A stretch of 64,000 nt of DNA. It comes from Pseudoflavonifractor phocaeensis (lineage in GTDB: Bacteria; Bacillota; Clostridia; Oscillospirales; Oscillospiraceae). The notes beneath the pieces were generated by a model. The model did no database searches and was not told the DNA's origin. It worked only from the letters and a program-made list of their open reading frames with translations. The DNA is taken from positions 1 to 64,000 of the forward strand of contig NZ_JACJLC010000001.1 in assembly GCF_016901955.1 (NCBI RefSeq), given 5' to 3'. The translations under genes were made by a program, and so were the position numbers. This document shows positions 1-64,000 of the stretch, piece by piece (positions within the stretch are counted from its first letter, which is position 1; each line of letters starts with the position of its first letter).

Positions 1-114
1 CTCCTACTGCGTAGACTTTAAGCATGACTTCAATTTTGCCCGCTTTTAGGGGGCTGGGTTTTGTGCGCCTTTTTTCGGAATGGTGCCTAAATTACAATGT
101 TTCAACCTTTATCC
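1..114. other. Intergenic, no gene seen
   Basis: Left edge of the window, downstream of the minus-strand threonine aldolase gene. I see no convincing ORF, RNA or terminator stem here. Confidence 0.5.
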
Positions 115-1146
115 TTAGTCCAAATTGGGAAGGGCGGCCAGCAGGCCGTCCACGTCTGCCTCGCCGGTGTGGAAGCAGCACACGAAGCGAACCACAGTGT
201 GGGTCTCGTCGTAGGGGCACCAGTCCTCATACTGGCACACCTCGTCCAGCACCGGCTTTTTGTCGTTGGGGGCAATGACAAAGACCTGGTTGGTGGGGGA
301 TTCCACCCACAGCCGCCAGCCCTTGGCTTTCAGACCGGCCTGGAGCCGGGCGGCCATCTGGTTGGCCTGGCGGCCCATCTTGAAGTACAGGTCGTCCTCA
401 AAGAGGGCCAGGAACTGGGCCCCCTGGATCCAGCCCTTTTCCATGACGGCCCCCAGCCGCTTTTTCATGCGGAAGAAACCGTCGGTGAGCTCGGGCCGGG
501 TAATGACCAGGGCCTCGCCGAACATGGCGCCGTTTTTGGTGCCGCCGATGTAGAAGGCATCGCACAGGGCGGCAAACTCGGGCAGGGTCATGTCGTTGGC
601 GTCGGAGGCCAGAGCGCATCCCAGCCGGGCCCCGTCCACAAAGAGATACAGGCCGTTGGCATGGCAGAATTCCGACAGGGCGGTGAGCTCCGCCTTGGTG
701 TATACCGCCCCGTTCTCGGTGGCGTTGGAGATGTACACCAGCCCCGGCTTGGTCAGGTGGGGGTCCTTGTGGAGCTCCAGCAGGGGGACCAGCTGGTCGG
801 GGGCAATCTTGCCGTCGGCGTCGGCCTCCACGGTGAGGATCTTGTGGCCGGTGGCCTCGAAGGCCCCTACCTCATGGCCGTTCAGGTGGCCGGAGTGGGG
901 GCAGATGGCGGCCTCCCAGGGCTTGAGCAGGAAGGCGCAGGCCACCACGTTGGTCTGGGTGCCTCCCGCCAGGAACTCCACCATGGCGTCGGGGCAGCCG
1001 CACACCTCCCGGATGCGGTCCTTGGCCCGGTCGGTGTACTTGTCGTCGCCGTAGCCGATGTTGCCCTCCAGGTTGGCGGCGCACACCGCCTCCAGCACCT
1101 TGGGGTGGGCCCCGAAGGAGTAGTCGTTGCGGAACCAGTATTTCAT
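115..1146 (-). CDS. ltaE: Low-specificity threonine aldolase-like PLP enzyme
   Basis: 343 aa. Beta-eliminating lyase / threonine aldolase family, fold-type I PLP enzyme that splits L-threonine or L-allo-threonine into glycine and acetaldehyde in the cytoplasm. The motif GGTKNGAMFG (residues 201-210) carries the probable PLP lysine K204; the phosphate-binding region GGTQTN is at 61-66 and the aspartate of FVDGARLG is at 171. The start at 1146 (MKYWF) follows a GGAGGG ribosome site; an upstream in-frame ATG at 1164 lies ahead of that site and is less likely. It lies just downstream of glnS, separated by a strong terminator. Close relatives can act on phenylserine or other beta-hydroxy amino acids, so the exact substrate is uncertain. 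Confidence 0.85.
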   Translation of the reverse strand: MKYWFRNDYSFGAHPKVLEAVCAANLEGNIGYGDDKYTDRAKDRIREVCGCPDAMVEFLAGGTQTNVVACAFLLKPWEAAICPHSGHLNGHEVGAFEATGHKILTVEADADGKIAPDQLVPLLELHKDPHLTKPGLVYISNATENGAVYTKAELTALSEFCHANGLYLFVDGARLGCALASDANDMTLPEFAALCDAFYIGGTKNGAMFGEALVITRPELTDGFFRMKKRLGAVMEKGWIQGAQFLALFEDDLYFKMGRQANQMAARLQAGLKAKGWRLWVESPTNQVFVIAPNDKKPVLDEVCQYEDWCPYDETHTVVRFVCCFHTGEADVDGLLAALPNLD

Positions 1147-1167
1147 GTCCTTTCCCTCCATCAAAAG

Positions 1168-1193
1168 GGCGGGCGGCCTTGTGGCCGCCCGCC
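1168..1193 (-). terminator. Terminator of glnS
   Basis: Perfect 11-bp GC-rich stem (1168-1178 with 1183-1193) and a 4-nt loop, followed on the minus strand by a short CTTTT run. It sits 7 nt past the glnS stop and overlaps the leader of the threonine aldolase gene. Confidence 0.75.
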
Positions 1194-1199
1194 GGTCAT

Positions 1200-2882
<1,683 letters not shown>

Positions 2883-2969
2883 AGTCTTTCACTCCTTCTC
2901 TTTGATACGAAACCATATTGTAACTCCTGCGGCGAAAAAAAGCAAGAGCGGAACGAAAAAGCAGGCGGA

Positions 2970-4130
2970 TCATTCCGCCTGGGGCAGGGCCTGCCGTTCC
3001 CCCCGGCCCGCCAGCAGAAAGCCGCTGGTGAGGGCGGTAAAGGGGGCCACGGTGACCAGGCCGAAGGAGCCCACCACCGTGTGGATGATTTCCGAGGCCA
3101 CATATTTATAGTTGAGGATGTTGTCCACCGGGGTGCCCTGGGCCATGAACACCATCAGCAGGGCCACATAGCCCCCGGAGTAGGCCAGCAGCAGGGTGGT
3201 GGTCATGGTGCCCATGGCGGCCCGGCCCACGTTCATCCCTGAGCGGGCAGCCTCCCATCGGGAGATGTCGGGCCGTTTCTCCACCACCTCGTACACAGCC
3301 GAGGTGATGTCCACGCTCAGGTCCATCACTGCCCCGGAGGCCCCGATGAAAATGGAGGCCATGAAGATCTGGGTCAGGTTCAGGTGCTGGTAGCCGGCGT
3401 ACAGCAGACTCTCCGAGTAGGCCATCACAGCCCCGTGGATCTGAAACAGGTTGGTGAACACAAGGCCCAGCACGCAGGTCACCAGGACACCCAGACAGGC
3501 CCCGGACACGGCGGCGGCGCACCGGCGGTCAAAGCCGTACACCAGGGCGATGATGAGCACGGTGAGGAACAGGGTGATGACCAGCCCCACCCAGATGGGG
3601 TTGAACCCCTTTAGGTAGAGCGGCACCAGCACCTTCCACAGGGTAAGCACCGTCAGGGCAAAGGAGGCGATGGCACGGATCCCGGTGCGCCCGGCGAAGA
3701 GAATGAGGAAGAGAGCGAAGAGAGCGGCCAGCACCCCCTCCCAGCCCAGCCGGTAGTGATCGGACATGGTGACGTTGGTAATGATATCCCCGTCGTGGCT
3801 TACCACCACCAGGGCCTGATCCCCAGGGACATACAGCTTGTCCTGCTCCAGGGAGCCGTTGAGCATATTGACCCCGGTGACAGTCTGGCCGGCAAAGGCC
3901 CCGTTCAGAAGCTTCAGGGTACAGCGTTGCTCCCCCGAGCGGACCAGACCGGTGTCAATGATGGCGGAATCGTCGGTGGCCACCACTTGGGCGGTGCATC
4001 GTTCGGCCTCCTGGTAGAGCAGAGCCCCCTCGTACCCAGTAGGCAGAAACCATAAAAGTGCGATGGCCAGCAGACACACCAGCACGGGGGCGTGGTAGCG
4101 GACCGACCAGGAGATGGAAGGTAATTTCAT
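2970..4130 (-). CDS. YibE/F-family membrane protein
   Basis: 386 aa. One N-terminal membrane segment (about 14-34), a roughly 90-residue extracytoplasmic beta-rich domain, then a block of about seven hydrophobic helices from about 125 to the end, the usual architecture of YibE/F proteins. Family function is not established; a membrane transport or envelope role is usually supposed. AGAGGTATC precedes the ATG at 4130. It lies between the phosphatase gene and glnS on the same strand, but a strong stem-loop separates it from the phosphatase. Confidence 0.85.
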   Translation of the reverse strand: MKLPSISWSVRYHAPVLVCLLAIALLWFLPTGYEGALLYQEAERCTAQVVATDDSAIIDTGLVRSGEQRCTLKLLNGAFAGQTVTGVNMLNGSLEQDKLYVPGDQALVVVSHDGDIITNVTMSDHYRLGWEGVLAALFALFLILFAGRTGIRAIASFALTVLTLWKVLVPLYLKGFNPIWVGLVITLFLTVLIIALVYGFDRRCAAAVSGACLGVLVTCVLGLVFTNLFQIHGAVMAYSESLLYAGYQHLNLTQIFMASIFIGASGAVMDLSVDITSAVYEVVEKRPDISRWEAARSGMNVGRAAMGTMTTTLLLAYSGGYVALLMVFMAQGTPVDNILNYKYVASEIIHTVVGSFGLVTVAPFTALTSGFLLAGRGERQALPQAE

Positions 4131-4155
4131 AGTGATACCTCTTTGTACAAGATTA

Positions 4156-4186
4156 CCGCGGCCCCGCCTTTTGGGCGGGGCCGCGG
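4156..4186 (-). terminator. Terminator of alkaline phosphatase gene
   Basis: Perfect 13-bp GC stem (4156-4168 with 4174-4186), 5-nt loop, 19 nt beyond the phosphatase stop. The following minus-strand run is only weakly T-rich (TAATCTTG). Confidence 0.65.
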
Positions 4187-4204
4187 CGGAGAGAGAAGGG
4201 AAAC

Positions 4205-5785
4205 TCAGGCCACGTTGAGCATATCGGCCAGCTTGTGGAAGATCTCGGTGTTGTCGTAGTAGCCGTTAAATACCTGAGCGTTGACGCCCTGGGCCAGCAC
4301 GGCAACCGGCAGACCGGTGTGGCTGTAGGAGGTAAAGGACACACCGGACTTGTTGTTGATAATGTGGGTAATGGTAACGGACAGGGGCTCGTAGGTGCCG
4401 TAGAGCACATATTCCTGCTGCTCGTCCATGCCGGTGTCGGTCTCGTTGACGCTCTTTTCATAGGCGGTCTTGAGCTGGCTCAGCTCGTAGGGGGTGAGCA
4501 CCAGCTTGTCCCCCTCCTCGCCCTGGGCCTTCAGGCCGAAGAGCTCCTCCACGTCCTTAAGCACATCTTCAAAGGAGGTCTTGTTCTCCTTGTAGGCCGC
4601 TACATAATCGCTGTCGAACTTGGCGAAGGAGATCTTCTGGGCCTCCAACAGGTCCAGGTACGTGTCGTAATCGGTGCCGGCGAAGCCGATGGTCAGGCCG
4701 CCGGTCTCGTGGTCGCCGGTGACCAGGATGAGGGTCTCATCGGGATGCTCGGCGGCAAAGTCGATGGCTACCTGCACCGCGTCAGCCAGGGCCTGGGTGT
4801 CGTGGATGGTGGAGGCGGCGTCGTTGGCATGGCAGGCCCAGTCGATCTTGCCGCCCTCGCACATCATGAAGAAGCCATCCTCGTCCTTCTCCAGTACTTC
4901 AATGCCCTTTTTCACGTGGTCAGCCAGGGACCACATGTCGTCGGTGCGGTCCAGCTCATAGGCCATGGCGTCCCCGTCGGCCAGATGCTCGTCGACGATG
5001 ATGACGGGGCCCTCGGTGACGGCTTCCGCCTCGGCCTGGGTCTTGACCACAGTGTAGCCCGCCTGCTCCGCCAGGGTGTACAGATCCTCCTGATCCTCCT
5101 CGGCGCCTGTGGGCTTCAGCAGGCCGCCGCCGGAGAAGTACTCAAAGCCGGACTCCACCAGCTCCAGGCCGATCTCGTAGTAGTCGTTGCGGCTGGCCTG
5201 GTGGGCGTAGAAGGCGGCGGGGGTGGCGTGGTTCAGGTTCACAGAGGAGATGACCCCCACGCTCATGCCCAACTGGTCGTGGACCTTCTCGGCAATGGTC
5301 TCGTAGGCGGTAGAGCCGGTTTCGTCCATGTTGATGGTGCCCGAGTAGGTCTTGTGGCCGGTGGAAATGGAGGTGGCGGTGGAGGCCGAGTCGGGGCAGA
5401 AGCTGTTGGAGTCATAGGTGACGGCGGAGCCGGCGGCTTCAAAATTCATAAAATTCAGATAGGAGGGACCGTCCAGGATGGCGCCGCCATTGTCGTCCAG
5501 GCTGGGGGCGGCCTGCCAGTAGTCGTCATCCTCCAGGGCGCCCAGGAAGTCGGCGGTGGACTGGATCTGGGGATAGCTCATGCCGTCGCCCACAAACAGG
5601 AATACGTATTTGGGGCTCTTTTCGCCGCTGGTGTTTACCGCAGGGGACTCCGCCGCGGGGGACTCCACCACAGGCTGGGCGGAGGGAGAGGGAGTGGAGC
5701 CGGCGGGGGTGTTGCCGCAGGCGGTCAGGGAGCCGCCCAGGGAGAGGACGGCCAGAGAGAGGGCAAGGGGTCGCTTCCAGTTCAT
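4205..5785 (-). CDS. phoA: Alkaline phosphatase, secreted lipoprotein
   Basis: 526 aa. Metal-dependent phosphomonoesterase of the PhoA family, releasing phosphate outside the cell. A lipoprotein signal ends in LTAC (lipid Cys 23), followed by a Ser/Pro-rich linker to about residue 55. Metal and catalytic motifs are FVGDGM (Asp 67), CPDSAST with nucleophile Ser 133, GKIDWACHAND, VTGDHETGG and SYSHTG near the C terminus. The start at 5785 has a GGAGGAATC site. It is monocistronic with its own terminator. No clear Pho box was recognised upstream. Confidence 0.93.
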   Translation of the reverse strand: MNWKRPLALSLAVLSLGGSLTACGNTPAGSTPSPSAQPVVESPAAESPAVNTSGEKSPKYVFLFVGDGMSYPQIQSTADFLGALEDDDYWQAAPSLDDNGGAILDGPSYLNFMNFEAAGSAVTYDSNSFCPDSASTATSISTGHKTYSGTINMDETGSTAYETIAEKVHDQLGMSVGVISSVNLNHATPAAFYAHQASRNDYYEIGLELVESGFEYFSGGGLLKPTGAEEDQEDLYTLAEQAGYTVVKTQAEAEAVTEGPVIIVDEHLADGDAMAYELDRTDDMWSLADHVKKGIEVLEKDEDGFFMMCEGGKIDWACHANDAASTIHDTQALADAVQVAIDFAAEHPDETLILVTGDHETGGLTIGFAGTDYDTYLDLLEAQKISFAKFDSDYVAAYKENKTSFEDVLKDVEELFGLKAQGEEGDKLVLTPYELSQLKTAYEKSVNETDTGMDEQQEYVLYGTYEPLSVTITHIINNKSGVSFTSYSHTGLPVAVLAQGVNAQVFNGYYDNTEIFHKLADMLNVA

Positions 5786-5978
5786 ACAATGATTCCTCCA
5801 AAACAGTTGTCAGGTTCCTCTTTTCAAGAGACGGGCATATCATACCTGAGGACTTACGCCGCTGCTATCATGCCCAGGTAAAGAAGTGAAAAATCCCGGT
5901 AAGGCTTTGTAAAGAACAAAACAAGGGGCCGCATAACCGGAGGGGAAGCGCATAGGCTGTAGCCGGGGTGAGCGACGC

Positions 5979-6701
5979 ATGGTAGGGATCCTGGAGCTGG
6001 AAGAGGGCCGGGGACGGCCGAAATTGGAGGAGCGGCGGATGCTGGGCCTGCGGTGGGCGGCGGTTACAGTGCCGGTCCGGGTGGGTTGGAAGGAGAAGCG
6101 GCTGCTCCGACAGGTGAGGAGGGGCGCGGCGGCCCTGGTACGGGCAGGGACACGGCGGGTACTGACGGCGGAGGACTTTCCTTACTGGGAGGTACTGGAG
6201 GGGGCCGGCCTGCGGCCGGTGGAGCCGGAGACCTTTACCCAGACGCTGGCGGAGCCCCTGACGCTGGCCGCCCTTACCTGGCGGGACAAAGCCCCGGAGC
6301 GGGCGGCGGTGTTGCTGACAGCGCCCCGGGTGACCCCCGCGCTGGTCCAGGCAGCGGAGCTTTTGTGCCCCAGAGTGCGCCGCTTGGCGGTGGACGCGGG
6401 AGAAGCGGGAGAGGAACTGGCCCAGTGGCTTCGGCTGGAGTTTGGCGCGGGAGTGGAGCCGCCGGATGGGATGTGTCCGGATATATCGCTGGCCTTCGGG
6501 CCGGGATGCGCCGGGGGCGGTGTGACCTTCCGCCTCTACGGTCCCAGGCCGGATCTGGCAGGCTTTGTGCCGGTGGTCCGGGGAGCCAGACTGCCCGCCG
6601 GCCTGGCGCGGCTGCCCCTGCTGGCGCTGCTGTGGGAGGCGGGACAGCTGGATACGGAGCAGGTGACTTTTTTACCACCCCGTCCCGGACAATTGACTTG
6701 A
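5979..6701 (+). CDS. Hypothetical protein upstream of greA
   Basis: 240 aa, Arg- and Leu-rich, no membrane segment or signal. I do not recognise a family. The middle (about 105-165) alternates hydrophobic strands and helices in a Rossmann-like pattern: AAVLLTAPRV, then RVRRLAVDAG, then LRLEFGAGVE. The start is uncertain: a GGGGTGAG sequence lies before the ATG at 5979. The stop codon at 6699-6701 lies inside the -35 box of the greA promoter. GC content is high in all frames, so open length alone is weak evidence; the protein-like composition makes it probably real. Confidence 0.55.
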   Translation: MVGILELEEGRGRPKLEERRMLGLRWAAVTVPVRVGWKEKRLLRQVRRGAAALVRAGTRRVLTAEDFPYWEVLEGAGLRPVEPETFTQTLAEPLTLAALTWRDKAPERAAVLLTAPRVTPALVQAAELLCPRVRRLAVDAGEAGEELAQWLRLEFGAGVEPPDGMCPDISLAFGPGCAGGGVTFRLYGPRPDLAGFVPVVRGARLPAGLARLPLLALLWEAGQLDTEQVTFLPPRPGQLT

Positions 6702-6726
6702 CAGGAGGGGGGAAAGTACATATAAT
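6698..6726 (+). promoter_or_regulatory. Consensus sigma-A promoter for greA-lysS
   Basis: TTGACA at 6698-6703, a 17-nt spacer and TATAAT at 6721-6726: both boxes match the consensus exactly. It overlaps the stop codon of the upstream ORF and gives a leader of about 100 nt before greA. Confidence 0.85.
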
Positions 6727-6831
6727 ATCGTATTAACGTGGCGGAGTGTTTCCGTTCTGAATTTGCCGGAGGCCCTGGAACGGGCCCTTATCAATATCGC
6801 AATGCAAACAAGAAAGGTGTGCACGATCGAC

Positions 6832-7305
6832 ATGGCAAAGGAATACAAACTGAGCGCCGAGCGCCTGGAGGAACTGAAACAGGAGCTCACCTATCTGAAA
6901 ACGGTGCGGGAAAAAGAGGTGGCAGATCAGATCAAGGAGGCCCGCTCCTTCGGAGATCTGTCGGAAAACAGCGAGTACGATGAGGCCAAGAACGAGCAGG
7001 GTAAGCTCTACTCCCGCATTGCGGAGGTGGAGAACATCCTGGCCAACTACGTGGTCATCGAGGAGCACGAGAGCGATCCCAATTCCGTCCGCCTGGGCTC
7101 CAGCGTCAAGGTGCTGGATCTGGAATTTGAGGAGGAGGAGACCTATCAGGTGGTAGGTTCCCAGGAGGCTGATCCTATGAACGGCCGCATTTCCGAGGAT
7201 TCTCCCTTTGGCAAGGCTCTGCTGGGCAGAGCGGTGGGCGAGGAGGTCCAGGTCGAGGCTCCCGCCGGCGTATTAAGGTATCGTATCCTAGAGATTCAAA
7301 AGTAA
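6832..7305 (+). CDS. greA: Transcription elongation factor GreA
   Basis: 157 aa from the ATG at 6832, the normal GreA length. It rescues backtracked RNA polymerase by stimulating transcript cleavage. The N-terminal coiled coil (about 5-75) carries the acidic tip GDLSENSEYDEAK, with the two acidic catalytic residues in DLSENSEYDE; the C-terminal FKBP-like domain contains GRISEDSPFGKALLG. The frame is open further upstream, but MAKEYKLS is the family start. It is 12 nt upstream of lysS and almost certainly co-transcribed from the consensus promoter at 6698. Confidence 0.95.
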   Translation: MAKEYKLSAERLEELKQELTYLKTVREKEVADQIKEARSFGDLSENSEYDEAKNEQGKLYSRIAEVENILANYVVIEEHESDPNSVRLGSSVKVLDLEFEEEETYQVVGSQEADPMNGRISEDSPFGKALLGRAVGEEVQVEAPAGVLRYRILEIQK

Positions 7306-7317
7306 GGAGCAAGAACG

Positions 7318-8823
7318 ATGAGTACTGAAGAGAGAAGCGTCAACCAGACTGAGGAGCAGCAGAACCTGTCCGAGCAGCGCCTGATTCGCCGTGCCAAGCT
7401 CAAGGAGCTTCAGGACGCGGGCCAGGATCCCTTTCACATCACCAAGTATGTGGTGAAGCACCACTCCGCCGATATCAAGGAGAACTTTGAGGCCCTGGAG
7501 GGCACTGAGACCTCCATCGCCGGCCGCATCATGTCCAAGCGTGGCATGGGCAAGGCCGTGTTCTGCGATCTGCAGGATGTGAAGGGCCGTATCCAGCTGT
7601 ATGTCCGCATCGACGAGCTGGGTGAGGAGGCCTTCGCCAAGTTCAAGAAGCTGGACATCGGCGACATCGTGGGCGTGGAAGGGGAGGTCTTCAAGACCAA
7701 GCGGGGCGAGATCTCCGTGAAGGCCCACAGCGTGACGCTCCTCTCCAAGTCTCTCCAGCCCCTGCCTGAGAAGTTCCACGGCCTGACCGACAAGGAGACC
7801 CGCTACCGCCAGCGGTACGTGGACCTCATCATGAACGAGGACGTGCGCCGCACCTTCCAGATCCGCACCGCCTTCATCAAGCATGTGCGCAAGTATCTGG
7901 ATGACCGGGACTACCTGGAGGTGGAGACCCCCGTCCTGAACACCATCTCCGGCGGCGCCACCGCCCGGCCCTTCATTACCCACCACAACACCCTGGATAT
8001 CGACATGTATATGCGCATCGCCACCGAGCTGAACCTGAAGCGGCTCACCGTGGGCGGCTTTGAGCGGGTGTATGAGATCGGCCGCATCTTCCGCAACGAG
8101 GGCATGGATCCCAAGCACAACCCGGAGTTCACCACCATCGAGCTCTACGAGGCCTACGCCGACTTCCACGACATGATGGACATCGCCGAGGGCATCCTGT
8201 CCACCGCCGCCCAGGAGATCCTGGGGTCCTATCACGTCAACTGGCTGGGGGTGGACATCGACCTGACCCCCGGCTGGCCCCGCCTGACCATGATCGACGC
8301 GGTCAAGCAGTACGTGGGCGTGGACTTTGACGCCATCTCCGACGACGAGGAGGCCTGCAAGGCCGTGGAGGCCAAGGGCATCGACATGGAGGGCTGCGAG
8401 CGCACCTGGGGCACCGCCCTGTATGAGGCCTTTGACCAGCGGGTGGAGGAGAAGCTGGTGCAGCCCACCTTCATCACCATGTACCCGGTGGAGGTCTCCC
8501 CGCTGACCAAGCGCTCTCCCAAGGATCCCCGCCTCACCGAGCGCTTCGAGCTGTTCATCAACCACTGTGAGTTTGCCAACGCCTTCTCCGAGCTCAACGA
8601 CCCCATCGACCAGCGGGGCCGCTTCGAGCATGAGCTGGCGCTCCGTGACATGGGCAACGATGAGGCCGGCATGATGGACGAGGACTTTATCAACGCCCTG
8701 GAGTACGGCCTGCCGCCCACGGGTGGCATGGGCATCGGCATCGACCGGGCGGTCATGCTGCTCACCGATTCCGACTCCATCCGGGACGTGATCCTCTTCC
8801 CCACCATGAAGCCCCTGGACTGA
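7318..8823 (+). CDS. lysS: Lysyl-tRNA synthetase, class II
   Basis: 501 aa. Charges tRNA-Lys. The N-terminal OB-fold anticodon-binding domain spans about 50-170. The class II core has motif 2 ([17 protein letters not shown]) and motif 3 ([16 protein letters not shown]) near the C terminus. AAGGAGC precedes the ATG. The greA-lysS arrangement is common in Firmicutes. Confidence 0.97.
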
Positions 8824-8834
8824 TTGGATAGTTA

Positions 8835-8876
8835 GACATAAAAAACGGCTGCCATACGGCAGCCGTTTTTTATGTC
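8835..8876. terminator. Bidirectional terminator, lysS / ilvD
   Basis: 19-bp perfect stem with loop ATAC, A-rich on the 5' arm and T-rich on the 3' arm, so it can end transcripts from both convergent genes. Confidence 0.9.
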
Positions 8877-8930
8877 CAACGGAAGAAAACGCGGGACGGC
8901 TTGCGCCGTCCCGCGTTTGGGACAGATTGA

Positions 8931-10592
8931 TTACTCCAGTACCGCACCCCGGGCGGCAGAGGTGACCAGCTTGGCGTACCGGGCCAGATAGCCGGTCTTG
9001 ACCTTGGGTTCCGGACAAACCCACTTGGCCTTGCGGGCCGCCAGGGTGGCCTCGTCCACCTGCAAGGTGATGGAGCAGCTGGGAATATCAATGGAGATAA
9101 TGTCCCCTTCCTCCACGAAGGCGATAGGGCCGCCCAGGGCGGCCTCAGGGGCCACGTGGCCGATGGAGGCTCCCCGGGTTGCGCCGGAGAACCGGCCGTC
9201 GGTGATGAGTGCCACAGACTCACCCAAGCCCATGCCGCAGATGGCGGAGGTGGGGTTGAGCATCTCCCGCATGCCGGGGCCGCCCTTGGGGCCCTCGTAC
9301 CGGATGACCACCACGTCGCCGGAGACGATCTTGCCCTCATAGATGGCGGCGATGGCCTCGTCCTCGCTGTCAAACACCCGGGCGGGGCCGGTGTGGGTCA
9401 TCATCTCAGAAGCCACGGCGGAACGCTTCACCACGCAGCCCTCAGGGGCCAGGTTGCCCTTGAGCACGGCGATGCCGCCGTCCTGGGAGTAGGGATTTTC
9501 AATGGGGCGGATGAGCTCGGGGTTGCGGTTGACCACGCCCTCCAGGTTCTCCTCCAGGGTCTTGCCGGTGCAGGTCATGACAGAGGTGTCCAGCAGGCCC
9601 TTCTTGGTCAGCTCCTTCATCACGGCGTACACGCCGCCAGCCCCTTCCAGATCCTCCATATAGGTGTCGCCGGCGGGCGCCAGGTGACACAGGTTGGGGG
9701 TCTTAGAGGAGATCTCGTTGGACATGTCAAGATCCAGCTCAATGCCGCACTCATGGGCGATGGCGGGCAGGTGGAGCATGGTGTTGGTGGAGCAGCCCAA
9801 GGCCATGTCCACCGTCTCAGCGTTGTGGAAGGCGGCGGGGGTCATGATGTCACGGGGCCGGATATTCCGCTTCACCAGCTCCATGATCTGCATGCCGGCG
9901 TGTTTGGCAAGCCGCAGCCGGGCGGACCACACGGCGGGAATGGTACCGTTGCCCCGCAGACCCATGCCAATGGCCTCGGTAAGGCAGTTCATGGAGTTGG
10001 CGGTGTACATGCCGGAGCAGGAGCCGCAGGTGGGGCAGGCGTTGTTCTCGTAGTCCTCCACGCCGGCCTCGTCCAGCTTGCCCGCCTTGTAGGCGCCTAC
10101 CGCCTCAAACATGTGGGAGAGGCAGGAGCGGCGACCGTCGTTGAGCCGACCGGCCAGCATAGGGCCGCCGGAGCAGAAGATGGTGGGGATGTTCACCCGG
10201 GCGGCGGCCATCAGAAGGCCGGGCACGTTCTTGTCGCAGTTGGGGATCATGACCAGACCATCAAACTGGTGGGCCAGGGCCATTGCCTCGGTGGAGTCGG
10301 CGATGAGGTCCCGGGTGACCAGAGAATATTTCATGCCGATGTGACCCATGGCAATGCCGTCGCACACGGCGATGGCGGGGAACTCCACCGGGGTGCCGCC
10401 GGCGGCACGGACACCGGCCTTGACGGCCTCAGCGATCTTATCCAGGTTCATATGGCCGGGGACGATCTCGTTATAGGAGCACACCACGCCGATGAGAGGG
10501 CGCTCCAACTCCTCCTTGGTGTAGCCCAGAGCGTAGAAGAGGGAGCGGTTGGGGGCGCGCTCCACGCCCTTTGTCACGTTGTCGCTGCGCAT
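8931..10592 (-). CDS. ilvD: Dihydroxy-acid dehydratase
   Basis: 553 aa from the ATG at 10592 (MRSDNVTKG), which follows GGAGGAATC; the frame is open about 100 codons further but that part is not protein-like. It dehydrates 2,3-dihydroxy-isovalerate and -methylvalerate in valine and isoleucine synthesis. Iron-sulfur cluster cysteines lie in the CDKN motif and in [12 protein letters not shown]. No other ilv gene is adjacent. I saw no T-box in its short leader. Confidence 0.95.
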
Positions 10593-10739
10593 ATTGATTC
10601 CTCCTGTGTGATGGATCTCTATCCTGAAAACGGCCTGGGGGCCGCGCAGATAAATTGTCTTGTCTATCATACCATAATTTGAAGAAAAAAGAATGATAAG
10701 TATGCTACAATCCTCAGGAGATTTTTGAGCTGCTTTCCG

Positions 10740-10768
10740 GTGACATTCCCGGCGAACTATGGTATAAT
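10740..10768 (+). promoter_or_regulatory. Promoter of MFS gene
   Basis: GTGACA (10740-10745), 17-nt spacer, TATAAT (10763-10768), 23 nt before the start codon. Confidence 0.7.
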
Positions 10769-10791
10769 CACCTCCGGAAGGGAGGGGTTCT

Positions 10792-11997
10792 ATGAGACCC
10801 TCGTATGAAAAGACCATCCGGGCCTGCTTTGTGGGGTATATCGTGCAGGCGGTTGTGAATAATTTTGCGCCCCTGCTGTTTCTCACCTTTCAGAAGAGCT
10901 ATCATATCCCTCTGGCCCAGATCACGCTGCTGGTGACCTTCAACTTTGGAGTGCAGCTGTTGGTGGATCTGGTATCAGTAAAATTTGTGGACCGGATCGG
11001 CTACCGGGCTGCCATGGTGCTGGCCCATCTGCTGTCCGCCGGAGGGCTCGCCCTGCTGGCTGTGCTCCCGGACTTACTGCCCGACCCTTTCGCAGGCATC
11101 CTGGCGGCGGTGACGGTATACGCTGTGGGTGGCGGACTGCTGGAGGTGTTGGTAAGTCCCATGGTGGAGGCCTGTCCATCGGACAACAAGGAAAGGACCA
11201 TGAGCCTGCTCCACTCCTTCTATTGCTGGGGCCACGTAGGGGTGGTATTCTTCTCCACGCTGTTTTTCCAGCTCTTTGGTGTGGAGAACTGGCGGGTGCT
11301 GGCCTTGCTGTGGGCCCTTATCCCACTGGGTAACGCTCTGGTGTTTACCCGGGTGCCCATCGCCTCTCTGCTGGACGAGGGGGAGCAGGGGCTGCGGGTG
11401 CGGGATCTCTTCCGCCTGAAGGTGTTCTGGGTGCTGATGGTGATGATGGTGTGCGCCGGGGCCAGCGAGCAGGCGGTGGCCCAGTGGGCCTCCACCTTTG
11501 CCGAGCAGGGACTGGGCATCTCCAAGACCATGGGGGACCTGGCAGGCCCCATGCTCTTTGCCATCCTCATGGGGCTGTCCCGGGCTTTTTACGGAAAGTA
11601 CGGCGAGCGCATCCCCCTGGACAGGTTTATGATCTCCAGCAGCGTGCTGTGTGTGGCGTCCTACCTGGGGATCTCCCTGCTGCCCATCCCCCAGCTCAGT
11701 CTGGTGGCCTGCGGGCTGTGCGGCCTGTCGGTGGGCTGTATGTGGCCGGGCAGCTTCAGCAAGGCGGCGGCCGCACTGCCCAGGGGAGGCACTGCCATGT
11801 TTGCTTTGCTGGCCCTGGGCGGGGACCTGGGCTGCGGTGGAGGTCCTACTTTGGTGGGGGCGATATCCAGTCTTTTCGGGGATGACCTGCGGGTGGGTAT
11901 CCTGATGGCCATTGTGTTTCCAGTGCTGCTGCTGGGGGGCGTTCTGCTGTGTGGACGGCTGGGGCGGGAGAGCAAGGCCTCCGGTCTGTTGTCCTGA
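10792..11997 (+). CDS. MFS transporter
   Basis: 401 aa with about 12 hydrophobic helices and the MFS loop 2-3 signature [14 protein letters not shown]. An integral-membrane facilitator or proton-coupled carrier. Resemblance in the first helix pair is to sugar- or fucose-permease-like MFS members (YfkF/FucP-like), but the substrate cannot be told. GGGAGGGG lies before the ATG at 10792. It is divergent from ilvD, with about 200 bp between the start codons. Confidence 0.8.
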
Positions 11998-12014
11998 ACA
12001 TTGATACAAAGATA

Positions 12015-12064
12015 TATAAAGCAAAGCCTTGCCGCTTTCTGTTGCGGTAAGGCTTTGCTTTATA
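12015..12064 (+). terminator. Terminator of MFS gene
   Basis: 21-bp stem (12015-12035 with 12044-12064, one G-T pair). The 3' arm is rich in T. Confidence 0.8.
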
Positions 12065-12115
12065 AACCAAAACATTGAGAAAATAAAAACGCACCCGCTA
12101 TCGCAGGCGCGCTTT

Positions 12116-12192
12116 TGGTACGGCTGAAGGGATTCGAACCCCCGACCTTTTGGTTCGTAGCCAAACACTCTATCCAACTGAGCTACAGCCGC
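12116..12192 (-). tRNA. tRNA-Arg(ACG)
   Basis: 77 nt including encoded CCA. The acceptor stem is GCGGCTG with CAGCCGT (first pair G-T), the T arm contains GGTTCGAATCC, and the anticodon loop CTACGAA gives anticodon ACG, which is read as ICG after deamination. Confidence 0.95.
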
Positions 12193-12227
12193 ATGTCAGG
12201 AAATCATCTCTCGCTGACAGCTTAATT

Positions 12228-12256
12228 ATACTACCACAGCTCATGACAGAATGCAA
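12228..12256 (-). promoter_or_regulatory. tRNA-Arg promoter
   Basis: On the minus strand TTGCAT, a 17-nt spacer, then TAGTAT with TATAAT overlapping two bases later. It lies just past the stop of the 56-aa gene and closely matches the tRNA-Pro promoter at 44186. Confidence 0.75.
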
Positions 12257-12264
12257 GAGGAAAT

Positions 12265-12435
12265 TTAGAATTTTCCAAAAAAATTTTCCTGCCGCCGTCT
12301 GGAAGCCAACCGGGCCAGGCAGCCGGCCAGGTCGGCGCCGGTCTCCAGCCGGGTGCCCATGGCCAAGATGCCCTCCTGAACACAGAAGGGCAGGGCGTCG
12401 AACTGGGGCCGGACAAAGGGATCTACGTATGCCAT
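12265..12435 (-). CDS. Small hypothetical protein, 56 aa
   Basis: 56 residues beginning MAYVDPFVRPQFDALPF and ending in TAA at 12265. A good site GGGAGGTG lies 5-6 nt before the ATG at 12435. The sequence is soluble, with an acidic/hydrophobic first half (FCVQEGILAMGTRLETG) and a basic tail (SRRRQENFFGKF). I recognise no family. It begins about 165 nt downstream of a possible promoter whose leader holds inverted repeats (12504-12565). The stop lies just upstream of the tRNA-Arg promoter. Reality is supported by the ribosome site and composition but needs homologues. Confidence 0.6.
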   Translation of the reverse strand: MAYVDPFVRPQFDALPFCVQEGILAMGTRLETGADLAGCLARLASRRRQENFFGKF

Positions 12436-12503
12436 GCTTCACCTCCCGCCTGTGGATACAGGCAAGGAAAGTATGCCCTCATCTGTGAGAGCCCATACCA
12501 GGG

Positions 12504-12565
12504 CATGAAACTTCATGCGTATTGCAGCGCACACGATGGATGCGAAAGCCTTGCGTATGAAGTTT
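12504..12565 (-). promoter_or_regulatory. Structured leader with alternative stems
   Basis: The segment at 12512-12518 can pair with 12504-12510 (7 bp, a very tight hairpin), or 12508-12519 can pair with 12554-12565 (12 bp, one G-T). The two folds exclude each other. It lies in the leader of the 56-aa gene. No known riboswitch class was recognised. Confidence 0.4.
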
Positions 12566-12607
12566 TTATGCATCATTTTCGGTTGTCCCGGAGGGGGAAA
12601 AGGGCAC

Positions 12608-12613
12608 ATTATA
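12608..12613 (-). promoter_or_regulatory. Possible -10 box of 56-aa gene
   Basis: TATAAT on the minus strand, preceded by an A tract; the -35 hexamer at 17 nt is poor. It gives a leader of about 165 nt. Confidence 0.35.
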
Positions 12614-12637
12614 TTTTTTGCTATGCCTTTACACAGC

Positions 12638-12662
12638 AAAAAAGCGCCTCCGGCGGAGACGC
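12638..12662 (-). terminator. Terminator downstream of amidase gene
   Basis: 8-bp stem with one mismatch (12644-12651 with 12655-12662) followed on the minus strand by T6. It ends transcripts from the amidase gene before the 56-aa gene. Confidence 0.75.
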
Positions 12663-12680
12663 GTCCCGTTTGTCTGTCAA

Positions 12681-12711
12681 CTCCGCGGGGGACCCTTGCC
12701 GCCCCGCGGAG
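12681..12711 (-). other. GC-rich hairpin downstream of amidase gene
   Basis: Perfect 10-bp stem (12681-12690 with 12702-12711) and an 11-nt loop, lacking a T tract; it precedes the true terminator at 12638. The rest of 12712-12861 shows nothing recognisable. Confidence 0.5.
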
Positions 12712-12861
12712 AGACAGTGTGTTGGTGCTTGAAAAGAGAGAAGAGAGAGGAGGAGTTTTGTTTGTTATCTTTCGTCCTGACGCTATTTATCATACCATGT
12801 TTCTGTGGGAAGTGATGAACCGTTTTGGAACTTAGTGTGAATGATTTGTGAACAACGCCAG

Positions 12862-13602
12862 CTACAGCAGGGTGATGTACCGCTCGTTGGCCCAGCCCAC
12901 CAGACCGTCCAACCGCACTACATACCATTCTTCCCACTGATTGAGCACCGTCAGGGCCGTTCCGTCGTAGGCCCGGGCCAGAACCGGGGCGTTGACGGAG
13001 GGGCGGTCCCGCAGGTTTAGGTATCCCCAGTTTACGTCCACCACGGCGGGGCGGGGGTTCTGGGGCTCCAGGAAGGGCAGGCCGAAAAACTCGGTGAGAG
13101 AGAGTACCAGGTTACGGGCGATGGCATCCAGGTTGCCCTTAACCCAGGCAGCGTCGTCTGGGTTGTCGTGGTAGCCCAACTCCAGAAAGACGGCGGGGGC
13201 GCGCACCTGCTTTACCTCGCCGATGGTGGTGGTAGGTTCCGCCCGCACCTTGTTGGGCAGGGGATAGATGGTTTTCAGGCCGTTGGCGATGAGCTCTGCC
13301 GCCCGCTTCCCCTGGGTAGAACCGGGATAGTAAAAGACCAGCACCCCCCGCACCTGGCCGTAGATCCCTTCCGGGGCGGCATTGGAGTGGAGGGCCAGGT
13401 GGAGGTCGTAGGTCCCGGCGTTGGAGGCCCGGATAGAGGAGGCGGCAGTCATGTCCGGGGTATTGCGGGAATAGCGGATGCCGGAGGCGGTGAGGTAGGG
13501 CTCCATGGCGTCGGCCAGGCGGTTCATCCACTCCTCTTCAGTGCCTCCGCTGACATACAGGTTGTTCTCCTGGGTGGAAGGAGAAAGGTAAATGATGGGC
13601 AT
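12862..13602 (-). CDS. N-acetylmuramoyl-L-alanine amidase with SH3 domain
   Basis: 246 aa from the ATG at 13602, which has an AGGAGGTC site. An Amidase_3 (CwlD/AmiC-like) domain at about 2-175 is followed by a bacterial SH3 domain (about 185-246, NLRDRPSVNAPVL ... WYVVRLDGLVGWAN). Visible zinc-site elements are the Glu of GGTEEEW and His of LALHSNAA, plus the catalytic Glu of FLELGYHDN. The usual first ligand motif GHGG is replaced by SPSTQ. There is no signal peptide, which suggests export by lysis, a holin or a sporulation/phage context. The same strand carries the CarD gene 57 nt upstream. Confidence 0.82.
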   Translation of the reverse strand: MPIIYLSPSTQENNLYVSGGTEEEWMNRLADAMEPYLTASGIRYSRNTPDMTAASSIRASNAGTYDLHLALHSNAAPEGIYGQVRGVLVFYYPGSTQGKRAAELIANGLKTIYPLPNKVRAEPTTTIGEVKQVRAPAVFLELGYHDNPDDAAWVKGNLDAIARNLVLSLTEFFGLPFLEPQNPRPAVVDVNWGYLNLRDRPSVNAPVLARAYDGTALTVLNQWEEWYVVRLDGLVGWANERYITLL

Positions 13603-13658
13603 AGCAAGACCTCCTTTTGCCCATACTATGCGCAAAAAGGAGGTCCTGATAATGGTGC

Positions 13659-14171
13659 TTAGCCCGCCTCGGTCTGCTCTCCCAGCCGGTGGCGGATATA
13701 ATTTGGAATCTCCTCCACCGGCAACTCTAATGCTGCCGACAGCTCTCCATACAGCAGCTCCTCCGCCCGCTTGCGGTAGCGTTCCTCCACCTTGCCAGGG
13801 CGCTTGCCTTGTTTCCGGGCGGCGATGTCCTTGCCGTGGATGCACTTCAACAGTCCTACCAGGTCGGTACAGCTGTTGGACTGAAAAAGAGCCTGGTAGC
13901 TGTGATTCAGCAGTTGCGCATTGGTCCCGGTGACGGCGGCCGCTTGAATGGTGGGCAGACGGCGGATGAGGGCGTCGGCCTCCCCCCTGGTAAGGGCGGG
14001 GCGCATGGATACAGAGGAGTCCACCGGAGCGTAGATAATCTCGGTGCCCTGGAGGGGGCGTAGGGTGTAGTAGGTCCGCTGGGTGCCGGTACGGGCGGTC
14101 TGCTGTCCCACTGCCATCACCCGGCAGACGCCGCTGCCGCTGTAAACGATCAGATCTCCCACCTGGAACAT
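13659..14171 (-). CDS. CarD/CdnL-family transcription regulator
   Basis: 170 aa. The N-terminal RNA-polymerase-interacting CarD/TRCF domain (about 1-60) opens with FQVGDLIVYSGSGVCRV; the helical C-terminal DNA-binding part spans 65-165. Members bind the polymerase beta subunit and stabilise open promoter complexes. GGAGGG precedes the ATG. The amidase gene follows on the same strand and may share its transcript. Confidence 0.88.
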   Translation of the reverse strand: MFQVGDLIVYSGSGVCRVMAVGQQTARTGTQRTYYTLRPLQGTEIIYAPVDSSVSMRPALTRGEADALIRRLPTIQAAAVTGTNAQLLNHSYQALFQSNSCTDLVGLLKCIHGKDIAARKQGKRPGKVEERYRKRAEELLYGELSAALELPVEEIPNYIRHRLGEQTEAG

Positions 14172-14253
14172 GGGATCCCTCCTTTCTTTTGATGCTATTT
14201 TAGCATTTTTAGAAGAGAAATTCCAGGATGGATGACCATTATGTATAAATTTT

Positions 14254-14294
14254 TGTACATTCTACACCAATAGGACGGGGTGTATATTTGTGCA
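14254..14294. other. Imperfect inverted repeat upstream of carD gene
   Basis: Arms 14254-14268 and 14279-14294 (TGTACATTCTACACC and its near complement), including the palindromes TGTACA and TGCA. Possible operator; no promoter box was convincing here. Confidence 0.3.
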
Positions 14295-14330
14295 CAACGC
14301 GCAGGGCGGAGATGAGGGGATAAGAGAAAA

Positions 14331-14357
14331 GGCCTGCCGCGTGCGCCGCAGCAGGCC
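14331..14357 (-). terminator. Terminator of pckA
   Basis: 7-bp GC stem with a shorter inner helix, followed on the minus strand by TTTTCTCTT, 24 nt past the pckA stop. Confidence 0.75.
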
Positions 14358-14381
14358 CTTGGAACCTATGTACTTGGGGGC

Positions 14382-15989
14382 TTAGTCCACCTTGGGTCCG
14401 GCGGCCACCAGGGCTTTGCCGGCGTCGTTGCTGGTGTACTTGGCAAAGTTCTTCACGAAGCGGGTGGCCAGATCCTTGGCCTTGGTGTCCCACTCAGTGG
14501 GGTCGGAGTAGGTGTTCCGGGGGTCCAGGATGTTGGTATCCACACCGGGCAGGGCGGTGGGCACTTCAAAGTTGAAGTAGGGGATGGTCTTGGTCTCCGC
14601 CTTCAGGATGGAACCGTCCAGAATGGCGTCGATGATGCCCCGGGTATCCTTGATGGAGATGCGCTTGCCGGTGCCGTTCCAGCCGGTGTTCACCAGATAG
14701 GCCTTGGCGCCGCTCTTCTGCATCTTCTTCACCAGCTCCTCGCCGTACTTTGTGGGGTGGAGCTCCAGGAAGGCCTGGCCGAAGCAGGCGGAGAAGGTGG
14801 GGGTGGGCTCAGTGATGCCCCGCTCGGTGCCGGCCAGCTTGGAGGTGAAGCCGGACAGGAAGTAGTACTCGGTCTGCTCCGGGGTCAGGATGGACACGGG
14901 AGGCAGCACGCCGAAGGCGTCGGCGGACAGGAAGATCACGTTCTTGGCGTCGGGGCCGGCGGAGACGGGACGCACGATCTTCTCAATGTGGTCGATGGGG
15001 TAGGAGACACGGGTGTTTTCGGTAACAGAGCCGTCGTTGAAGTCGCAGCGGCCCTCAGCGTCCACGGTGACGTTCTCCAGCAGGGCGTTGCGCTTGATGG
15101 CGTTGTAGATGTCGGGCTCAGACTCCTTATCCAGGTTGATGACCTTGGCGTAGCAGCCGCCCTCGAAGTTAAACACGCCGTTGTCGTCCCAACCGTGCTC
15201 GTCATCGCCGATGAGCAGACGCTTGGGATCGGTGGACAGGGTAGTCTTGCCAGTGCCGGACAGACCGAAGAACAGGGCGGTGTTTTCGCCGTTCATATCG
15301 GTGTTGGCGGAGCAGTGCATGGAGGCCATGCCCTTGAGAGGCAGGTAGTAGTTCATCATGGAGAACATGCCCTTCTTCATCTCGCCGCCGTACCAGGTGT
15401 TCAGGATGACCTGCTCACGGGAGGTGATGTTGAAGACGACAGCAGTCTCGGAGTTGAGGCCCAGCTCCTTGTAATTCTCCACCTTGGCCTTGGAGGCATT
15501 GTAGGAGATGAAGTCAGGCTTGAAGTTCTCCAGCTCCTCGGCAGTGGGCTGGATGAACATGTTCTTCACGAAGTGAGCCTGCCAGGCCACCTCCATGATG
15601 AAGCGGATAGCCATGCGGGTATCCTTGTTGGTACCGCAGAACACGTCCATCACGTACAGCTTCTTGTTGGACAGCTCCTTAATGGCCAGCTCCTTACAGG
15701 CGCTCCAGGCCTCCTGAGAAGCGGGCTTGTTGTCGTTCTTGAACTCGTCGGAGGTCCACCACACGGTGTCCTTGGAGTTCTCGTCCATAACAATAAACTT
15801 ATCCTTGGGGGAACGGCCGGTGTAGATGCCGGTCATGACGTTAACGGCGCCCAGCTCGGTGACCTGACCCTTGTCATAGCCCTCCAGATCGGGGCGGGTC
15901 TCCTCCTGGAACAGGAACTCATAGGAGGGGTTGTGGATAATCTCGGTAACGCCGGTGATGCCGTATTGACTCAAATCAATATTTGCCAT
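14382..15989 (-). CDS. pckA: Phosphoenolpyruvate carboxykinase (ATP)
   Basis: 535 aa from the ATG at 15989 ([10 protein letters not shown]). It interconverts oxaloacetate plus ATP with PEP, CO2 and ADP; in gut anaerobes it often runs in the carboxylating direction. The P-loop [11 protein letters not shown] and the metal/kinase motif [11 protein letters not shown] mark the ATP-dependent class, and NTGWNGTG is near the C terminus. AGAGGTC lies upstream. The gene has its own promoter at 16065-16093. Confidence 0.96.
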
Positions 15990-16064
15990 AATACATGACC
16001 TCTTTTCCCGTAGTGATCTCTCAGGGGCGGTCAAGCCCCGGAAGCTGTCAATGCTATGACCATA

Positions 16065-16093
16065 ATCATACACAGGATTGGAGCCAAAGTCAA
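16065..16093 (-). promoter_or_regulatory. Promoter of pckA
   Basis: Minus strand TTGACT (16088-16093), 17-nt spacer, TATGAT (16065-16070). Leader of about 70 nt. Confidence 0.75.
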
Positions 16094-16165
16094 TTCTCTG
16101 GCATGGACAATTTTGCAATTCTCTTTTCGGACGGTTTCAAATCAGCTTGTGGCCAGCCGGGACGT

Positions 16166-17029
16166 TCAGGCCCCCAAAGCCCGAAGGGCTCGGGCCAGGG
16201 CAGCAAACTCCGGGATGCCAAGCCTTTCTCCCCGAATGGTTTCCGGCAATCCAGCGCCGGCGATGGCCTGCCGTAACTGGTCCCGGCTCAGCCTGTCCCC
16301 AAAGGCGGAGGTCAGGCCGTTGAGCAGCGTTTTGCGCCGCTGGGCAAAGGCGGCTTTCACTACCTGGAAGAAGAAGGCATCATCCACCAGATCCTGAGGA
16401 GGCTCCTTCCGGGGGACCAGCCTGATTACCGCCGAGGTTACCTTGGGGGCGGGGAGGAAACACTCCGGGGGCACCTCAAAGAGAAATTCCGGCTGGGTGT
16501 GGTACTGGCAGAACACCGAAAAGGCCCCGTAGTCGGCGGTGCCGGGAGAAGCGCAGATGCGCAGGGCCACCTCCCGCTGGATCATCACCGTGATGGCGGC
16601 AAAGCAGTTTGCCTCAATGAGGGCGGTGAGCACCGGAGTGGTGATGTTATAGGGCAGGTTGGCGCAGGCCATGGGGATGAGGCCTGGGAACTGCTCCGCG
16701 GCCAGGCCGGACAGATCCAGCTTCATCACATCCCCGGGAATGACGGTTACGTTGTCATAGGGGGCCAGGGTCTCGGCCAGGATGGGCAGGAGGGAGCGGT
16801 CCAGTTCCACCGCCGCCACCTTACCCGCCCGCCGGGCCAGCTGGACGGTGAGGGGGCCGATGCCCGGGCCGATCTCCAGCACCCCGCAGTCCCCGTCGGC
16901 GCCGGAGGCGTCGGCAATGTCCCGGGGTACCCAGCCCTCGATAAGAAAGTTCTGGCCCATGCTCTTGGAGAAACGGAACCCGTGTCGGCCCAGCAGGGCC
17001 CTGATGTCATTGCTGTTGCAAAGATCCAT
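16166..17029 (-). CDS. rsmA: 16S rRNA adenine dimethyltransferase KsgA
   Basis: 287 aa from the ATG at 17029. Dimethylates the two adjacent adenines of the 3'-terminal 16S helix, using SAM, late in 30S assembly. It has the SAM-binding EIGPGIGPLT, the acidic ELDRSLL and the catalytic NLPYNITTP. AGGTG lies before the start. It is downstream of and on the same strand as the two-component genes, 58 nt from the kinase stop. Confidence 0.95.
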   Translation of the reverse strand: MDLCNSNDIRALLGRHGFRFSKSMGQNFLIEGWVPRDIADASGADGDCGVLEIGPGIGPLTVQLARRAGKVAAVELDRSLLPILAETLAPYDNVTVIPGDVMKLDLSGLAAEQFPGLIPMACANLPYNITTPVLTALIEANCFAAITVMIQREVALRICASPGTADYGAFSVFCQYHTQPEFLFEVPPECFLPAPKVTSAVIRLVPRKEPPQDLVDDAFFFQVVKAAFAQRRKTLLNGLTSAFGDRLSRDQLRQAIAGAGLPETIRGERLGIPEFAALARALRALGA

Positions 17030-17087
17030 AGCACACCTCGCGTTTTTGTTGACATCAGTATACGGGAACCGGTGGGAAATTACAAGC

Positions 17088-18344
17088 CTACCCCCGGGGA
17101 AGAAGCACGGCAAAGGAGGTGCCTGCCTCCCGGGTGCTGGTGACGGTGAGCCTGCCCCGGTGGGAGAGAACGATGCTGTTGGCGATGGCCAGGCCCAGGC
17201 CGTAGCCCCCCTGGGCACGGTCCCGGGAGGGGTCCGCCCGGTAGAAACGCTCAAACAGGTGGGGCAGGTGTTCTGGCGGGATGGGGTCGCCGGTGTTGTG
17301 TACGGTGAGGCGGATCTTGTCCTGCTGGCGGACAAGGGTGACGGTGACGGCGGGCTGAGGGCCGCCGGCGTATTTGACGCCGTTGTCCAGCAGAATGCGG
17401 ACTAGCCGCCGCAGCTGGCTCTCGTCACCCTGGACGGTGAGGCCGGGAGAGAGCTCCGCCGTCAGCGTCACCCCGGCCTCAAAGGCCACCGGCTCAAAGG
17501 GGAGCAGGCAGCCCTCCACCAGCTGACTCAGGTCGGTCTCCATGGGGCGGAAGGCCAGCCGGGCATCGTCCGACCTGGCCAGGAAGAGCAGGTCCTCCAC
17601 CAACCCCTTCATCTGCCTGGCCTCCTCCCGGGTGTTGGATAGCCACTTGGCCTGATCGGACACCAGATCCGACGGGTGGGAGAGGACGATGTCGGTGCTG
17701 GCCAGGATCACTGTCAGCGGGGTTTTCAGTTCATGGGAGGCGTCGGCCACAAATTGTCGCTGCTGCTGCCAGGCCCGCTCCACGGGCTTGAGTGCCAGGG
17801 TGGCCAGAAACCGACTGACAAAGAAGAAGGCGGCCATGGCCAGCCCCCAGATCAGCAGGCAGGTGAGCAGCAGGCTGCCCATAGTGTCACTCTCCCAGCT
17901 GCGGTCGGCAAAGGCGATGCGCACACTGCCGTCAGCCTGAGTTCTGATCAGATAGCGCAGGTGGAGCTCCTTTAACACCCCGGCCTCCTGACCGCTGTCC
18001 ATAGCCAGCTCCGCCGCCTGCCGGGCGGTCTCCTGGGAAACCTGGAGCTGTCCGCTGCTGATGAGAAGGGTCGCCGTATCCTCCTGGACCGAGACCAGGA
18101 AAAAGGGAATCAGGAAGCTGTAGCCCTCATCCAATGATTCTTGGTTGGGCAGGGAGGCGCCCACCTCCAGCCGGGGCGGGCTGTCCCCGTCTCCCAGCTC
18201 CAGGGCCACTTCCAGGGCGGAGTAGGTTTGGTTTTCCAGACGTCGGGCGTTGGCAGCCAGCAGTAGGGCCAGCCCCACCGTCAGCACCATGCCCACCAGC
18301 AGCAGATTGATGAGGGTAAACTTCCGGCGCAGACGGGGGATCAT
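17088..18344 (-). CDS. Sensor histidine kinase, OmpR-partner type
   Basis: 418 aa. TM1 at about 11-31, an extracytoplasmic sensor region to about 155, TM2 at about 156-180, the phospho-acceptor DASHELKTPL with His 204, and an ATPase domain with the N box LLDNGVKYAG and G box GGYGLGLAIANS. It phosphorylates the response regulator encoded just upstream, which it overlaps by 4 nt. The signal is unknown. The divergent SLH gene could be a target. Confidence 0.92.
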   Translation of the reverse strand: MIPRLRRKFTLINLLLVGMVLTVGLALLLAANARRLENQTYSALEVALELGDGDSPPRLEVGASLPNQESLDEGYSFLIPFFLVSVQEDTATLLISSGQLQVSQETARQAAELAMDSGQEAGVLKELHLRYLIRTQADGSVRIAFADRSWESDTMGSLLLTCLLIWGLAMAAFFFVSRFLATLALKPVERAWQQQRQFVADASHELKTPLTVILASTDIVLSHPSDLVSDQAKWLSNTREEARQMKGLVEDLLFLARSDDARLAFRPMETDLSQLVEGCLLPFEPVAFEAGVTLTAELSPGLTVQGDESQLRRLVRILLDNGVKYAGGPQPAVTVTLVRQQDKIRLTVHNTGDPIPPEHLPHLFERFYRADPSRDRAQGGYGLGLAIANSIVLSHRGRLTVTSTREAGTSFAVLLPRG

Positions 18345-19018
18345 AGTGCAGGAAGCTCCAGGTAGTAGCCCACCTTGCGCACAGTGCCAATGCCCACGGT
18401 GGAGTGGAGGTATACCAGCTTTTTCCGCAGAAAGGAGATGTATACCTCCACATTGTTGTCGTCAGCGGAGGAATTCAGCCCCCACACCTGGTTGATGATA
18501 TCCTCCTTGGGTACCACGGCCCGGGGATGGAGCATTAGCTGCCGCAGTACGTCAAACTCCTTGAAGCCCAGCCGCACCCACTGCTGATCCCGGTATAGGC
18601 AGCGGGAGGAAAGCTCCAGAGACAGGTCTCCCACCGCCAGCCGGTCGCCCGATCCCTCGCCCTGACGGCGGGTCAGGGCCCGTACCCGGGCCAGCAGCTC
18701 TTCCGCGTCAAAGGGTTTGGTCATATAGTCGTCGGCCCCCTGATCCAGGCCGACAATTTTGTCCCGGGTCTCATCTCGGGCGGTCAACATGAGGATCGGA
18801 GTGGTCACATGGGCACACCGCAGTCGCTGGTCCACCTCCAGCCCATTCAGCCCGGGCAGCATCACGTCCAGAATGATCACGTCGTACGGATTGGTAAGGG
18901 CCAGATCCAGCCCCTTCGCTCCATCATGGGCCAGCTCCGCCTGGTAATGCTGTTCACCCATAATCTGGCCTAGGGCCTCCGCCAGGCGCGTTTCGTCTTC
19001 CACGATCAAAACTTTCAT
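18341..19018 (-). CDS. OmpR/PhoB-family response regulator
   Basis: 225 aa. The receiver domain (1-120) has phospho-acceptor Asp 51 in IILDVMLPG and the conserved Lys in TKPF; the winged-helix DNA-binding domain (about 130-222) ends in VRKVGYYLE. AAAGGATC precedes the ATG. First gene of the pair with the kinase. Confidence 0.95.
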   Translation of the reverse strand: MKVLIVEDETRLAEALGQIMGEQHYQAELAHDGAKGLDLALTNPYDVIILDVMLPGLNGLEVDQRLRCAHVTTPILMLTARDETRDKIVGLDQGADDYMTKPFDAEELLARVRALTRRQGEGSGDRLAVGDLSLELSSRCLYRDQQWVRLGFKEFDVLRQLMLHPRAVVPKEDIINQVWGLNSSADDNNVEVYISFLRKKLVYLHSTVGIGTVRKVGYYLELPAL

Positions 19019-19239
19019 ATCTGAGATCCTTTCTGGTCATAGTTGGAGGGGCATTTCTTTCAGCATACTGTTTTACCCTGAAACCAGCCTGAAGAATGGA
19101 CCTGGAGTTGGAAGGCAAATGAAAAGAAATTGTGAAGAGCAGACCGGTCCGTTGACAGGGGTGGACGGACAGATTAAAATAAAAATGACAGATCAGGCCT
19201 GCGGTCCCCGTATACCGGGATAAAATGGAGGGAAATGGT

Positions 19240-21132
19240 ATGAAAAAACGATTTCTGTCCGTCCTGCTGGCGGCGGCTCTTGCCCTTGGACTGGCCTCCG
19301 CCGCTCTGGCAGCCGAGCTCACGGAGACGGAATCCGCCCAGCTGCTGGCAGCCCTGGATATCATGGTGGGAGACGACAAGGGAGATCTGGCCCTGGACCG
19401 TACCATTACCCGGGCGGAGTTCACCAAAATGGCTGTGGCCGCCTCCACCAGCCGGGACACGGTGGGGGACACGGTGACGGTGAAGCCCTATCCCGACGTG
19501 CCCCAGACCCACTGGGCCGCCTCTTACATCAAGGTGGCCACCGACATGGGGCTGGTGCAGGGGGACCTGTCGGGGCTGTTCAACCCGGACCGGGAGATCA
19601 CCCTGGCCGAGGGGGTCACCATGGTGCTGCGGCTGCTGGGCTATGAGGACGGCGACTTCGCGGGGACGTGGCCCGCCGGCCAGATGGCCCAGTACCGGGC
19701 CCTGGAGCTGGACGAGGGGATCGCCTGCGGGCAGAATGACAGCATGACCCGTCAGGACGCCCAGACCCTCTTCACCAATCTGATGTTCACCAAAACCAAG
19801 GCGGGGGCCTATTATCTCAACGTGCTGGAGCCCGACCGCGATCTGGTCACCGCCGACGGGGACTTTGACCGGATGGCCCTCATCAATTCCGATATGGAGG
19901 GTCCCCTGGTGGCAGGCCGGGGATGGGAAGCCTCCATCCCCTTCGACCTGGAGGACGCCGTCATTTACCGCAACGGCAAGGTTTCCATGGCGGACGCCAT
20001 CCAGACCCAGGACGTGCTGTACTATTCAGAGATCGTCCGCACGGTCTGGGCCTATTCCGACAAGGTCACCGGGCTGCTGGAGGGGCGCTCCCCCAGCGCC
20101 TCCTCCCCCACCTCGGTGACGGTGGCGGGCAGGACCTACGCCATTGAATCCATGGAGGCCGCCTATGCCCTGTCCGATCTGGGCGGGTATGCCATCGGCG
20201 ATACCGTTACCCTGCTGCTGGGCCGGGACGGCGGCGTGGCAGCGGTGGGCTCGGCGGAAGAGCAGGAGGCCCTGCTGTACGGTGTGATCACCGCGGTGGA
20301 GGACCGGACCTATGACGACGGGGACGGCGGCAGCTATACCGCCCGTTCGGTGTCAATGACGGCTACCGACGGCAACACCTACTGGTATGCGGTGTCCGAC
20401 ACCTACCTGGATGAGGGAGACATGGTGCAGGTGGTCCAGAGCTCCGGGGGAGTGTCGGTGACCCGGCTGTCCAATACCCGGATCGAGGGGCGGGTCAATT
20501 CCGACGGTTCCAAGATCGGCCTGAAGACCGTGGCCGCCGATGTGCAGATCATCGACACCTACGAGGCGTGCACCCCCCTGCGGATCTACCCCAGCCGCCT
20601 GGCCGGGATGACCCTCACCAAGGATATGGTACGGTTTTATGCCCTCAATGAGCAGGGAGAGATCTCCCATCTGATCCTCAACGACGCCACCGGAGACATC
20701 CATCAATACGGGATCCTCACCACCTGCGACGAACAGGAGATCCTCCAGCCCAACGGCGACCTCACCCTTACCGGCACCTATGTCTATGACATCGGAGGCC
20801 AGCGCACGACGCTGGTGGTGCCTGACACCATTTACCGGCTGAAGGTGGGCCCCTGCCAGGTGGTGTTGGAGAGCGACACGGAGGTGGACCGGCCTTACAA
20901 CCTGACCGAGCGGAAGCTGAACAGCGTCAGCGACACCTTTGCTGTGGGCACCAACAACCAGACCTACAAGCTGTCCCAGTCGGTGGTGGTCTACCTCTAT
21001 CAAAACGGGATCTACCGGATCTCTGACCTGCAGCACATCCTCAACGGGGAGTACACCCTCACCGGCTGGTACGACAAGGAGCAGAAGGACGGCGGGCGCA
21101 TCCGGGTGATCGTGGCCCGGCCCGTGACCTAG
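19240..21132 (+). CDS. Secreted SLH-domain protein
   Basis: 630 aa. Signal peptide (MKKRFLSVLLAAALALGLAS..A-A-AE), then two S-layer homology repeats: about 25-70 (ITRAEFTKMAVA) and 82-130 (YPDVPQTHWAASYIKVATDMGLVQG). The long remainder (about 190-630) is beta-rich with no recognised enzyme motif. SLH repeats bind pyruvylated cell-wall polymers, so it should sit on the cell surface. The start at 19240 follows GGAGGGAAATGGT. It is divergent from the two-component system. Confidence 0.85.
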   Translation: MKKRFLSVLLAAALALGLASAALAAELTETESAQLLAALDIMVGDDKGDLALDRTITRAEFTKMAVAASTSRDTVGDTVTVKPYPDVPQTHWAASYIKVATDMGLVQGDLSGLFNPDREITLAEGVTMVLRLLGYEDGDFAGTWPAGQMAQYRALELDEGIACGQNDSMTRQDAQTLFTNLMFTKTKAGAYYLNVLEPDRDLVTADGDFDRMALINSDMEGPLVAGRGWEASIPFDLEDAVIYRNGKVSMADAIQTQDVLYYSEIVRTVWAYSDKVTGLLEGRSPSASSPTSVTVAGRTYAIESMEAAYALSDLGGYAIGDTVTLLLGRDGGVAAVGSAEEQEALLYGVITAVEDRTYDDGDGGSYTARSVSMTATDGNTYWYAVSDTYLDEGDMVQVVQSSGGVSVTRLSNTRIEGRVNSDGSKIGLKTVAADVQIIDTYEACTPLRIYPSRLAGMTLTKDMVRFYALNEQGEISHLILNDATGDIHQYGILTTCDEQEILQPNGDLTLTGTYVYDIGGQRTTLVVPDTIYRLKVGPCQVVLESDTEVDRPYNLTERKLNSVSDTFAVGTNNQTYKLSQSVVVYLYQNGIYRISDLQHILNGEYTLTGWYDKEQKDGGRIRVIVARPVT

Positions 21133-21173
21133 AGAAACAGGGGCCTGTTGCAGAACTGACGGTTTGCACAAGC

Positions 21174-21289
21174 CTGTCATTGCGAGCCAGTGCGCGCACT
21201 GGCGTGGCAATCCGTTTTTGCAGCAAACGGAGACGGATCCCCACGAAAAACGGTCGCCCGGTGGGCGGCCGTTTTTCTCGGAATGACGG
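21174..21289 (+). repeat. Foldback (REP/MITE-like) repeat element
   Basis: Imperfect inverted termini (21174-21186 with 21277-21289, beginning CTGTCATTGCGAG) and a second inner pair of arms (GTGGCAATCCGT with a near complement) enclose a 16-nt perfect palindrome (21187-21202) and a 14-bp hairpin (21246-21276) whose arms end in A5/T5. The CATTGCGAG..GTGGCAATCC theme is seen in dispersed intergenic repeats of gut Clostridia. It may double as terminator for the SLH gene. Confidence 0.65.
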
Positions 21290-21405
21290 GGTCTGTGTAC
21301 TTTGCGTATTTTGCGGCAGGCCCTTTGCTGTCAGCGTACAAATTTTCCCAGGAGCAGGTATAAGCCGCCTCCGGCCTGTCAAAACTAGGGCTCGGAGGTG
21401 TTTGT

Positions 21406-22137
21406 ATGAAAAAATCCTTTTATCACAAGGTCGGTGACTTCATCGAGGGGAAAGGGTTTTACATTGTCCTGGCGCTCTGCCTGGCGGCCATCGGCGTGTC
21501 TGGCTGGGTGCTCTTCTCCTCACTGACTCCGGACCAGCCTGAGACCCCGGTGGGGGGAAATGCGGTGATCACCGTTACCCCCATGCCTACCCCTGTGGCC
21601 ACTGTTGCCGTTACGCCGGAAAAGCCCGTACTGACCGCCACGCCTAAACCTACGTCTACCGCTGCGGCCGTGGTATCATCCACCCCCTCTCCCACGCCTC
21701 AGCCCACTGCTACTCCCAGGAGCGCCCCCACATCCCTGGCCTGGCCGGTGACGGGAGAGGTGCTGACCGGCCATAGCCTGGAGACTCTGGCCTATGACGT
21801 GACCATGGGAGATTGGCGTACCCATGCGGGGGTGGACATTGCCGCCGCGGTAGGCGCCGAAGTGCGGGCCCCCGCCGCCGGAGAGGTGGTCTTGGTGACT
21901 CAGGACGTGATGCTGGGTACCACGGTGGTCATTGACCACGGTGGGGACCTGCGCACCACCTGCGCCAACCTGGCCGCTACTCCCACTGTGGAGGTGGGAG
22001 ACCAGGTGTCGGTAGGGGACATCATCGGCGCGGTGGGGGAGACCGCCATCTCAGAGAGCGCTCTGCCCTCTCACCTGCACTTCTCCGTCACCCGGGCGGG
22101 AGAGCCGGTGGACCCCATGGAACTGCTGCCAGACTAA
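21406..22137 (+). CDS. M23 metallopeptidase, SpoIIQ-like
   Basis: 243 aa. One N-terminal membrane segment (about 17-38), a Thr/Pro-rich linker (40-108) and an extracytoplasmic LytM domain (110-240). Zinc residues are intact: His 140 and Asp 144 in THAGVDI, and the HLH motif at 223-225. Size and layout match SpoIIQ, the forespore half of the SpoIIQ-SpoIIIAH channel, whose clostridial forms keep the zinc site. A general cell-wall endopeptidase is the alternative. GGAGG lies 6-10 nt before the ATG. Confidence 0.7.
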   Translation: MKKSFYHKVGDFIEGKGFYIVLALCLAAIGVSGWVLFSSLTPDQPETPVGGNAVITVTPMPTPVATVAVTPEKPVLTATPKPTSTAAAVVSSTPSPTPQPTATPRSAPTSLAWPVTGEVLTGHSLETLAYDVTMGDWRTHAGVDIAAAVGAEVRAPAAGEVVLVTQDVMLGTTVVIDHGGDLRTTCANLAATPTVEVGDQVSVGDIIGAVGETAISESALPSHLHFSVTRAGEPVDPMELLPD

Positions 22138-22141
22138 TTAA

Positions 22142-22176
22142 AAATAGCCTGCCGCAATGCCCGCGGCAGGCTATTT
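22142..22176. terminator. Bidirectional terminator
   Basis: 14-bp stem (22142-22155 with 22163-22176) between convergent genes, with A- and T-rich outer ends. Confidence 0.85.
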
Positions 22177-22188
22177 ATAGTTGTGGAG

Positions 22189-23559
22189 TCAGGACAGCTT
22201 GTGGGTTTCCTCCTTACCCCTGGTGATTCGGGCCACCAGGCCGCTGAGGGCCAGCAGGCCAATCAGGTTGGGCAGTACCATCAGGCCGTTGAACATATCG
22301 GATAGGTTCCACACCAGATCAACCTTCTGCATGGAGCCGATAACGATAAAGACCACTACCAGCAGGGCGTATACCTTGACAGCTCCCTTGCCAAAGAGAG
22401 CCTTCACGTTGACCTCGCCGAAGAAATACCAGCCGATGATGGTGGAGAAGGCGAAGAAGAACATACAAATAGCCACAAAGGCGTTGCCGAAGGGGCCAAA
22501 GGCGGTGTTGAAGGCAGCCTGAGCCAGGGGGGTGCCCTTGAGAGCGCCGGTGACCGGCTCCAACAGGCCAGAGGACAGGATCACCAGGGCGGTGAGGGTG
22601 AGGACAATAAAGGTGTCAATGAACACCCCCATCATGGCAATGATCCCCTGATCCTGGGGCCGCTTTACCTGGGCCATGGCGTGGGCGTGGGGGGTGGATC
22701 CCATACCGGCCTCATTGGAGAAGAGGCCTCGGGCCACGCCGTATCGCATGGCCTCCCGCATGGTCAGACCCAGGGCGCCGCCCAGCATAGCCTGGGGATC
22801 AAAAGCGCACACGAAAATAGACTGGAGGGCGGGCAGCAGGTTGGCCCGGTTGATGCACAGGATGATGAGGCTGCCCACGATGTAGAACAGGGCCATGACA
22901 GGAACGATCTTCTCGGTGAAGGAGGCGATACGCCGCACACCCCCCAGGAAGATGAAGGCGGCGATGACGGCCACCACGATCCCCACCGCCAGATGGGGGA
23001 CGCCGAAGGCGGTGTAGAAGGCGTCGCTGATGGAGTTGGATTGGACCATATTGCCCATAAAGCCCAGAGCCAGGATAATGGCGATGGCAAAGAACCCGGA
23101 CAGGAACTTGCCGAACTTACCCCGGAAAGCGGCCCGGATATAGTACAAGGGACCGCCGGTGACGTGGCCGTCGGCGTCGGTGGTGCGGAATTTCTGGGCC
23201 AGAACCGCCTCGGAGTAGATGGTGGCCATACCGAAGAAAGCGGACAGCCACATCCAGAAGATGGCCCCGGGTCCGCCGGAGTACAGGGCGGTGGCGCAGC
23301 CGGTAATGTTGCCGGTGCCCACCTGGGCGGCGATGGCGGTGGTCAGAGCCTGGAAGGAGGACATACCGTCCTTGCCCGCTTTTTTGCCCGACAGGGAAAA
23401 GTTACCGAAGAGTCGTCTCATACCCTCGCCAAACTTGCGGATCTGGATAAAGCCCAGACGTACCGTAAAATAGATGCCGGTGGCCACCAGAAGAAACAGC
23501 AGCGCATAGTCCCACAGGACGGTATTGACCGCCCCCACGACGCTTTCGATCAACTCCAT
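22189..23559 (-). CDS. AGCS-family alanine/glycine:cation symporter
   Basis: 456 aa with about 11 hydrophobic helices. The family motif region includes LTTAIAAQVGTGNITGCATAL (about 69-89) and GGPGAIFWMW, followed by FSNEAGMGSTPHAHA. It imports alanine or glycine with Na+ or H+. GAGGAG precedes the ATG at 23559. Its leader contains a tandem glycine riboswitch and terminator, so glycine is the likely substrate or controlling ligand. Confidence 0.93.
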   Translation of the reverse strand: MELIESVVGAVNTVLWDYALLFLLVATGIYFTVRLGFIQIRKFGEGMRRLFGNFSLSGKKAGKDGMSSFQALTTAIAAQVGTGNITGCATALYSGGPGAIFWMWLSAFFGMATIYSEAVLAQKFRTTDADGHVTGGPLYYIRAAFRGKFGKFLSGFFAIAIILALGFMGNMVQSNSISDAFYTAFGVPHLAVGIVVAVIAAFIFLGGVRRIASFTEKIVPVMALFYIVGSLIILCINRANLLPALQSIFVCAFDPQAMLGGALGLTMREAMRYGVARGLFSNEAGMGSTPHAHAMAQVKRPQDQGIIAMMGVFIDTFIVLTLTALVILSSGLLEPVTGALKGTPLAQAAFNTAFGPFGNAFVAICMFFFAFSTIIGWYFFGEVNVKALFGKGAVKVYALLVVVFIVIGSMQKVDLVWNLSDMFNGLMVLPNLIGLLALSGLVARITRGKEETHKLS

Positions 23560-23589
23560 TGTTTATCTCCTCTTTCCGTCTGGATTGCG

Positions 23590-23633
23590 GCAAAGAAAAA
23601 GAGCCGGACCGCCTGTTACGGCGGTCTGGCTCT
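23590..23633 (-). terminator. Riboswitch-controlled terminator
   Basis: 14-bp stem (23600-23613 with 23620-23633) followed on the minus strand by TTTTTCTTTG, between the glycine riboswitch and the symporter start. Likely the expression platform. Confidence 0.85.
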
Positions 23634-23642
23634 GAACGTACA

Positions 23643-23670
23643 GCATATGGGCCTCCGGTGGCCCATATGC
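23643..23670 (-). promoter_or_regulatory. Leader hairpin between riboswitch and terminator
   Basis: Perfect 11-bp stem with 6-nt loop, directly between the aptamers and the terminator. It may be part of the switch or a spacer helix. Confidence 0.5.
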
Positions 23671-23680
23671 CGCTGAGATT

Positions 23681-23854
23681 CACTCTGTCCTTTTGCCTGA
23701 GAGATTCGGGTCCGAAACCGGGCCCGTTGCACCTTCGGCATCCCCGCTGAGGGGACTTCTCCAGAGCCACATCCATCCACAGTCCTCATCTCCATGGGAG
23801 ACACCTGAGAGTTTTGCTCCTTCGGTAAGCATTGCGGCTTTTTCCTGTGGACTT
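23681..23854 (-). ncRNA. Tandem glycine riboswitch (gcvT element)
   Basis: Two aptamers on the minus strand. Aptamer 1 (about 23775-23854) has ACCGAAGGAGCAA then CTCTCAGG, closed by CCACAG/CTGTGG. Aptamer 2 (about 23681-23770) has GCCGAAGGTGCAA, then TCTCTCAGGCAAAAGGAC, closed by CTCTG/CAGAG. These are the conserved cores of glycine-binding RNA. Glycine may turn the downstream terminator on or off; transporter-linked copies are often OFF switches, but the direction cannot be read here. Confidence 0.93.
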
Positions 23855-23905
23855 CCCTTGTCGCTATGTGGGGAAGAAGCGCCTTCCCGTTTTTCAACAG
23901 GGAGA

Positions 23906-23934
23906 ACTATAGCACTGCCAGTGATGCTTGTCAA
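23906..23934 (-). promoter_or_regulatory. Promoter of glycine riboswitch-symporter
   Basis: Minus strand TTGACA (23929-23934), 17-nt spacer, TATAGT (23906-23911). It gives a leader of about 340 nt. Confidence 0.85.
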
Positions 23935-23937
23935 GGC

Positions 23938-24687
23938 TCAATCTTTGAGCTGCTCCCAGCGACAACCTTTGGCCTGTCCCAGCACGGTGCCCAGGCAGTC
24001 CAGCCGGTCCTCCGGCGACAGGTACAGGTCAGGGAAGGACAGGCTGGGGGCCAGCAGGCGGCTGGTGCCCCGGCGGCGCACCAGTCGGCGCAGCAGCAGC
24101 TCCTGGTTGAGCAGGTAGACCCCGTATTCCTGGGGCGAAGGCTCTCCCTGGCGACATAGGAGGATGGCCCCCTGGGGATAGAGGGGTTCCATGCTGCCGT
24201 CGCCCAGCAACACGGCGAAATCCTCCTCCCGGGCGGCCCGGTCCACCTCGGGCACCAGCAAGGGCCGCGGCGGGCGGCCGCCGGTGGCTAGGCAAACGGT
24301 GCGCTTGACAGGCACCGAACCGATGGCCCGGCCAGCGGGTGTGTTCAGCAGGGCCAGTATGAGCCCGGCGGTCTGTCGGCGGCGGGGGTCCAGCTGGCGG
24401 ATCTGAAGAAGAAGCGTCAGCTCCTCCGGGGAGAGAAGGACGATGCCGTCCTGCGCTGAGGCGGTGACCCAGCACTCCGGAGGCAGCTCGTCGTCCAGCA
24501 GATAGCGGATGGGTACCCGCAGCACCTGGGTGATCTTGTCCATGGGGCCCACGGCGGGGTTTTTGGTCTGGCCGGAGAAGATCTTGTTCAGTGTGCCCAG
24601 GGGAACGCCGGACAGCCGGGAGATTTCCTCCGAGGTCAGATGTCGCAGCTTTTTCACATAGGCCAGCTTTTCCACCATCATAGACAT
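23938..24687 (-). CDS. XRE-S24 repressor-like regulator
   Basis: 249 aa from the ATG at 24687, which follows GGAGGTG. The N-terminal helix-turn-helix (about 3-62, LTSEEISRLSGVPLGTLNKIFSGQ) is joined to a C-terminal LexA/CI-like S24 fold (about 150-245). The nucleophile Ser 165 is present (GDGSMEPLYPQG) but the position of the catalytic Lys reads LLLRRL (Arg 200-201), and no Ala-Gly cleavage site is seen, so self-cleavage is doubtful. It is divergent from the 68-aa gene, whose promoter region has palindromes it could bind. Confidence 0.82.
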   Translation of the reverse strand: MSMMVEKLAYVKKLRHLTSEEISRLSGVPLGTLNKIFSGQTKNPAVGPMDKITQVLRVPIRYLLDDELPPECWVTASAQDGIVLLSPEELTLLLQIRQLDPRRRQTAGLILALLNTPAGRAIGSVPVKRTVCLATGGRPPRPLLVPEVDRAAREEDFAVLLGDGSMEPLYPQGAILLCRQGEPSPQEYGVYLLNQELLLRRLVRRRGTSRLLAPSLSFPDLYLSPEDRLDCLGTVLGQAKGCRWEQLKD

Positions 24688-24762
24688 AGGCACACCTCCG
24701 GTCTGGTGCCGACCGAATGCGGTCAAATGGACCCGGCCGGCGGGCAAAATCATCCTCTGGAA

Positions 24763-24791
24763 TTGACAATGGGGAGAAAATACAGTATATA
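24763..24791 (+). promoter_or_regulatory. Promoter of 68-aa gene
   Basis: TTGACA (24763-24768), 17-nt spacer, TATATA (24786-24791). The leader is about 155 nt long. Confidence 0.7.
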
Positions 24792-24812
24792 GTATGCCGA
24801 GGGGAAGAAATA

Positions 24813-24892
24813 CCAATATATTGGAATCTGGATTTGGAAAGGGGGAGAAAGGAGCGAAGCTAGTATAGCTCTGACCGAGGGAAAAATCCCTC
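24813..24892 (+). promoter_or_regulatory. Palindromes in leader of 68-aa gene
   Basis: CCAATATATTGG (24813-24824, perfect), AGCTA-GTA-TAGCT (24858-24870) and the hairpin GAGGGA-AAAA-TCCCTC (24877-24892). The first lies about 15 nt past the predicted start site, where an operator for the divergent XRE-S24 protein could be. Confidence 0.4.
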
Positions 24893-24953
24893 GAAAACCG
24901 TCGTAACAGGGGAAAATAAGTACAAGAACAGAAAAAACGAGGAGAGAGGAAGC

Positions 24954-25160
24954 ATGAAGCAAAACCACATGACGTACCGGGTTTATCTGGATCAGGCATC
25001 CCTGCCTCAGATGTATGGCATTCAGGGAAGAGGCGGCGTCCGGGTAGGGCGGATCTCAACCGACTTTCAGGAGGTCAACCGGCTGGCCCAGTGCTGCAAC
25101 AGCGCCGGCCTGTCCCCCATCCACCTGGCAGACGTGGTGGAGGATTTTCGCCGGTCCTAG
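24954..25160 (+). CDS. Small conserved-type protein, 68 aa
   Basis: 68 residues starting MKQNHMTYRVYLD. A good GAGGAGAGAGGA site precedes the ATG. The C-terminal NSAGLSPIHLADVVEDF resembles the end of DUF6514 proteins of Clostridia, a family of unknown function. No membrane segment. It has its own consensus promoter and is divergent from the XRE-S24 gene. Confidence 0.7.
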   Translation: MKQNHMTYRVYLDQASLPQMYGIQGRGGVRVGRISTDFQEVNRLAQCCNSAGLSPIHLADVVEDFRRS

Positions 25161-25301
25161 GCTCTGTCTGAAAATGGCCGCCCCATCGCTGGGTATATCG
25201 CTATTTTCAAATTAGGCCGGGGAAAAATTCCACCGGATACTTGACCGCTTCCAAAGAATCAGGTAAACTGAAACAGGCCATAGGCTAATGATGCTCAGAT
25301 G

Positions 25302-25327
25302 AAAAGCCACCCGCCCGGGTGGCTTTT
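25302..25327 (+). terminator. Terminator before the permease gene
   Basis: 12-bp stem (25302-25313 with 25316-25327) running into T5, 140 nt past the 68-aa gene and only 30 nt before the permease start. It could end the upstream transcript or attenuate the permease. Confidence 0.7.
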
Positions 25328-25356
25328 TCCTTGCGCTCAGAGGAGGAAAGCGGGAG

Positions 25357-26490
25357 ATGAAAGAAAACAGAGGTGGCCTGCTGGGCTTTTGGAAAAAAGA
25401 GCCGGTACTGTGTATCGCGGCGGTGTGCGCGGTGGCTTCCATAGCCCTCAATCCGCCTTCGGCGGCTTATTTGAACTACATAGATTGGCGGGTGCTCTCT
25501 CTGCTGTTCTGTCTCATGGCGGTGGTAGCGGGTTTCCAGCAGTGCGGTGTGTTCGCCGTGCTGGCTCAGCGGCTGCTGGCCGGGGAGCGGCGGATGCGGT
25601 TCGTCACCCTGACCCTGGTGCTGCTGCCCTTCTTTGTGTCCATGCTGGTGACCAACGACGTGGCCCTCATCACCTTCGTACCCTTTGCCATCCTGGTGCT
25701 GGGGCTCATCGGCCGCACCGAGCGGCTGATCTACATTGTGGTGCTCCAGACCATCGCCGCCAACCTGGGCAGTATGGCAACTCCGGTGGGCAACCCCCAG
25801 AACCTGTTTTTATATGCTGATTACGAGCTTACCGCCGGGCAGTTCTTTTCGGTAATGCTCCCCCTGTCCCTGGTGAGTCTGGCGGGACTCATTGTAGCTT
25901 CTCTGTGCGTCAAGCCCGAGGGCATCAAGGTCACCTTTGCCGAGAAGGCGGAGATCCAGGCCCCCGGCCGGCTGGGGCTAATGGCCCTGCTGTTTGTGCT
26001 CTGCCTGCTGTCGGTGTTCCGGGTGCTGCCCTATCCCGCTCTGCTGGCGGTGGTGCTCGCCGGGATGCTCATCTTCGACCGGCCCCTCTTCGCTAAGGTA
26101 GACTACGGCCTGCTAGCCACCTTCTTTTGCTTTTTCCTGTTCGCAGGCAACATCGGGGCCTGCCAGCCGGTGCGGGAGGCCCTTACCCAGGTGATGGCCC
26201 GGAACACCGCCCTCACCTCCGGCGTGGCCAGCCAGATCATCAGCAACGTGCCGGCGGCGGTGCTACTCTCCGGCTTCACCAACGACTGGCGGGGCCTGCT
26301 GGTGGGCACCAATATCGGCGGCCTGGGCACCCCCATTGCATCCCTGGCCAGCCTGATTTCCCTGAAGGCCTATCTCAAGTCCCTCGGGGCCCGGGCGGGC
26401 CGCTATCTGCTGGTCTTTACAGCAGCCAATGTGGTGGCCCTTGCCATTCTGGGGGGCGCCGCCGTGGTCATGGGGATGCTCCTTCCCTAA
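25357..26490 (+). CDS. ArsB/NhaD (SLC13-like) permease
   Basis: 377 aa with about 10-11 hydrophobic helices. The ion-transporter superfamily motifs are present twice: MLVTNDVALITFVPFA and later SGVASQIISNVPAAVLLSGF, with TPVGNPQNL between them (about 145-153). Membrane anion or Na+/H+-coupled transport; whether the substrate is arsenite, a dicarboxylate or Na+ cannot be told. GAGGAGGAAAG precedes the ATG. Confidence 0.85.
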   Translation: MKENRGGLLGFWKKEPVLCIAAVCAVASIALNPPSAAYLNYIDWRVLSLLFCLMAVVAGFQQCGVFAVLAQRLLAGERRMRFVTLTLVLLPFFVSMLVTNDVALITFVPFAILVLGLIGRTERLIYIVVLQTIAANLGSMATPVGNPQNLFLYADYELTAGQFFSVMLPLSLVSLAGLIVASLCVKPEGIKVTFAEKAEIQAPGRLGLMALLFVLCLLSVFRVLPYPALLAVVLAGMLIFDRPLFAKVDYGLLATFFCFFLFAGNIGACQPVREALTQVMARNTALTSGVASQIISNVPAAVLLSGFTNDWRGLLVGTNIGGLGTPIASLASLISLKAYLKSLGARAGRYLLVFTAANVVALAILGGAAVVMGMLLP

Positions 26491-26528
26491 ATTGGGTCGA
26501 AATGTGAGAAAAAGACTGGGATACCGTC

Positions 26529-26557
26529 TTGTGTTTGCCTGACATTTGCAGTATAAT
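26529..26557 (+). promoter_or_regulatory. Promoter of B12-radical SAM operon
   Basis: TTGTGT (26529-26534), 17-nt spacer, TATAAT (26552-26557). The leader contains a 9-bp hairpin at 26584-26604. Confidence 0.65.
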
Positions 26558-26632
26558 ATTATCCTGCAACTTTTGCGGACTTGACCGTCCCCACCGGGGG
26601 CGGTATACCATACAGAGAGGGTTCGGCATACC

Positions 26633-28468
26633 ATGAATCGTACGTTGGAACATATTCTGCCCCGGGTGCAGAAACCGGCCCGCTACACCGGCGGTGAATA
26701 TAATGCGGTGGTAAAAGACCGGCGGAGCGTGGATGTACGCTACGCCCTCTGCTTTCCAGACACCTATGAGATCGGCATGTCCAACTTGGGCATGCGCATT
26801 CTCTACGGCGTGATGAACCAGATGGACGGCGTCTGGTGCGAGCGGGTGTTTGCCCCCTGGGGGGACATGGAGGAGGAGATGCGCCGGGAGGGCATTCTGC
26901 TCTACGGCCTGGAGAGCGGCGACTCCATCGCCGATTTCGATCTGATCGGCTTCTCCCTGGGCTATGAGATGGCCTATACCAACGTGCTCAACATGCTGGA
27001 TCTGGCGGGGCTCCCCTTACGCAGCGAGGAGCGGTACGGCCTGGCCCCCATCGTGGTGGCCGGCGGGACCTGCGCCTACAACCCGGAACCCCTGGCCCCC
27101 TTTGTGGACCTGTTCGTCCTGGGAGAGGGAGAGGATGTGAGCGTGGAGCTCATCCACCTCTACCGCAAGGCCCGGGAGGAGTGCTGGAGCAAGGAGGAGT
27201 TCCTGGCCTCCGCTGCCCAGGTGCCTGGCATCTATGTGCCCTCCCTCTACCAGGTGACCTACAAGCCTGACGGTACCCTGGACCGGGTGGTCCCCCAGGA
27301 GGGGGCTCCGGCGGTGGTGACCAAGCGGATTGTTCAGGACTTTGACAAGAGCTATTTCCCAGTCAAGACCATTGTGCCCTCTACCGAGATCGTCCACGAC
27401 CGGGTGATGCTGGAGCTCTTCCGGGGCTGTATCCGGGGCTGTCGGTTCTGCCAGGCGGGATATGCCTACCGGCCGGTCCGGTCCCGGGATCCGGAGCTCC
27501 TGCTGCAGCAGGGTATTGAGGCCTGCAAGGATTCCGGCTACCAGGAGATGACCCTGTCCTCCCTGTCCACCAGCGACTACCGGCCTCTGGAGCAGCTGTG
27601 CGACGGGCTGCTGGAGTGGTGCGAGCCCAACAAGGTGTCGCTTTCCCTGCCTTCCCTGCGGGCGGACAATTTTTCCCTGGGGCTGATGGAGCGGGTGCAG
27701 CATGTGCGCAAATCAGGGCTTACCTTTGCCCCTGAGGCAGGCACCCAGCGGCTGCGGGACGCCATCAACAAGAACGTCACTGAGGAGGATCTGCTCCGGT
27801 CCTGCCGCACTGCCTTTTCCGGCGGATGGAGCAGCGTAAAGCTTTATTTTATGCTGGGCCTGCCTACCGAGACCGACGAGGACGTGCTGGGCATCGCTGA
27901 CCTGGCGGAGAAGGTGTACAAGGCCTGGAAGGAGACCACCCCCAACCCCAAGCGGGGAGTGAGCATCACCGTGTCCACGGCCTGGTTCGTGCCCAAGCCC
28001 CACACCGCCTTCCAGTGGGAGCCCCAGATCTCCATGGAGGAGTACCAGCGGCGGGTGAAGCTGCTGCGGGAGCATATGCGGGGCCGTTCCATCCGCTACA
28101 ACTGGCACGATTCTCAGACCAGCTTCCTGGAGGCCGTTTTTGCACGGGGTGACCGGAAGGTCGCCCAGGTCATCGAGACTGCCTGGCGCAATGGGGCCAA
28201 GTTTGATGCCTGGAGCGAGTATTTTGACTTTGACCGCTGGCAGGCTGCCTTTGCCGCTTGCGGTGTGGATCCCGCCTTTTACGCCAACCGGGCCCGGGAG
28301 AAGGACGAGGTGCTGCCCTGGGATGTGACCTCGGTGGGTGTGACCAAGGACTTTTTGTGGCGGGAGCGGGAGCGGGCCTATGAGGCCGTCATTACCCCGG
28401 ACTGTCGGGTCCAGTGCACCGGCTGCGGGGCCAACAAGCTCTATCCGGGAGGGAAATGCGATGCATAG
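26633..28468 (+). CDS. TIGR03960-family B12-binding radical SAM protein
   Basis: 611 aa. The N-terminal cobalamin-binding-like region runs to about 180, followed by a radical SAM core with the 4Fe-4S motif CIRGCRFC (about 266-273). The C terminus has an extra Cys cluster (CRVQCTGCGANKLYPGGKC). Family function is unproven; the gene nearly always sits beside a DUF2344 gene, as here, with which it overlaps by 8 nt (28461-28468). A role in RNA modification has been suggested from its frequent neighbours (ribonuclease G, ribosomal protein genes), but none of these follow here. Confidence 0.92.
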   Translation: MNRTLEHILPRVQKPARYTGGEYNAVVKDRRSVDVRYALCFPDTYEIGMSNLGMRILYGVMNQMDGVWCERVFAPWGDMEEEMRREGILLYGLESGDSIADFDLIGFSLGYEMAYTNVLNMLDLAGLPLRSEERYGLAPIVVAGGTCAYNPEPLAPFVDLFVLGEGEDVSVELIHLYRKAREECWSKEEFLASAAQVPGIYVPSLYQVTYKPDGTLDRVVPQEGAPAVVTKRIVQDFDKSYFPVKTIVPSTEIVHDRVMLELFRGCIRGCRFCQAGYAYRPVRSRDPELLLQQGIEACKDSGYQEMTLSSLSTSDYRPLEQLCDGLLEWCEPNKVSLSLPSLRADNFSLGLMERVQHVRKSGLTFAPEAGTQRLRDAINKNVTEEDLLRSCRTAFSGGWSSVKLYFMLGLPTETDEDVLGIADLAEKVYKAWKETTPNPKRGVSITVSTAWFVPKPHTAFQWEPQISMEEYQRRVKLLREHMRGRSIRYNWHDSQTSFLEAVFARGDRKVAQVIETAWRNGAKFDAWSEYFDFDRWQAAFAACGVDPAFYANRAREKDEVLPWDVTSVGVTKDFLWRERERAYEAVITPDCRVQCTGCGANKLYPGGKCDA

Positions 28469-29120
28469 ACTGGCCTTTTCCAAGGCGGACACCGCCAAAT
28501 TCATCTCCCACCTGGACCTGATGCGCACCTTCCAGCGGTCCTTCCTCCGGGCGGGAATCGTCATTAAGCACACGGAGGGCTTCAATCCTCACGCCTTTGT
28601 ATCTATCCCTCTACCCCTGTCGGTGGGATTCTCCAGCGGCTGCGAGGTGCTGGAGTGTCAGGTGTTGAACACCCCTTTGGAGGAGGTGCCGGAGCGAATG
28701 AACGCCGCTCTCCCCGCCGGGATCACCGTCCATCGCTGCTATGAGGGGGTACGGCCGGTAAAGGAACTGGCCTATGTCAACTATATCGTCACCCTGGAGT
28801 ACGAGGCGGGAGCCCCCTTCGGGGCGGAGACCGCCATCCGGAGCCTGCTGGAGCGGCCCTCCCTGGTGATGGAGAAGCGGAGCAAAAAGGCAAAGACCGG
28901 CAAGGTGGAGGTGGATCTCATCCCCCTGGTAGCTAAGGCCACTGTGGAGGAGCGGCGGGACACCATCGCCTTGGATTTGATTCTGAAAGCGCAGAACCCG
29001 GGACTCAACCCCGAACTGTTGGTGGCTGCTATTCGGACCTATTGCCCTGATGCCGCCCCCGACTACGCGGTGTTCCATCGCCGGGCAGTGCTGGACAGCC
29101 AGTTCCAGCCTTGGGAATAA
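28461..29120 (+). CDS. TIGR03936/DUF2344 radical-SAM-linked protein
   Basis: 219 aa from the ATG at 28461, inside the end of the upstream gene and after GGGAGGG. The opening MHRLAFSKADTAKFISHLDLMRTFQRSFLRAG is typical for the family. Partner of the TIGR03960 radical SAM protein, probably translationally coupled. No enzyme motif is visible. Confidence 0.92.
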   Translation: MHRLAFSKADTAKFISHLDLMRTFQRSFLRAGIVIKHTEGFNPHAFVSIPLPLSVGFSSGCEVLECQVLNTPLEEVPERMNAALPAGITVHRCYEGVRPVKELAYVNYIVTLEYEAGAPFGAETAIRSLLERPSLVMEKRSKKAKTGKVEVDLIPLVAKATVEERRDTIALDLILKAQNPGLNPELLVAAIRTYCPDAAPDYAVFHRRAVLDSQFQPWE

Positions 29121-29123
29121 CGA

Positions 29124-29157
29124 AAAAAAGACTTCCGCAATTGCGGAAGTCTTTTTT
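29124..29157. terminator. Bidirectional terminator
   Basis: Perfect 34-nt palindrome with A6/T6 ends, between convergent genes. Confidence 0.92.
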
Positions 29158-29158
29158 G

Positions 29159-29743
29159 TTACAGATCCAGCGGGTCCACGTCCACTGGATGGGTTTTGCG
29201 GTACTCCTTGGTGCAGTGGGAGAGCTGGTAGAGGGTCCACAGGTCGGAGCCTCCGGTATACAGCAATACTGCGCCCACCACCCGGAACAGGGTCTCCTCA
29301 GCCAGCAGGGGGTGGAAGATGACCAGAATGCCCAGGGCGGTCACCGCCAGGGAGAGGATCAGGTTGATGTTCCAGTGGGCGTAGTCGATGCGCCGCAGCT
29401 CCAGGGTCCGCTTGACGCTGAGCAGACCGTCAATAGCGATGTACAGCCCCAGGATGACCGGAATGATGCCTTGAATGAGAGGAGGATAGATCACCATCAC
29501 CGCCCCGACAGCGGCGGCTACGATCCCCAGGAAGAGGCCCAGAAAGGCGCTGCCCTTCCGGTCGTCCTTGCGGTAGTAGCCCCAGATGGCAAAGATACCG
29601 TAGAGCAGCAGAATGGCCCCAAAGAGGTAACAAATCAGGTTCATCACAGTGGTGGGCCAGATGAGAAGCACCACGCCTAGAACAGCGTATAGAATAGACA
29701 GGAATACATAGCTCACCGTCATATTTTTCAGCCGGTTTTTCAC
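29159..29743 (-). CDS. DUF308/HdeD-like membrane protein
   Basis: 194 aa from a GTG at 29743 (an ATG at 29722 gives 187 aa). About six hydrophobic helices arranged as repeats, e.g. YVFLSILYAVLGVVLLIWP and LGLFLGIVAAAVGAVMVIYP, typical of DUF308. HdeD is linked to acid resistance in enterics; the function here is unknown. It starts 16 nt after the YbaK stop, in one operon with YbaK and the thioesterase. A second DUF308 protein is encoded at 38418. Confidence 0.8.
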   Translation of the reverse strand: MKNRLKNMTVSYVFLSILYAVLGVVLLIWPTTVMNLICYLFGAILLLYGIFAIWGYYRKDDRKGSAFLGLFLGIVAAAVGAVMVIYPPLIQGIIPVILGLYIAIDGLLSVKRTLELRRIDYAHWNINLILSLAVTALGILVIFHPLLAEETLFRVVGAVLLYTGGSDLWTLYQLSHCTKEYRKTHPVDVDPLDL

Positions 29744-29759
29744 GGGAAAACACAACCTT

Positions 29760-30245
29760 TCACTGGGCTGGCGTCTGCCAGCCCTTGCACACGTCAATCC
29801 AACCCAGGCTGTTGGACAGCCGGGCCAGCTCGTCACAGTTGAGCTTCACAGCGGAGGCGGCGTTGCCGGCGGCGGGGTAGATGGTCTCAAACCGCCGGAG
29901 GGACACGTCCAGGTAGGTAACTGTATTGGGGTGCTCGATGGCGAAGGGGCACACGCCGCCAATCCGGTGGCCGGTGAAGGTTTCCACTTGCTCCGGGCTG
30001 AGCATGGTGGCTTTGTGGTGAAACTGAGCCTTGAACTTGGAGTTATCGATTTTAGCGTCCCCGGCGCACACGATGAGGACGGCCCCATCCTCATGGAGAA
30101 AGGAGAGGGTCTTGGCGATGTGGGCGGGCTGGCAGCCCACCGCCTGGGCGGCCAGCTCCACGGTGGCGCTGGACACGTCAAACTCCCGGATGCGATCCTC
30201 ATAGCCCCGCTGGGCCAGGTAGGCCCGGCATTTCTCGATGGACAA
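29760..30245 (-). CDS. YbaK/EbsC-type aminoacyl-tRNA deacylase
   Basis: 161 aa. Prolyl-tRNA editing (INS superfamily) fold: ELAAQAVGCQPAHIAKTLSF, then KIDNSKFKAQF and HRIGGVCPFA. It hydrolyses mischarged tRNA such as Cys-tRNA-Pro. The start is a TTG at 30245, 3 nt after the thioesterase stop, with a GGGGGG tract about 10 nt upstream as ribosome site. The weak start codon suggests translational coupling. Confidence 0.88.
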   Translation of the reverse strand: MSIEKCRAYLAQRGYEDRIREFDVSSATVELAAQAVGCQPAHIAKTLSFLHEDGAVLIVCAGDAKIDNSKFKAQFHHKATMLSPEQVETFTGHRIGGVCPFAIEHPNTVTYLDVSLRRFETIYPAAGNAASAVKLNCDELARLSNSLGWIDVCKGWQTPAQ

Positions 30246-30248
30246 GGC

Positions 30249-30644
30249 TCAGTTGCCCCCCTTCTTGGCCTGAGCCTTGGCCAGGAAGCGGTCTACGGTG
30301 ATGACAAAACGCTCATGGGTGCCGCCGCCGATGGGGCCGGCCTCGTCAAAGGCCCGGACGGCCAGGGTGATCTTTTTGCCCTCCACGGCGGTGACCTCGG
30401 CCTCGGCCCACACCTTCATGCCGATGGGGGTGGCGGCATCGTGGGTCACGTCCAGCCGGGTACCCACGGTGCCCTGGCCCTCCTCCAGGTGGTCTTGGAC
30501 GGCGTTGACAGCAGCGTTTTCCATCAGAGCCACCATATAGGGGGTGGCGAACACGGGTACCAGGCCGCTGCCCACGGCATCGGCGGTATTGTTGGGGGTG
30601 ACCACGGTTTCGGCCTTCCCCTTCAGTCCAACGGTAATCGGCAT
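30249..30644 (-). CDS. Hot-dog fold thioesterase, FlK-like
   Basis: 131 aa from the ATG at 30644, which follows AGGAGTC. The family of FlK-type thioesterases is marked by LVPVFATPYMVALMENAAVNAV and HDAATPIGMKVWAEAEVTAVEGKKI. Hydrolyses an acyl-CoA; the substrate is unknown. First gene of a three-gene run with YbaK and a DUF308 protein. Confidence 0.82.
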   Translation of the reverse strand: MPITVGLKGKAETVVTPNNTADAVGSGLVPVFATPYMVALMENAAVNAVQDHLEEGQGTVGTRLDVTHDAATPIGMKVWAEAEVTAVEGKKITLAVRAFDEAGPIGGGTHERFVITVDRFLAKAQAKKGGN

Positions 30645-30718
30645 TTGATTTGACTCCTTTTGTATCAGATTGGGTGGTTCTGGCCTTATTCTACCGCAAG
30701 ATCTACCAAATAGCAAGG

Positions 30719-30748
30719 AAAAAGCCGCGCCTAATGGCGCGGCTTTTT
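30719..30748. terminator. Terminator of potD
   Basis: 13-bp stem (30719-30731 with 30736-30748), loop TAAT, minus-strand T5 tract; also T6 on the plus strand. Confidence 0.85.
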
Positions 30749-30760
30749 TGATAAGGCCGG

Positions 30761-31840
30761 TCAGCTGGCGGCCAGCATGAGGCGGGTCCACTCAGAGTCG
30801 TAGAAGGCCAGAATGTCAGCGGGAAGATTCTGGAAGCTCTCGCAGTTGGCCAGGATGGACTCGTCGGGGTAGGCGTAGGGATCGTTGGCGGTCTCCTCGT
30901 CCAGCTCCTCCCGAACGGACAGCAGGGGGGTGGAGTACCAGATCTCCTCGCAGTTCTTCAGGCCGGCGGCGGTGGAGCACATATAGTTGATGAAGATCTC
31001 CGCGTTCTCCTTGTTCTCGGCGTTCTTGGGGATGCACATGGCGTCCACGTACAGGTTGGTGCCCTCCTCCGGCAGGCAGAAAGCCAGGTCGGGGTTGATT
31101 TCCTGCATGGTGAGGAAGTCGCCGTAGTAGTAGGCGCCGATGGCGGCGGAGCCGCCCTGCATCTTTTCAAAGATCTCGTCCATCACGTAGGACTGCACCA
31201 GAGGCTTCTGCTGGATGAGCAGATCCACCGCCTCGGTGATCTGGGCCTGATCGGTGGTGTTGTAGGAGTAGCCCAGGTACTTCAGGGCTACGCCGATGGC
31301 GTCCCGGGAGTTGTTGAACATGAGAATCTGGCCGGCGTATTTCTCATCGAACATAGTGGCCCAGCTGGTGGGGGTCTCCTCCACCATGGTGGTGTTGTAG
31401 ATGATGCCCAACAGGCCCCACATATAGGGCACGCTGTACAGGTTCTCCGGGTCGTAGTCCGGGTTCTTCAGGGCGGGGTCGATATCCTCAAAGTTGGGGA
31501 TGTTGTCAAAGTTCAGGGGCTCCAGCATGTCCTCCTCGATCATCCGGGAGATCATGTAGTCGGAGGGGATGACCACGTCGTAGCTGGCCCCCTCGTTCTT
31601 CAGCATGCCGTACATGGACTCGTTGCTCTCGAAGGTGTCGTACACCACCTCGATGCCGGTCTCGGCGGTGAAGTCCTCCAGCACGGACTCGTCGATATAG
31701 ACGCCCCAGTTGTACACGTTGACCACGCCCTTGTCAGCGGAGGCGGGGTCTTTGGCTTCGCCGGAGGTGGTGCCGCCGCAGCCGGCCAGCAGGCCGAAGG
31801 CCAGGGCGGAGGCGGTCAGGAGCGCAAGAGACTTTTTCAA
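30761..31840 (-). CDS. potD: Spermidine/putrescine-binding lipoprotein PotD
   Basis: 359 aa. Lipoprotein signal with lipobox LLAGC (Cys 21), then an extracellular type II solute-binding fold (VVNVYNWGVYIDESVLEDFTAETG). It delivers polyamines to PotABC. It starts with TTG at 31840; AAAGGGG lies about 13 nt upstream. Last gene of potA-potB-potC-potD, 65 nt after potC. Confidence 0.93.
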   Translation of the reverse strand: MKKSLALLTASALAFGLLAGCGGTTSGEAKDPASADKGVVNVYNWGVYIDESVLEDFTAETGIEVVYDTFESNESMYGMLKNEGASYDVVIPSDYMISRMIEEDMLEPLNFDNIPNFEDIDPALKNPDYDPENLYSVPYMWGLLGIIYNTTMVEETPTSWATMFDEKYAGQILMFNNSRDAIGVALKYLGYSYNTTDQAQITEAVDLLIQQKPLVQSYVMDEIFEKMQGGSAAIGAYYYGDFLTMQEINPDLAFCLPEEGTNLYVDAMCIPKNAENKENAEIFINYMCSTAAGLKNCEEIWYSTPLLSVREELDEETANDPYAYPDESILANCESFQNLPADILAFYDSEWTRLMLAAS

Positions 31841-31905
31841 TTTCTTTCTTTATCCCCTTTCGGAAATTTCTACTATAACCAGCCCCGGAGGGCTTGTTAC
31901 CACGA

Positions 31906-32766
31906 TTACTGTCCGGGATTCAGCTTGGCCCGCTGCCGGGCAAAGGCGTTTTCCTGCCGCACCTGCCGGATGTTCACCGTCAGCAGCAGGGCGAACACCA
32001 CCAGGAACATGAGGGTGGACAGGGCGTTGATCTCGGGGGTCACCGGCTTTTTCACCGCCGTGTAGATCTCCACCGCCAGGGTGGTGACGCCGGAGCCCTT
32101 GGTGAAGTAGCTGATGACAAAGTCGTCGATAGACATGGTGAAGGCAATGATCAGGCCGTTGAGCACGCCGGGCATGATCTCCGGGAGGATGACCTTCCGG
32201 AAGGCGTACCACCCGGAGGCCCCCAGGTCCTGGGCGGCCTCGTACACGTTGGGGTCCAGCCCCCGCAGCCTTGGCATCACCGACAGGATGACGTAGGGGG
32301 CGTTGAAGGTGATGTGGGCAATGAGCAGGGTGCCAAAGCCGGTGCTCCACCGCACCCCCAACAGATCGCTGAGAAAACTACCGTTGAACACCCCGATGGC
32401 AAACACAAAGAGCAGCATCATGGACACGCCGGTGATGATGTCCGCGTTGGTCAGAGGAATGTTGTTGACGGACATACACACACCACGGGCACGGCGGCGC
32501 ATGGAGTAGAAGCCGATGGCAGCGGCGGTGCCCAGGATGGTGGCGATAAAGGCGGCCAGAACCGAGAGGATCACGGTGGTGCGGACTGCCCCCAGCAGGC
32601 GGGCGTTGTTCAGCAGCTCCCCGTACCAGGCCAGGGAGAAGCCCCCCCACACCCGATTACTCTTGGTGGCGTTGAAAGAGAAGATGATGAGCAGCACGAT
32701 GGGGGCGTAGAGGAAGAGATAGACCAGAAGGGTAAAGACCCGGGAGGGAATCCGATGCTTTCTCAC
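31906..32766 (-). CDS. potC: Polyamine ABC permease PotC
   Basis: 286 aa, six hydrophobic helices, with the ABC permease EAA loop around [25 protein letters not shown]. Starts with GTG at 32766, overlapping the potB stop by 4 nt. Confidence 0.93.
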   Translation of the reverse strand: MRKHRIPSRVFTLLVYLFLYAPIVLLIIFSFNATKSNRVWGGFSLAWYGELLNNARLLGAVRTTVILSVLAAFIATILGTAAAIGFYSMRRRARGVCMSVNNIPLTNADIITGVSMMLLFVFAIGVFNGSFLSDLLGVRWSTGFGTLLIAHITFNAPYVILSVMPRLRGLDPNVYEAAQDLGASGWYAFRKVILPEIMPGVLNGLIIAFTMSIDDFVISYFTKGSGVTTLAVEIYTAVKKPVTPEINALSTLMFLVVFALLLTVNIRQVRQENAFARQRAKLNPGQ

Positions 32767-33611
32767 AGGACCGCCACCCCCTCTTCACCCTCGCCGAAGC
32801 GGTTCATGAGGGCCATCAGTACCAGAACGATCACCATCATCACCAGGGCGATGGCTGAGCCCAGGTGGGGGTTGTAGGCATTGCCCAAAAACTGCATCTC
32901 AATCAGGTCGCCCAGCAGCAGGGTCTTGGCCCCGCCCAGTAGCCGGGACAGGGCAAAGGTAGATACTGAGGGAATGAACACCATGGTCACCCCGGACAGC
33001 ACCCCCGGCAGGGACAGGGGGAAGATCACCTTCCGGAACACCATGGAGCTGTTGGCCCCCAGGTCCTGGGCTGCCTCGATAACCTTGGGGTCGATCTTGT
33101 CGATGACCGAGAAGATGGGCAGCACCATGAAGGGCAGGAAGTTGTACACCATACCCAGCACGATGGCCCCTTGGGTGTTGATCATGTGAAAAAATTTCAG
33201 ATCGGTGCCGAAAATGGCGTTCCAAAGGTCAATAAAGCCGATGGCGGACAAAAACTGGTTGATAAGACCGTTGTCGTCCAGGATGGTCATCCAGGCGTAG
33301 GTCCGCAGCAGGAAGTTCATCCACATGGGCAGCATAATGAGCATCATGGCCACCTTGCGCACCATCAGGCTCTCCCGGGAAAGGAAATAGGCCAGGGGAT
33401 AGCCGATGAGGATGCAGATGGCGGTGGCCACAAAGGCCAGTACGAAGGAGTTGCGGAAGGCGGGCACGTAGGTGCCCATATTGCTGAAATTGTTCAGGGT
33501 AAGGCTGCCGTCCTGACCGGTGAAGGCAAAGACCACCACCAGTACCAGAGGAGCCACCACAAAAATCGCCATCCAGACCACGTAGGGTGCGGCCAGCCAC
33601 TTATTCCTCAT
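32763..33611 (-). CDS. potB: Polyamine ABC permease PotB
   Basis: 282 aa from the ATG at 33611 (GGAGGGAGA upstream, inside the end of potA). Six hydrophobic helices; EAA loop [25 protein letters not shown]. Overlaps potA by 11 nt and potC by 4 nt, showing tight translational coupling. Confidence 0.93.
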
Positions 33612-34770
33612 CGCCGTCTCCCTCCTCCGGTCCATCCTGGTTGAGCTCGTCATACTCGGAGGAATAGGAGCTGTAGTCGCCAAAGGTGCCGGAATACCGG
33701 CTCTTTTTCATGATGTGGAAGCCGTCTGGGTCGATTTTCACCCCGATCTTTGCCCCAACGGGGGAGTAGTCTGTGGTCTGGATCAGCCACTTGAAACCCC
33801 GGAAATCCACGATGATATCATAGTGGATGCCCTTGAAGGTGACCTCGGTAACGGTGCCGGTGAGCTGGCCCTCGGCCTCAGGCACGATATCGATGTCCTC
33901 CGGCCGGATGACCACATCCACCGCTTCGCCGGGGGCGAAGCCCTTGTCCAGACACCGGAACTTCCGGCCGTACATGCCCACCACATAGTCCTCGTGCATG
34001 ATGCCGTCAATGATGTTGGACTCGCCAATGAAGTCGGCCACAAAGGCATTTTTGGGCTCGTTGTAAATGTCCTCCGGGGTGCCGATCTGTTGAATTTTGC
34101 CCTCGTTCATCACCACAATGGTATCGGACATAGTGAGGGCCTCTTCCTGATCGTGGGTGACATAGACAAAGGTAATGCCCACCTGCTGCTGGATACGCTT
34201 GAGCTCGATCTGCATATCCTTCCGCAGCTTCAGGTCCAAGGCGCCCAGGGGCTCGTCCAGCAGCAGGACCTGAGGCCGGTTGACAATGGCCCGGGCAATA
34301 GCAACCCGCTGCTGCTGGCCACCGGAGAGGGAGTTTACCGACCGTTTGCCGAAGCCGGCCAGATTCACCAGGGCCAAAGCCTCCTCCACCCGCTCCTTGA
34401 CCTCGGACTCAGGTACCTTCATCAGCTTACCCGGGTTTTGGGGGTCAGGTACCTTATTCACCCGCAGGCCGAAGGCCACATTCTCAAAGATGTTCATGTG
34501 AGTAAACAGAGCGTATTTCTGAAAGACAGTGTTGACCTTCCGCTTGTGGGGGGGAACGTCATTGATCCTCACACCGTCAAAGTACACGTCGCCGGAGGTG
34601 GGTTTCTGAAACCCGCCGATGATCCGCAGTGTCGTAGTTTTACCACACCCGGAGGGGCCCAGCAGCGTGAGGAATTCCTTGTCGTTGATATAGAGATTGA
34701 TGTGATCCAGGATAACGTCGTCGTCAAATTTCATGAAGCAATCCGACAGGCGGATCAGTTCCTTGGACAT
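33601..34770 (-). CDS. potA: Polyamine ABC ATPase PotA
   Basis: 389 aa from the ATG at 34770, which follows GGGGGAGG. Walker [10 protein letters not shown], signature LSGGQQQR, Walker [13 protein letters not shown] loop VTHDQEEAL, then a TOBE domain. An acidic, Tyr/Ser-rich tail (about 355-389) extends beyond the usual end. First gene of the pot operon. Confidence 0.93.
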
Positions 34771-34802
34771 GTATCCTCCCCCATTTCTGAATGGCATTAA
34801 AA

Positions 34803-34832
34803 GGCGTACCCAAACCGGCGGTTGGGTACGCC
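34803..34832 (-). promoter_or_regulatory. Inverted repeat at start of pot mRNA
   Basis: Perfect 11-bp arms (34803-34813 with 34822-34832), 8-nt loop, starting about 8 nt after the predicted transcription start and followed by TTTTAATG. It could be an operator, a 5' stabilising stem or a short attenuator. Confidence 0.55.
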
Positions 34833-34846
34833 CTATTGACGAAACA

Positions 34847-34875
34847 AATATATATGGTATTGCGAAAAATGTCAA
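34847..34875 (-). promoter_or_regulatory. Promoter of potABCD
   Basis: Minus strand TTGACA (34870-34875), 17-nt spacer, TATATT (34847-34852). Confidence 0.85.
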
Positions 34876-35108
34876 TAATAAAACAGGACTTTTCAGGGAT
34901 TTTACGGTTTCTCTTCCTGGTATGGAGGTGTGAGACAGGGGTAGCTTGAAGATCCATCCTTGCTGGAACGGAGCGCCGCCGGCGGAAAAGGTGATGCGCG
35001 TCATGGTAAACAGGACATTTTCCGCCTTGTCATATTTATTTCAGTCCGGGAAATAGGCAAAGTATGCTTTGAATCTGTTGGAGCACATATCCATGCCTCA
35101 ATGGTCAT
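34876..35108. other. Intergenic between pot operon and XRE gene
   Basis: AT-richer than its surroundings. A short open frame on the plus strand has no ribosome site and no protein-like features. I see no RNA gene. Confidence 0.4.
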
Positions 35109-35141
35109 AGTACCACAAGTACTGACAAAATACAATATAAT
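35109..35141 (+). promoter_or_regulatory. XRE gene promoter with overlapping inverted repeat
   Basis: TATAAT at 35136-35141; the poor -35 (CCACAA, 35113-35118) is covered by the inverted repeat AGTAC-CACAA-GTACT (35109-35123). A repressor bound there would block polymerase. Confidence 0.5.
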
Positions 35142-35175
35142 ATGGTGTATAAGGGATAAAATAAATTGCCTACAA

Positions 35176-35216
35176 AGCGAGAGACTCTCGCTACACTTTA
35201 TTTAAAGGAGCGAGAG
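35176..35216 (+). promoter_or_regulatory. Leader with alternative hairpins over ribosome site
   Basis: AGCGAGAG occurs at 35176-35183 and again at 35209-35216, beside the AGGAG ribosome site. CTCTCGCT at 35185-35192 can pair with either copy. The second pairing would hide the start region of the XRE gene. Confidence 0.45.
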
Positions 35217-35218
35217 CA

Positions 35219-35443
35219 ATGGATGGAAGGCATTATAAAGTATTTGTTCAAATAGGGCTGAATATCATGTATTATCGTAAAGAACGAGGCTGGACGCAGA
35301 TGGAATTGGCGGAGGCCGTTGATTTGAGCAGGAATCACATGCAGCGGATCGAGGCGGCTACTGCCGTCCCCAGCCTGTCCACTCTGCTGGATATTGCCGA
35401 TGCCCTGGGGGTACCGGTACAGAAGCTGTTTGACCAGCGGTGA
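35219..35443 (+). CDS. XRE-family regulator, single HTH
   Basis: 74 aa, little more than one Cro/CI helix-turn-helix (WTQMELAEAVDLSRNHMQRIEAATAVPSLSTLLDIADALGV). AAAGGAG precedes the ATG. Cytoplasmic DNA-binding protein; probably autoregulated through the repeat at 35109. A TetR gene starts 62 nt downstream on the same strand. Confidence 0.85.
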   Translation: MDGRHYKVFVQIGLNIMYYRKERGWTQMELAEAVDLSRNHMQRIEAATAVPSLSTLLDIADALGVPVQKLFDQR

Positions 35444-35505
35444 GCGCCGGTTCGGACAGGCTGTTACCCCGATAAGATCCCGTGTACAAAGGAGGCTGAG
35501 CCGCC

Positions 35506-36051
35506 GTGCCCACCGATATGAAAAGAACCATCGCGGAGGCTGCCCAGACTCTGCTGACCGAGCGTCATGTGAAGAAGTTGACAGTCAAGGATATCGTGGA
35601 ACAGTGCCACATTACCCGGCAGGCCTTTTATTATCACTTTGAGGGAATCCCCGAGTTGCTTCGCTGGATGATCGACGGCTACTTTGAGAAGATGATGGAA
35701 GAGACCATGGCCCAGGAGGACGGAGAGGCGGGGCTGCGCTGCTTTTTTGTCCTGGCCATCAACGCCGCCCCCTATGTGATCCATGGGATGAAAAGCAACT
35801 ACGGAGAAGAGCTGGAGCGGCTGTTGCGGCAGAGCTTTCACCGATATTTCGCCCTGGCCTCCCAGCGGAAGCATTTTTACCCCAACTGCACCCATTCCCA
35901 GCTGGAGGTCATACTGCGCTATCACAGTCAGGCCATTCTGGGCCTGCTGGAAGAATGGACGGAGGAGGATACCGAGCGGCTGGATCAGATTGTCCACACC
36001 GTTTACCACATCATGACAGCGGAGATCCCGCCCTGGGATAGCCGCGGCTGA
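35506..36051 (+). CDS. TetR-family regulator
   Basis: 181 aa from a GTG at 35506 (AAAGGAGG about 11 nt upstream; an ATG at 35518 is an alternative). The N-terminal HTH is VKKLTVKDIVEQCHITRQAFYYHFEGIPELL; the rest is an all-helical ligand domain resembling the DhaS-type group. Target unknown; the ftsH operon follows 136 nt downstream after a terminator. Confidence 0.85.
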   Translation: MPTDMKRTIAEAAQTLLTERHVKKLTVKDIVEQCHITRQAFYYHFEGIPELLRWMIDGYFEKMMEETMAQEDGEAGLRCFFVLAINAAPYVIHGMKSNYGEELERLLRQSFHRYFALASQRKHFYPNCTHSQLEVILRYHSQAILGLLEEWTEEDTERLDQIVHTVYHIMTAEIPPWDSRG

Positions 36052-36065
36052 TATTTTGCTTGCCA

Positions 36066-36106
36066 AAAGCGCCGGAGTGTAAAAGGTTTTTACACTCCGG
36101 CGCTTT
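36066..36106 (+). terminator. Terminator of TetR gene
   Basis: Perfect 19-bp stem with 3-nt loop; the 3' arm ends in CTTTGTGT, so the T tract is short. Confidence 0.75.
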
Positions 36107-36135
36107 GTGTCTATACACGGAGAAACTTCTGCTCA

Positions 36136-36163
36136 TTGCGGGTAAAAGGCCATTCTTTATAAT
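36136..36163 (+). promoter_or_regulatory. Promoter of helical protein-ftsH operon
   Basis: TTGCGG (36136-36141), 16-nt spacer, TATAAT (36158-36163). Confidence 0.65.
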
Positions 36164-36186
36164 AATAGCAGAAAGGAGGCGGGAGC

Positions 36187-36618
36187 ATGGCCCATGAGAT
36201 TCTTTCTGTCAAGCTCTGTGAGCTGGAGGACCAGCTGGCTCGGCTGAGCAGCCGCATCCATCTGAGCGAAACAGCCGGCCGCCCGCAATTACAGCAGGAG
36301 ATCCGGGCCCTGCGCCGGGAGTGTGCCGAAACGGAACTGACTCTGCGGACAAGGCTAACGCATTCCCGGGCGGAAGTGGCGTCCGTTCTAGCGGGCTCTT
36401 ACGGCGAGGTGGAGCAGAGCCTGAAACAAGCCAGGACCACGCTGCGAAAGCAGATATCCCAGAGCGGTGACCCGGAGAGCGCGGCGGAGGGAAAGATCCT
36501 CCTGGCGGAATACGCCCTGGATTTTGCTCTCCAGGCGGCCAACCGGGCTCTGCTACTGGCTATGGAGGCGATCGACGCCCAGGATATGGAACGGAAAGGA
36601 GATAAAGCGTTGTCATGA
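36187..36618 (+). CDS. Helical protein of unknown function
   Basis: 143 aa, Glu/Arg/Leu-rich, predicted almost wholly alpha-helical with a likely coiled coil (about 8-60, [14 protein letters not shown] ... [12 protein letters not shown]). No signal or membrane segment. AAAGGAGG precedes the ATG. It overlaps ftsH by 4 nt, so the two are translationally coupled, and it could be an adaptor or regulator of the protease. I recognise no family. Confidence 0.7.
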
Positions 36619-38421
36619 AAGAAGTAAAAACGCCCAAAAAACCCCTGGTTTACTATTACTGTATTGTATTACTGATCATTTTTCTGTTCAACATCCTTGT
36701 GACTCCTCTGCTTACCCGCAATCAGGTGGTGGAGGTGGACTACGGCACCTTCATGGACATGATCGAGGCGGAGGATGTGGGCGCGGTACAGGTGGAGGAT
36801 ACCCAGATCCTGTTTACGGACAAGGATGGGAGCGCATTATATAAAACCGGCCTGATGGAGGATCCCACCCTCACCCAGCGTCTCCATGACACGGGGGCGG
36901 AATTTACCCGGGTGATCGAAGAGCCCATCTCGCCCATTTGGAGCTTCCTGCTCACCTTTGTGCTACCTATTTTGATCTTTGCCGCCCTGGGTCAATATAT
37001 GAGCAAAAAGCTGATGGAGCAGGCGGGTGGCGGCAAAGGCTCCATGGCATTTGGAATGGGAAAGAGCAATGCCAAGATCTATGTGCAGTCCACCAAGGGG
37101 ATCCGTTTTTCCGATGTAGCCGGCGAGGACGAGGCCAAGGAAAGCCTGGCCGAGGTGGTGGATTATCTGCACAACCCCGGCAAATACAGCCAGGCCGGGG
37201 CTGCCATGCCTAAGGGAATCTTGCTGGTGGGCCCTCCGGGTACCGGCAAGACCATGCTGGCCAAGGCGGTGGCCGGTGAAGCCGACGTTCCCTTCTTCTC
37301 CATTTCCGGGTCGGAGTTTGTGGAGATGTTTGTGGGCATGGGGGCCTCCAAGGTCCGGGACCTGTTCAAGCAGGCCAAGGAAAAAGCGCCTTGTATCGTG
37401 TTTATCGACGAAATCGACGCCATCGGCCAGAAGCGTAGTTCGGGGGGCGGCTACGGCGGCAACGACGAGCGGGAGCAGACCCTCAACCAGCTGCTCACTG
37501 AGATGGACGGATTTGAGGAGAATACCGGCGTCATCATCCTGGCCGCTACCAACCGGCCGGAGTCCCTGGACCCTGCTCTCACCCGCCCTGGCCGGTTTGA
37601 CCGGCGAGTACCGTCTGAAGGTCCACGCCAAGAAGATCAAGACGGCGGAGGATGTAGACTTCCACACCATCGCCCGCATGGCGGCTGGAGCCTCCGGTGC
37701 GGAACTGGCCAATATTATCAACGAGGCCGCCCTTCGGGCGGTGCGCGGTGGCCGCGTTATCGTCAACGAGTCTGACCTGGAGGAAAGCATCGAGGTGGTC
37801 ATCGCTGGGTATCAGAAGAAGAATGCCGTCCTCTCCGACCGGGAGAAGAAGGTGGTGGCCTATCACGAGATCGGCCACGCCCTGGTGGCCGCTATGCAGA
37901 GCCACTCCGCCCCGGTACAGAAGATCACAATCATCCCCCGCACCTCCGGCGCCCTGGGCTACACCATGCAGGTGGACACCGGGGACAAGTACCTGCTGAC
38001 CAAGGAAGAGATAGAGGATAAGATTGCCACCTATACCGGCGGTCGGGCGGCGGAAGAGGTGGTTTTCGGTTCCATCACCACCGGCGCATCCAATGACATC
38101 GAACAGGCCACCAAGCTGGCCCGGGCCATGATCAGCCGGTATGGCATGAGCGAGGAGTTTGATATGGTGGCAATGGAGACGGTGAACAACCAATACCTGG
38201 GAGGCGATTCCTCTCTGGCCTGCGCTCCTGAGACCCAGCGAGAGATCGACCGGAAGGTGGTAGAGCTGGTAAAGACCCAGCATCAAAAGGCCAAAAAGCT
38301 CTTGGAGGACAATCGGGACAAGCTGGACCAGCTGGACCAGCTGGCCGGGTTCCTTTATGAAAAAGAGACCATTACCGGAGAGGAGTTTATGGAGATCCTG
38401 ACAGGAGGGGAGCGGCAATGA
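36615..38421 (+). pseudogene. ftsH: ftsH, frame broken by internal deletion
   Basis: Membrane AAA+ zinc protease in two frames. Frame 1 (from 36615) has TM1 (about 11-33), TM2 (about 107-128), Walker A GPPGTGKT (206-213), Walker B IVFIDEID (261-268) and the arginine-finger region [12 protein letters not shown] (321-332). At about 37613 the reading continues in another frame with [14 protein letters not shown] and onward to 38421, including YHEIGHAL (zinc site) and GGRAAEEVVFG. The usual VELPDLKGREEI-like stretch is missing, consistent with loss of about 35 nt. Frame 1 then stops at 37775. Unless this is an assembly error, no full FtsH is made; the product would lack the peptidase domain. Confidence 0.85.
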
Positions 38422-38960
38422 GGAAGCACTCAAGCTTTGGCTGGCTGGAGTTAGGGATCGGCATTCTGCTGATTCTGCTGGGCGTCCTGGCCTTTGTCAA
38501 GCCGGATCTGGCCCTGACTGGCTTGGTGTTCGCCTATGGTGTCGCCGCGGTGGCCATGGGCGTGGCGGACATCATCCTGTATATCCGGGTGGAGCGATAC
38601 ACGGGTTTTGGCCCCATGCTCTCCCTGATTTCAGGAATTATGAGCGTGATGTCCGGCCTGATGCTGGTGGTATATCCCGGTACGGGAGTGTTGGTGCTCA
38701 CTGTTCTGTTCCCTATCTGGTTTATTGCCCACTGTGTCTCCCGGCTGGCCCATCTGGGACATATCCGCTTTGTAGCGGGAAACGGGATCTATTATTTCAT
38801 TTTGACCATCAACATCATCGGACTGTTTTTGGGTATCCTAATGGCTGTCTATCCGCTGTTTACTCTGACCACCATCCGCTGCTTTGCCAGTGCCTATTTG
38901 ATCCTGCTGGGTGTGGACAGTGTGGTGATGGCGGTCAGCCGTATGGGAAAGCGATGGTAA
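38418..38960 (+). CDS. HdeD/DUF308-like membrane protein
   Basis: 180 aa with about six hydrophobic helices in paired repeats (LELGIGILLILLGVLAFVKP, VYPGTGVLVLTVLFPIW, IIGLFLGILMAVYPLF). Overlaps the ftsH end by 4 nt and has GGAGGGGAGCGGCA upstream. A paralogue of the protein at 29159. Its coupling to ftsH suggests a membrane-stress role, but this is inference. Confidence 0.82.
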   Translation: MRKHSSFGWLELGIGILLILLGVLAFVKPDLALTGLVFAYGVAAVAMGVADIILYIRVERYTGFGPMLSLISGIMSVMSGLMLVVYPGTGVLVLTVLFPIWFIAHCVSRLAHLGHIRFVAGNGIYYFILTINIIGLFLGILMAVYPLFTLTTIRCFASAYLILLGVDSVVMAVSRMGKRW

Positions 38961-38976
38961 GGAAGGAGACAATCCT

Positions 38977-39810
38977 GTGGAACCGATGTGCCTTTTAACC
39001 ACCTTGGATCAGAATTACCTACCCCAGCTCCAGGTGCTGCTCACCTCTCTGGCTGTTAATAACCCGGGAGAGGCTGTCACCCTGGTCCTGCTCCATAGTG
39101 CTATCCCGGAGGAGAGACTCTCATCCATCCGGAATCAGTGCGACGCCTGCGGATATTCATTTTGCCCTATCCGGGTAGACGACCGTCTGTTTCAGGGGGC
39201 CCCCGTCACCCGGCAGTACCCCAAGGAGATGTACTACCGGCTCCTGGCGCCTCATTTACTGCCCCGGGAGATCAAACGGGTTCTCTACCTGGACCCGGAC
39301 ACCTTGGTCATCAACCCCATTCGCCCCCTATGGGAGACCGATCTGAAGGGGAACTTGTTTGCCGCCGCCGCACATACGGGTAAGACCGAGTTGGCCAGTG
39401 GCGTCAACCAGCTTCGGTTGGGGACGGAGGGAGATTACTACAACTCCGGGGTCCTGCTGATGGATCTGGAGGCTGGGCGGAGGGAGATCCTGCCCCAACA
39501 TCTCTTTGACTATGTTGCGCGCCACGGCAGAGAGCTGATCCTCCCCGATCAGGATGTGCTCAACGCCCTGTACAACCAGCGGATCCTGCCTCTGGAAGAC
39601 GCCCTGTGGAATTACGATGCCCGCTACTACAGAAGCTATCTGCTGCGCAGTGGAGGCCTTTACGACCTGCGGTGGGTAATGGCGCACACGGCGATTCTTC
39701 ACTTCTGCGGTAAGGAAAAGCCCTGGAAGCCCAAGTATATCCGCCGGTTTGGGATCCTGTACCAGCATTATGCACAGCTTGCACGAAACCGGTGGGGGGC
39801 TGCCATATGA
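38977..39810 (+). CDS. Family 8 glycosyltransferase
   Basis: 277 aa from a GTG at 38977 (GGAAGGAG upstream). GT-A fold, retaining. The metal-binding DXD is in VLYLDPDTLVI (Asp 106, Asp 108). YYNSGVLLMDLE, LPDQDVLNAL and the C-terminal ILHFCGKEKPWKP are typical of GT8 (LgtC/GspA-like) enzymes. Probably adds galactose or glucose from a UDP-sugar to a surface glycan or glycolipid. Last gene of the ftsH operon. Confidence 0.9.
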   Translation: MEPMCLLTTLDQNYLPQLQVLLTSLAVNNPGEAVTLVLLHSAIPEERLSSIRNQCDACGYSFCPIRVDDRLFQGAPVTRQYPKEMYYRLLAPHLLPREIKRVLYLDPDTLVINPIRPLWETDLKGNLFAAAAHTGKTELASGVNQLRLGTEGDYYNSGVLLMDLEAGRREILPQHLFDYVARHGRELILPDQDVLNALYNQRILPLEDALWNYDARYYRSYLLRSGGLYDLRWVMAHTAILHFCGKEKPWKPKYIRRFGILYQHYAQLARNRWGAAI

Positions 39811-39835
39811 TCTAATGGATTATGAGCAATGACAA

Positions 39836-39870
39836 CGGGAGCGTTGCGGTATTTACCTGCAACGCTCCCG
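39836..39870 (+). terminator. Terminator of ftsH/GT8 operon
   Basis: Perfect 12-bp stem, 11-nt loop, followed by CTTTACG. Confidence 0.65.
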
Positions 39871-39898
39871 CTTTACGCATCCGGGTCGTTTAATGGAT

Positions 39899-39934
39899 GG
39901 AGGTTCTGTAGCAGTATGCTGCTACAGAACCTCC
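39899..39934 (-). terminator. Stem-loop after radical SAM gene
   Basis: Perfect 16-bp stem with loop TATG just downstream of the minus-strand radical SAM gene; no strong T tract. Confidence 0.65.
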
Positions 39935-39945
39935 GCTCTGATTAT

Positions 39946-41319
39946 TTATGTTTGATTTCCGCAGGGGTGCTGGCATCCGGTGCAGCTCCACAGCTGGTCC
40001 GCCGTGGGCCTCCAGCTCTCCGCATAGGGCGTGGTGCGGTCGCAGAGGGTGTCCACATCCTCTGGGGCCTCGTAGTCGGTGGATTTGGCTCCCGTCTCCT
40101 TTACCATGGCCCGCAGCTTTTCCGGGTTCTCCAGCATGGGACAGGGCCGGAGCATGTTTTTATTGAAAGGCTGGCCGTCGTGATAGGCCATGAAGATGGG
40201 GGATTTCAGAGCCGCCAGCAGAGTGGAGTTCCGGATATTCACGTTGGAATAGTGGATGAACACGCAGGGCTCCACATCGCCCCGGGCGTTGATGTGCAGG
40301 TAGCGCCGCCCACCGGCGATACAGCCGCCCACATACTCTGCGTCGTTCTGGAAGTCCATGGAGAAAATGGGCTTGGTGCCGCGGAAAGCCCGGATGCGGC
40401 GGTACATCTCCGCTCGCTGCTCGGGGGTAGGCAGCAGAGCGGGGACAGCCCCGTTCCCCACGGGCATGTAGTGGAAGAACCAGATGAACAGAGCGCCGGC
40501 ATCAATGATCTGATCAAAATAGGCCTCGCTGCTCACATCCTGCCAGTTGGCGCTGGTGTAACAGGTGGAGATACCGAAGGGCAGACCGTGGGACTTCAAC
40601 AGGACCATGGCCTGATGTACCTTTTCATAGATACCCTGTCCACGGCGACCGTCGTTGGCCTCCTCGAAGCCCTCCAGAGAAATGGCGGGAACGAAGTTCT
40701 TTACCCGCAGCATCTCATGACAGAAATCCTCGTCAATGAGGGTGCCGTTGGTGAAGGAGAGGAACTCACAGTCGGGATGCTTCTCGCACAGGGCGATAAC
40801 GTCCTTTTTGCGCACCAGAGGCTCACCGCCGGTGAAAATATACATATAGGTGCCCAACTTCTTGCCCTGGGTGATGATGGAGTCCATCTCATCAAAGGAC
40901 AGGTTCAGCTTGTTGCCGTATTCTGCCGCCCAGCAGCCGGTGCAGTGGAGATTGCAGGCAGAGGTGGGGTCCAGCAGAATGGCCCAGGGTATGTTACAGT
41001 TTTCCCGGGCTGCCGTCTCATCTTGGGTGGCGCTGCCCATTAGACTAGCGTTGAGTATGAAATTCCGGAAGAAGGCCTTGCGGACCCCGGGATCCAAGGC
41101 ATACACTCGCATGATAAGCTGGTACCAGTTGTTGTTCTTGTCCGTAATCACGTTCCGGAACGCGTTCCGTTGGGAGACATACCAGTCGTCAGGGACCACC
41201 TTGTCCACCAGATCCATCAGCTTTGGAATATTGGCCTCCGGATCCTTTTCCAAGTAGCTCAAGGCCTGATTGATGGCCACACGGAGTGCGGCGTTTTTGG
41301 CCTTGTCTGAGATACTCAT
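39946..41319 (-). CDS. Radical SAM/SPASM protein
   Basis: 457 aa from the ATG at 41319 (GAGGTC upstream). A helical N-terminal region (1-105) precedes a radical SAM core with CNLHCTGC (Cys 122, 126, 129) and the SAM-binding FTGGEPL. The C-terminal SPASM-like region has further cysteines (GGCIAGGRRYLHINARGDVEPCVF ... SCTGCQHPCG) for auxiliary clusters. Related to enzymes that modify peptides or cofactors; no precursor peptide is evident nearby. It is divergent from a paralogue lacking the cluster cysteines. Confidence 0.88.
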   Translation of the reverse strand: MSISDKAKNAALRVAINQALSYLEKDPEANIPKLMDLVDKVVPDDWYVSQRNAFRNVITDKNNNWYQLIMRVYALDPGVRKAFFRNFILNASLMGSATQDETAARENCNIPWAILLDPTSACNLHCTGCWAAEYGNKLNLSFDEMDSIITQGKKLGTYMYIFTGGEPLVRKKDVIALCEKHPDCEFLSFTNGTLIDEDFCHEMLRVKNFVPAISLEGFEEANDGRRGQGIYEKVHQAMVLLKSHGLPFGISTCYTSANWQDVSSEAYFDQIIDAGALFIWFFHYMPVGNGAVPALLPTPEQRAEMYRRIRAFRGTKPIFSMDFQNDAEYVGGCIAGGRRYLHINARGDVEPCVFIHYSNVNIRNSTLLAALKSPIFMAYHDGQPFNKNMLRPCPMLENPEKLRAMVKETGAKSTDYEAPEDVDTLCDRTTPYAESWRPTADQLWSCTGCQHPCGNQT

Positions 41320-41434
41320 AAAAATGACCTCGCTTTTTCTAATATTGCGGGATATCCGCCGTTGGGGCAGATGCTCCACGGTTTTGGATTACCCACATTT
41401 TAAGACAGGATAAAGGACTTGTCATGGGACACCA

Positions 41435-41468
41435 TGAGAAAACTGTGTCATTTTTCGCTGTTTTCTCA
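41435..41468. promoter_or_regulatory. Inverted repeat between the radical SAM pair
   Basis: Perfect 9-bp arms TGAGAAAAC (41435-41443) and GTTTTCTCA (41460-41468) with a 16-nt spacer; a CATGG-GACA-CCATG repeat lies next to it at 41422-41435. Possible operator for the nearby TetR protein. Confidence 0.4.
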
Positions 41469-41529
41469 AAAGTGTTACCTTTTTATACAATTGGGGCAAG
41501 TTGTCTATATCATCCGGCGGGGCTCCTTT

Positions 41530-41535
41530 TTATAA
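41530..41535 (+). promoter_or_regulatory. Possible -10 box of radical SAM paralogue
   Basis: TATAAT at about 41530, with a poor -35. If used, translation begins at 41616 or 41631 rather than further upstream. Confidence 0.35.
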
Positions 41536-41615
41536 TGGCAGACATCCAGGCGGAACCACCGAAGGCCAACGCTGGGTCGGGGAGACAGCCTGCGGAAAAG
41601 GAGTGGCAGACGAGT

Positions 41616-42650
41616 ATGACGGGAGCACGAATGAAACGGGCCATGACGGAGGTCATCGTTCGTCGGGGCTTCCATGCGATCCGGAGAGACCCCAAGCGGG
41701 CGCTTCGGAATCTGGTGGATCTGGGGCAGGAGACTGCCGGGGGGCAGTTTCAGAGAAAGTTCCTGGGCATGGCCCAACAGGTCCTGACCCATGAGGACAG
41801 CCTCTACTACACCCTGATCCAAAAGACAATCCAGTCGGTGGATGAGGAGCGCCTACTTACCTTCGGAATGAATCTGGGCTGGAACGGCCTGGTCCAGGGC
41901 GCCAAGCAGATCCGGACCGAGGAGGCCCGGCGGGGGCACAACATCCCCTGGTCACTAACCTTTCATATAGAAGCGGGGCCAGACAGCCTTTCCGCCAAGG
42001 AATATCTCTGCCTGATTCGGGAGGGGACTGAATTGGGCGTCTATACCTATTTCCTGTTTCCGAGGGATAGCCCTTCCGTTCAGTTCTCCATTGACCTATG
42101 CCAGTCCAATAGGGGCTGCGCCTTTTGTATTATGCTGCCCCCTGGTCTGGAAGAGCAGCGCCGGAACGAGCTCTGCCCCAATACGATCCTGGGTGTGGAT
42201 ACCTCTGGGGAAGACTGGATGGAGCAGGTGCAGTGGCTAAGGGACGGGAAATACCCCTATCTGCTCTACCGCGCCTATTCCACGCCAGAGGATGTGGAGG
42301 ACATCATATCCGGGCGATGGGCGGAGCGGATTATGCCCCAGGCCGGTGTGGCAGCCCTGCTGGTCGCAGCGGGGGATATGGCGTTTCCAAAGGGTTCCCC
42401 TGTCTATGAATATGCGCTGGATGCCCGGCTGAAGCAGCGGTATCCCACGGTGATGCTGGATTTCTATCACGATAACATCTATGCCGACCGGTGTATCTCA
42501 GGCGCTCCCTGCTTTTTCGGAGTCCTACCGGACGGTATCGTTACGGAGTATTGCCTGGGCCGTGAGAAGCCTACGATATATTCTGTCAGGACGCAGCCGC
42601 TGGAGGAGCTATTTCGACGATTTTCCAGGTCAGGCCAGTTTGAGACATGA
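41616..42650 (+). CDS. Degenerate radical SAM paralogue (cysteines lost)
   Basis: 344 aa from the ATG at 41616 (GGAG upstream; an ATG at 41631 with GGGAGC is equally possible; the frame is open to 41424). It aligns with the divergent radical SAM protein over its length: HNIPWSLTFHIEAG with CNIPWAILLDPTS, LGVYTYFLFPRDSP with LGTYMYIFTGGEP, DLCQSNRGCAFCIM with ALCEKHPDCEFLSF, and DRCISGAPCFFGVLPDGIVTEYC with the SPASM-like segment. The whole CX3CX2C segment is absent and GGEP is replaced by RDSP, so it should not bind the SAM cluster. It may be a non-catalytic partner of the intact protein. Confidence 0.8.
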   Translation: MTGARMKRAMTEVIVRRGFHAIRRDPKRALRNLVDLGQETAGGQFQRKFLGMAQQVLTHEDSLYYTLIQKTIQSVDEERLLTFGMNLGWNGLVQGAKQIRTEEARRGHNIPWSLTFHIEAGPDSLSAKEYLCLIREGTELGVYTYFLFPRDSPSVQFSIDLCQSNRGCAFCIMLPPGLEEQRRNELCPNTILGVDTSGEDWMEQVQWLRDGKYPYLLYRAYSTPEDVEDIISGRWAERIMPQAGVAALLVAAGDMAFPKGSPVYEYALDARLKQRYPTVMLDFYHDNIYADRCISGAPCFFGVLPDGIVTEYCLGREKPTIYSVRTQPLEELFRRFSRSGQFET

Positions 42651-42654
42651 AAAC

Positions 42655-42684
42655 AGGAGCTGTCGCAAAATCGCGACAGCTCCT
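42655..42684. terminator. Terminator between convergent genes
   Basis: Perfect 12-bp stem, 6-nt loop, followed on the plus strand by GAGTTTTATT. Confidence 0.8.
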
Positions 42685-42692
42685 GAGTTTTA

Positions 42693-43322
42693 TTATTCTG
42701 AATGCCGGAGAGGAGCCTGTTCAGCGTCCCCGTCCGGCTCCTGCACCTGCTTGCTGCCCTGTAGGTGGATCAGGTCGTCGGTGCTGCGCAGCAGGGCCAC
42801 AAAATCCTCCGGCGGCAACTCGATCCCTTCATTCAGCCAGCGAAGGATAGCGACTAACACGGCGTCCGAGATAAAGTGGGAGTAGAAGGACTGGGCTGCC
42901 TCGGGCGTCACGCCACCCTGGACTGCCACCATACGGAGCTCGCCGGGATCCGGCATGATGAAATGCTCCACAAAGTGGAGCAAGAGACTCTGGAAATACT
43001 GGCGGAAGGAGTTCTGCCCGCTGAACTGCATTAGCTTTCCGTAGAAATCCCGCTCCTGATAGAGGTATTGGCACAGGGCCTCCACCACGGCCCAGCGGTC
43101 GTCTGCGGGGGAGTTCTTCATTACGCTGATGAACTCAGTCTCAAAGATCCACTCCACCAGGGCGTACTTGTCCTGAAAGTGGTAGTAAAAGGTCTTGCGG
43201 CTCACTTGACAGGCTTCACAGATGTCGTTGACGCCCACCTTCTCAAAAGCTTGGTTACGCACAAGACTCTTTAAGGCCAAAGCCAGTGCCTTCTTTGTTA
43301 AATTGGACTCCGCCATGGCCAT
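42693..43322 (-). CDS. TetR-family regulator
   Basis: 209 aa from the ATG at 43322 (GGGGAGGG upstream). HTH FEKVGVNDICEACQVSRKTFYYHFQDKYALVEW, then a helical C-terminal domain; an acidic/Gln tail (QVQEPDGDAEQ). Probably controls the radical SAM pair, judging only from position and the inverted repeats at 41422-41468. Confidence 0.87.
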   Translation of the reverse strand: MAMAESNLTKKALALALKSLVRNQAFEKVGVNDICEACQVSRKTFYYHFQDKYALVEWIFETEFISVMKNSPADDRWAVVEALCQYLYQERDFYGKLMQFSGQNSFRQYFQSLLLHFVEHFIMPDPGELRMVAVQGGVTPEAAQSFYSHFISDAVLVAILRWLNEGIELPPEDFVALLRSTDDLIHLQGSKQVQEPDGDAEQAPLRHSE

Positions 43323-43429
43323 CAAGCCCTCCCCATTTTGTGTTTTATTTAGTATATCAAAAGGTGAGAAAGCAGGCAAGTAAACATGAAATACCGCAAA
43401 TCGGTAAATGATGCACCTGCATATTAACG

Positions 43430-43953
43430 GCTTCTATGAGCGATGCTTTATTCTCCAAGTCCACATCCCTGATTTTGATATTGCCGATGGCAGCCGCTCG
43501 ACACCCGTTATTCAGCAGGAGATTGACCGTGACCCAATTCCGGTATTCGGGGAAATCTCATTTCCTGGTACTGGGCTTGCAGACCAGGGCTTTTAATTCC
43601 TCTTCGGTATAGGTTTCCTTCACCGTTTCCTCCGCCTTGTAGAGAGGCTGGTTGAGCCGGGTGACTCCCTCCGCGTTGCACCGGGAAAAGAAGGATTTCA
43701 GCGTCCGGGTATTGCTCTTGCTGGAGTTGGCCGCAAGGCCCGCGTCCCGCATGGAGGAAATCGTGGTCTCCAGGTCTGCCTTTTTCAGTTTGTCTATTTG
43801 GGTATCCGCAGAAAGATGCTTACTGAATGCGGAAAAATGCTGCCCATATGTGGAAATGGCCTTTTCGCTCAGACCCCAGGCGTTCCTTGCCGTGAGAATG
43901 TGGTGAAAGGTGTCCGCTACGGTTACGCTGTTTTTCATCTTGATTTTTGCCAT
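43430..43953 (-). pseudogene. Tyrosine integrase remnant
   Basis: The first 131 codons form a normal N-terminal SAM-like and start of catalytic domain (MAKIKMKNSVTVADTFHHIL ... YTEEELKALVCKPSTRK). A TGA at 43558-43560, where relatives have Cys, interrupts it; the same frame continues with DFPEYRNWVTVNLLLNNGCRAAAIGNIKIRDVDLEN, including the first catalytic Arg, and homology ends near 43430. The HxxR and Tyr parts are missing. GGAGTG precedes the ATG. It is the relic of an element integrated beside tRNA-Pro. Confidence 0.8.
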
Positions 43954-44037
43954 GATTCAACACTCCGGATTCCTCAAATTTCTTTGAAAAATCAAGCGCG
44001 TTATTCTGCCAATCAAAAGTATGGAAAAAGATAACAG

Positions 44038-44077
44038 AAAACCCGCAACCCATTGTGTTTCAATGGATTGCGGGTTT
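44038..44077 (-). terminator. Terminator of tRNA-Pro
   Basis: About 16-bp stem with one G-T pair directly past the CCA end, followed on the minus strand by TTCTGTTATCTTTTT. Confidence 0.75.
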
Positions 44078-44078
44078 T

Positions 44079-44155
44079 TGGTCCGAGTGACTGGATTCGA
44101 ACCAGCGGCCTCTTGAACCCCATTCAAGCGCGATACCAAACTTCGCCACACCCGG
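44079..44155 (-). tRNA. tRNA-Pro(GGG)
   Basis: 77 nt including encoded CCA. Acceptor CCGGGTG with CACTCGG (one G-T pair), T arm CTGGTTCGAATCCAG, anticodon loop ATGGGGT with anticodon GGG. An integrase remnant follows its 3' end. Confidence 0.95.
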
Positions 44156-44185
44156 AAGTCGCCGCCTGTTTCAGACGGCTTGATT

Positions 44186-44214
44186 ATATTACCACAGACC
44201 TCTGGGGAATGCAA
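44186..44214 (-). promoter_or_regulatory. tRNA-Pro promoter
   Basis: Minus strand TTGCAT, 17-nt spacer, TAATAT overlapped by TATAAT; closely similar to the tRNA-Arg promoter at 12228. Confidence 0.75.
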
Positions 44215-44252
44215 GTGTTTTTTTGAATTTTTTTAGATTTTTTTCGGAGGGA

Positions 44253-45254
44253 TCAAACCCAGCTGTCCTCCAGCTCATGCCGGCGCTTCCGTGTCATCAG
44301 ATCCACGATGACCTTTCGGGGATCCTTGCCGTTGTAAAGCACCTGATAGGCTGCCTCGGTAATAGGCATCTCTACACCAGCCTTCTGGGCCAGGGCGCGG
44401 GCGGTAGCCGCGGCGTAGTAACCCTCCACCACCGCACCGATCTCCTTCACCGCCTGCTCGGTGGGGGTGCCCTTTCCAATCAGGATGCCGCAGCGGCGGT
44501 TACGGGAGTGCATAGAGGTACAGGTAACGATCAGATCGCCTACTCCAGACAGGCCGGCAAAGGTTTCCTGACGGCCTCCCAGTGCTACTCCGAGCCGGGC
44601 GATCTCGGTCAGCCCACGGGTCATCAGGGCCGCCTTGGTATTATCACCGAACCCCATGCCGTCGCTGATGCCGGCACACAGAGCGATGACGTTCTTCAGG
44701 GCGGCGCCCAGCTCCACCCCCACCACGTCGTCGGAGGCGTACACCCGGAACCGCTCATTCATAAACAGGTCCTGAACCAGCTCGGCGGCAGAGCGGTCCT
44801 TGGAGGCGGAGACCACCACAGTGGGCACATGGCGGCCCACCTCCTCGGCGTGGGAGGGGCCGGACAGAGCCACGATGGGGAAACGGTTCCCCACCTCTTG
44901 GGCGATGGCCTCGGTGAGGGTGAGAGAGGTATCCTTCTCAATGCCCTTGGACACTGAGATGAGCACGGTATCCGGCTCCAGCAGGGGCGCCACGGCCCGG
45001 GCGGTGCTCCGGACGGCAAAGGAGGGGGTGGCCAGCACCACAGCGCCGCAGCCCTTAACGCAGTCCAGCGCGGCGGTGAGCTTTAGCTCCTGGGGGAGAG
45101 GAACGCCCTTCAGCAGGGGGTTTTCCCGCTGCGCCGCCAGCACATCGGACTCCTCCTGGGTGTAGGACCACAGGGTCACGTCGTGACCGTTATCCAGCAA
45201 TACCAGGGCCAGAGCCGTGCCCCAGCCGCCGCTGCCCAGCACAGAGATCCTCAT
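44253..45254 (-). CDS. gpsA: Glycerol-3-phosphate dehydrogenase, NAD(P)+
   Basis: 333 aa. Reduces dihydroxyacetone phosphate to sn-glycerol 3-phosphate for phospholipid synthesis. N-terminal dinucleotide fold GSGGWGTALA, then SVSKGIE, LSGPSHAEEV, and the catalytic Lys in ELGAALKNVIALCAGI. Ends the der-plsY-gpsA run; it overlaps plsY by 4 nt, so substrate-making and substrate-using enzymes are translated together. Confidence 0.96.
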   Translation of the reverse strand: MRISVLGSGGWGTALALVLLDNGHDVTLWSYTQEESDVLAAQRENPLLKGVPLPQELKLTAALDCVKGCGAVVLATPSFAVRSTARAVAPLLEPDTVLISVSKGIEKDTSLTLTEAIAQEVGNRFPIVALSGPSHAEEVGRHVPTVVVSASKDRSAAELVQDLFMNERFRVYASDDVVGVELGAALKNVIALCAGISDGMGFGDNTKAALMTRGLTEIARLGVALGGRQETFAGLSGVGDLIVTCTSMHSRNRRCGILIGKGTPTEQAVKEIGAVVEGYYAAATARALAQKAGVEMPITEAAYQVLYNGKDPRKVIVDLMTRKRRHELEDSWV

Positions 45255-45970
45255 TTTGTCGTACCTCCGTTCATTTTATGGTGCAGGCTGAATTTGGATT
45301 CAGTGCCCTTCAGGATGCGCATCAGGTTGCCACGGTGCTTCCATACCACAAGGGCGCCCACGATCAGGCCCAGCAGGAAGATGAGCAGGTCCTGATACAC
45401 GAACCAGGTGGCCACCGGGAAGGAGGCCCCTGCCCAGATAGAGCCCAGAGAGACCCACTTGGTAAGGGCGGCCAGGATGATAAATCCGCCCCACACTACC
45501 AGGGCGATGCGCCAGTCCATCATGATGGCGATGGTGCCGCCGGACAGGATGCCCTTGCCCCCCTTGAAGTGGAACATGCAGGGGAACATGTGGCCCAGCA
45601 GGCAGAACATGCCGGCCCAGTACTTGGCCAGCACAAGGAGCATGGCGGTGTCGGCCACCATATACCGGACGATGGCCACACCCACCAGAATGGCCACGAT
45701 GGCCTTGATGACGTCGGTGAGGATGACAACCAGGGTCAGGGGGCCGCCAAAGGTGCGGTAGAAGTTGGTCAGGCCCGCGTTGCCGCTGCCGTGGGTGCGT
45801 ACATCGTCCCGCAGGATATACTTGGAGACGATGACCGCTCCGTTGAAGCAGCCGCAGAAATAGGCGATGATGGCTACCAGCAGGATGGGGGCCACCTCGA
45901 TCTGGGTGAGCAACCCCAGGGTGCCGGAATCGGCGGACAGGACGCCGGCGGTGTTGGTCAAAACGAACAT
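45251..45970 (-). CDS. plsY: Glycerol-3-phosphate acyltransferase PlsY
   Basis: 239 aa with about five to seven membrane helices. Transfers acyl groups from acyl phosphate to glycerol 3-phosphate at the inner membrane. Signatures HGSGNAGLTNFYR (about 61-73) and GHMFPCMFHFKGGKG are present. The N terminus is some 25 residues longer than usual. AGGAGAG precedes the ATG, 1 nt after the der stop. Confidence 0.94.
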   Translation of the reverse strand: MFVLTNTAGVLSADSGTLGLLTQIEVAPILLVAIIAYFCGCFNGAVIVSKYILRDDVRTHGSGNAGLTNFYRTFGGPLTLVVILTDVIKAIVAILVGVAIVRYMVADTAMLLVLAKYWAGMFCLLGHMFPCMFHFKGGKGILSGGTIAIMMDWRIALVVWGGFIILAALTKWVSLGSIWAGASFPVATWFVYQDLLIFLLGLIVGALVVWKHRGNLMRILKGTESKFSLHHKMNGGTTK

Positions 45971-45971
45971 A

Positions 45972-47297
45972 TTAACTCTCCTTATCGCTCTTCTGGCGGA
46001 TGGTCAGCCGCACAGGCGTCCCCTCCAGACCAAAGGTGGAACGGATCTGGTTTTCCAGGTAACGCTGGTAAGAGAAATGAAACAGCTTGGCATCGTTGCA
46101 GAAGCAGACGAAGTGGGGAGGCTTGATGCCGATCTGGGTCATATAGTAGATCTTCAGCCGCCGGCCCTTGTCGGTGGGGGGCTGGACCCGGGCGGTGGCA
46201 TCTGCCAGCACCGAGTTGAGCATGCCGGTGGTGATGCGCAGGGAGGCCTGATCGTTGACGTAGTTGATCAGGTCGAAGAGGCGGTCCACCCGCTGGCCCG
46301 TCAGGGCAGAGATGAACACGATGGGGGCGTAGGTCATATAGGCCAGGTCCCGGCGCACATCCTGGCGCATCCGGTCCATGGTCTTGTCGTCCTTTTCGAT
46401 GGCGTCCCACTTATTTACCACGATGATGCAGGCCTTGCCCGCCTCGTGGGCCAGACCGGCCACTTTGGTGTCCTGCTCGGTGACTCCCTCATTGGCGTCG
46501 ATCATGATGAGGCACACGTCTGCCCGCTCGATGGCCATGGTGGCCCGGAGGACGGAAAACTTTTCGATGGGATCGTCCACCTTGGATTTTTTTCGCATGC
46601 CGGCGGTATCGATCAGCAGGTACTTGCCCTTCTGGTTCTCAAAATAGCTGTCCACCGCATCCCGGGTGGTGCCCGCCATATCGCTGACGATCACCCGCTT
46701 TTCTCCCAGGATCTTGTTCACCAGGGAGGACTTGCCCACGTTGGGCTTGCCGATGATGGCCACCTTGATGACGTCGTCCTCCTCCTCTTCTTCCTCCTCC
46801 GGGGGGAAGTACTTGAAGCACTCGTCCAGCAGGTCGCCGGTGCCGTGGCCGTGGACGGCGGAGACGGCGATGGGGTCGCCCAGGCCCAGGTTGTAGAACT
46901 CGTAGATGTCCGGGTTGGTGGTGCCCACCTGGTCCATTTTGTTCACCGCCAGCACCACCGGCTTACCGGAGCGCAGCAGCATGTTGGCCACCTCCTGGTC
47001 GGAGGCGGTGAGGCCGGTTTTCACGTCGCAGAGGAAGATGATGACGGTGGCGTTCTGGATGGCGATCTCCGCTTGCTGCCGCATGAAGGCCAGGATCTCG
47101 CTGTCGGTGCCCGGCTCGATGCCGCCGGTATCCACCAGGTCGAATTTGCGGTTCAGCCACTCGGCCTCGGCGTACAGCCGGTCCCGGGTGACCCCGGGGG
47201 TGTCCTCCACAATGGACAGCCGCTGGCCCACCAGCTTATTGAACAGCATGGACTTGCCCACGTTGGGCCGGCCCACGATGGCGATTAACGGTTTCAT
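45972..47297 (-). CDS. der: Ribosome-assembly GTPase Der (EngA)
   Basis: 441 aa. Two tandem GTPase domains: GRPNVGKSMLF (about 8-18) and GKPNVGKSSLV (about 183-193), each with DTAG/NKWD-type motifs, then a KH-like C-terminal domain. An acidic linker of repeated Glu (PPEEEEEEEDD) joins the G domains. Needed for 50S maturation. GGAGTGAACC precedes the ATG. Confidence 0.96.
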   Translation of the reverse strand: MKPLIAIVGRPNVGKSMLFNKLVGQRLSIVEDTPGVTRDRLYAEAEWLNRKFDLVDTGGIEPGTDSEILAFMRQQAEIAIQNATVIIFLCDVKTGLTASDQEVANMLLRSGKPVVLAVNKMDQVGTTNPDIYEFYNLGLGDPIAVSAVHGHGTGDLLDECFKYFPPEEEEEEEDDVIKVAIIGKPNVGKSSLVNKILGEKRVIVSDMAGTTRDAVDSYFENQKGKYLLIDTAGMRKKSKVDDPIEKFSVLRATMAIERADVCLIMIDANEGVTEQDTKVAGLAHEAGKACIIVVNKWDAIEKDDKTMDRMRQDVRRDLAYMTYAPIVFISALTGQRVDRLFDLINYVNDQASLRITTGMLNSVLADATARVQPPTDKGRRLKIYYMTQIGIKPPHFVCFCNDAKLFHFSYQRYLENQIRSTFGLEGTPVRLTIRQKSDKES

Positions 47298-47325
47298 TGG
47301 TTCACTCCATTTCTGTCCCTACGGA

Positions 47326-48696
47326 TTACGGATTATAGAGATGGTATTCCGCCTCCGGCGGCAGGAGGGGACACTGGGTTTCGATCTCCCGACCCAGCAT
47401 GGCGTCCACCAGGTCGAAGCCGCTGTCGGCGGGCACGACGGTCACCGGTACCTCCAAGGCAGCCTCCAGCTGGTCCACGGTTACGTCGTCCAGAAACACC
47501 CGCTCTCCCGCCCGGAGCATATTGTCCGGCAGGAGCAGCCGGGCCCCCAGGTCCTTGCCCTTCAACTGGTCCAGCAGATCGGTACCGGTAATGAGGCCGG
47601 ACACGGTGATAGTCTCCCCAAAATACCGGTTGATGATGGGATAGACAGTGCCTTTTATATTACCACACATTTCCCGAAGCTTGTCAACAATTTCCTGGAC
47701 AAAGGGGGCGGCGGACAGACCAGTGGCGATGGAGAAGGAAAGGGGAGCCTCGTCCCTCTCTACATCCTCCAGGGCCATAGCGGCCTGGCTGGTGAGCAGG
47801 CGCAGCATGCCCACCCCGTTTTCCAGCTGAGCCATGTCCTCATAATAGGACTTCTCCGGCAAGGATCGGCCGGCCAGCAGGTAGAACTCGTCGGAACACC
47901 AGGCCAGGCTGGTGCCCTTCTCCTTTCGAAAGGCGGCGGCGAAGCCCTCCACCTGCTCCAGCAGGGCGGCGGCCTGGGCGGCGGTGTAGGGCTCGATGTG
48001 GCACAGGCCCTCCCGGAATTTAGTGACCCCCACTGGCACCACGGCGATGCTGTTCACCGCCGGGTAGAGGGCGGACAGCTCGGTCAGAGTGCGGTCCAGG
48101 GCAGGGCCGTCGTTTACTCCGGGACAGGCCACCACCTGACAGTTCATGGTGATCCCCGCCTGGGCGAACCGGGTCATGATGTCCAGGCACTCCCCGGCCT
48201 GGGGATTTTTCAGCATGGCGGTGCGCAGGGCAGGCTCGGTGGCGTGGACGGAGATGTTGATGGGACTGATGCGCAGATCCATCACCCGCTGGATTTCCCG
48301 CTGGGACAGGTTGGTGAGGGTAATATAGTTGCCCATCAGGAAGGACAGCCGGGCGTCGTCGTCCTTAAAATACAGGGTTTTCCGCATGCCGGGGGGCATC
48401 TGATCCACAAAGCAGAAAATGCACTTGTTGGCGCAGGAGCGGGCCCTGTCCATGAGATAGGTCTCAAAGTTCAGGCCCAGATCGGCTCCCTCCTCCTTGC
48501 GCACCCGGACGGTGCGGCTGCCGCCGTCGGGGGTGGTGAGGGTGAGCTCCAGCCGGGGGTCGTAGGCGTAGAACTTGTAGTCCAGCACGTCCACCACCGG
48601 GTGGCCGTTGATGTGGGTCAGGGTCTCCCCGGGATGAACACCGGCCCGGTGGGCCGGGCTGTGGGGATCAACAGATGCGATTTTGGTCAGGCTCAT
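47326..48696 (-). CDS. DUF512 PDZ-radical SAM protein
   Basis: 456 aa from the ATG at 48696 (GAAGGGGG upstream). A PDZ-like N terminus (SPAHRAGVHPGETLTHINGHPV) is followed by a radical SAM-type core with CANKCIFC (about 88-95) and the DUF512 C-terminal half. Function unknown; it is often beside der in Firmicutes, as here. Confidence 0.92.
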   Translation of the reverse strand: MSLTKIASVDPHSPAHRAGVHPGETLTHINGHPVVDVLDYKFYAYDPRLELTLTTPDGGSRTVRVRKEEGADLGLNFETYLMDRARSCANKCIFCFVDQMPPGMRKTLYFKDDDARLSFLMGNYITLTNLSQREIQRVMDLRISPINISVHATEPALRTAMLKNPQAGECLDIMTRFAQAGITMNCQVVACPGVNDGPALDRTLTELSALYPAVNSIAVVPVGVTKFREGLCHIEPYTAAQAAALLEQVEGFAAAFRKEKGTSLAWCSDEFYLLAGRSLPEKSYYEDMAQLENGVGMLRLLTSQAAMALEDVERDEAPLSFSIATGLSAAPFVQEIVDKLREMCGNIKGTVYPIINRYFGETITVSGLITGTDLLDQLKGKDLGARLLLPDNMLRAGERVFLDDVTVDQLEAALEVPVTVVPADSGFDLVDAMLGREIETQCPLLPPEAEYHLYNP

Positions 48697-48783
48697 GGAC
48701 GTGCCCCCTTCGGAGGTGTGGCCTGGGGCGGCCAAATGGGCCGCCCACAGGTAGGTTGTTTTTTATTGTACCCGAATTCCGGG

Positions 48784-48817
48784 CAAAAAGAAAGAGGGGC
48801 TTCGCTCCCCTCGTTCT
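48784..48817 (-). terminator. Terminator of yceD-rpmF
   Basis: Stem of GAGGGG with CCCCTC extended by A/T pairs, followed on the minus strand by TTTCTTTTTG, just after the rpmF stop. Confidence 0.8.
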
Positions 48818-48827
48818 TTTCGGCTAT

Positions 48828-49022
48828 TTACTTCGCCTCAGCGGTTTCCACCTTGCCGAACTCATGGCCGTTATAGCTCATGCAGCTCTTGCACATCCGG
48901 TGGGGCAGACGGAACGCACCGCACTTGGGGCAGGTGGTGACGCCGGGAGTCTCCAGCTTCCAAACGGAGCTGCGGCGCTTATTCCGGCGCTGCTTGGACA
49001 CTTTACTCTTAGGGACTGCCAT
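48828..49022 (-). CDS. rpmF: Ribosomal protein L32
   Basis: 64 aa. Large-subunit protein with a zinc ribbon: CPKC and CKSC are the four cysteines of the zinc-binding (C+) form, so this copy is for zinc-sufficient growth. Starts MAVPKSKVSKQRRNKRRSS, 41 nt after yceD. AGGAGGTG precedes the ATG. Confidence 0.97.
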   Translation of the reverse strand: MAVPKSKVSKQRRNKRRSSVWKLETPGVTTCPKCGAFRLPHRMCKSCMSYNGHEFGKVETAEAK

Positions 49023-49063
49023 CTATGACACCTCCTTAGGTTCATGCCCTGGCCGGGCAAATC

Positions 49064-49564
49064 TTACTCATCTTTATCCAACAGCTGCGCAAGAGCAGCC
49101 AAACGTGGATCGATCTCTTTCCTGCATCCGCAGGGTCCCTGGTTCAGGTCGGTGCCGCAGGTGGGGCACAGGCCCTTGCAGTCCTCCGAGCACACGTGCT
49201 TGGAGTCCATGGAGAGCACCAGGGCGGTGGTGAACAGCTCGTCCAGATCCAGACAGCCGTCCTCCAGGAGCACGATCTCGTCGTTCTCCTCGTCCTCCAG
49301 GGTTTCGGCCAGCAGGGTGCTGACCGGCAGGTCCAGGGGCTGGGAAAAGGGCTTCAGACAGCGGTCGCACACCAACTCCAGGGTGGAGACCGCGCTGCCC
49401 TCCAGCAGCAGGGCGCCTGCCATATTGCGTACCGTCCCCTGAATGGTCACAGGGTGGGCGAAAGGCCGCTCTCCGTAAAAATCCAGCTGGGTCAGATCCA
49501 GCTGGGACTGAAAGGGCAGGGACGCGCCCGGCACATGAAGTATCTCCTTCAAATTTAAGCGCAT
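49064..49564 (-). CDS. yceD: YceD/DUF177 protein
   Basis: 166 aa. Beta-rich N terminus, then CDRCLKPF and the C-terminal Cys pairs CSEDCKGLCPTCGTDLN, which suggest a metal site. DUF177 proteins pair with rpmF in most bacteria and are linked to 23S rRNA accumulation and 50S assembly. GAGGAGGG precedes the ATG. Confidence 0.93.
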   Translation of the reverse strand: MRLNLKEILHVPGASLPFQSQLDLTQLDFYGERPFAHPVTIQGTVRNMAGALLLEGSAVSTLELVCDRCLKPFSQPLDLPVSTLLAETLEDEENDEIVLLEDGCLDLDELFTTALVLSMDSKHVCSEDCKGLCPTCGTDLNQGPCGCRKEIDPRLAALAQLLDKDE

Positions 49565-49593
49565 GATACCCTCCTCATAATGGTACGCAGAAT

Positions 49594-49622
49594 ATTATAG
49601 CGAATGGTCAACTGGTTGTCAA
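49594..49622 (-). promoter_or_regulatory. Consensus promoter of yceD-rpmF
   Basis: Minus strand TTGACA (49617-49622), 17-nt spacer, TATAAT (49594-49599): exact consensus boxes. Confidence 0.88.
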
Positions 49623-49674
49623 ACCTTTTTTTCAACTTTTTTATGGCATTTTTCCGCCGGGGTTCAGGCCGGGG

Positions 49675-49703
49675 TTGCGCCGCGGCCGGGTGGCGGGTAT
49701 AAT
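49675..49703 (+). promoter_or_regulatory. Promoter of RluA-family gene
   Basis: TTGCGC (49675-49680), 17-nt spacer, TATAAT (49698-49703). Divergent from the yceD promoter. Confidence 0.6.
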
Positions 49704-49750
49704 GGGAAAACAGAACACAAAATCGCCCCACAGGCGGCTTGGAGGTCACA

Positions 49751-50716
49751 ATGCGGGAATTTACCATAGGAAAAAACGACGCCGGGCAGCGGTTGGACCG
49801 GTGGCTGGGCAAGACCCTGCCTCTTCTTCCGGCTCCCCTGGCCCAGAAATATATCCGGCTGAAGCGGGTGAAGGTCAACGGCAAGGGCTCCCAACGGGAT
49901 GTGCGGCTGCAGGTGGGGGACCTGCTGCAATTATACATCAACGACGAGTTTTTTGATCAGCCCCGGGAGGACAACGCCTTTCTGGCGGTGTTCAAACCCA
50001 AGCTGGATATCGTGTATGAGGATGAGAACCTGATGCTCCTCAACAAACGGCCGGGGCTACTTTGCCACGCCGACGAGCATGAGAAGGTGAACACCCTTAT
50101 CACTCACATCCAGGCCTACCTCTACCAAAGGAAGGAGTGGAACCCCAGAGACGAGCACTCCTTCATCCCAGCCCTATGCAACCGCATTGACCGCAACACC
50201 GGAGGCATCGTCATGGCGGCCAAGAACGCCGAGACCCTGCGCATCCTCAACCAGAAGATCCGGGACCGGGAGATTGCCAAATACTATCTGGCGATTATCC
50301 ACGGCAGGATGACCCCGCCCCAGGGCAAGCTGGAGGGTTTCCTGTTGAAGGACGAGGACAGGGCCCAGGTGAAGGTGTTCTCCCGGCCTGTGCCCGGAGG
50401 AAAGAGTGCCGCTACCTTATATAAGACACTGAAGGTCAACCGGGGCCTGTCCCTGGTGGAGTGCGAGCTGCTCACCGGCCGCACCCACCAGATCCGGGCC
50501 CAGTTCGCCGCCGCCGGCCACCCCCTGCTGGGGGACGGTAAGTATGGCCGGGAGCGGGACAACAAGCAGTATGGACGTTCCTTCCAGGCCCTGTACTCCT
50601 ACAAGCTGACATTTGCCTTCCCCACCGACGCCGGGCTTCTGGAGTACCTGAGAGGAAAGACCTTTACGGTGGAGGATGTGGATTTTGTAAGGGAATACTT
50701 TTCGGAAAAGGCTTAG
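49751..50716 (+). CDS. RluA-family pseudouridine synthase
   Basis: 321 aa from the ATG at 49751 (GGAGGT directly upstream). An S4 RNA-binding domain (about 12-75) precedes the catalytic domain with RIDRNTGGIVMAAK, where the Asp is the nucleophile, and LLTGRTHQIRAQFAAAGHPLLGD. It isomerises uridines in 23S rRNA (RluC/RluD type) but the site cannot be told. Confidence 0.92.
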   Translation: MREFTIGKNDAGQRLDRWLGKTLPLLPAPLAQKYIRLKRVKVNGKGSQRDVRLQVGDLLQLYINDEFFDQPREDNAFLAVFKPKLDIVYEDENLMLLNKRPGLLCHADEHEKVNTLITHIQAYLYQRKEWNPRDEHSFIPALCNRIDRNTGGIVMAAKNAETLRILNQKIRDREIAKYYLAIIHGRMTPPQGKLEGFLLKDEDRAQVKVFSRPVPGGKSAATLYKTLKVNRGLSLVECELLTGRTHQIRAQFAAAGHPLLGDGKYGRERDNKQYGRSFQALYSYKLTFAFPTDAGLLEYLRGKTFTVEDVDFVREYFSEKA

Positions 50717-50725
50717 GACCAGGGA

Positions 50726-50754
50726 TTGCCCCCAAGGAGTGGGTATGGTAAAAT
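50726..50754 (+). promoter_or_regulatory. Promoter of MscS gene
   Basis: TTGCCC (50726-50731), 17-nt spacer, TAAAAT (50749-50754). Confidence 0.6.
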
Positions 50755-50781
50755 AGGGCGGATTCGGGAAAGGAGTAGAAC

Positions 50782-51630
50782 ATGCTGACCAATCTGACCA
50801 ATCTGACCCCGGAGGACGCGGAGGAGACCATCCAGACCGTCACGGGTTTTTTCAACGATTTGAATCTGAAGAAGATCGTCACTATTGTGGTGCTCTTCGC
50901 CGCCTGTATGGTGGCCATGAAGGTGATCCTGCGCCTGGTGGACAAGACCTTCCAGCGGATGGAGATAGAGAAGGGCCTGCACACCTTTATCCACGCCGCT
51001 CTGCGGGTGATCCTGTGGTTAATTACCATATGCATTGTGCTGGACTATGTGGGGGTGCCCATGACCAGCCTGGTGGCCGTGCTCAGTGTGCTGGGCCTTG
51101 CGGTCTCCCTGGCCATTCAGGGGACGCTCTCCAATCTGGCGGGAGGCATCCAGGTGCTGGTATCCCAGCCATTCAAGGCGGGGGACTATGTGGAGGCCGG
51201 CGGTGTGGGCGGAACTGTGGTGGAGGTAGGCCTGGCCTATACCAAGCTTGCCACAGTGGACAATAAAGTGATCTCAGTGCCCAATGGCCAGATTTCCAGT
51301 GAAAAGATTACCAACTATACCACCGCCCAGAACCGCCGGGTGGATCTGAAGTTTGACGCCGATTACAGTCACCCCCTGGAGCAGGTGGTGAACTGCATCC
51401 GCCGGGTGGTGGAGGAGCATCCCAAGGTGCTCTCAGACCCGGAACCCTTTGTACGGACCTCTGCCTACAAGGACAGCAGCATCGAGTATACGGTGCGGGC
51501 GTGGTGTGCCACCGAGGACTATTGGGACGTGTACTATGACCTGGTGGAGCAGGTGAAGTACGCCTTTGACCGGGAGGGGATCCAGATCCCCTTCGGACGG
51601 TTGGATGTCCATATCATCGACCCGAAATAA
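50782..51630 (+). CDS. mscS: Small-conductance mechanosensitive channel
   Basis: 282 aa. Three membrane helices (about 28-48, 68-88, 92-125), then the cytoplasmic beta and alpha/beta domains. The pore helix region AVLSVLGLAVSLAIQGTLSNLAGGIQVLVSQPFKAGDYVEAGGVGGTV is characteristic. Opens under membrane tension during hypo-osmotic shock. GAAAGGAG precedes the ATG. Confidence 0.94.
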   Translation: MLTNLTNLTPEDAEETIQTVTGFFNDLNLKKIVTIVVLFAACMVAMKVILRLVDKTFQRMEIEKGLHTFIHAALRVILWLITICIVLDYVGVPMTSLVAVLSVLGLAVSLAIQGTLSNLAGGIQVLVSQPFKAGDYVEAGGVGGTVVEVGLAYTKLATVDNKVISVPNGQISSEKITNYTTAQNRRVDLKFDADYSHPLEQVVNCIRRVVEEHPKVLSDPEPFVRTSAYKDSSIEYTVRAWCATEDYWDVYYDLVEQVKYAFDREGIQIPFGRLDVHIIDPK

Positions 51631-51632
51631 TG

Positions 51633-51662
51633 ATACGGGGCGCTCAATCGAGCGCCCCGTAT
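51633..51662. terminator. Bidirectional terminator
   Basis: Perfect 13-bp stem with loop AATC between convergent genes; little T tract on either side. Confidence 0.7.
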
Positions 51663-51673
51663 TGAGTACGGGC

Positions 51674-52147
51674 CTATTCCGGCATGGCCAGGCCGTGGAT
51701 GAAGCCTCCCAGCTGAGGGGAAAGCACATCGCCGCCGATGACGGTGTTTTTGTACACCAGCAGCCCGGCCTGGATGCCGGCCTCTCCGGTGGGGTAATTG
51801 ATAACCTCATAGGTGTACCGCTTTACCCGCTTGCCCTGGTATTTGGTCAGATCGAAGCCCTGGGCGGCCTGGAGCTCCAGGTATTGGGTATAGCTCTCGT
51901 CAAAGACATCCGGGATGAGCAGCTCTTCTACGGCGGCGGGCTCGGGGGAGACCTGCCAGCCGTAGCTTTCCAGATAGGCCACCCGGTCCTCATTGGTTTT
52001 GACCTGTGGGGCGGCCGCCCCGCCGGTGGCCGCGGTTTCCCGAGCCGCCAGGCCGGAGGAGAACAGCAGCAGTCCGCATACCGCCGCTGCCGCGGCGGCC
52101 ACAGCCAGGATGGGCCCCTTGCGGAGCCTGGCGGTAACAATAAACAC
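51674..52147 (-). CDS. DUF4830 membrane-anchored protein
   Basis: 157 aa from a GTG at 52147 (AAAGGGG upstream). One N-terminal membrane segment (about 11-30, ILAVAAAAAAVCGLLLF), then an extracytoplasmic domain with NEDRVAYLESYGWQVSPEP ... EELLIPDVFDESYTQYLELQAAQGFDLTKYQGK, the pattern of DUF4830. Function unknown. Divergent from the RsuA-family gene. Confidence 0.8.
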   Translation of the reverse strand: MFIVTARLRKGPILAVAAAAAAVCGLLLFSSGLAARETAATGGAAAPQVKTNEDRVAYLESYGWQVSPEPAAVEELLIPDVFDESYTQYLELQAAQGFDLTKYQGKRVKRYTYEVINYPTGEAGIQAGLLVYKNTVIGGDVLSPQLGGFIHGLAMPE

Positions 52148-52206
52148 AGTGCAGCGCCCCTTTCCAACGTGCAGGTGATTCAGCCTATGCGGCGGAGGGG
52201 CGTGAT

Positions 52207-52944
52207 ATGACGGAAGAGAGGGACAGAATGGAGCGACTGGACAAGATACTGGCCAACACGGGGCGCTGGTCCCGCAAGGAGGCAAGGGAGCTGGTGCGGG
52301 CGGGCCGGGTCACGGTAGACGGGGCAGTGGTTCGGGCTCCCGAGGGGAAATTTGATCCCGCTGCCCACTTCCAGGTGGACGGCCAGATCATTTCCGGGGA
52401 GCGGCTGGTGTATATCATGCTCCACAAACCCGCTGGCCTGGTGTCGGCCACTGAGGACCCCCACCAGCCCACGGTGCTCACCCTGCTGCCGGAGTACCTG
52501 CGGCGGGTGGGGCTCTTTCCCGCCGGACGGTTGGACAAGGATACCGAGGGCCTACTGCTGCTCACCAACGACGGGCCTCTGGCCCACCGGCTGCTCTCCC
52601 CCCGCCGCCATGTGGACAAGACCTACTTTGTCCGGGTGGAGGGGATCCTGGACGGGGCGGACGCGGCCGCCTTTGCCGCAGGCATGACCCTGGGGGACGG
52701 CCTGGTGTGCATGCCTGCCGGGCTGGAGCGTTTGGAACATCCGGATGAGGCCATCGTTACCCTGCGGGAAGGCAAGTACCATCAGATCAAACGGATGCTG
52801 GCTGCCCGGGGCAAGCCGGTGGTCTACCTCAAGCGGCTGACCATGGGAAGCCTCTCTCTGGACCCTGGGCTGGAACCGGGAATGTGGCGCTATCTCACCC
52901 CGGAAGAGCTGAAGGAACTGGCTTCCGGCGAGGCTGAGGACTGA
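52207..52944 (+). CDS. RsuA/RluB-family pseudouridine synthase
   Basis: 245 aa. An S4 domain (about 8-65) is followed by the catalytic domain with GRLDKDTEGLLLLTNDG (nucleophile Asp) and EGKYHQIKRMLAARG. GGAGGGG precedes the ATG at 52207; an ATG at 52228 is possible. Acts on 16S U516 or 23S U2605-type sites; which one is unclear. Confidence 0.92.
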   Translation: MTEERDRMERLDKILANTGRWSRKEARELVRAGRVTVDGAVVRAPEGKFDPAAHFQVDGQIISGERLVYIMLHKPAGLVSATEDPHQPTVLTLLPEYLRRVGLFPAGRLDKDTEGLLLLTNDGPLAHRLLSPRRHVDKTYFVRVEGILDGADAAAFAAGMTLGDGLVCMPAGLERLEHPDEAIVTLREGKYHQIKRMLAARGKPVVYLKRLTMGSLSLDPGLEPGMWRYLTPEELKELASGEAED

Positions 52945-53004
52945 CTCCGCGCAGCGCTTTGGGAGACTTTTAGTCAATTTCACCAAAAAACTTTCAAAAT
53001 GCTA

Positions 53005-53033
53005 TTGAAAAGAGCAAAAAAAACCGGTATAAT
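53005..53033 (+). promoter_or_regulatory. Promoter of PucR-ftsEX cluster
   Basis: TTGAAA (53005-53010), 17-nt spacer, TATAAT (53028-53033). A leader of about 155 nt follows; it can form GACCG/CGGTC helices but matches no riboswitch I know. Confidence 0.75.
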
Positions 53034-53195
53034 AAATGCTGTTGAATCTGATGCTTTTCCAATATCTGTTTTACAGGCAAAAGAGATAAGTTCGACCGGC
53101 CTGAGAGCGGAACGGGAAGGGGCGGTCCGGGTCTGAGGAAAGGAGCCACCCCCTGTCTGGGCCCTGCGGGTATCTACAATAAGGAGGCTGACACC

Positions 53196-54287
53196 ATGTC
53201 CAGCAGAATTTTTCAAAGCGTTGTCTTGCAGATGAAAGACAGCACCGAACGGGCCATTGGCGTGATCGATTCTGAGGGCACGGTGGTGGCCTGTAATGAG
53301 CTCAGCTGCATTGGCGAGCATTGGCCCAATGCGGTGGAGGCGGTGAACCGGGGCGAGGGGGATACCGTCCGCTTTGAGGGACGCATCTTCAAGGCCCTGG
53401 TGGGCTGGGGCTCTCAGTTTGATTACGCCGTCTTTGCCAAGGGCGAGGACATGGAGGCCCATATGGTGTGTTCCATGGCGGCGGTGGCTCTCAACGGCGC
53501 CAAGACCTATTATGAGGAGAAGCACGACAAGGCCACCTTCGTCAAGAACATCATATCGGACAACATCCTGCTGGGCGACATCTACGTCCGGGCCAAGGAG
53601 CTCCACTTCGTCTCCGAGGCCCCCCGGGCGGTGTTCCTCATCCGGCAGGTGGAGACCACCGACCCCGCCCTCATCGACGTGGTCCACGCCCTTTTCCCGG
53701 ATAAACAGGTGGACTTTGTTCTCTCCATCAGCGAGACCGACGTGGCCCTCATCAAGCAGCTCAGCGAGGGAGCGGAGACCCGGGACCTGTACAAGATTGC
53801 CAAGCAGATCGAGGACAAGATCACCGAGGAGCTCCACATCCGGGTGGTCATCGGCATCGGCACCATCGTGGGCCACATCCGGGAGCTGGCCCGGGCCTAC
53901 AAGGAGGCCGGCATCGCCATCGACGTGGGCCGGGTGTTCGACACCGAGAAGAGCATCATCAACTACGAGAATCTGGGCATCGGACGGCTGATCTATCAGC
54001 TGCCCACCACCCTGTGCGAGATGTTCCTCCAGGAGGTCTTTAAGAAAAATCCCATTGACGCCCTGGATCAGGAGACTCTGTTTACCATCAACAAATTCTT
54101 CGAGAACAACCTGAACGTGTCCGAGACCGCCCGAAAGCTTTTTGTCCACCGGAACACCCTGGTGTACCGGCTGGAGAAGATCAAGAAGCTCACCGGCCTG
54201 GACCTGCGGGAATTTGACGATGCCATTACCTTCAAGGTGGCTCTGATGGTGAAAAAATACCTCATCTCCCGGGGGATCGACAACTGA
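53196..54287 (+). CDS. PucR/CdaR-type transcription regulator
   Basis: 363 aa. The N-terminal half is a probable sensor region; the C-terminal HTH_30 domain (about 300-360) reads FFENNLNVSETARKLFVHRNTLVYRLEKIKKLTGLDLREFDDAITFKVAL. AAGGAGG lies upstream of the ATG at 53196. It stands directly ahead of ftsE on the same strand, so it may regulate the division cluster; its ligand is unknown. Confidence 0.85.
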   Translation: MSSRIFQSVVLQMKDSTERAIGVIDSEGTVVACNELSCIGEHWPNAVEAVNRGEGDTVRFEGRIFKALVGWGSQFDYAVFAKGEDMEAHMVCSMAAVALNGAKTYYEEKHDKATFVKNIISDNILLGDIYVRAKELHFVSEAPRAVFLIRQVETTDPALIDVVHALFPDKQVDFVLSISETDVALIKQLSEGAETRDLYKIAKQIEDKITEELHIRVVIGIGTIVGHIRELARAYKEAGIAIDVGRVFDTEKSIINYENLGIGRLIYQLPTTLCEMFLQEVFKKNPIDALDQETLFTINKFFENNLNVSETARKLFVHRNTLVYRLEKIKKLTGLDLREFDDAITFKVALMVKKYLISRGIDN

Positions 54288-54297
54288 ACATAGAACG

Positions 54298-54341
54298 CGA
54301 GCCGCAGAGGACGCCCGGAAAGACGTCTTCTGCGGCGCGTG
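54298..54341 (+). other. Hairpin between PucR-type gene and ftsE
   Basis: 12-bp stem CCGCAGAGGACG with CGTCTTCTGCGG (one G-T pair), extended by GCG/CGC; no T tract, so perhaps an mRNA processing or stability element rather than a terminator. Confidence 0.5.
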
Positions 54342-54377
54342 AGCTTGTTTGGAATTTTACACAAAGAGGTACATAGC

Positions 54378-55070
54378 GTGATTCGTCTGATCGACATTGA
54401 AAAGTCCTATGACAACGGGACCAAGGCCCTGAAAGGGGTCAACATGCGGATAGACGACGGAGAGTTCGTCTTCCTGGTGGGGCCGTCCGGCTCGGGCAAA
54501 TCCACCATCCTCAAGCTGATCACCGCCGAGATCGCCCCCAGCGGCGGTCGGCTCATGGTCAACGGCTACAATCTCAACAACATCACCCCCCGGCAGGTGC
54601 CCTATATGCGCCGCACCCTGGGGGTGGTATTCCAGGACTTCCGCCTGATCGAAAAAAAGACGGTGGAGGACAACCTGATTTTTGCCATGCAGGCGGTGGG
54701 GGCCTCCTCCAAGGAGATCAAGAAACGGGTGGCCTACGTGCTGGATCTGGTGGGCCTGCTGGAGAAGAGCCATCAGCGCCCCGACCAGCTCTCCGGCGGC
54801 GAGCAGCAGCGGGTGGCCATCGCCCGGGCTTTGGTGAACAATCCCCAGATGATCATTGCCGACGAGCCGACCGGCAACCTGGACCCCATGCGCTCCCTGG
54901 AGATCATGATGCTGCTGGAGCGCATCAATGAGTTGGGCACCACAGTGCTGGTGGTCACCCACGAGCGGGAGTTGGTCAACCGCTTCTCCAAGCGGGTGGT
55001 GGCAATTGAGAACGGCAGAATCATCAGCGACGAGACAGGCGGGTATTACAACAATGAGACAACGATATAA
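54378..55070 (+). CDS. ftsE: Cell-division ATP-binding protein FtsE
   Basis: 230 aa from a GTG at 54378 (AGAGGTAC upstream). ABC ATPase: Walker A GPSGSGKST, signature LSGGEQQR, Walker B MIIADEPTGNLD, H loop VTHERELV. With FtsX it uses ATP to switch on extracellular peptidoglycan hydrolases at the septum. Overlaps ftsX by 17 nt. Confidence 0.96.
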   Translation: MIRLIDIEKSYDNGTKALKGVNMRIDDGEFVFLVGPSGSGKSTILKLITAEIAPSGGRLMVNGYNLNNITPRQVPYMRRTLGVVFQDFRLIEKKTVEDNLIFAMQAVGASSKEIKKRVAYVLDLVGLLEKSHQRPDQLSGGEQQRVAIARALVNNPQMIIADEPTGNLDPMRSLEIMMLLERINELGTTVLVVTHERELVNRFSKRVVAIENGRIISDETGGYYNNETTI

Positions 55071-55944
55071 TTTTGGCTATCTGATCGGCGAGGGCTTCCG
55101 CAGCATTTTCACCCACGGCTTCATGTCCTTTGCGGCGGTGTGTATGATCGTCTGCTGCCTGCTGATCATGGGTTCTTTTTCTCTGGTGGCAGTAAACGCC
55201 GCTTATAACTTCAGCGATTTGGAGAATGAAAACCAGTTTTCCGCTTTCATTGACGAGTCTGTGCCTCAGGAGGAGGCCCGTGCCCTCCAGGACGACATTG
55301 AGGCGGTGCCCAATGTGGCCCGGGCGGAGTTTGTCACCAAGGAGGAGGCCCAGGCCGACTTCGAGAAGGACTATGAAGGTAACCCTCTCTTTGAGGATCT
55401 GCCCTCCGACGTGTACCGGGACCGGTTCCATATCTATCTGGAGGATATCAGCAAGCTGGAGGAGACCGAGACGGCGGTCAAGCAGGTGGCCGGAGTAGCC
55501 TACACCAAGTCCGCCCCTGAAATCGCCGAGGGCTTCAATGTCATCCGCAACATCGCCAGCGCCGTGGCTCTGATTCTGGTGGGCATCCTGCTGCTGGTGA
55601 GCCTGTTTATCATTTCCAATACCATCAAGCTGGCCTTCTTTAACCGGAGAGACGAGATCGCCATCATGAAGATGTGTGGCGCCACAAACGGATTTGTCCG
55701 CTGGCCCTTTGTCATCGAGGGTATGATCCTGGGTCTGGTGGGGAGCATCGTGGCCTTCTTCCTCCAGTGGGGGATCTACGCCCTGGTGGGCCGGGCGGTC
55801 AGCGGCTCAGACACCATTGAGCTGCTGAAGGTCATGGACTTCCAGCCAATGGCCCTGATGGTCCTGGGATATTTCCTGCTCATCGGTCTGGTGATCGGTG
55901 TGCTGGGCTCCCTGTTGGCCATCCGCAAGTTCCTGCAGGTGTAA
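55054..55944 (+). CDS. ftsX: Cell-division membrane protein FtsX
   Basis: 296 aa from the ATG at 55054 inside the end of ftsE. Four membrane helices (about 22-45, 170-195, 220-245, 265-290) and a large extracytoplasmic loop (about 48-165) that in other species touches the hydrolase coiled coil. Its partners here are probably the M23 proteins encoded next. Confidence 0.95.
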   Translation: MRQRYNFGYLIGEGFRSIFTHGFMSFAAVCMIVCCLLIMGSFSLVAVNAAYNFSDLENENQFSAFIDESVPQEEARALQDDIEAVPNVARAEFVTKEEAQADFEKDYEGNPLFEDLPSDVYRDRFHIYLEDISKLEETETAVKQVAGVAYTKSAPEIAEGFNVIRNIASAVALILVGILLLVSLFIISNTIKLAFFNRRDEIAIMKMCGATNGFVRWPFVIEGMILGLVGSIVAFFLQWGIYALVGRAVSGSDTIELLKVMDFQPMALMVLGYFLLIGLVIGVLGSLLAIRKFLQV

Positions 55945-55977
55945 GAGGCCCTGCACCATTCTAGAAAAGGAGATGCA

Positions 55978-57300
55978 ATGAATCCGAAAACTGCCATACG
56001 ACGGCTGCTGTGCGGCGCCCTGGCCGCCGTCCTGCTGGTCCCGGCGGCGCTCCAGATGGGAACGGCGGTGACCCAGAGTGAGATCGACGCATTAAAAGCC
56101 GACCAGGCCGCCAGCCAGGCCAAGCAGGAAGAACTAAAGGCCCAGCTGGCCGAGGCCCAGAAGGATCAGGCCGCCGCCCAGGAGCAGCGGCAGATCCTGA
56201 CCCAGCAGTTGGCCGCTATCAACGACGAGATCGCCACCATTGACGCTCAGATCTCTTACTACGACGGCGAGATCGCCCAAAAGGAAGTTGAGCGGAAGGC
56301 GGCCGAGGCTCGGGAGGCGGAGCAATACCAGTTTTTCTGCCAGCGGGTGCGGGCCATGGAGGAGCAGGGGACCGTGTCCTACTGGTCCATCCTCTTCAAT
56401 GCGGAGAGTTTTTCCGACCTGATGGACCGGATGGCCGACGTGGATTCGGTGATGGCCCGGGACAATCAGATCATGGATGAGCTCACGGCCACCCGGAAGG
56501 AGTTGGAGCGGCTTCAGGCCGATCTGGAGGCTGCCCGGGCAGAGGAGCAGGCCGCCCGGGACCAGCAGGCCGCCAAACAGGCTGAGCAGCAGGCCAAGGT
56601 GGCCGAAGCACAGGCCCTGGTGGCGAAGATCAACGCCGATGTAAACGAGGTCAACCGCCAGCTGGACGCGGAGGACCAGGCCGCCGCTGAGATCCAGGCG
56701 GAGATCGAACGGAAGGAAGCTGCCCTGGAGGAGCAGCGGCGGCAGGAGGAGTTGAAACGGCAAGAGGAGCTGCAACAGCAGCAACAACAGCAGCAACAAC
56801 AGCAACAGCAGCAGCCCCAGAAGCCGCAGCAGACCCCAGGGTCGGAAACCAGCACGCCGCCGGCCACCGGTTCGGGCTACAGCTGGCCTCTGCCGGGCAA
56901 CTGTATGACCCTGACCTCCGCCTTCGGCTACCGGATCCACCCCATTACCGGCGTGGCACACAGCCATACCGGTATTGATATTGGCGCTGCCGGGGGGACC
57001 ACTATTACCGCCGCCAAGGGAGGTACGGTGATCACCTCGGCCTACCACTGGTCCTACGGCAACTATGTGGTCATCAGCCATGGCGGAGGGGATTCCACTC
57101 TTTATGCCCATATGAGCCGCCGGGCGGTAAGCCAGGGGCAGACGGTGTCCCAGGGCCAGACCATCGGATATGTAGGCAATACCGGCAGCTCCAAAGGCTA
57201 CCACCTTCACCTGGAGGTGCGGCAGGGAGGGCAACGGGTGGACCCGGAGAAATGTTTCCCCGGACTGTATGATTCCTTTATCCGAGCCTATAATTGGTAA
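55978..57300 (+). CDS. Coiled-coil M23 endopeptidase, copy 1
   Basis: 440 aa. Signal peptide (to about 31, ALQMGTAV), an EnvC/CwlO-like coiled coil (33-265, rich in QAKQEELKAQLAEAQKDQAAAQEQ), a poly-Gln linker (about 265-285), and a LytM domain (300-440). Zinc ligands are intact: HTGID and HLHLE. Cuts peptidoglycan cross-links; should be activated by FtsEX. AAAGGAG precedes the ATG, 33 nt after ftsX. Confidence 0.92.
   Translation: MNPKTAIRRLLCGALAAVLLVPAALQMGTAVTQSEIDALKADQAASQAKQEELKAQLAEAQKDQAAAQEQRQILTQQLAAINDEIATIDAQISYYDGEIAQKEVERKAAEAREAEQYQFFCQRVRAMEEQGTVSYWSILFNAESFSDLMDRMADVDSVMARDNQIMDELTATRKELERLQADLEAARAEEQAARDQQAAKQAEQQAKVAEAQALVAKINADVNEVNRQLDAEDQAAAEIQAEIERKEAALEEQRRQEELKRQEELQQQQQQQQQQQQQQPQKPQQTPGSETSTPPATGSGYSWPLPGNCMTLTSAFGYRIHPITGVAHSHTGIDIGAAGGTTITAAKGGTVITSAYHWSYGNYVVISHGGGDSTLYAHMSRRAVSQGQTVSQGQTIGYVGNTGSSKGYHLHLEVRQGGQRVDPEKCFPGLYDSFIRAYNW
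56773..56818 (+). repeat. CAG/CAA poly-glutamine tract
   Basis: About fifteen consecutive CAG/CAA codons in the linker of M23 copy 1. Mixed codons limit slippage, but the linker length and content differ strongly between the three paralogues. Confidence 0.75.
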
Positions 57301-57344
57301 CACAGCAGACGTACACCTTAAGGTACCTGTAGGGGAGGCAGAAC

Positions 57345-58751
57345 GTGGCAAATCATTGTAAGGGGAACTATTTTGACCGGAAACGGAAGGGGCCGACGGG
57401 CCGTCGCGCCATCATGGGCATGCTGGCGGGGACCATGGCCCTTCTGATGCTGTTGCCTGTATTTGGTATGATCGTACAGAACGTGGGGGCGGTGACTCAG
57501 AGCGAGATCGACGCGCTGAAAGAGGAGCAGGCCGCCAGCCAGGCCAAGCAGGAGGAGCTGAAGGCTCAGCTGGCCGAGGTGAAGGAGGATCAGACCGCCG
57601 CCCAGGAGCAGCGGTATATCCTCACCCAGCAGCTGGAGGCCATCAACGACGAGATCGAAAACATTGACGCTCAGATTGCCTGGTATGACGGGGAGATCGC
57701 CCAGAAAGAAGAGGAGCGAAAGGAGGCCGAGGCCCGGGAGGCGGAGCAGTATGAGCTCTTCTGCCAGCGGGTGCGGGCCATGGAGGAACAGGGGACCGTG
57801 TCCTATTGGTCCATCCTGTTCAATGCCAAGAGCTTTTCCGAATTGATGGATCGGATTGCCGACGTGGATGCGGTGATGGCTCGGGACAATCAGATCATGG
57901 AGGAGCTCATCGCCACCCGGGAGGAGTTGGAGCGGCTTCAGGCCGATCTGGAAACCGCCCGTGCGGAGGAGCAGGAGGCCCGGGACCAGCAGGCCGCCAA
58001 ACAGGCCGAACAGCAGGCAAAGGTTGCCGAAGCCCAGGACCTGCTGGACCAGATCAACGCCGATGTGGACGAGGTCAACCGTCAATTGGACGCGGAGGAT
58101 GAAGCCGCCGCCGAGATTCAGGCGGAGATCGAGCAGAAGCAGGCCGCCCTGGCCGAGCAGATCCGGCAGGAGGAACTGAAACGCCAGGAGGAGGAGCGCA
58201 AGCGCCAGGAGGAGCTGGAGCAGCAGCAACAGCAGGCCCAGCAGACCCAGCAGCCCCAGACCACCCAGGAGCCCCAGCAGACAACCCAGCAGCCGGATAC
58301 CAGCACCCCGTCGGTAACCAGCTCAGGCTACAGCTGGCCCCTGCCCAGCGGCTGTAGGACCCTCACCTCCGCCTTTGGCTACCGCATCCACCCCATCACC
58401 GGTGTAGCCCAGAGCCATACCGGCATTGACGTCAGCGCCACCGGAGGAACTACCATCACCGCCGCCAAGGCGGGCGTGGTGATCACTTCGGCCTACCACT
58501 GGTCCTATGGCAACTATGTGGTCATCAGCCATGGCAATGGTGACTCCACCCTGTATGCTCACATGAGCCGCCGGGCTGTGAGCGAAGGGGAGACGGTGGC
58601 TCAGGGCCAGACCATCGGATATGTGGGCAGCACCGGCAGCTCCACCGGCAATCACCTGCATCTGGAAATCCGGGAGGGAGGCCAGCGGGTGGATCCGGAA
58701 AAGTGCTTCCCGGAGCTGTACAATTCCTTTATCCGGGCATATAATTGGTAA
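57345..58751 (+). CDS. Coiled-coil M23 endopeptidase, copy 2
   Basis: 468 aa from a GTG at 57345 (GGGGAGG upstream). Basic N terminus (residues 1-22, RKRKGPTGRR), one membrane/signal segment (about 23-50), a coiled coil nearly identical to copy 1, a Gln/Thr/Pro linker (about 285-325) and an intact LytM domain (HTGID, HLHLE). It starts 44 nt after copy 1. High identity shows recent tandem duplication. Confidence 0.92.
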   Translation: MANHCKGNYFDRKRKGPTGRRAIMGMLAGTMALLMLLPVFGMIVQNVGAVTQSEIDALKEEQAASQAKQEELKAQLAEVKEDQTAAQEQRYILTQQLEAINDEIENIDAQIAWYDGEIAQKEEERKEAEAREAEQYELFCQRVRAMEEQGTVSYWSILFNAKSFSELMDRIADVDAVMARDNQIMEELIATREELERLQADLETARAEEQEARDQQAAKQAEQQAKVAEAQDLLDQINADVDEVNRQLDAEDEAAAEIQAEIEQKQAALAEQIRQEELKRQEEERKRQEELEQQQQQAQQTQQPQTTQEPQQTTQQPDTSTPSVTSSGYSWPLPSGCRTLTSAFGYRIHPITGVAQSHTGIDVSATGGTTITAAKAGVVITSAYHWSYGNYVVISHGNGDSTLYAHMSRRAVSEGETVAQGQTIGYVGSTGSSTGNHLHLEIREGGQRVDPEKCFPELYNSFIRAYNW

Positions 58752-58783
58752 AACCCCAGATGTACATGAAAAGGAGATAAAAC

Positions 58784-60052
58784 GTGGCATATCGTGGCAA
58801 GAAAGGAAATTCCACCTCAAGAAGTAAGGGGAAGAAGATAGATAGCCGTCGGATCTTCGTGGGCGTGCTGGCCGGGGCCATGGCCTTGCTGCTGCTTCTG
58901 CCCATCTTCAGCATGATCGTGCAGAACGTGGGGGCGGTGACCCAGAGTGAGATTGACGCCCTGAAGGAAGAGCAGGCCGCCAGCCAGGCCCGGCAGGAGG
59001 AGCTGAAGGAGGAACTGGCCGAGGCGAAGGAGGATCAGGCTGCCGCCCAGGAGCAGCGGCAGATCCTTACCCAGCAGCTGGAAGCCATCAATGACGAGAT
59101 CGATACCATCAACGCCCAGATCGCCTATTATGACGAAGAGATCGCACAGAAGGAGGAAGAGCGCAAGGAAGTGGAGGCCCAGGAGGCCGCACAGTACGAG
59201 CTCTTCTGCCAGCGGGTACGGGCTATGGAGGAAGAGGGTACCGTGTCCTATTGGTCCATCCTCTTTAATGCTGAAAGTTTTTCTGACTTGCTGGACCGGG
59301 TAGCCGACGTGGACGCGGTGATGGAGCGGGACAACCAAATCATGGAGGAGCTCATTGCCACCCGGGAAGAGCTGGAGCGGCTCCAGGCTGACCTGGAGAC
59401 CGCCCGGGCGGAGGAGCAGGCCGCCAAGGAGCAGCAGGAGGCCAAGCAGGCTGAGCAGCAGGCCAAGGTGGCTGAGGCCCAGGCCCTGGTGGAGCAGATC
59501 AACGCCGACGTGGAGGAGGTCAACCGCCAACTGGACGCGGAAAGCGCCGCCGCCGCCGAGATCCAGGCGGAGATCACCCAGAAGCAGCAGCAGCTGGAGG
59601 AGGAGCGGAAGCAGAACAACGTCACCATCAGTTCCGAGACCGGGTATCTGTGGCCCCTGCCCGGCTGGTATAGCCTGTCCTCTCTGTTTGGCTACCGCAT
59701 CCACCCCATCACCGGTGTAGCCCACAGCCATACCGGCATTGATATCCCCGCCAGCGGTGGTACGCCTATCCTGGCCTCCAAGAGCGGCCAGGTGGTCACC
59801 TCCGCCTATCACTACTCCTACGGCAATTATGTGGTCATTGACCATGGCAACGGCAACTCCACCCTGTATGCCCACATGAGCGCCCGGGCGGTGAGCGAGG
59901 GTGAAATGGTAACTCAGGGCCAGGTCATCGGCTATGTGGGCACTACCGGCAGCTCTACTGGAAACCACCTCCATTTTGAGGTGCGGGACAACTATACCCG
60001 GGTGGACCCGGAGGCTAAATTCCCCAACCTGAGCCTGACCCATCCATGGTAA
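58784..60052 (+). CDS. Coiled-coil M23 endopeptidase, copy 3
   Basis: 422 aa from a GTG at 58784 (AAAGGAG upstream). Basic Ser/Lys N terminus, membrane/signal segment (about 25-50), coiled coil, then almost no linker (QLEEERKQNNVTISSETG) before the LytM domain, which keeps HTGID and HLHFE. The C-terminal domain is the most divergent of the three. It starts 32 nt after copy 2. Confidence 0.92.
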   Translation: MAYRGKKGNSTSRSKGKKIDSRRIFVGVLAGAMALLLLLPIFSMIVQNVGAVTQSEIDALKEEQAASQARQEELKEELAEAKEDQAAAQEQRQILTQQLEAINDEIDTINAQIAYYDEEIAQKEEERKEVEAQEAAQYELFCQRVRAMEEEGTVSYWSILFNAESFSDLLDRVADVDAVMERDNQIMEELIATREELERLQADLETARAEEQAAKEQQEAKQAEQQAKVAEAQALVEQINADVEEVNRQLDAESAAAAEIQAEITQKQQQLEEERKQNNVTISSETGYLWPLPGWYSLSSLFGYRIHPITGVAHSHTGIDIPASGGTPILASKSGQVVTSAYHYSYGNYVVIDHGNGNSTLYAHMSARAVSEGEMVTQGQVIGYVGTTGSSTGNHLHFEVRDNYTRVDPEAKFPNLSLTHPW

Positions 60053-60063
60053 GAACGATACAT

Positions 60064-60091
60064 AGGGCGGAGGGAGAATTCCCTCCGCCCT
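60064..60091 (+). other. GC-rich hairpin before the S41 protease gene
   Basis: Perfect 12-bp stem with loop GAAT and no T tract; may trim or attenuate the transcript between M23 copy 3 and the protease. Confidence 0.55.
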
Positions 60092-60131
60092 GCTGCATAT
60101 CATCTTATCCTCCGGAAAGGAAGGGACAAAC

Positions 60132-61265
60132 ATGACCAAAAAGAGATTTTCCTGGATCCATCTTATCATCCTGATCCCGCTGACCGCACTGCTGACAGGG
60201 GGGATCCTTGTTGCGGTGTTCTGGGGCCTCTTTGGCAACGCCGGGCTCTCCCTGCTGGAGGGGTTGTACCTGGTGAACAGCCGGTTTGTGGGGGAGTATG
60301 ACCAGACCGAGATGGTGGACTCCGCCCTGGAGGGTATGGTAGAGGGTTTGGGCGACCGGTGGAGCTACTACCTGACGGCGGAGGAACTGGCCGCCCAGAA
60401 CCAGCGCCGCACCAACCAGTATGTGGGTATTGGAGTAACAGTGGATTATACCGAAGAGGCCGGACTGAAGATCGTAACGGTGACCGAAGGGGGCCCGGCG
60501 GAAGCGGCGGGGCTCCAGGTAGGGGAGATCATTACCTCTGTGGATGGATTCTCCCTGGCGGGAGAGGCCAAATATGAGGGCGCTGAGCGTATCCAGGGGG
60601 AGGAGGGGACCGCTGTCACCCTGGAGGTCACTGGAGCCGACGGCCTTTCCCGCACCGTGGAGGTGGTGCGGGCCAGCCTGGACAACGACCCGGTGACCGC
60701 CAAAATGCTGGAAAACAATGTGGGCTATGTGGCTCTGGCCAATTTCTATGACCATAGCGCCGACCGGCTGGAGGAAGAGGTGACCCGGCTTCAGGAGGAG
60801 GGAGCCACCGCCCTGGTGTTCGATATGCGTAACAATGGCGGCGGCTATCTCACCCAGCTCACCGATATGCTGGACTTCCTGTTGCCTGAAGGGCCTATCT
60901 TCATCACCAGAGACAAGGCGGGGAATGAGGAGGTCACCTGGTCGGATGCTTCCTGCGTGGATCTCCCCATGGCGGTGCTGGTCAATGCCAATACCTATTC
61001 CGCTGCCGAATTTTTTGCCGCCGAGCTCCAGGAGTGGGGGGTGGCGCTTATTGTGGGCGAGCCTACCAGCGGTAAGGGCTACTCCCAGCAGACCTTTGCC
61101 CTCCCTCATGGAGGAGCCATGGCTATCTCCACCGGGGCCTACTTTACCGGAAACGGTACCTCCCTCATCGGTACCGGGCTGACCCTGGACGCGGAAGTCT
61201 ATCTGACCGAGGAGGGCGACGCTCAGCTGGAAACCGCTCTGGAGCTGCTGACCCAGAAGCCGTGA
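60132..61265 (+). CDS. ctp: S41 C-terminal processing protease
   Basis: 377 aa. N-terminal membrane anchor (about 10-33), PDZ domain (about 95-170, GGPAEAAGLQVGEIITSVDG), then the S41 core with MRNNGGGYLTQL, catalytic Ser in NANTYSAAEFFAAELQ and Lys in PTSGKGYSQ. Works outside the membrane. FtsEX-M23-Ctp gene order is common in Firmicutes; here it could process the M23 hydrolases, but that is inference. Confidence 0.93.
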   Translation: MTKKRFSWIHLIILIPLTALLTGGILVAVFWGLFGNAGLSLLEGLYLVNSRFVGEYDQTEMVDSALEGMVEGLGDRWSYYLTAEELAAQNQRRTNQYVGIGVTVDYTEEAGLKIVTVTEGGPAEAAGLQVGEIITSVDGFSLAGEAKYEGAERIQGEEGTAVTLEVTGADGLSRTVEVVRASLDNDPVTAKMLENNVGYVALANFYDHSADRLEEEVTRLQEEGATALVFDMRNNGGGYLTQLTDMLDFLLPEGPIFITRDKAGNEEVTWSDASCVDLPMAVLVNANTYSAAEFFAAELQEWGVALIVGEPTSGKGYSQQTFALPHGGAMAISTGAYFTGNGTSLIGTGLTLDAEVYLTEEGDAQLETALELLTQKP

Positions 61266-61282
61266 CCTGATAGCAGTCAGAA

Positions 61283-61318
61283 AAACAGTCTGTTGCACGA
61301 TGTCGCAACAGACTGTTT
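61283..61318. terminator. Bidirectional terminator
   Basis: 14-bp stem (61283-61296 with 61305-61318) with minus-strand T run, between ctp and the convergent kinase gene. Confidence 0.8.
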
Positions 61319-61328
61319 ATGTGCTCGT

Positions 61329-62588
61329 TTACAGAATCACTCTCAGCCGGAACCAGCCGTCGCTCTGGTTGAACTGACAGACAGCGCCATATTTTTGGCA
61401 GAAGGCGGCGATGGACTGGCTGCCCAAGCCGTGCCCCTCTCGCCGGGCTACCGGCAGGCCCCGGTCGTCAAAGGTGACCGGGCCGTTGCAGGGATTGGAG
61501 ATCTCCAGCATGACGCTTGGGCTGCTCACTGCCCTGCACCGGATCACTCGCGTCTCCGGCGGAAGCTCCAGATTGGCGTGGATGGCGTTTTCCAGAGCGT
61601 TGGCCAGAACGATGGCCAGTTCCGCCTCCTCTGCGGGAAGGGCCTCCGGAAGGGACAGCCTGGCCTCCACCCGGATGCCCTGCTGCCTGGCCTGATCAAA
61701 GTAGGAGGCGCAGACTGCGCCCAGCACCGGAGACTTGCACCAACGCACCGGCTTTTGCTCATCCAGATGCCTTTGGGCGGCATTCAGAAAGGCCAGGGCG
61801 GTTTCCTGGTCTCCTTGGGCCACCAACTGGGTGACGGTTTGGAGCCGGTGGCGCAGGTCGTGGCGCTGGGTACGGACAGCATCCTCGGCAGACTTCACTG
61901 CCTCCATTCGGCTTTGCAGGGCGGACAAATGCAACGCAGACAGCTGGGCGCTGTGCCTGGCCTCGGCCTCCTTTCGGCTGGTGGAGAATAAATAGATCAG
62001 GATCCAATAGAAGCCAACCATTAAGAGGGAGATGGCGGGCTTGAGGATCGTGCTGGGCAAAGAAAAGCCCACATAACCTGGAATCAGGTAGAAGATAATC
62101 CCGTAATAGACGGCCATGACCAGACACATAAGCCACCAGCCCTGGCGAAGTTCCGGCAGGACACGAAGAAACAGAGGGCGCAGAAACCGGAGGAGAAACC
62201 AGATCACCCCCGCAGTGAGTACGGCATAGGCCAGGCCCAATGCCAAGATGCAATTGCCGGACAGGTAAAAAATCAGCCCCGCGCCATGCTGAATCAACAC
62301 GCAAAACAGGAAAGAGGATAAAAACTGAAAAACCAGCCGCCATCCACGATGGCGGCTGAGTGCTAAGAGAAGCAGCAAGGACGGAAGATGAACCACCAGG
62401 GGATAGCTGCGAAAGACAGCATCCAGGCCAAAGATCCAGTACAGCCCGGCTACCGCCGCCATGATCAGAATCGTAGTGCTATAGAATACCAGAATGGTTT
62501 GCCGCCTGGGATAGCGGCTGTCCAGAAACAGCTGTACGATGGTCATGCCAATCCCGGTCATATACTCCAGCATCAGCAATTCTAGCAT
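61329..62588 (-). CDS. GHKL-family sensor histidine kinase
   Basis: 419 aa from the ATG at 62588 (GGAGGAG upstream). Six or seven membrane helices (about 8-215), a coiled linker, the H box TQRHDLRHRLQTV and a GHKL ATPase domain with the N box LANALENAIHA and HGLGSQSI. Agr/ComD-like kinases of this build usually sense peptides. It overlaps the regulator gene by 7 nt. No AgrD/AgrB-like genes are in the window. Confidence 0.9.
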   Translation of the reverse strand: MLELLMLEYMTGIGMTIVQLFLDSRYPRRQTILVFYSTTILIMAAVAGLYWIFGLDAVFRSYPLVVHLPSLLLLLALSRHRGWRLVFQFLSSFLFCVLIQHGAGLIFYLSGNCILALGLAYAVLTAGVIWFLLRFLRPLFLRVLPELRQGWWLMCLVMAVYYGIIFYLIPGYVGFSLPSTILKPAISLLMVGFYWILIYLFSTSRKEAEARHSAQLSALHLSALQSRMEAVKSAEDAVRTQRHDLRHRLQTVTQLVAQGDQETALAFLNAAQRHLDEQKPVRWCKSPVLGAVCASYFDQARQQGIRVEARLSLPEALPAEEAELAIVLANALENAIHANLELPPETRVIRCRAVSSPSVMLEISNPCNGPVTFDDRGLPVARREGHGLGSQSIAAFCQKYGAVCQFNQSDGWFRLRVIL

Positions 62589-63316
62589 GAAGGGCTCTCC
62601 TCCAGCCAATATTGCCCCCAGGCCCGCTTGAAGTCGGCCGCAGACGTCCGGGGCAGGGTCACGGAGCTGCCGTCGTCCAGCTGGGCGGCCTGGCCCTGGA
62701 CAGCGGTAACATGTTGAAAATTCAGTACAAAGCTGGCTCCGCACAGGGCAAAGCGAGGATCGGTCAACAGGGGGGCGACAGCTTCCCGGAAAGCGGTGCG
62801 GATGGTCCGGGAGTCCACGGTCCCGTCGGTACAGTGGTATCGTATGCTTCGACCGGTCCGCTCCACATAGCGGATGTTTGCCAGCAGCACCCGGCGGACG
62901 CCATCGGCGGTCTGTACCATTACCGCTTGATTCCGTCGCCGGTCCAGCTTGTCCACTGCCCGGTCCAGCACCTGGAAGAGCTTTTCCGGCTCAACGGGTT
63001 TGAGCAGATAGAAAAAAGCCCCCACCTCATAGCTTTCCACCGCATACTCATCGGAGGCGGACAGATAGATGATCTGACAGTCCTTCCCCAGGGCACGCAG
63101 GGCGAGGCCGGTCTGAATCCCGTTGCACCCGGGCATGAGAACGTCGAGCAGACACAGATCGAAGTTCTGGCCTGACCCCGCCAGCAGGGTCTCCCCGTCG
63201 GAGAAGACAGTAACCGTTCCATCCAAGCCCGGCCGGGCCAGCAGATAGGCGCGGAGCATCCTGGATATTTGTTCTAACTGCTCCTGATCGTCGTCGCATA
63301 CCGCGATCCTCAGCAT
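62582..63316 (-). CDS. LytTR response regulator
   Basis: 244 aa. Receiver domain (1-120) with phospho-acceptor Asp in LCLLDVLMPG and Lys in LLKPVEPEK; LytTR DNA-binding domain (about 140-240). Upstream direct repeats at 63345 and 63365 could be its own binding sites. Paired with the GHKL kinase; the divergent MATE gene is a possible target. Confidence 0.93.
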   Translation of the reverse strand: MLRIAVCDDDQEQLEQISRMLRAYLLARPGLDGTVTVFSDGETLLAGSGQNFDLCLLDVLMPGCNGIQTGLALRALGKDCQIIYLSASDEYAVESYEVGAFFYLLKPVEPEKLFQVLDRAVDKLDRRRNQAVMVQTADGVRRVLLANIRYVERTGRSIRYHCTDGTVDSRTIRTAFREAVAPLLTDPRFALCGASFVLNFQHVTAVQGQAAQLDDGSSVTLPRTSAADFKRAWGQYWLEESPSC

Positions 63317-63344
63317 GTTGGTTGCCCTCCCATTCTATTGCCAG

Positions 63345-63375
63345 CGCAAAATTTGCACATAAATGCGCAAATTTT
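63345..63375. promoter_or_regulatory. Direct and inverted repeats upstream of LytTR gene
   Basis: GCGCAAA at 63345 and 63365, 20 bp apart (two helical turns); the same segment holds inverted arms 63348-63356 and 63367-63375. Spacing fits a dimer of LytTR domains. Confidence 0.4.
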
Positions 63376-63566
63376 TCAAAAATCACCCAAAATTATAATA
63401 AATTTAATATAAGAATAACATATTGGCCTAAAATCGTCAAGCTGGCTTCACACTGTGGCCGCCTATGGAACAGAAAAGCTGTTTCTGCCTGCTGTGCGGC
63501 CTCTATTGGATGGAATTTTTCCTGTTGCCGCAATAAATGTTTTTGTTTATTTGTTTAAAAGTTCCT
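63376..63566. other. AT-rich intergenic stretch
   Basis: Lowest GC in the window. A 23-codon frame at 63465-63536 (MEQKSCFCLLCG...) has only a weak ribosome site. No RNA gene was recognised. Confidence 0.4.
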
Positions 63567-63595
63567 TTGCGTATTTGGACCAAACTGGTTATAAT
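63567..63595 (+). promoter_or_regulatory. Promoter of MATE gene
   Basis: TTGCGT (63567-63572), 17-nt spacer, TATAAT (63590-63595). Confidence 0.7.
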
Positions 63596-63608
63596 CAGAT
63601 TACAACGT

Positions 63609-63655
63609 GTAGCTCTCATGCGTAATTCCGGTTGCGTGGGGGCTGCGCGTTTTTT
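63609..63655 (+). terminator. Terminator-like hairpin in MATE leader
   Basis: 14-bp helix with several G-T pairs (63609-63622 with 63633-63646), 10-nt loop, then GCG and T6 (63650-63655). It lies about 7 nt after the predicted transcription start and 35 nt before the MATE start: a possible attenuator. Confidence 0.55.
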
Positions 63656-63689
63656 ACATGGAAAAAAGATCATATCTGGGAGGTTTTTT

Positions 63690-64000
63690 TTGGAACAGAC
63701 CAATCAATTCCTGGGAACTGAACCGGTGGGAAAGCTGATGGGGCGGTATGTCGTACCCTGTGTGATTTCTCTGCTGGTGGGAGCTCTGTACAATATCGTG
63801 GACCAGATCTTTATTGCCAACGCCAGCTACCTGGGCTCTTATGGCAATGCGGCCAACACGGTAGTCTTTCCCCTGACAGTGGTAGCTCTGGCCATTGCGG
63901 TAATGGTGGGGGATGGCTGCTGCGCCTTTGTGAGCATTTGCCTGGGGCGGGAGGATTCCCAAACCGCACGGGCAAGCGTGGGGGGTGCGGTGGTCATGAG
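63690..64000 (+). CDS. MATE-family efflux transporter (partial)
   Basis: First 103 codons, cut off by the window end. Starts with TTG at 63690 after GGGAGG and a T tract. The opening LGTEPVGKLMGRYVVPCVISLLVGALYNIVDQIFIA is typical of MATE transporters: LMxxYxxPxxxSxLxxxLYNxVDxIFI. Na+- or H+-coupled multidrug or metabolite export. Divergent from the LytTR regulator, 373 nt apart. Confidence 0.85.
   Translation, partial: MEQTNQFLGTEPVGKLMGRYVVPCVISLLVGALYNIVDQIFIANASYLGSYGNAANTVVFPLTVVALAIAVMVGDGCCAFVSICLGREDSQTARASVGGAVVM

Follow-up and report, generated by a model that had tools for sequence, protein, structure and literature searches.

In Lactococcus lactis, DhaK is the kinase subunit of dihydroxyacetone kinase and DhaQ is its inactive copy; within the DhaS-DhaQ-DhaK system, DhaQ reportedly co-activates DhaS, a regulator of the TetR family. 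FasR (SPV_0647) of S. pneumoniae, so far as the accessible part of its report goes, has a predicted fold with 4MK6 and DhaS among the listed top hits, adjoins fakB3 and positively regulates fabM and possibly fakB3, and no operator for it was found by the authors (PMC12647141). For trypanosomes, the accessible part of another paper describes the AdoMetDC prozyme, an inactive paralogue whose retained function is to regulate the active one (PMC5201418).

In the window (the whole stretch of Pseudoflavonifractor phocaeensis DNA that was analysed, 64,000 nucleotides), we found a conserved three-gene module composed of a radical SAM enzyme, its dead paralogue (the pseudo-enzyme) and a DhaS-like TetR regulator (Table 1). 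The enzyme and pseudo-enzyme genes are arranged head to head.

Table 1. Features of the three-gene module in the window.
Feature	Position	Strand	Basis
Intact radical SAM / SPASM-like enzyme, 457 aa	39946..41319	-	motifs, Pfam Radical_SAM, model neighbours
Radical SAM core promoter: -35 ATGACA 41425..41420, -10 TAAAAT 41402..41397, 17-bp spacer	41397..41425	-	
Exact operator-like site GACA-N12-TGTC inside radical SAM core promoter	41404..41423	.	
One-mismatch operator-like site, GACA-N12-TGTG; 25 bp between its 3' end and radical SAM promoter -10 (minus strand)	41428..41447	.	
One-mismatch operator-like site, TACA-N12-TGTC; 25 bp between its 3' end and pseudo-enzyme -10	41486..41505	.	
-10 box TATAAT, pseudo-enzyme promoter	41531..41536	+	
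Pseudo-radical SAM protein, 344 aa, without CX3CX2C, GGEP and SPASM cysteine set (likely start)	41616..42650	+	homology, alignment, model
Inverted repeat between convergent pseudo-enzyme and TetR genes, likely shared terminator	42654..42685	.	by eye from sequence
DhaS-like TetR-family regulator, 209 aa, convergent with pseudo-enzyme	42693..43322	-	TIGR02366, Pfam TetR_C_8, PDB 4mk6 and 2iu5

The enzyme carries CX3CX2C (C122, C126 and C129), GGEP at residues 164-167 and SPASM-like cysteines, and C333, C352 and C393 were kept in 98% of 44 aligned intact enzymes. It scored 59.1 bits with Pfam Radical_SAM and 19 bits with Pfam SPASM (cut-off 21.5), the latter model giving 25.5 bits with the enzyme paralogue at C213; TIGR04347 (pseudo_SAM_Halo) scored 45.9 against its cut-off of 525. 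Through structure comparison, the nearest solved folds to the enzyme model were SuiB, SkfB and anSME (Z 21-22). As these are mostly SPASM enzymes modifying peptides or proteins, the trio might be read as a RiPP-type peptide-modification system in which the pseudo-enzyme is the peptide-recognition partner. We regard this as very improbable, since no conserved family was found beside the pair when 1735 small ORFs from 53 loci were clustered, and the Pfam families counted among the neighbours (the first 25 of 163) were of other kinds. A RiPP system was unsupported by the small-ORF clustering, in which the largest cluster covered only 6 of the 53 loci, with its L065 members antisense to a P-type ATPase gene, and the next clusters at most 4 (among the eight largest).

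The reading frame of the pseudo-enzyme is open to 42650 on the plus strand and the listed ORF begins at 41424, but the gene is likely 41616-42650, because the -10 box at 41531-41536 overlaps the ATG at 41535, the start of the close relative L039 aligns with ATG 41616, and a Shine-Dalgarno sequence (AAGGAG, 41598-41603) precedes this ATG. One observation speaks against this start, namely a translated match of L039 to residues 2-46 of the long ORF (51%); because their counterpart in L039 sits in a separate ORF, we read the stretch encoding them as probable conserved promoter DNA. Blastp aligned enzyme and pseudo-enzyme over residues 6-186 (E = 1e-10), and profile-profile comparison aligned 331 columns (probability 99.9, E = 3.5e-36). 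Judged by these alignments the two proteins are full-length homologues, chance being ruled out, and the homology claimed by the earlier note from a few shared motifs is borne out. No Pfam model matched the window pseudo-enzyme, nor did any NCBIfam model up to E = 1, TIGR04347 included. Its structure model was confident (pLDDT 92), with a radical SAM-like beta/alpha barrel comparable to PqqE (Z 15.7, rmsd 4.0, 223 aligned), SuiB (Z 15.1, rmsd 4.2, 242 aligned) and SkfB (Z 14.9, rmsd 4.3, 232 aligned), so that by predicted fold it belongs to the radical SAM superfamily.

In an alignment of 56 pseudo-enzymes, with the numbering of the intact enzyme, C126, C129 and C393 were kept in none, C122 in two, and C333 and C352 in three each; none had all three cysteines of CX3CX2C. 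GGEP positions 164-167 were not conserved, and all 56 had in common a deletion of about 14 residues at the CX3CX2C loop. The loss of both motifs from the second protein, as the earlier note had described it, thus extends to its relatives. Lacking CX3CX2C and GGE(P), the product of 41616-42650 is predicted to fall outside the catalytic radical SAM enzymes, and without the auxiliary-cluster cysteines probably outside the SPASM proteins as well. The cysteine of 'C-x-F' (C184/C168), common to both proteins, was present in 37 of the 56. Away from the SAM site, enzyme and pseudo-enzyme also have family-specific residues in common, e.g. Y66, N86, G95, P111, W112, R313 and D326. Sixteen positions were conserved specifically in pseudo-enzymes, fourteen of them within the first 105 residues.

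The 56 pseudo-enzymes form a single clade, all with the same deletion, spread over several Firmicutes families from Oscillospiraceae to Tissierella, Syntrophomonas and Butyrivibrio; in the records of the last three genera both enzyme and TetR lie beside the pseudo-enzyme. Through a profile scan of 300 family genomes, pseudo-enzymes stood clear at 317-461 bits, nothing else exceeding 156 bits; one diverged second pseudo-enzyme, at 145 bits, was the exception. The dN/dS values were 0.13-0.39 in all eight pseudo-enzyme pairs, pointing to purifying selection, and are rough, four of these pairs having dS above 1 and the ORFs of L089-L090 and L043-L045 having over-long N-termini; dN was 2.5 to 7 times that of the enzyme in six pairs. 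The missing catalytic cysteines might suggest a decaying pseudogene, a reading practically ruled out by the dN/dS values, the single 56-member clade with one deletion, the confident fold and the conserved promoter architecture. The evidence supports a retained, apparently non-catalytic paralogue.

With TIGR02366 (DhaS equivalog) the window TetR scored 107.8 bits, below the curated cut-off of 129, and five relatives scored 116-141 bits, one above the cut-off (108-141 bits for all six). The window protein also matched Pfam TetR_C_8 and PDB 4mk6 and 2iu5 DhaS, and on these matches is considered DhaS-like, though below the equivalog cut-off. Of 25 intergenic regions, 18 held exact GACA-N12-TGTC sites, 24 in all against 0.1 expected. 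A distance of 25 bp from the end of a site to the -10 box that follows was seen 15 times on the pseudo-enzyme side (0.45 expected) and 14 times on the enzyme side (0.36 expected); 18 of 23 promoters of unlinked radical SAM-family genes showed it too. The operator-like sites hold this fixed place, just upstream of -35, at both divergent promoters and at the unlinked enzyme copies, which is the position of an activator. Conserved control of the divergent genes through the TetR and the inverted repeats they share, suggested at first reading, is therefore strongly supported on these promoter patterns. The DhaS operator, which we take to be GGACACAT-N6-ATTTGTCC at the -35 region, contains GACA-N12-TGTC and presumably has the same form as the sites found here.

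The sole exact site in the window falls within the enzyme core promoter, a repressor-like place that counts against an activator model. Upstream of the TetR gene the exact site was present in only 6 of 35 cases, and general TetR autoregulation was unsupported.

Co-occurrence was analysed in 300 family genomes, 29 with and 271 without pseudo-enzyme, with thresholds of at least 200 bits for TetR and E at most 1e-60 for the enzyme. TetR was found in 26 of the 29 versus 9 of the 271 (phi 0.79, with a profile made from linked TetRs that favours detecting those), and the intact enzyme in 25 of the 29 versus 77 of the 271 (phi 0.36). Intact and cysteine-less copies do co-occur, and the pseudo-enzyme tracks TetR more tightly than it tracks the intact enzyme. 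TetR was present on another contig in three genomes (G150, G240 and G278) and 14-24 kb from the pseudo-enzyme in two (G078 and G195); in G002, G108 and G132 the pseudo-enzyme had neither partner at the thresholds used. Among 55 distinct pseudo-enzyme loci, 28 contained all three genes, nine TetR without enzyme, five enzyme without TetR and thirteen neither. In the 28 complete loci, pseudo-enzyme and TetR distances correlated given the enzyme (0.60, equalled in 0 of 2000 permutations; 0.50-0.64 in three reduced sets), as did pseudo-enzyme and enzyme distances given TetR (0.59), with no correlation between enzyme and TetR given the pseudo-enzyme (-0.21); these values are supportive only, weakened by gene linkage, by saturation of the distances and by the slow evolution of the enzyme.

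Since the link of the pseudo-enzyme to TetR is no looser than its link to the enzyme, a sensing or co-activating role fits better than the adaptor or inhibitor role proposed in the earlier note, of which the retention without decay holds. The main rival explanation makes the pseudo-enzyme a subunit of the enzyme without catalysis of its own (a substrate carrier, scaffold or allosteric activator, prozyme-like), with TetR merely co-expressing both. Expression of the divergent genes from one operator set, the adjacency of enzyme and pseudo-enzyme in 33 of the 55 loci, their distance correlation after TetR is removed, the residues common to both outside the SAM site and the precedent of the AdoMetDC prozyme, as the accessible text describes it (PMC5201418), speak for a subunit. 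We nevertheless consider it unlikely: the 77 genomes with enzyme and no pseudo-enzyme indicate that the enzyme does not need the pseudo-enzyme, 4 of the 29 pseudo-enzyme genomes had no enzyme at E at most 1e-60, nine loci pair the pseudo-enzyme with TetR alone, and the pseudo-enzyme has the much higher dN described above.

Against the sensing and co-activating role, TetR occurred without pseudo-enzyme in the nine genomes mentioned, and in five of these it adjoins or is near the enzyme. Three of the five (L101, L102 and L105) had exact operator sites upstream of the enzyme, and such sites were absent before the enzyme at L103 and before the intact enzyme at L104; TetR, enzyme and operator thus combine without the pseudo-enzyme, which is then not always needed. 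In genomes without a TetR above 200 bits (e.g. G182, G232 and G271) genes for the enzyme or for enzyme-like proteins are still preceded by the operator, which may be read there by other DhaS-like TetRs.

In the neighbourhood, a DegV gene follows the enzyme in 14 of the 33 loci holding enzyme and pseudo-enzyme, in one case in two pieces. The DegV neighbour scored 235 bits with Pfam DegV; L055 DegV passed the general DegV model (248.9, cut-off 99.7) and gave 116.9 bits with FakB1 (NF038249), below the cut-off of 350. The DegV gene beside the enzyme is a hint that TetR might sense a fatty acid directly, which counts against a co-activator model. Among 95 neighbour proteins scanned of 105 listed, P-type ATPase occurred in 5 and DUF308 in 3; a VTT-domain membrane protein was a neighbour in 4 loci.

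The DegV genes, together with the place of FasR beside fakB3 in S. pneumoniae as given in the accessible text (PMC12647141), could also mean that TetR binds the ligand itself, perhaps a fatty acyl group, and that the pseudo-enzyme competes as an inhibitor or serves as a sink, damping the enzyme or titrating its substrate. We think this quite unlikely, as it would leave both the very tight co-occurrence of pseudo-enzyme and TetR and the new conserved residues of the N-terminal domain unaccounted for.

Our preferred model, to which we give not quite an even chance, is that the pseudo-enzyme senses the enzyme's ligand and co-activates TetR, as DhaQ is said to do for DhaS. TetR would act as an activator; the barrel of the dead enzyme would still bind the substrate or product of the enzyme and dock on TetR through its re-modelled N-terminal helical domain, making transcription of the enzyme and of the pseudo-enzyme itself ligand-dependent. 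We infer this co-activator role from the comparisons above. It is possible, and we say so with some doubt, that pseudo-radical SAM proteins are widespread, unnamed ligand-sensing co-activators on DhaS-type TetRs in Firmicutes, reporting substrate to a regulon of scattered genes, those for adenosylhomocysteinase and SAM synthetase among them in some genomes, and that DhaQ/DhaS is one case of DhaS-type activators recruiting inactive copies of the enzyme they control.

The pseudo-enzyme family is wide in Firmicutes, although neither Pfam nor NCBIfam has a model that its window member matches. If the model is true, a radical SAM barrel without its iron-sulphur cluster has turned into a sensor, the dead-enzyme co-activation of TetR reportedly found with DhaQ extends to an unrelated fold, and the ligand of the cluster-free copy would offer a route to the substrate of this radical SAM family. 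Through the literature search, we found no paper on radical SAM together with DegV, whether or not TetR was added, or on pseudo-radical SAM proteins, and searches for radical SAM with pseudoenzyme and for broader terms gave none on such a module by title among the matches listed, from which absence from print does not follow.

Compared with known systems, the AdoMetDC prozyme belongs to an unrelated enzyme and, in the accessible text, acts in complex with that enzyme and not via a transcription factor (PMC5201418). FasR/fakB3 resembles the module in having a 4MK6/DhaS-like TetR activator beside a FakB (DegV-type) gene; it differs in that the accessible part of its report mentions no radical SAM or pseudo-enzyme gene, and in the clear operator-like site present here (PMC12647141). 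TIGR04347 describes a relative of the radical SAM/SPASM kind for which the NCBIfam curators chose the name 'pseudo-SAM'; the window pseudo-enzyme had no match to this model. DhaS-DhaQ-DhaK differs in that a dihydroxyacetone kinase and its copy take the place of the radical SAM enzyme and the putative sensor, that the window TetR scores below the DhaS equivalog cut-off, and that the ligand and the complex of the present module are putative; in both systems, a TetR of the DhaS kind has beside it an inactive paralogue of the enzyme that it presumably controls.

The radical SAM enzyme (457 aa) and the 344-aa protein encoded divergently from it, here called with its clade the pseudo-enzyme, matched by blastp at E = 1e-10 over residues 6-186. 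The profile-profile comparison (30 vs 19 sequences) gave a probability of 99.9 and E = 3.5e-36 across 331 columns, covering the full length; the homology of the two proteins proposed in the earlier note was thus borne out. No Pfam or NCBIfam model matched the window's pseudo-enzyme (E up to 1), and its best matches in named records were from an uncultured Oscillospiraceae bacterium, Candidatus Intestinimonas and Flavonifractor sp. An92. The AlphaFold model built with the 30-sequence alignment had a mean pLDDT of 92, and its best re-aligned PDB matches were radical SAM proteins: PqqE (Z 15.7, rmsd 4.0, 223 aligned), SuiB (Z 15.1, rmsd 4.2, 242 aligned) and SkfB (Z 14.9, rmsd 4.3, 232 aligned), all barely covering the first 86 residues, the helical domain. 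The intact enzyme model (pLDDT 84) was nearest to SuiB, SkfB and anSME at Z 21-22.

For the residue comparison 56 pseudo-enzymes and 44 intact enzymes were aligned, two short radical SAM-like sequences being excluded. The enzyme cysteines C126, C129 and C393 were present in none of the 56 pseudo-enzymes, C122 in two, and C333 and C352 in three each. All 56 had gaps at C126 and C129 and the GGEP positions were variable, which agrees with the former description of a protein without CX3CX2C and GGEP. Of the 146 enzyme positions with 95% or higher invariance, 22 had an unchanged residue in half or more of the pseudo-enzymes. Another 16 positions were at least 75% conserved in the pseudo-enzymes with a residue differing from the enzymes' commonest, and 14 of these lie within residues 1-105, in the helical domain (chance 2e-6). 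Therefore, the SAM machinery was dropped and the N-terminal domain came under new constraints.

When 102 sequences were placed in a tree, the 56 pseudo-enzymes grouped as a single clade on a long stem (support 0.805). Their dN/dS was 0.13-0.39 in all eight pairs (dS above 1 in four of the eight), and that of the enzymes 0.03-0.15 in six of six. The single clade and these ratios rule out decay of the pseudo-enzyme gene, and its retention, as the earlier note had it, stands. A profile search of 300 family genomes gave 30 pseudo-enzymes, from 29 genomes and scoring 317-461 bits, all other matches (E up to 1e-30) being at most 156 bits. Genome G003, which has a standard pseudo-enzyme, also contained a very diverged second one (145 bits; L100, 3712-4644) between TetR and enzyme genes. 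In a phylum-wide sample, matches (E up to 1e-55) were found in 7 of 398 genomes, the window's genome and six from six other families.

The ORF listed for the pseudo-enzyme starts at 41424, and the -10 box of its promoter (41531-41536) lies inside this long ORF. Because of this box, an AAGGAG 12 bases before a later ATG, and the alignment of that ATG with the start in the close relative L039, the later start was taken (table). The upstream stretch of the long ORF matches L039 in translation too, where it is a separate ORF; we take it as presumptive conserved promoter DNA.

Features of the module, its surroundings and related regions (window coordinates unless a region is named)
Feature	Position	Strand	Remarks
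Radical SAM enzyme gene	41319..39946	-	ORF list and sequence
Pseudo-enzyme gene	41616-42650	+	divergent from enzyme; start chosen at ATG 41616
TetR gene	43322..42693	-	convergent with pseudo-enzyme; ORF list and sequence
Candidate operator, pseudo-enzyme promoter	41486-41505		one mismatch; 25-bp place; no evident -35
Candidate operator, enzyme promoter	41428-41447		one mismatch; 25-bp place; good -35 ATGACA, 17-bp spacer
The window's one exact operator site	41404-41423		inside enzyme core promoter
Inverted repeat between convergent pseudo-enzyme and TetR genes	42654-42685		likely two-way terminator (by eye)
Short ORF directly behind TetR gene	43558-43953	-	resembles N-terminal part of tyrosine integrase (by eye)
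Second DhaS/TetR_C_8-type regulator	35506-36051	+	TIGR02366, 54.9 bits; several kilobases from module
ftsH, apparently split	36615-38421	+	overlapping frames 36615-37775 and 37276-38421 (by eye); looks like frameshift or assembly error
Short radical SAM-like gene with SAM-cycle genes	L068 5364-9051; L104 1053-4722; L133-L137

We counted 55 distinct loci, composed of the window, 29 loci of the other aligned pseudo-enzymes and 25 of 30 from a contig profile scan, five contigs already counted (L069, L071, L073-L075) being dropped and the 31st match (L099, enzyme and DegV only) excluded. Enzyme, pseudo-enzyme and TetR occurred together in 28 loci, including L039 with its TetR 5 kb away; the pseudo-enzyme was with the enzyme only in five (in two of which, L048 and L049, the contig stops at the expected TetR position), with TetR only in nine, and with neither in 13. 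The commonest order was enzyme (-), pseudo-enzyme (+), TetR (-), with the enzyme oppositely oriented in L088. Of the 33 loci that have both enzyme and pseudo-enzyme, 14 carried a DegV gene after the enzyme (as two pieces in L089), and in L066 DegV occupied the enzyme's position; the window has no DegV between the enzyme and its neighbour. A VTT-domain-like membrane protein was seen near the module in four loci (L047, L055, L057 and L066), and Pfam VTT matched two neighbour proteins of module loci.

Across the 300 family genomes, TetR (at least 200 bits, by a profile built from linked TetRs and so biased towards TetR) was found in 26 of 29 pseudo-enzyme genomes vs 9 of the remaining 271 (Fisher p 1e-26, phi 0.79), and the enzyme (E up to 1e-60) in 25 of 29 vs 77 of 271 (p 1.5e-9, phi 0.36). 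Even so, TetR was on a different contig from the pseudo-enzyme in G150, G240 and G278 and 14-24 kb off in G078 and G195; the contigs of G134 and G194 stop at the pseudo-enzyme, which hides any linkage. At these thresholds three pseudo-enzyme genomes (G002, G108, G132) had neither partner, and G273 had TetR and no enzyme. Five of the nine genomes with TetR but no pseudo-enzyme carried an intact enzyme within about 1 kb of TetR (L101-L105), three with exact operator sites upstream of the enzyme, which argues that the pseudo-enzyme is not strictly required.

Distance matrices of the 28 complete loci gave partial correlations of 0.60 for pseudo-enzyme and TetR given enzyme and 0.59 for pseudo-enzyme and enzyme given TetR (0 of 2000 permutations as high for either), and -0.21 for enzyme and TetR given pseudo-enzyme. 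Three reduced sets gave 0.50-0.64, 0.53-0.59 and -0.11 to -0.24, respectively. The pseudo-enzyme is the member linking enzyme and TetR, a result that is supportive but not decisive.

Of 25 regions between enzyme and pseudo-enzyme (excluding L090, L097 and any no longer than 150 bases), 18 carried exact copies of the candidate operator GACA-N12-TGTC, 24 sites in all against 0.1 expected from dinucleotide shuffles. Genes with an exact site between -300 and +60 numbered 31 of 53 for the pseudo-enzyme and 24 of 34 for the enzyme, but just 6 of 35 for TetR and 1 of 13 for DegV; divergent pairs share sites in these counts, and L090, L097 and five duplicates were dropped. Where pseudo-enzyme genes (40) or enzyme genes (29) had a site, allowing up to one mismatch or an exact N11 form, the spacing between its 3' end and a -10 box peaked sharply at 25 bp, with 15 pseudo-enzyme promoters (0.45 expected from shuffled downstream bases) and 14 enzyme promoters (0.36 expected); a second peak, at 53-54 bp, is consistent with tandem sites spaced by 29 bp. 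At 25 bp the site ends just upstream of the -35, which is an activator position. Common control by TetR through shared repeats, suggested before, is strongly supported. The window's exact site could, by its position, serve repression.

The 25-bp placement recurred in 18 of 23 promoters that belong to unlinked enzyme or enzyme-like genes; L067 and L068 are common to both promoter sets, which leaves 16 of 21 as additional cases. Besides the enzyme of the module, the window genome encodes another intact one (C213, 68% identical) and a shorter enzyme-like protein (C25, 37% identical), both with an operator 25 bp from a -10 box (one mismatch for C25). In L067 (5178-9599) the C213 enzyme gene precedes a TrpX-like ABC transporter: a substrate-binding protein (213 bits against the NF041285 cut-off of 390), a gene without NCBIfam match, taken as the permease, and an ATPase. 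Downstream of the C25 gene lie those for adenosylhomocysteinase and methionine adenosyltransferase, and relatives of all three stood together in 7 of 7 regions covered (eight genomes have the type, G019 being left out); in L135 the last two are 1.6 kb apart. The short gene retains CX3CX2C, and in L068 the SPASM part is absent. Its operators are tandem, 29 bp apart, in four of the seven and single at the 25-bp place in three, so they extend to the SAM cycle, as a putative DhaS-type regulon. Three of these genomes, G182, G232 and G271, have no TetR above 200 bits, so the site may be read in them by a different DhaS-like protein.

The window TetR scored 107.8 bits against the NCBIfam DhaS model (cut-off 129) and five related TetRs 116-141 bits, one above the cut-off; the nearest solved sequences were 4mk6 (probable dihydroxyacetone kinase regulator) and 2iu5 (DhaS). 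The Lactococcus lactis DhaS is reportedly an unusual TetR protein, a transcription activator requiring DhaQ, a DhaK paralogue said to bind dihydroxyacetone and not to be a working kinase subunit. DhaS reportedly protects GGACACAT-N6-ATTTGTCC, the proximal half overlapping the -35, and GACA-N12-TGTC is presumably the same operator form. The strongest account, which we give slightly less than an even chance, is that the pseudo-enzyme may be a DhaQ-like co-activator or sensor: the dead enzyme copy would hold the ligand and help TetR activate the enzyme's promoter. This sensor model would account for a catalytic site free to be lost from a protein that kept its barrel and a new N-terminal surface, for the pseudo-enzyme tracking TetR, and for operators at an activator-like position. 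Its chief rival is that the pseudo-enzyme is a non-catalytic subunit of the enzyme. Our confidence in a conserved enzyme/pseudo-enzyme/TetR module is far higher. The DegV link resembles a pneumococcal arrangement in which the TetR activator FasR adjoins fakB3 (PMC12647141), and would make an acyl ligand, perhaps bound directly by TetR, a candidate.
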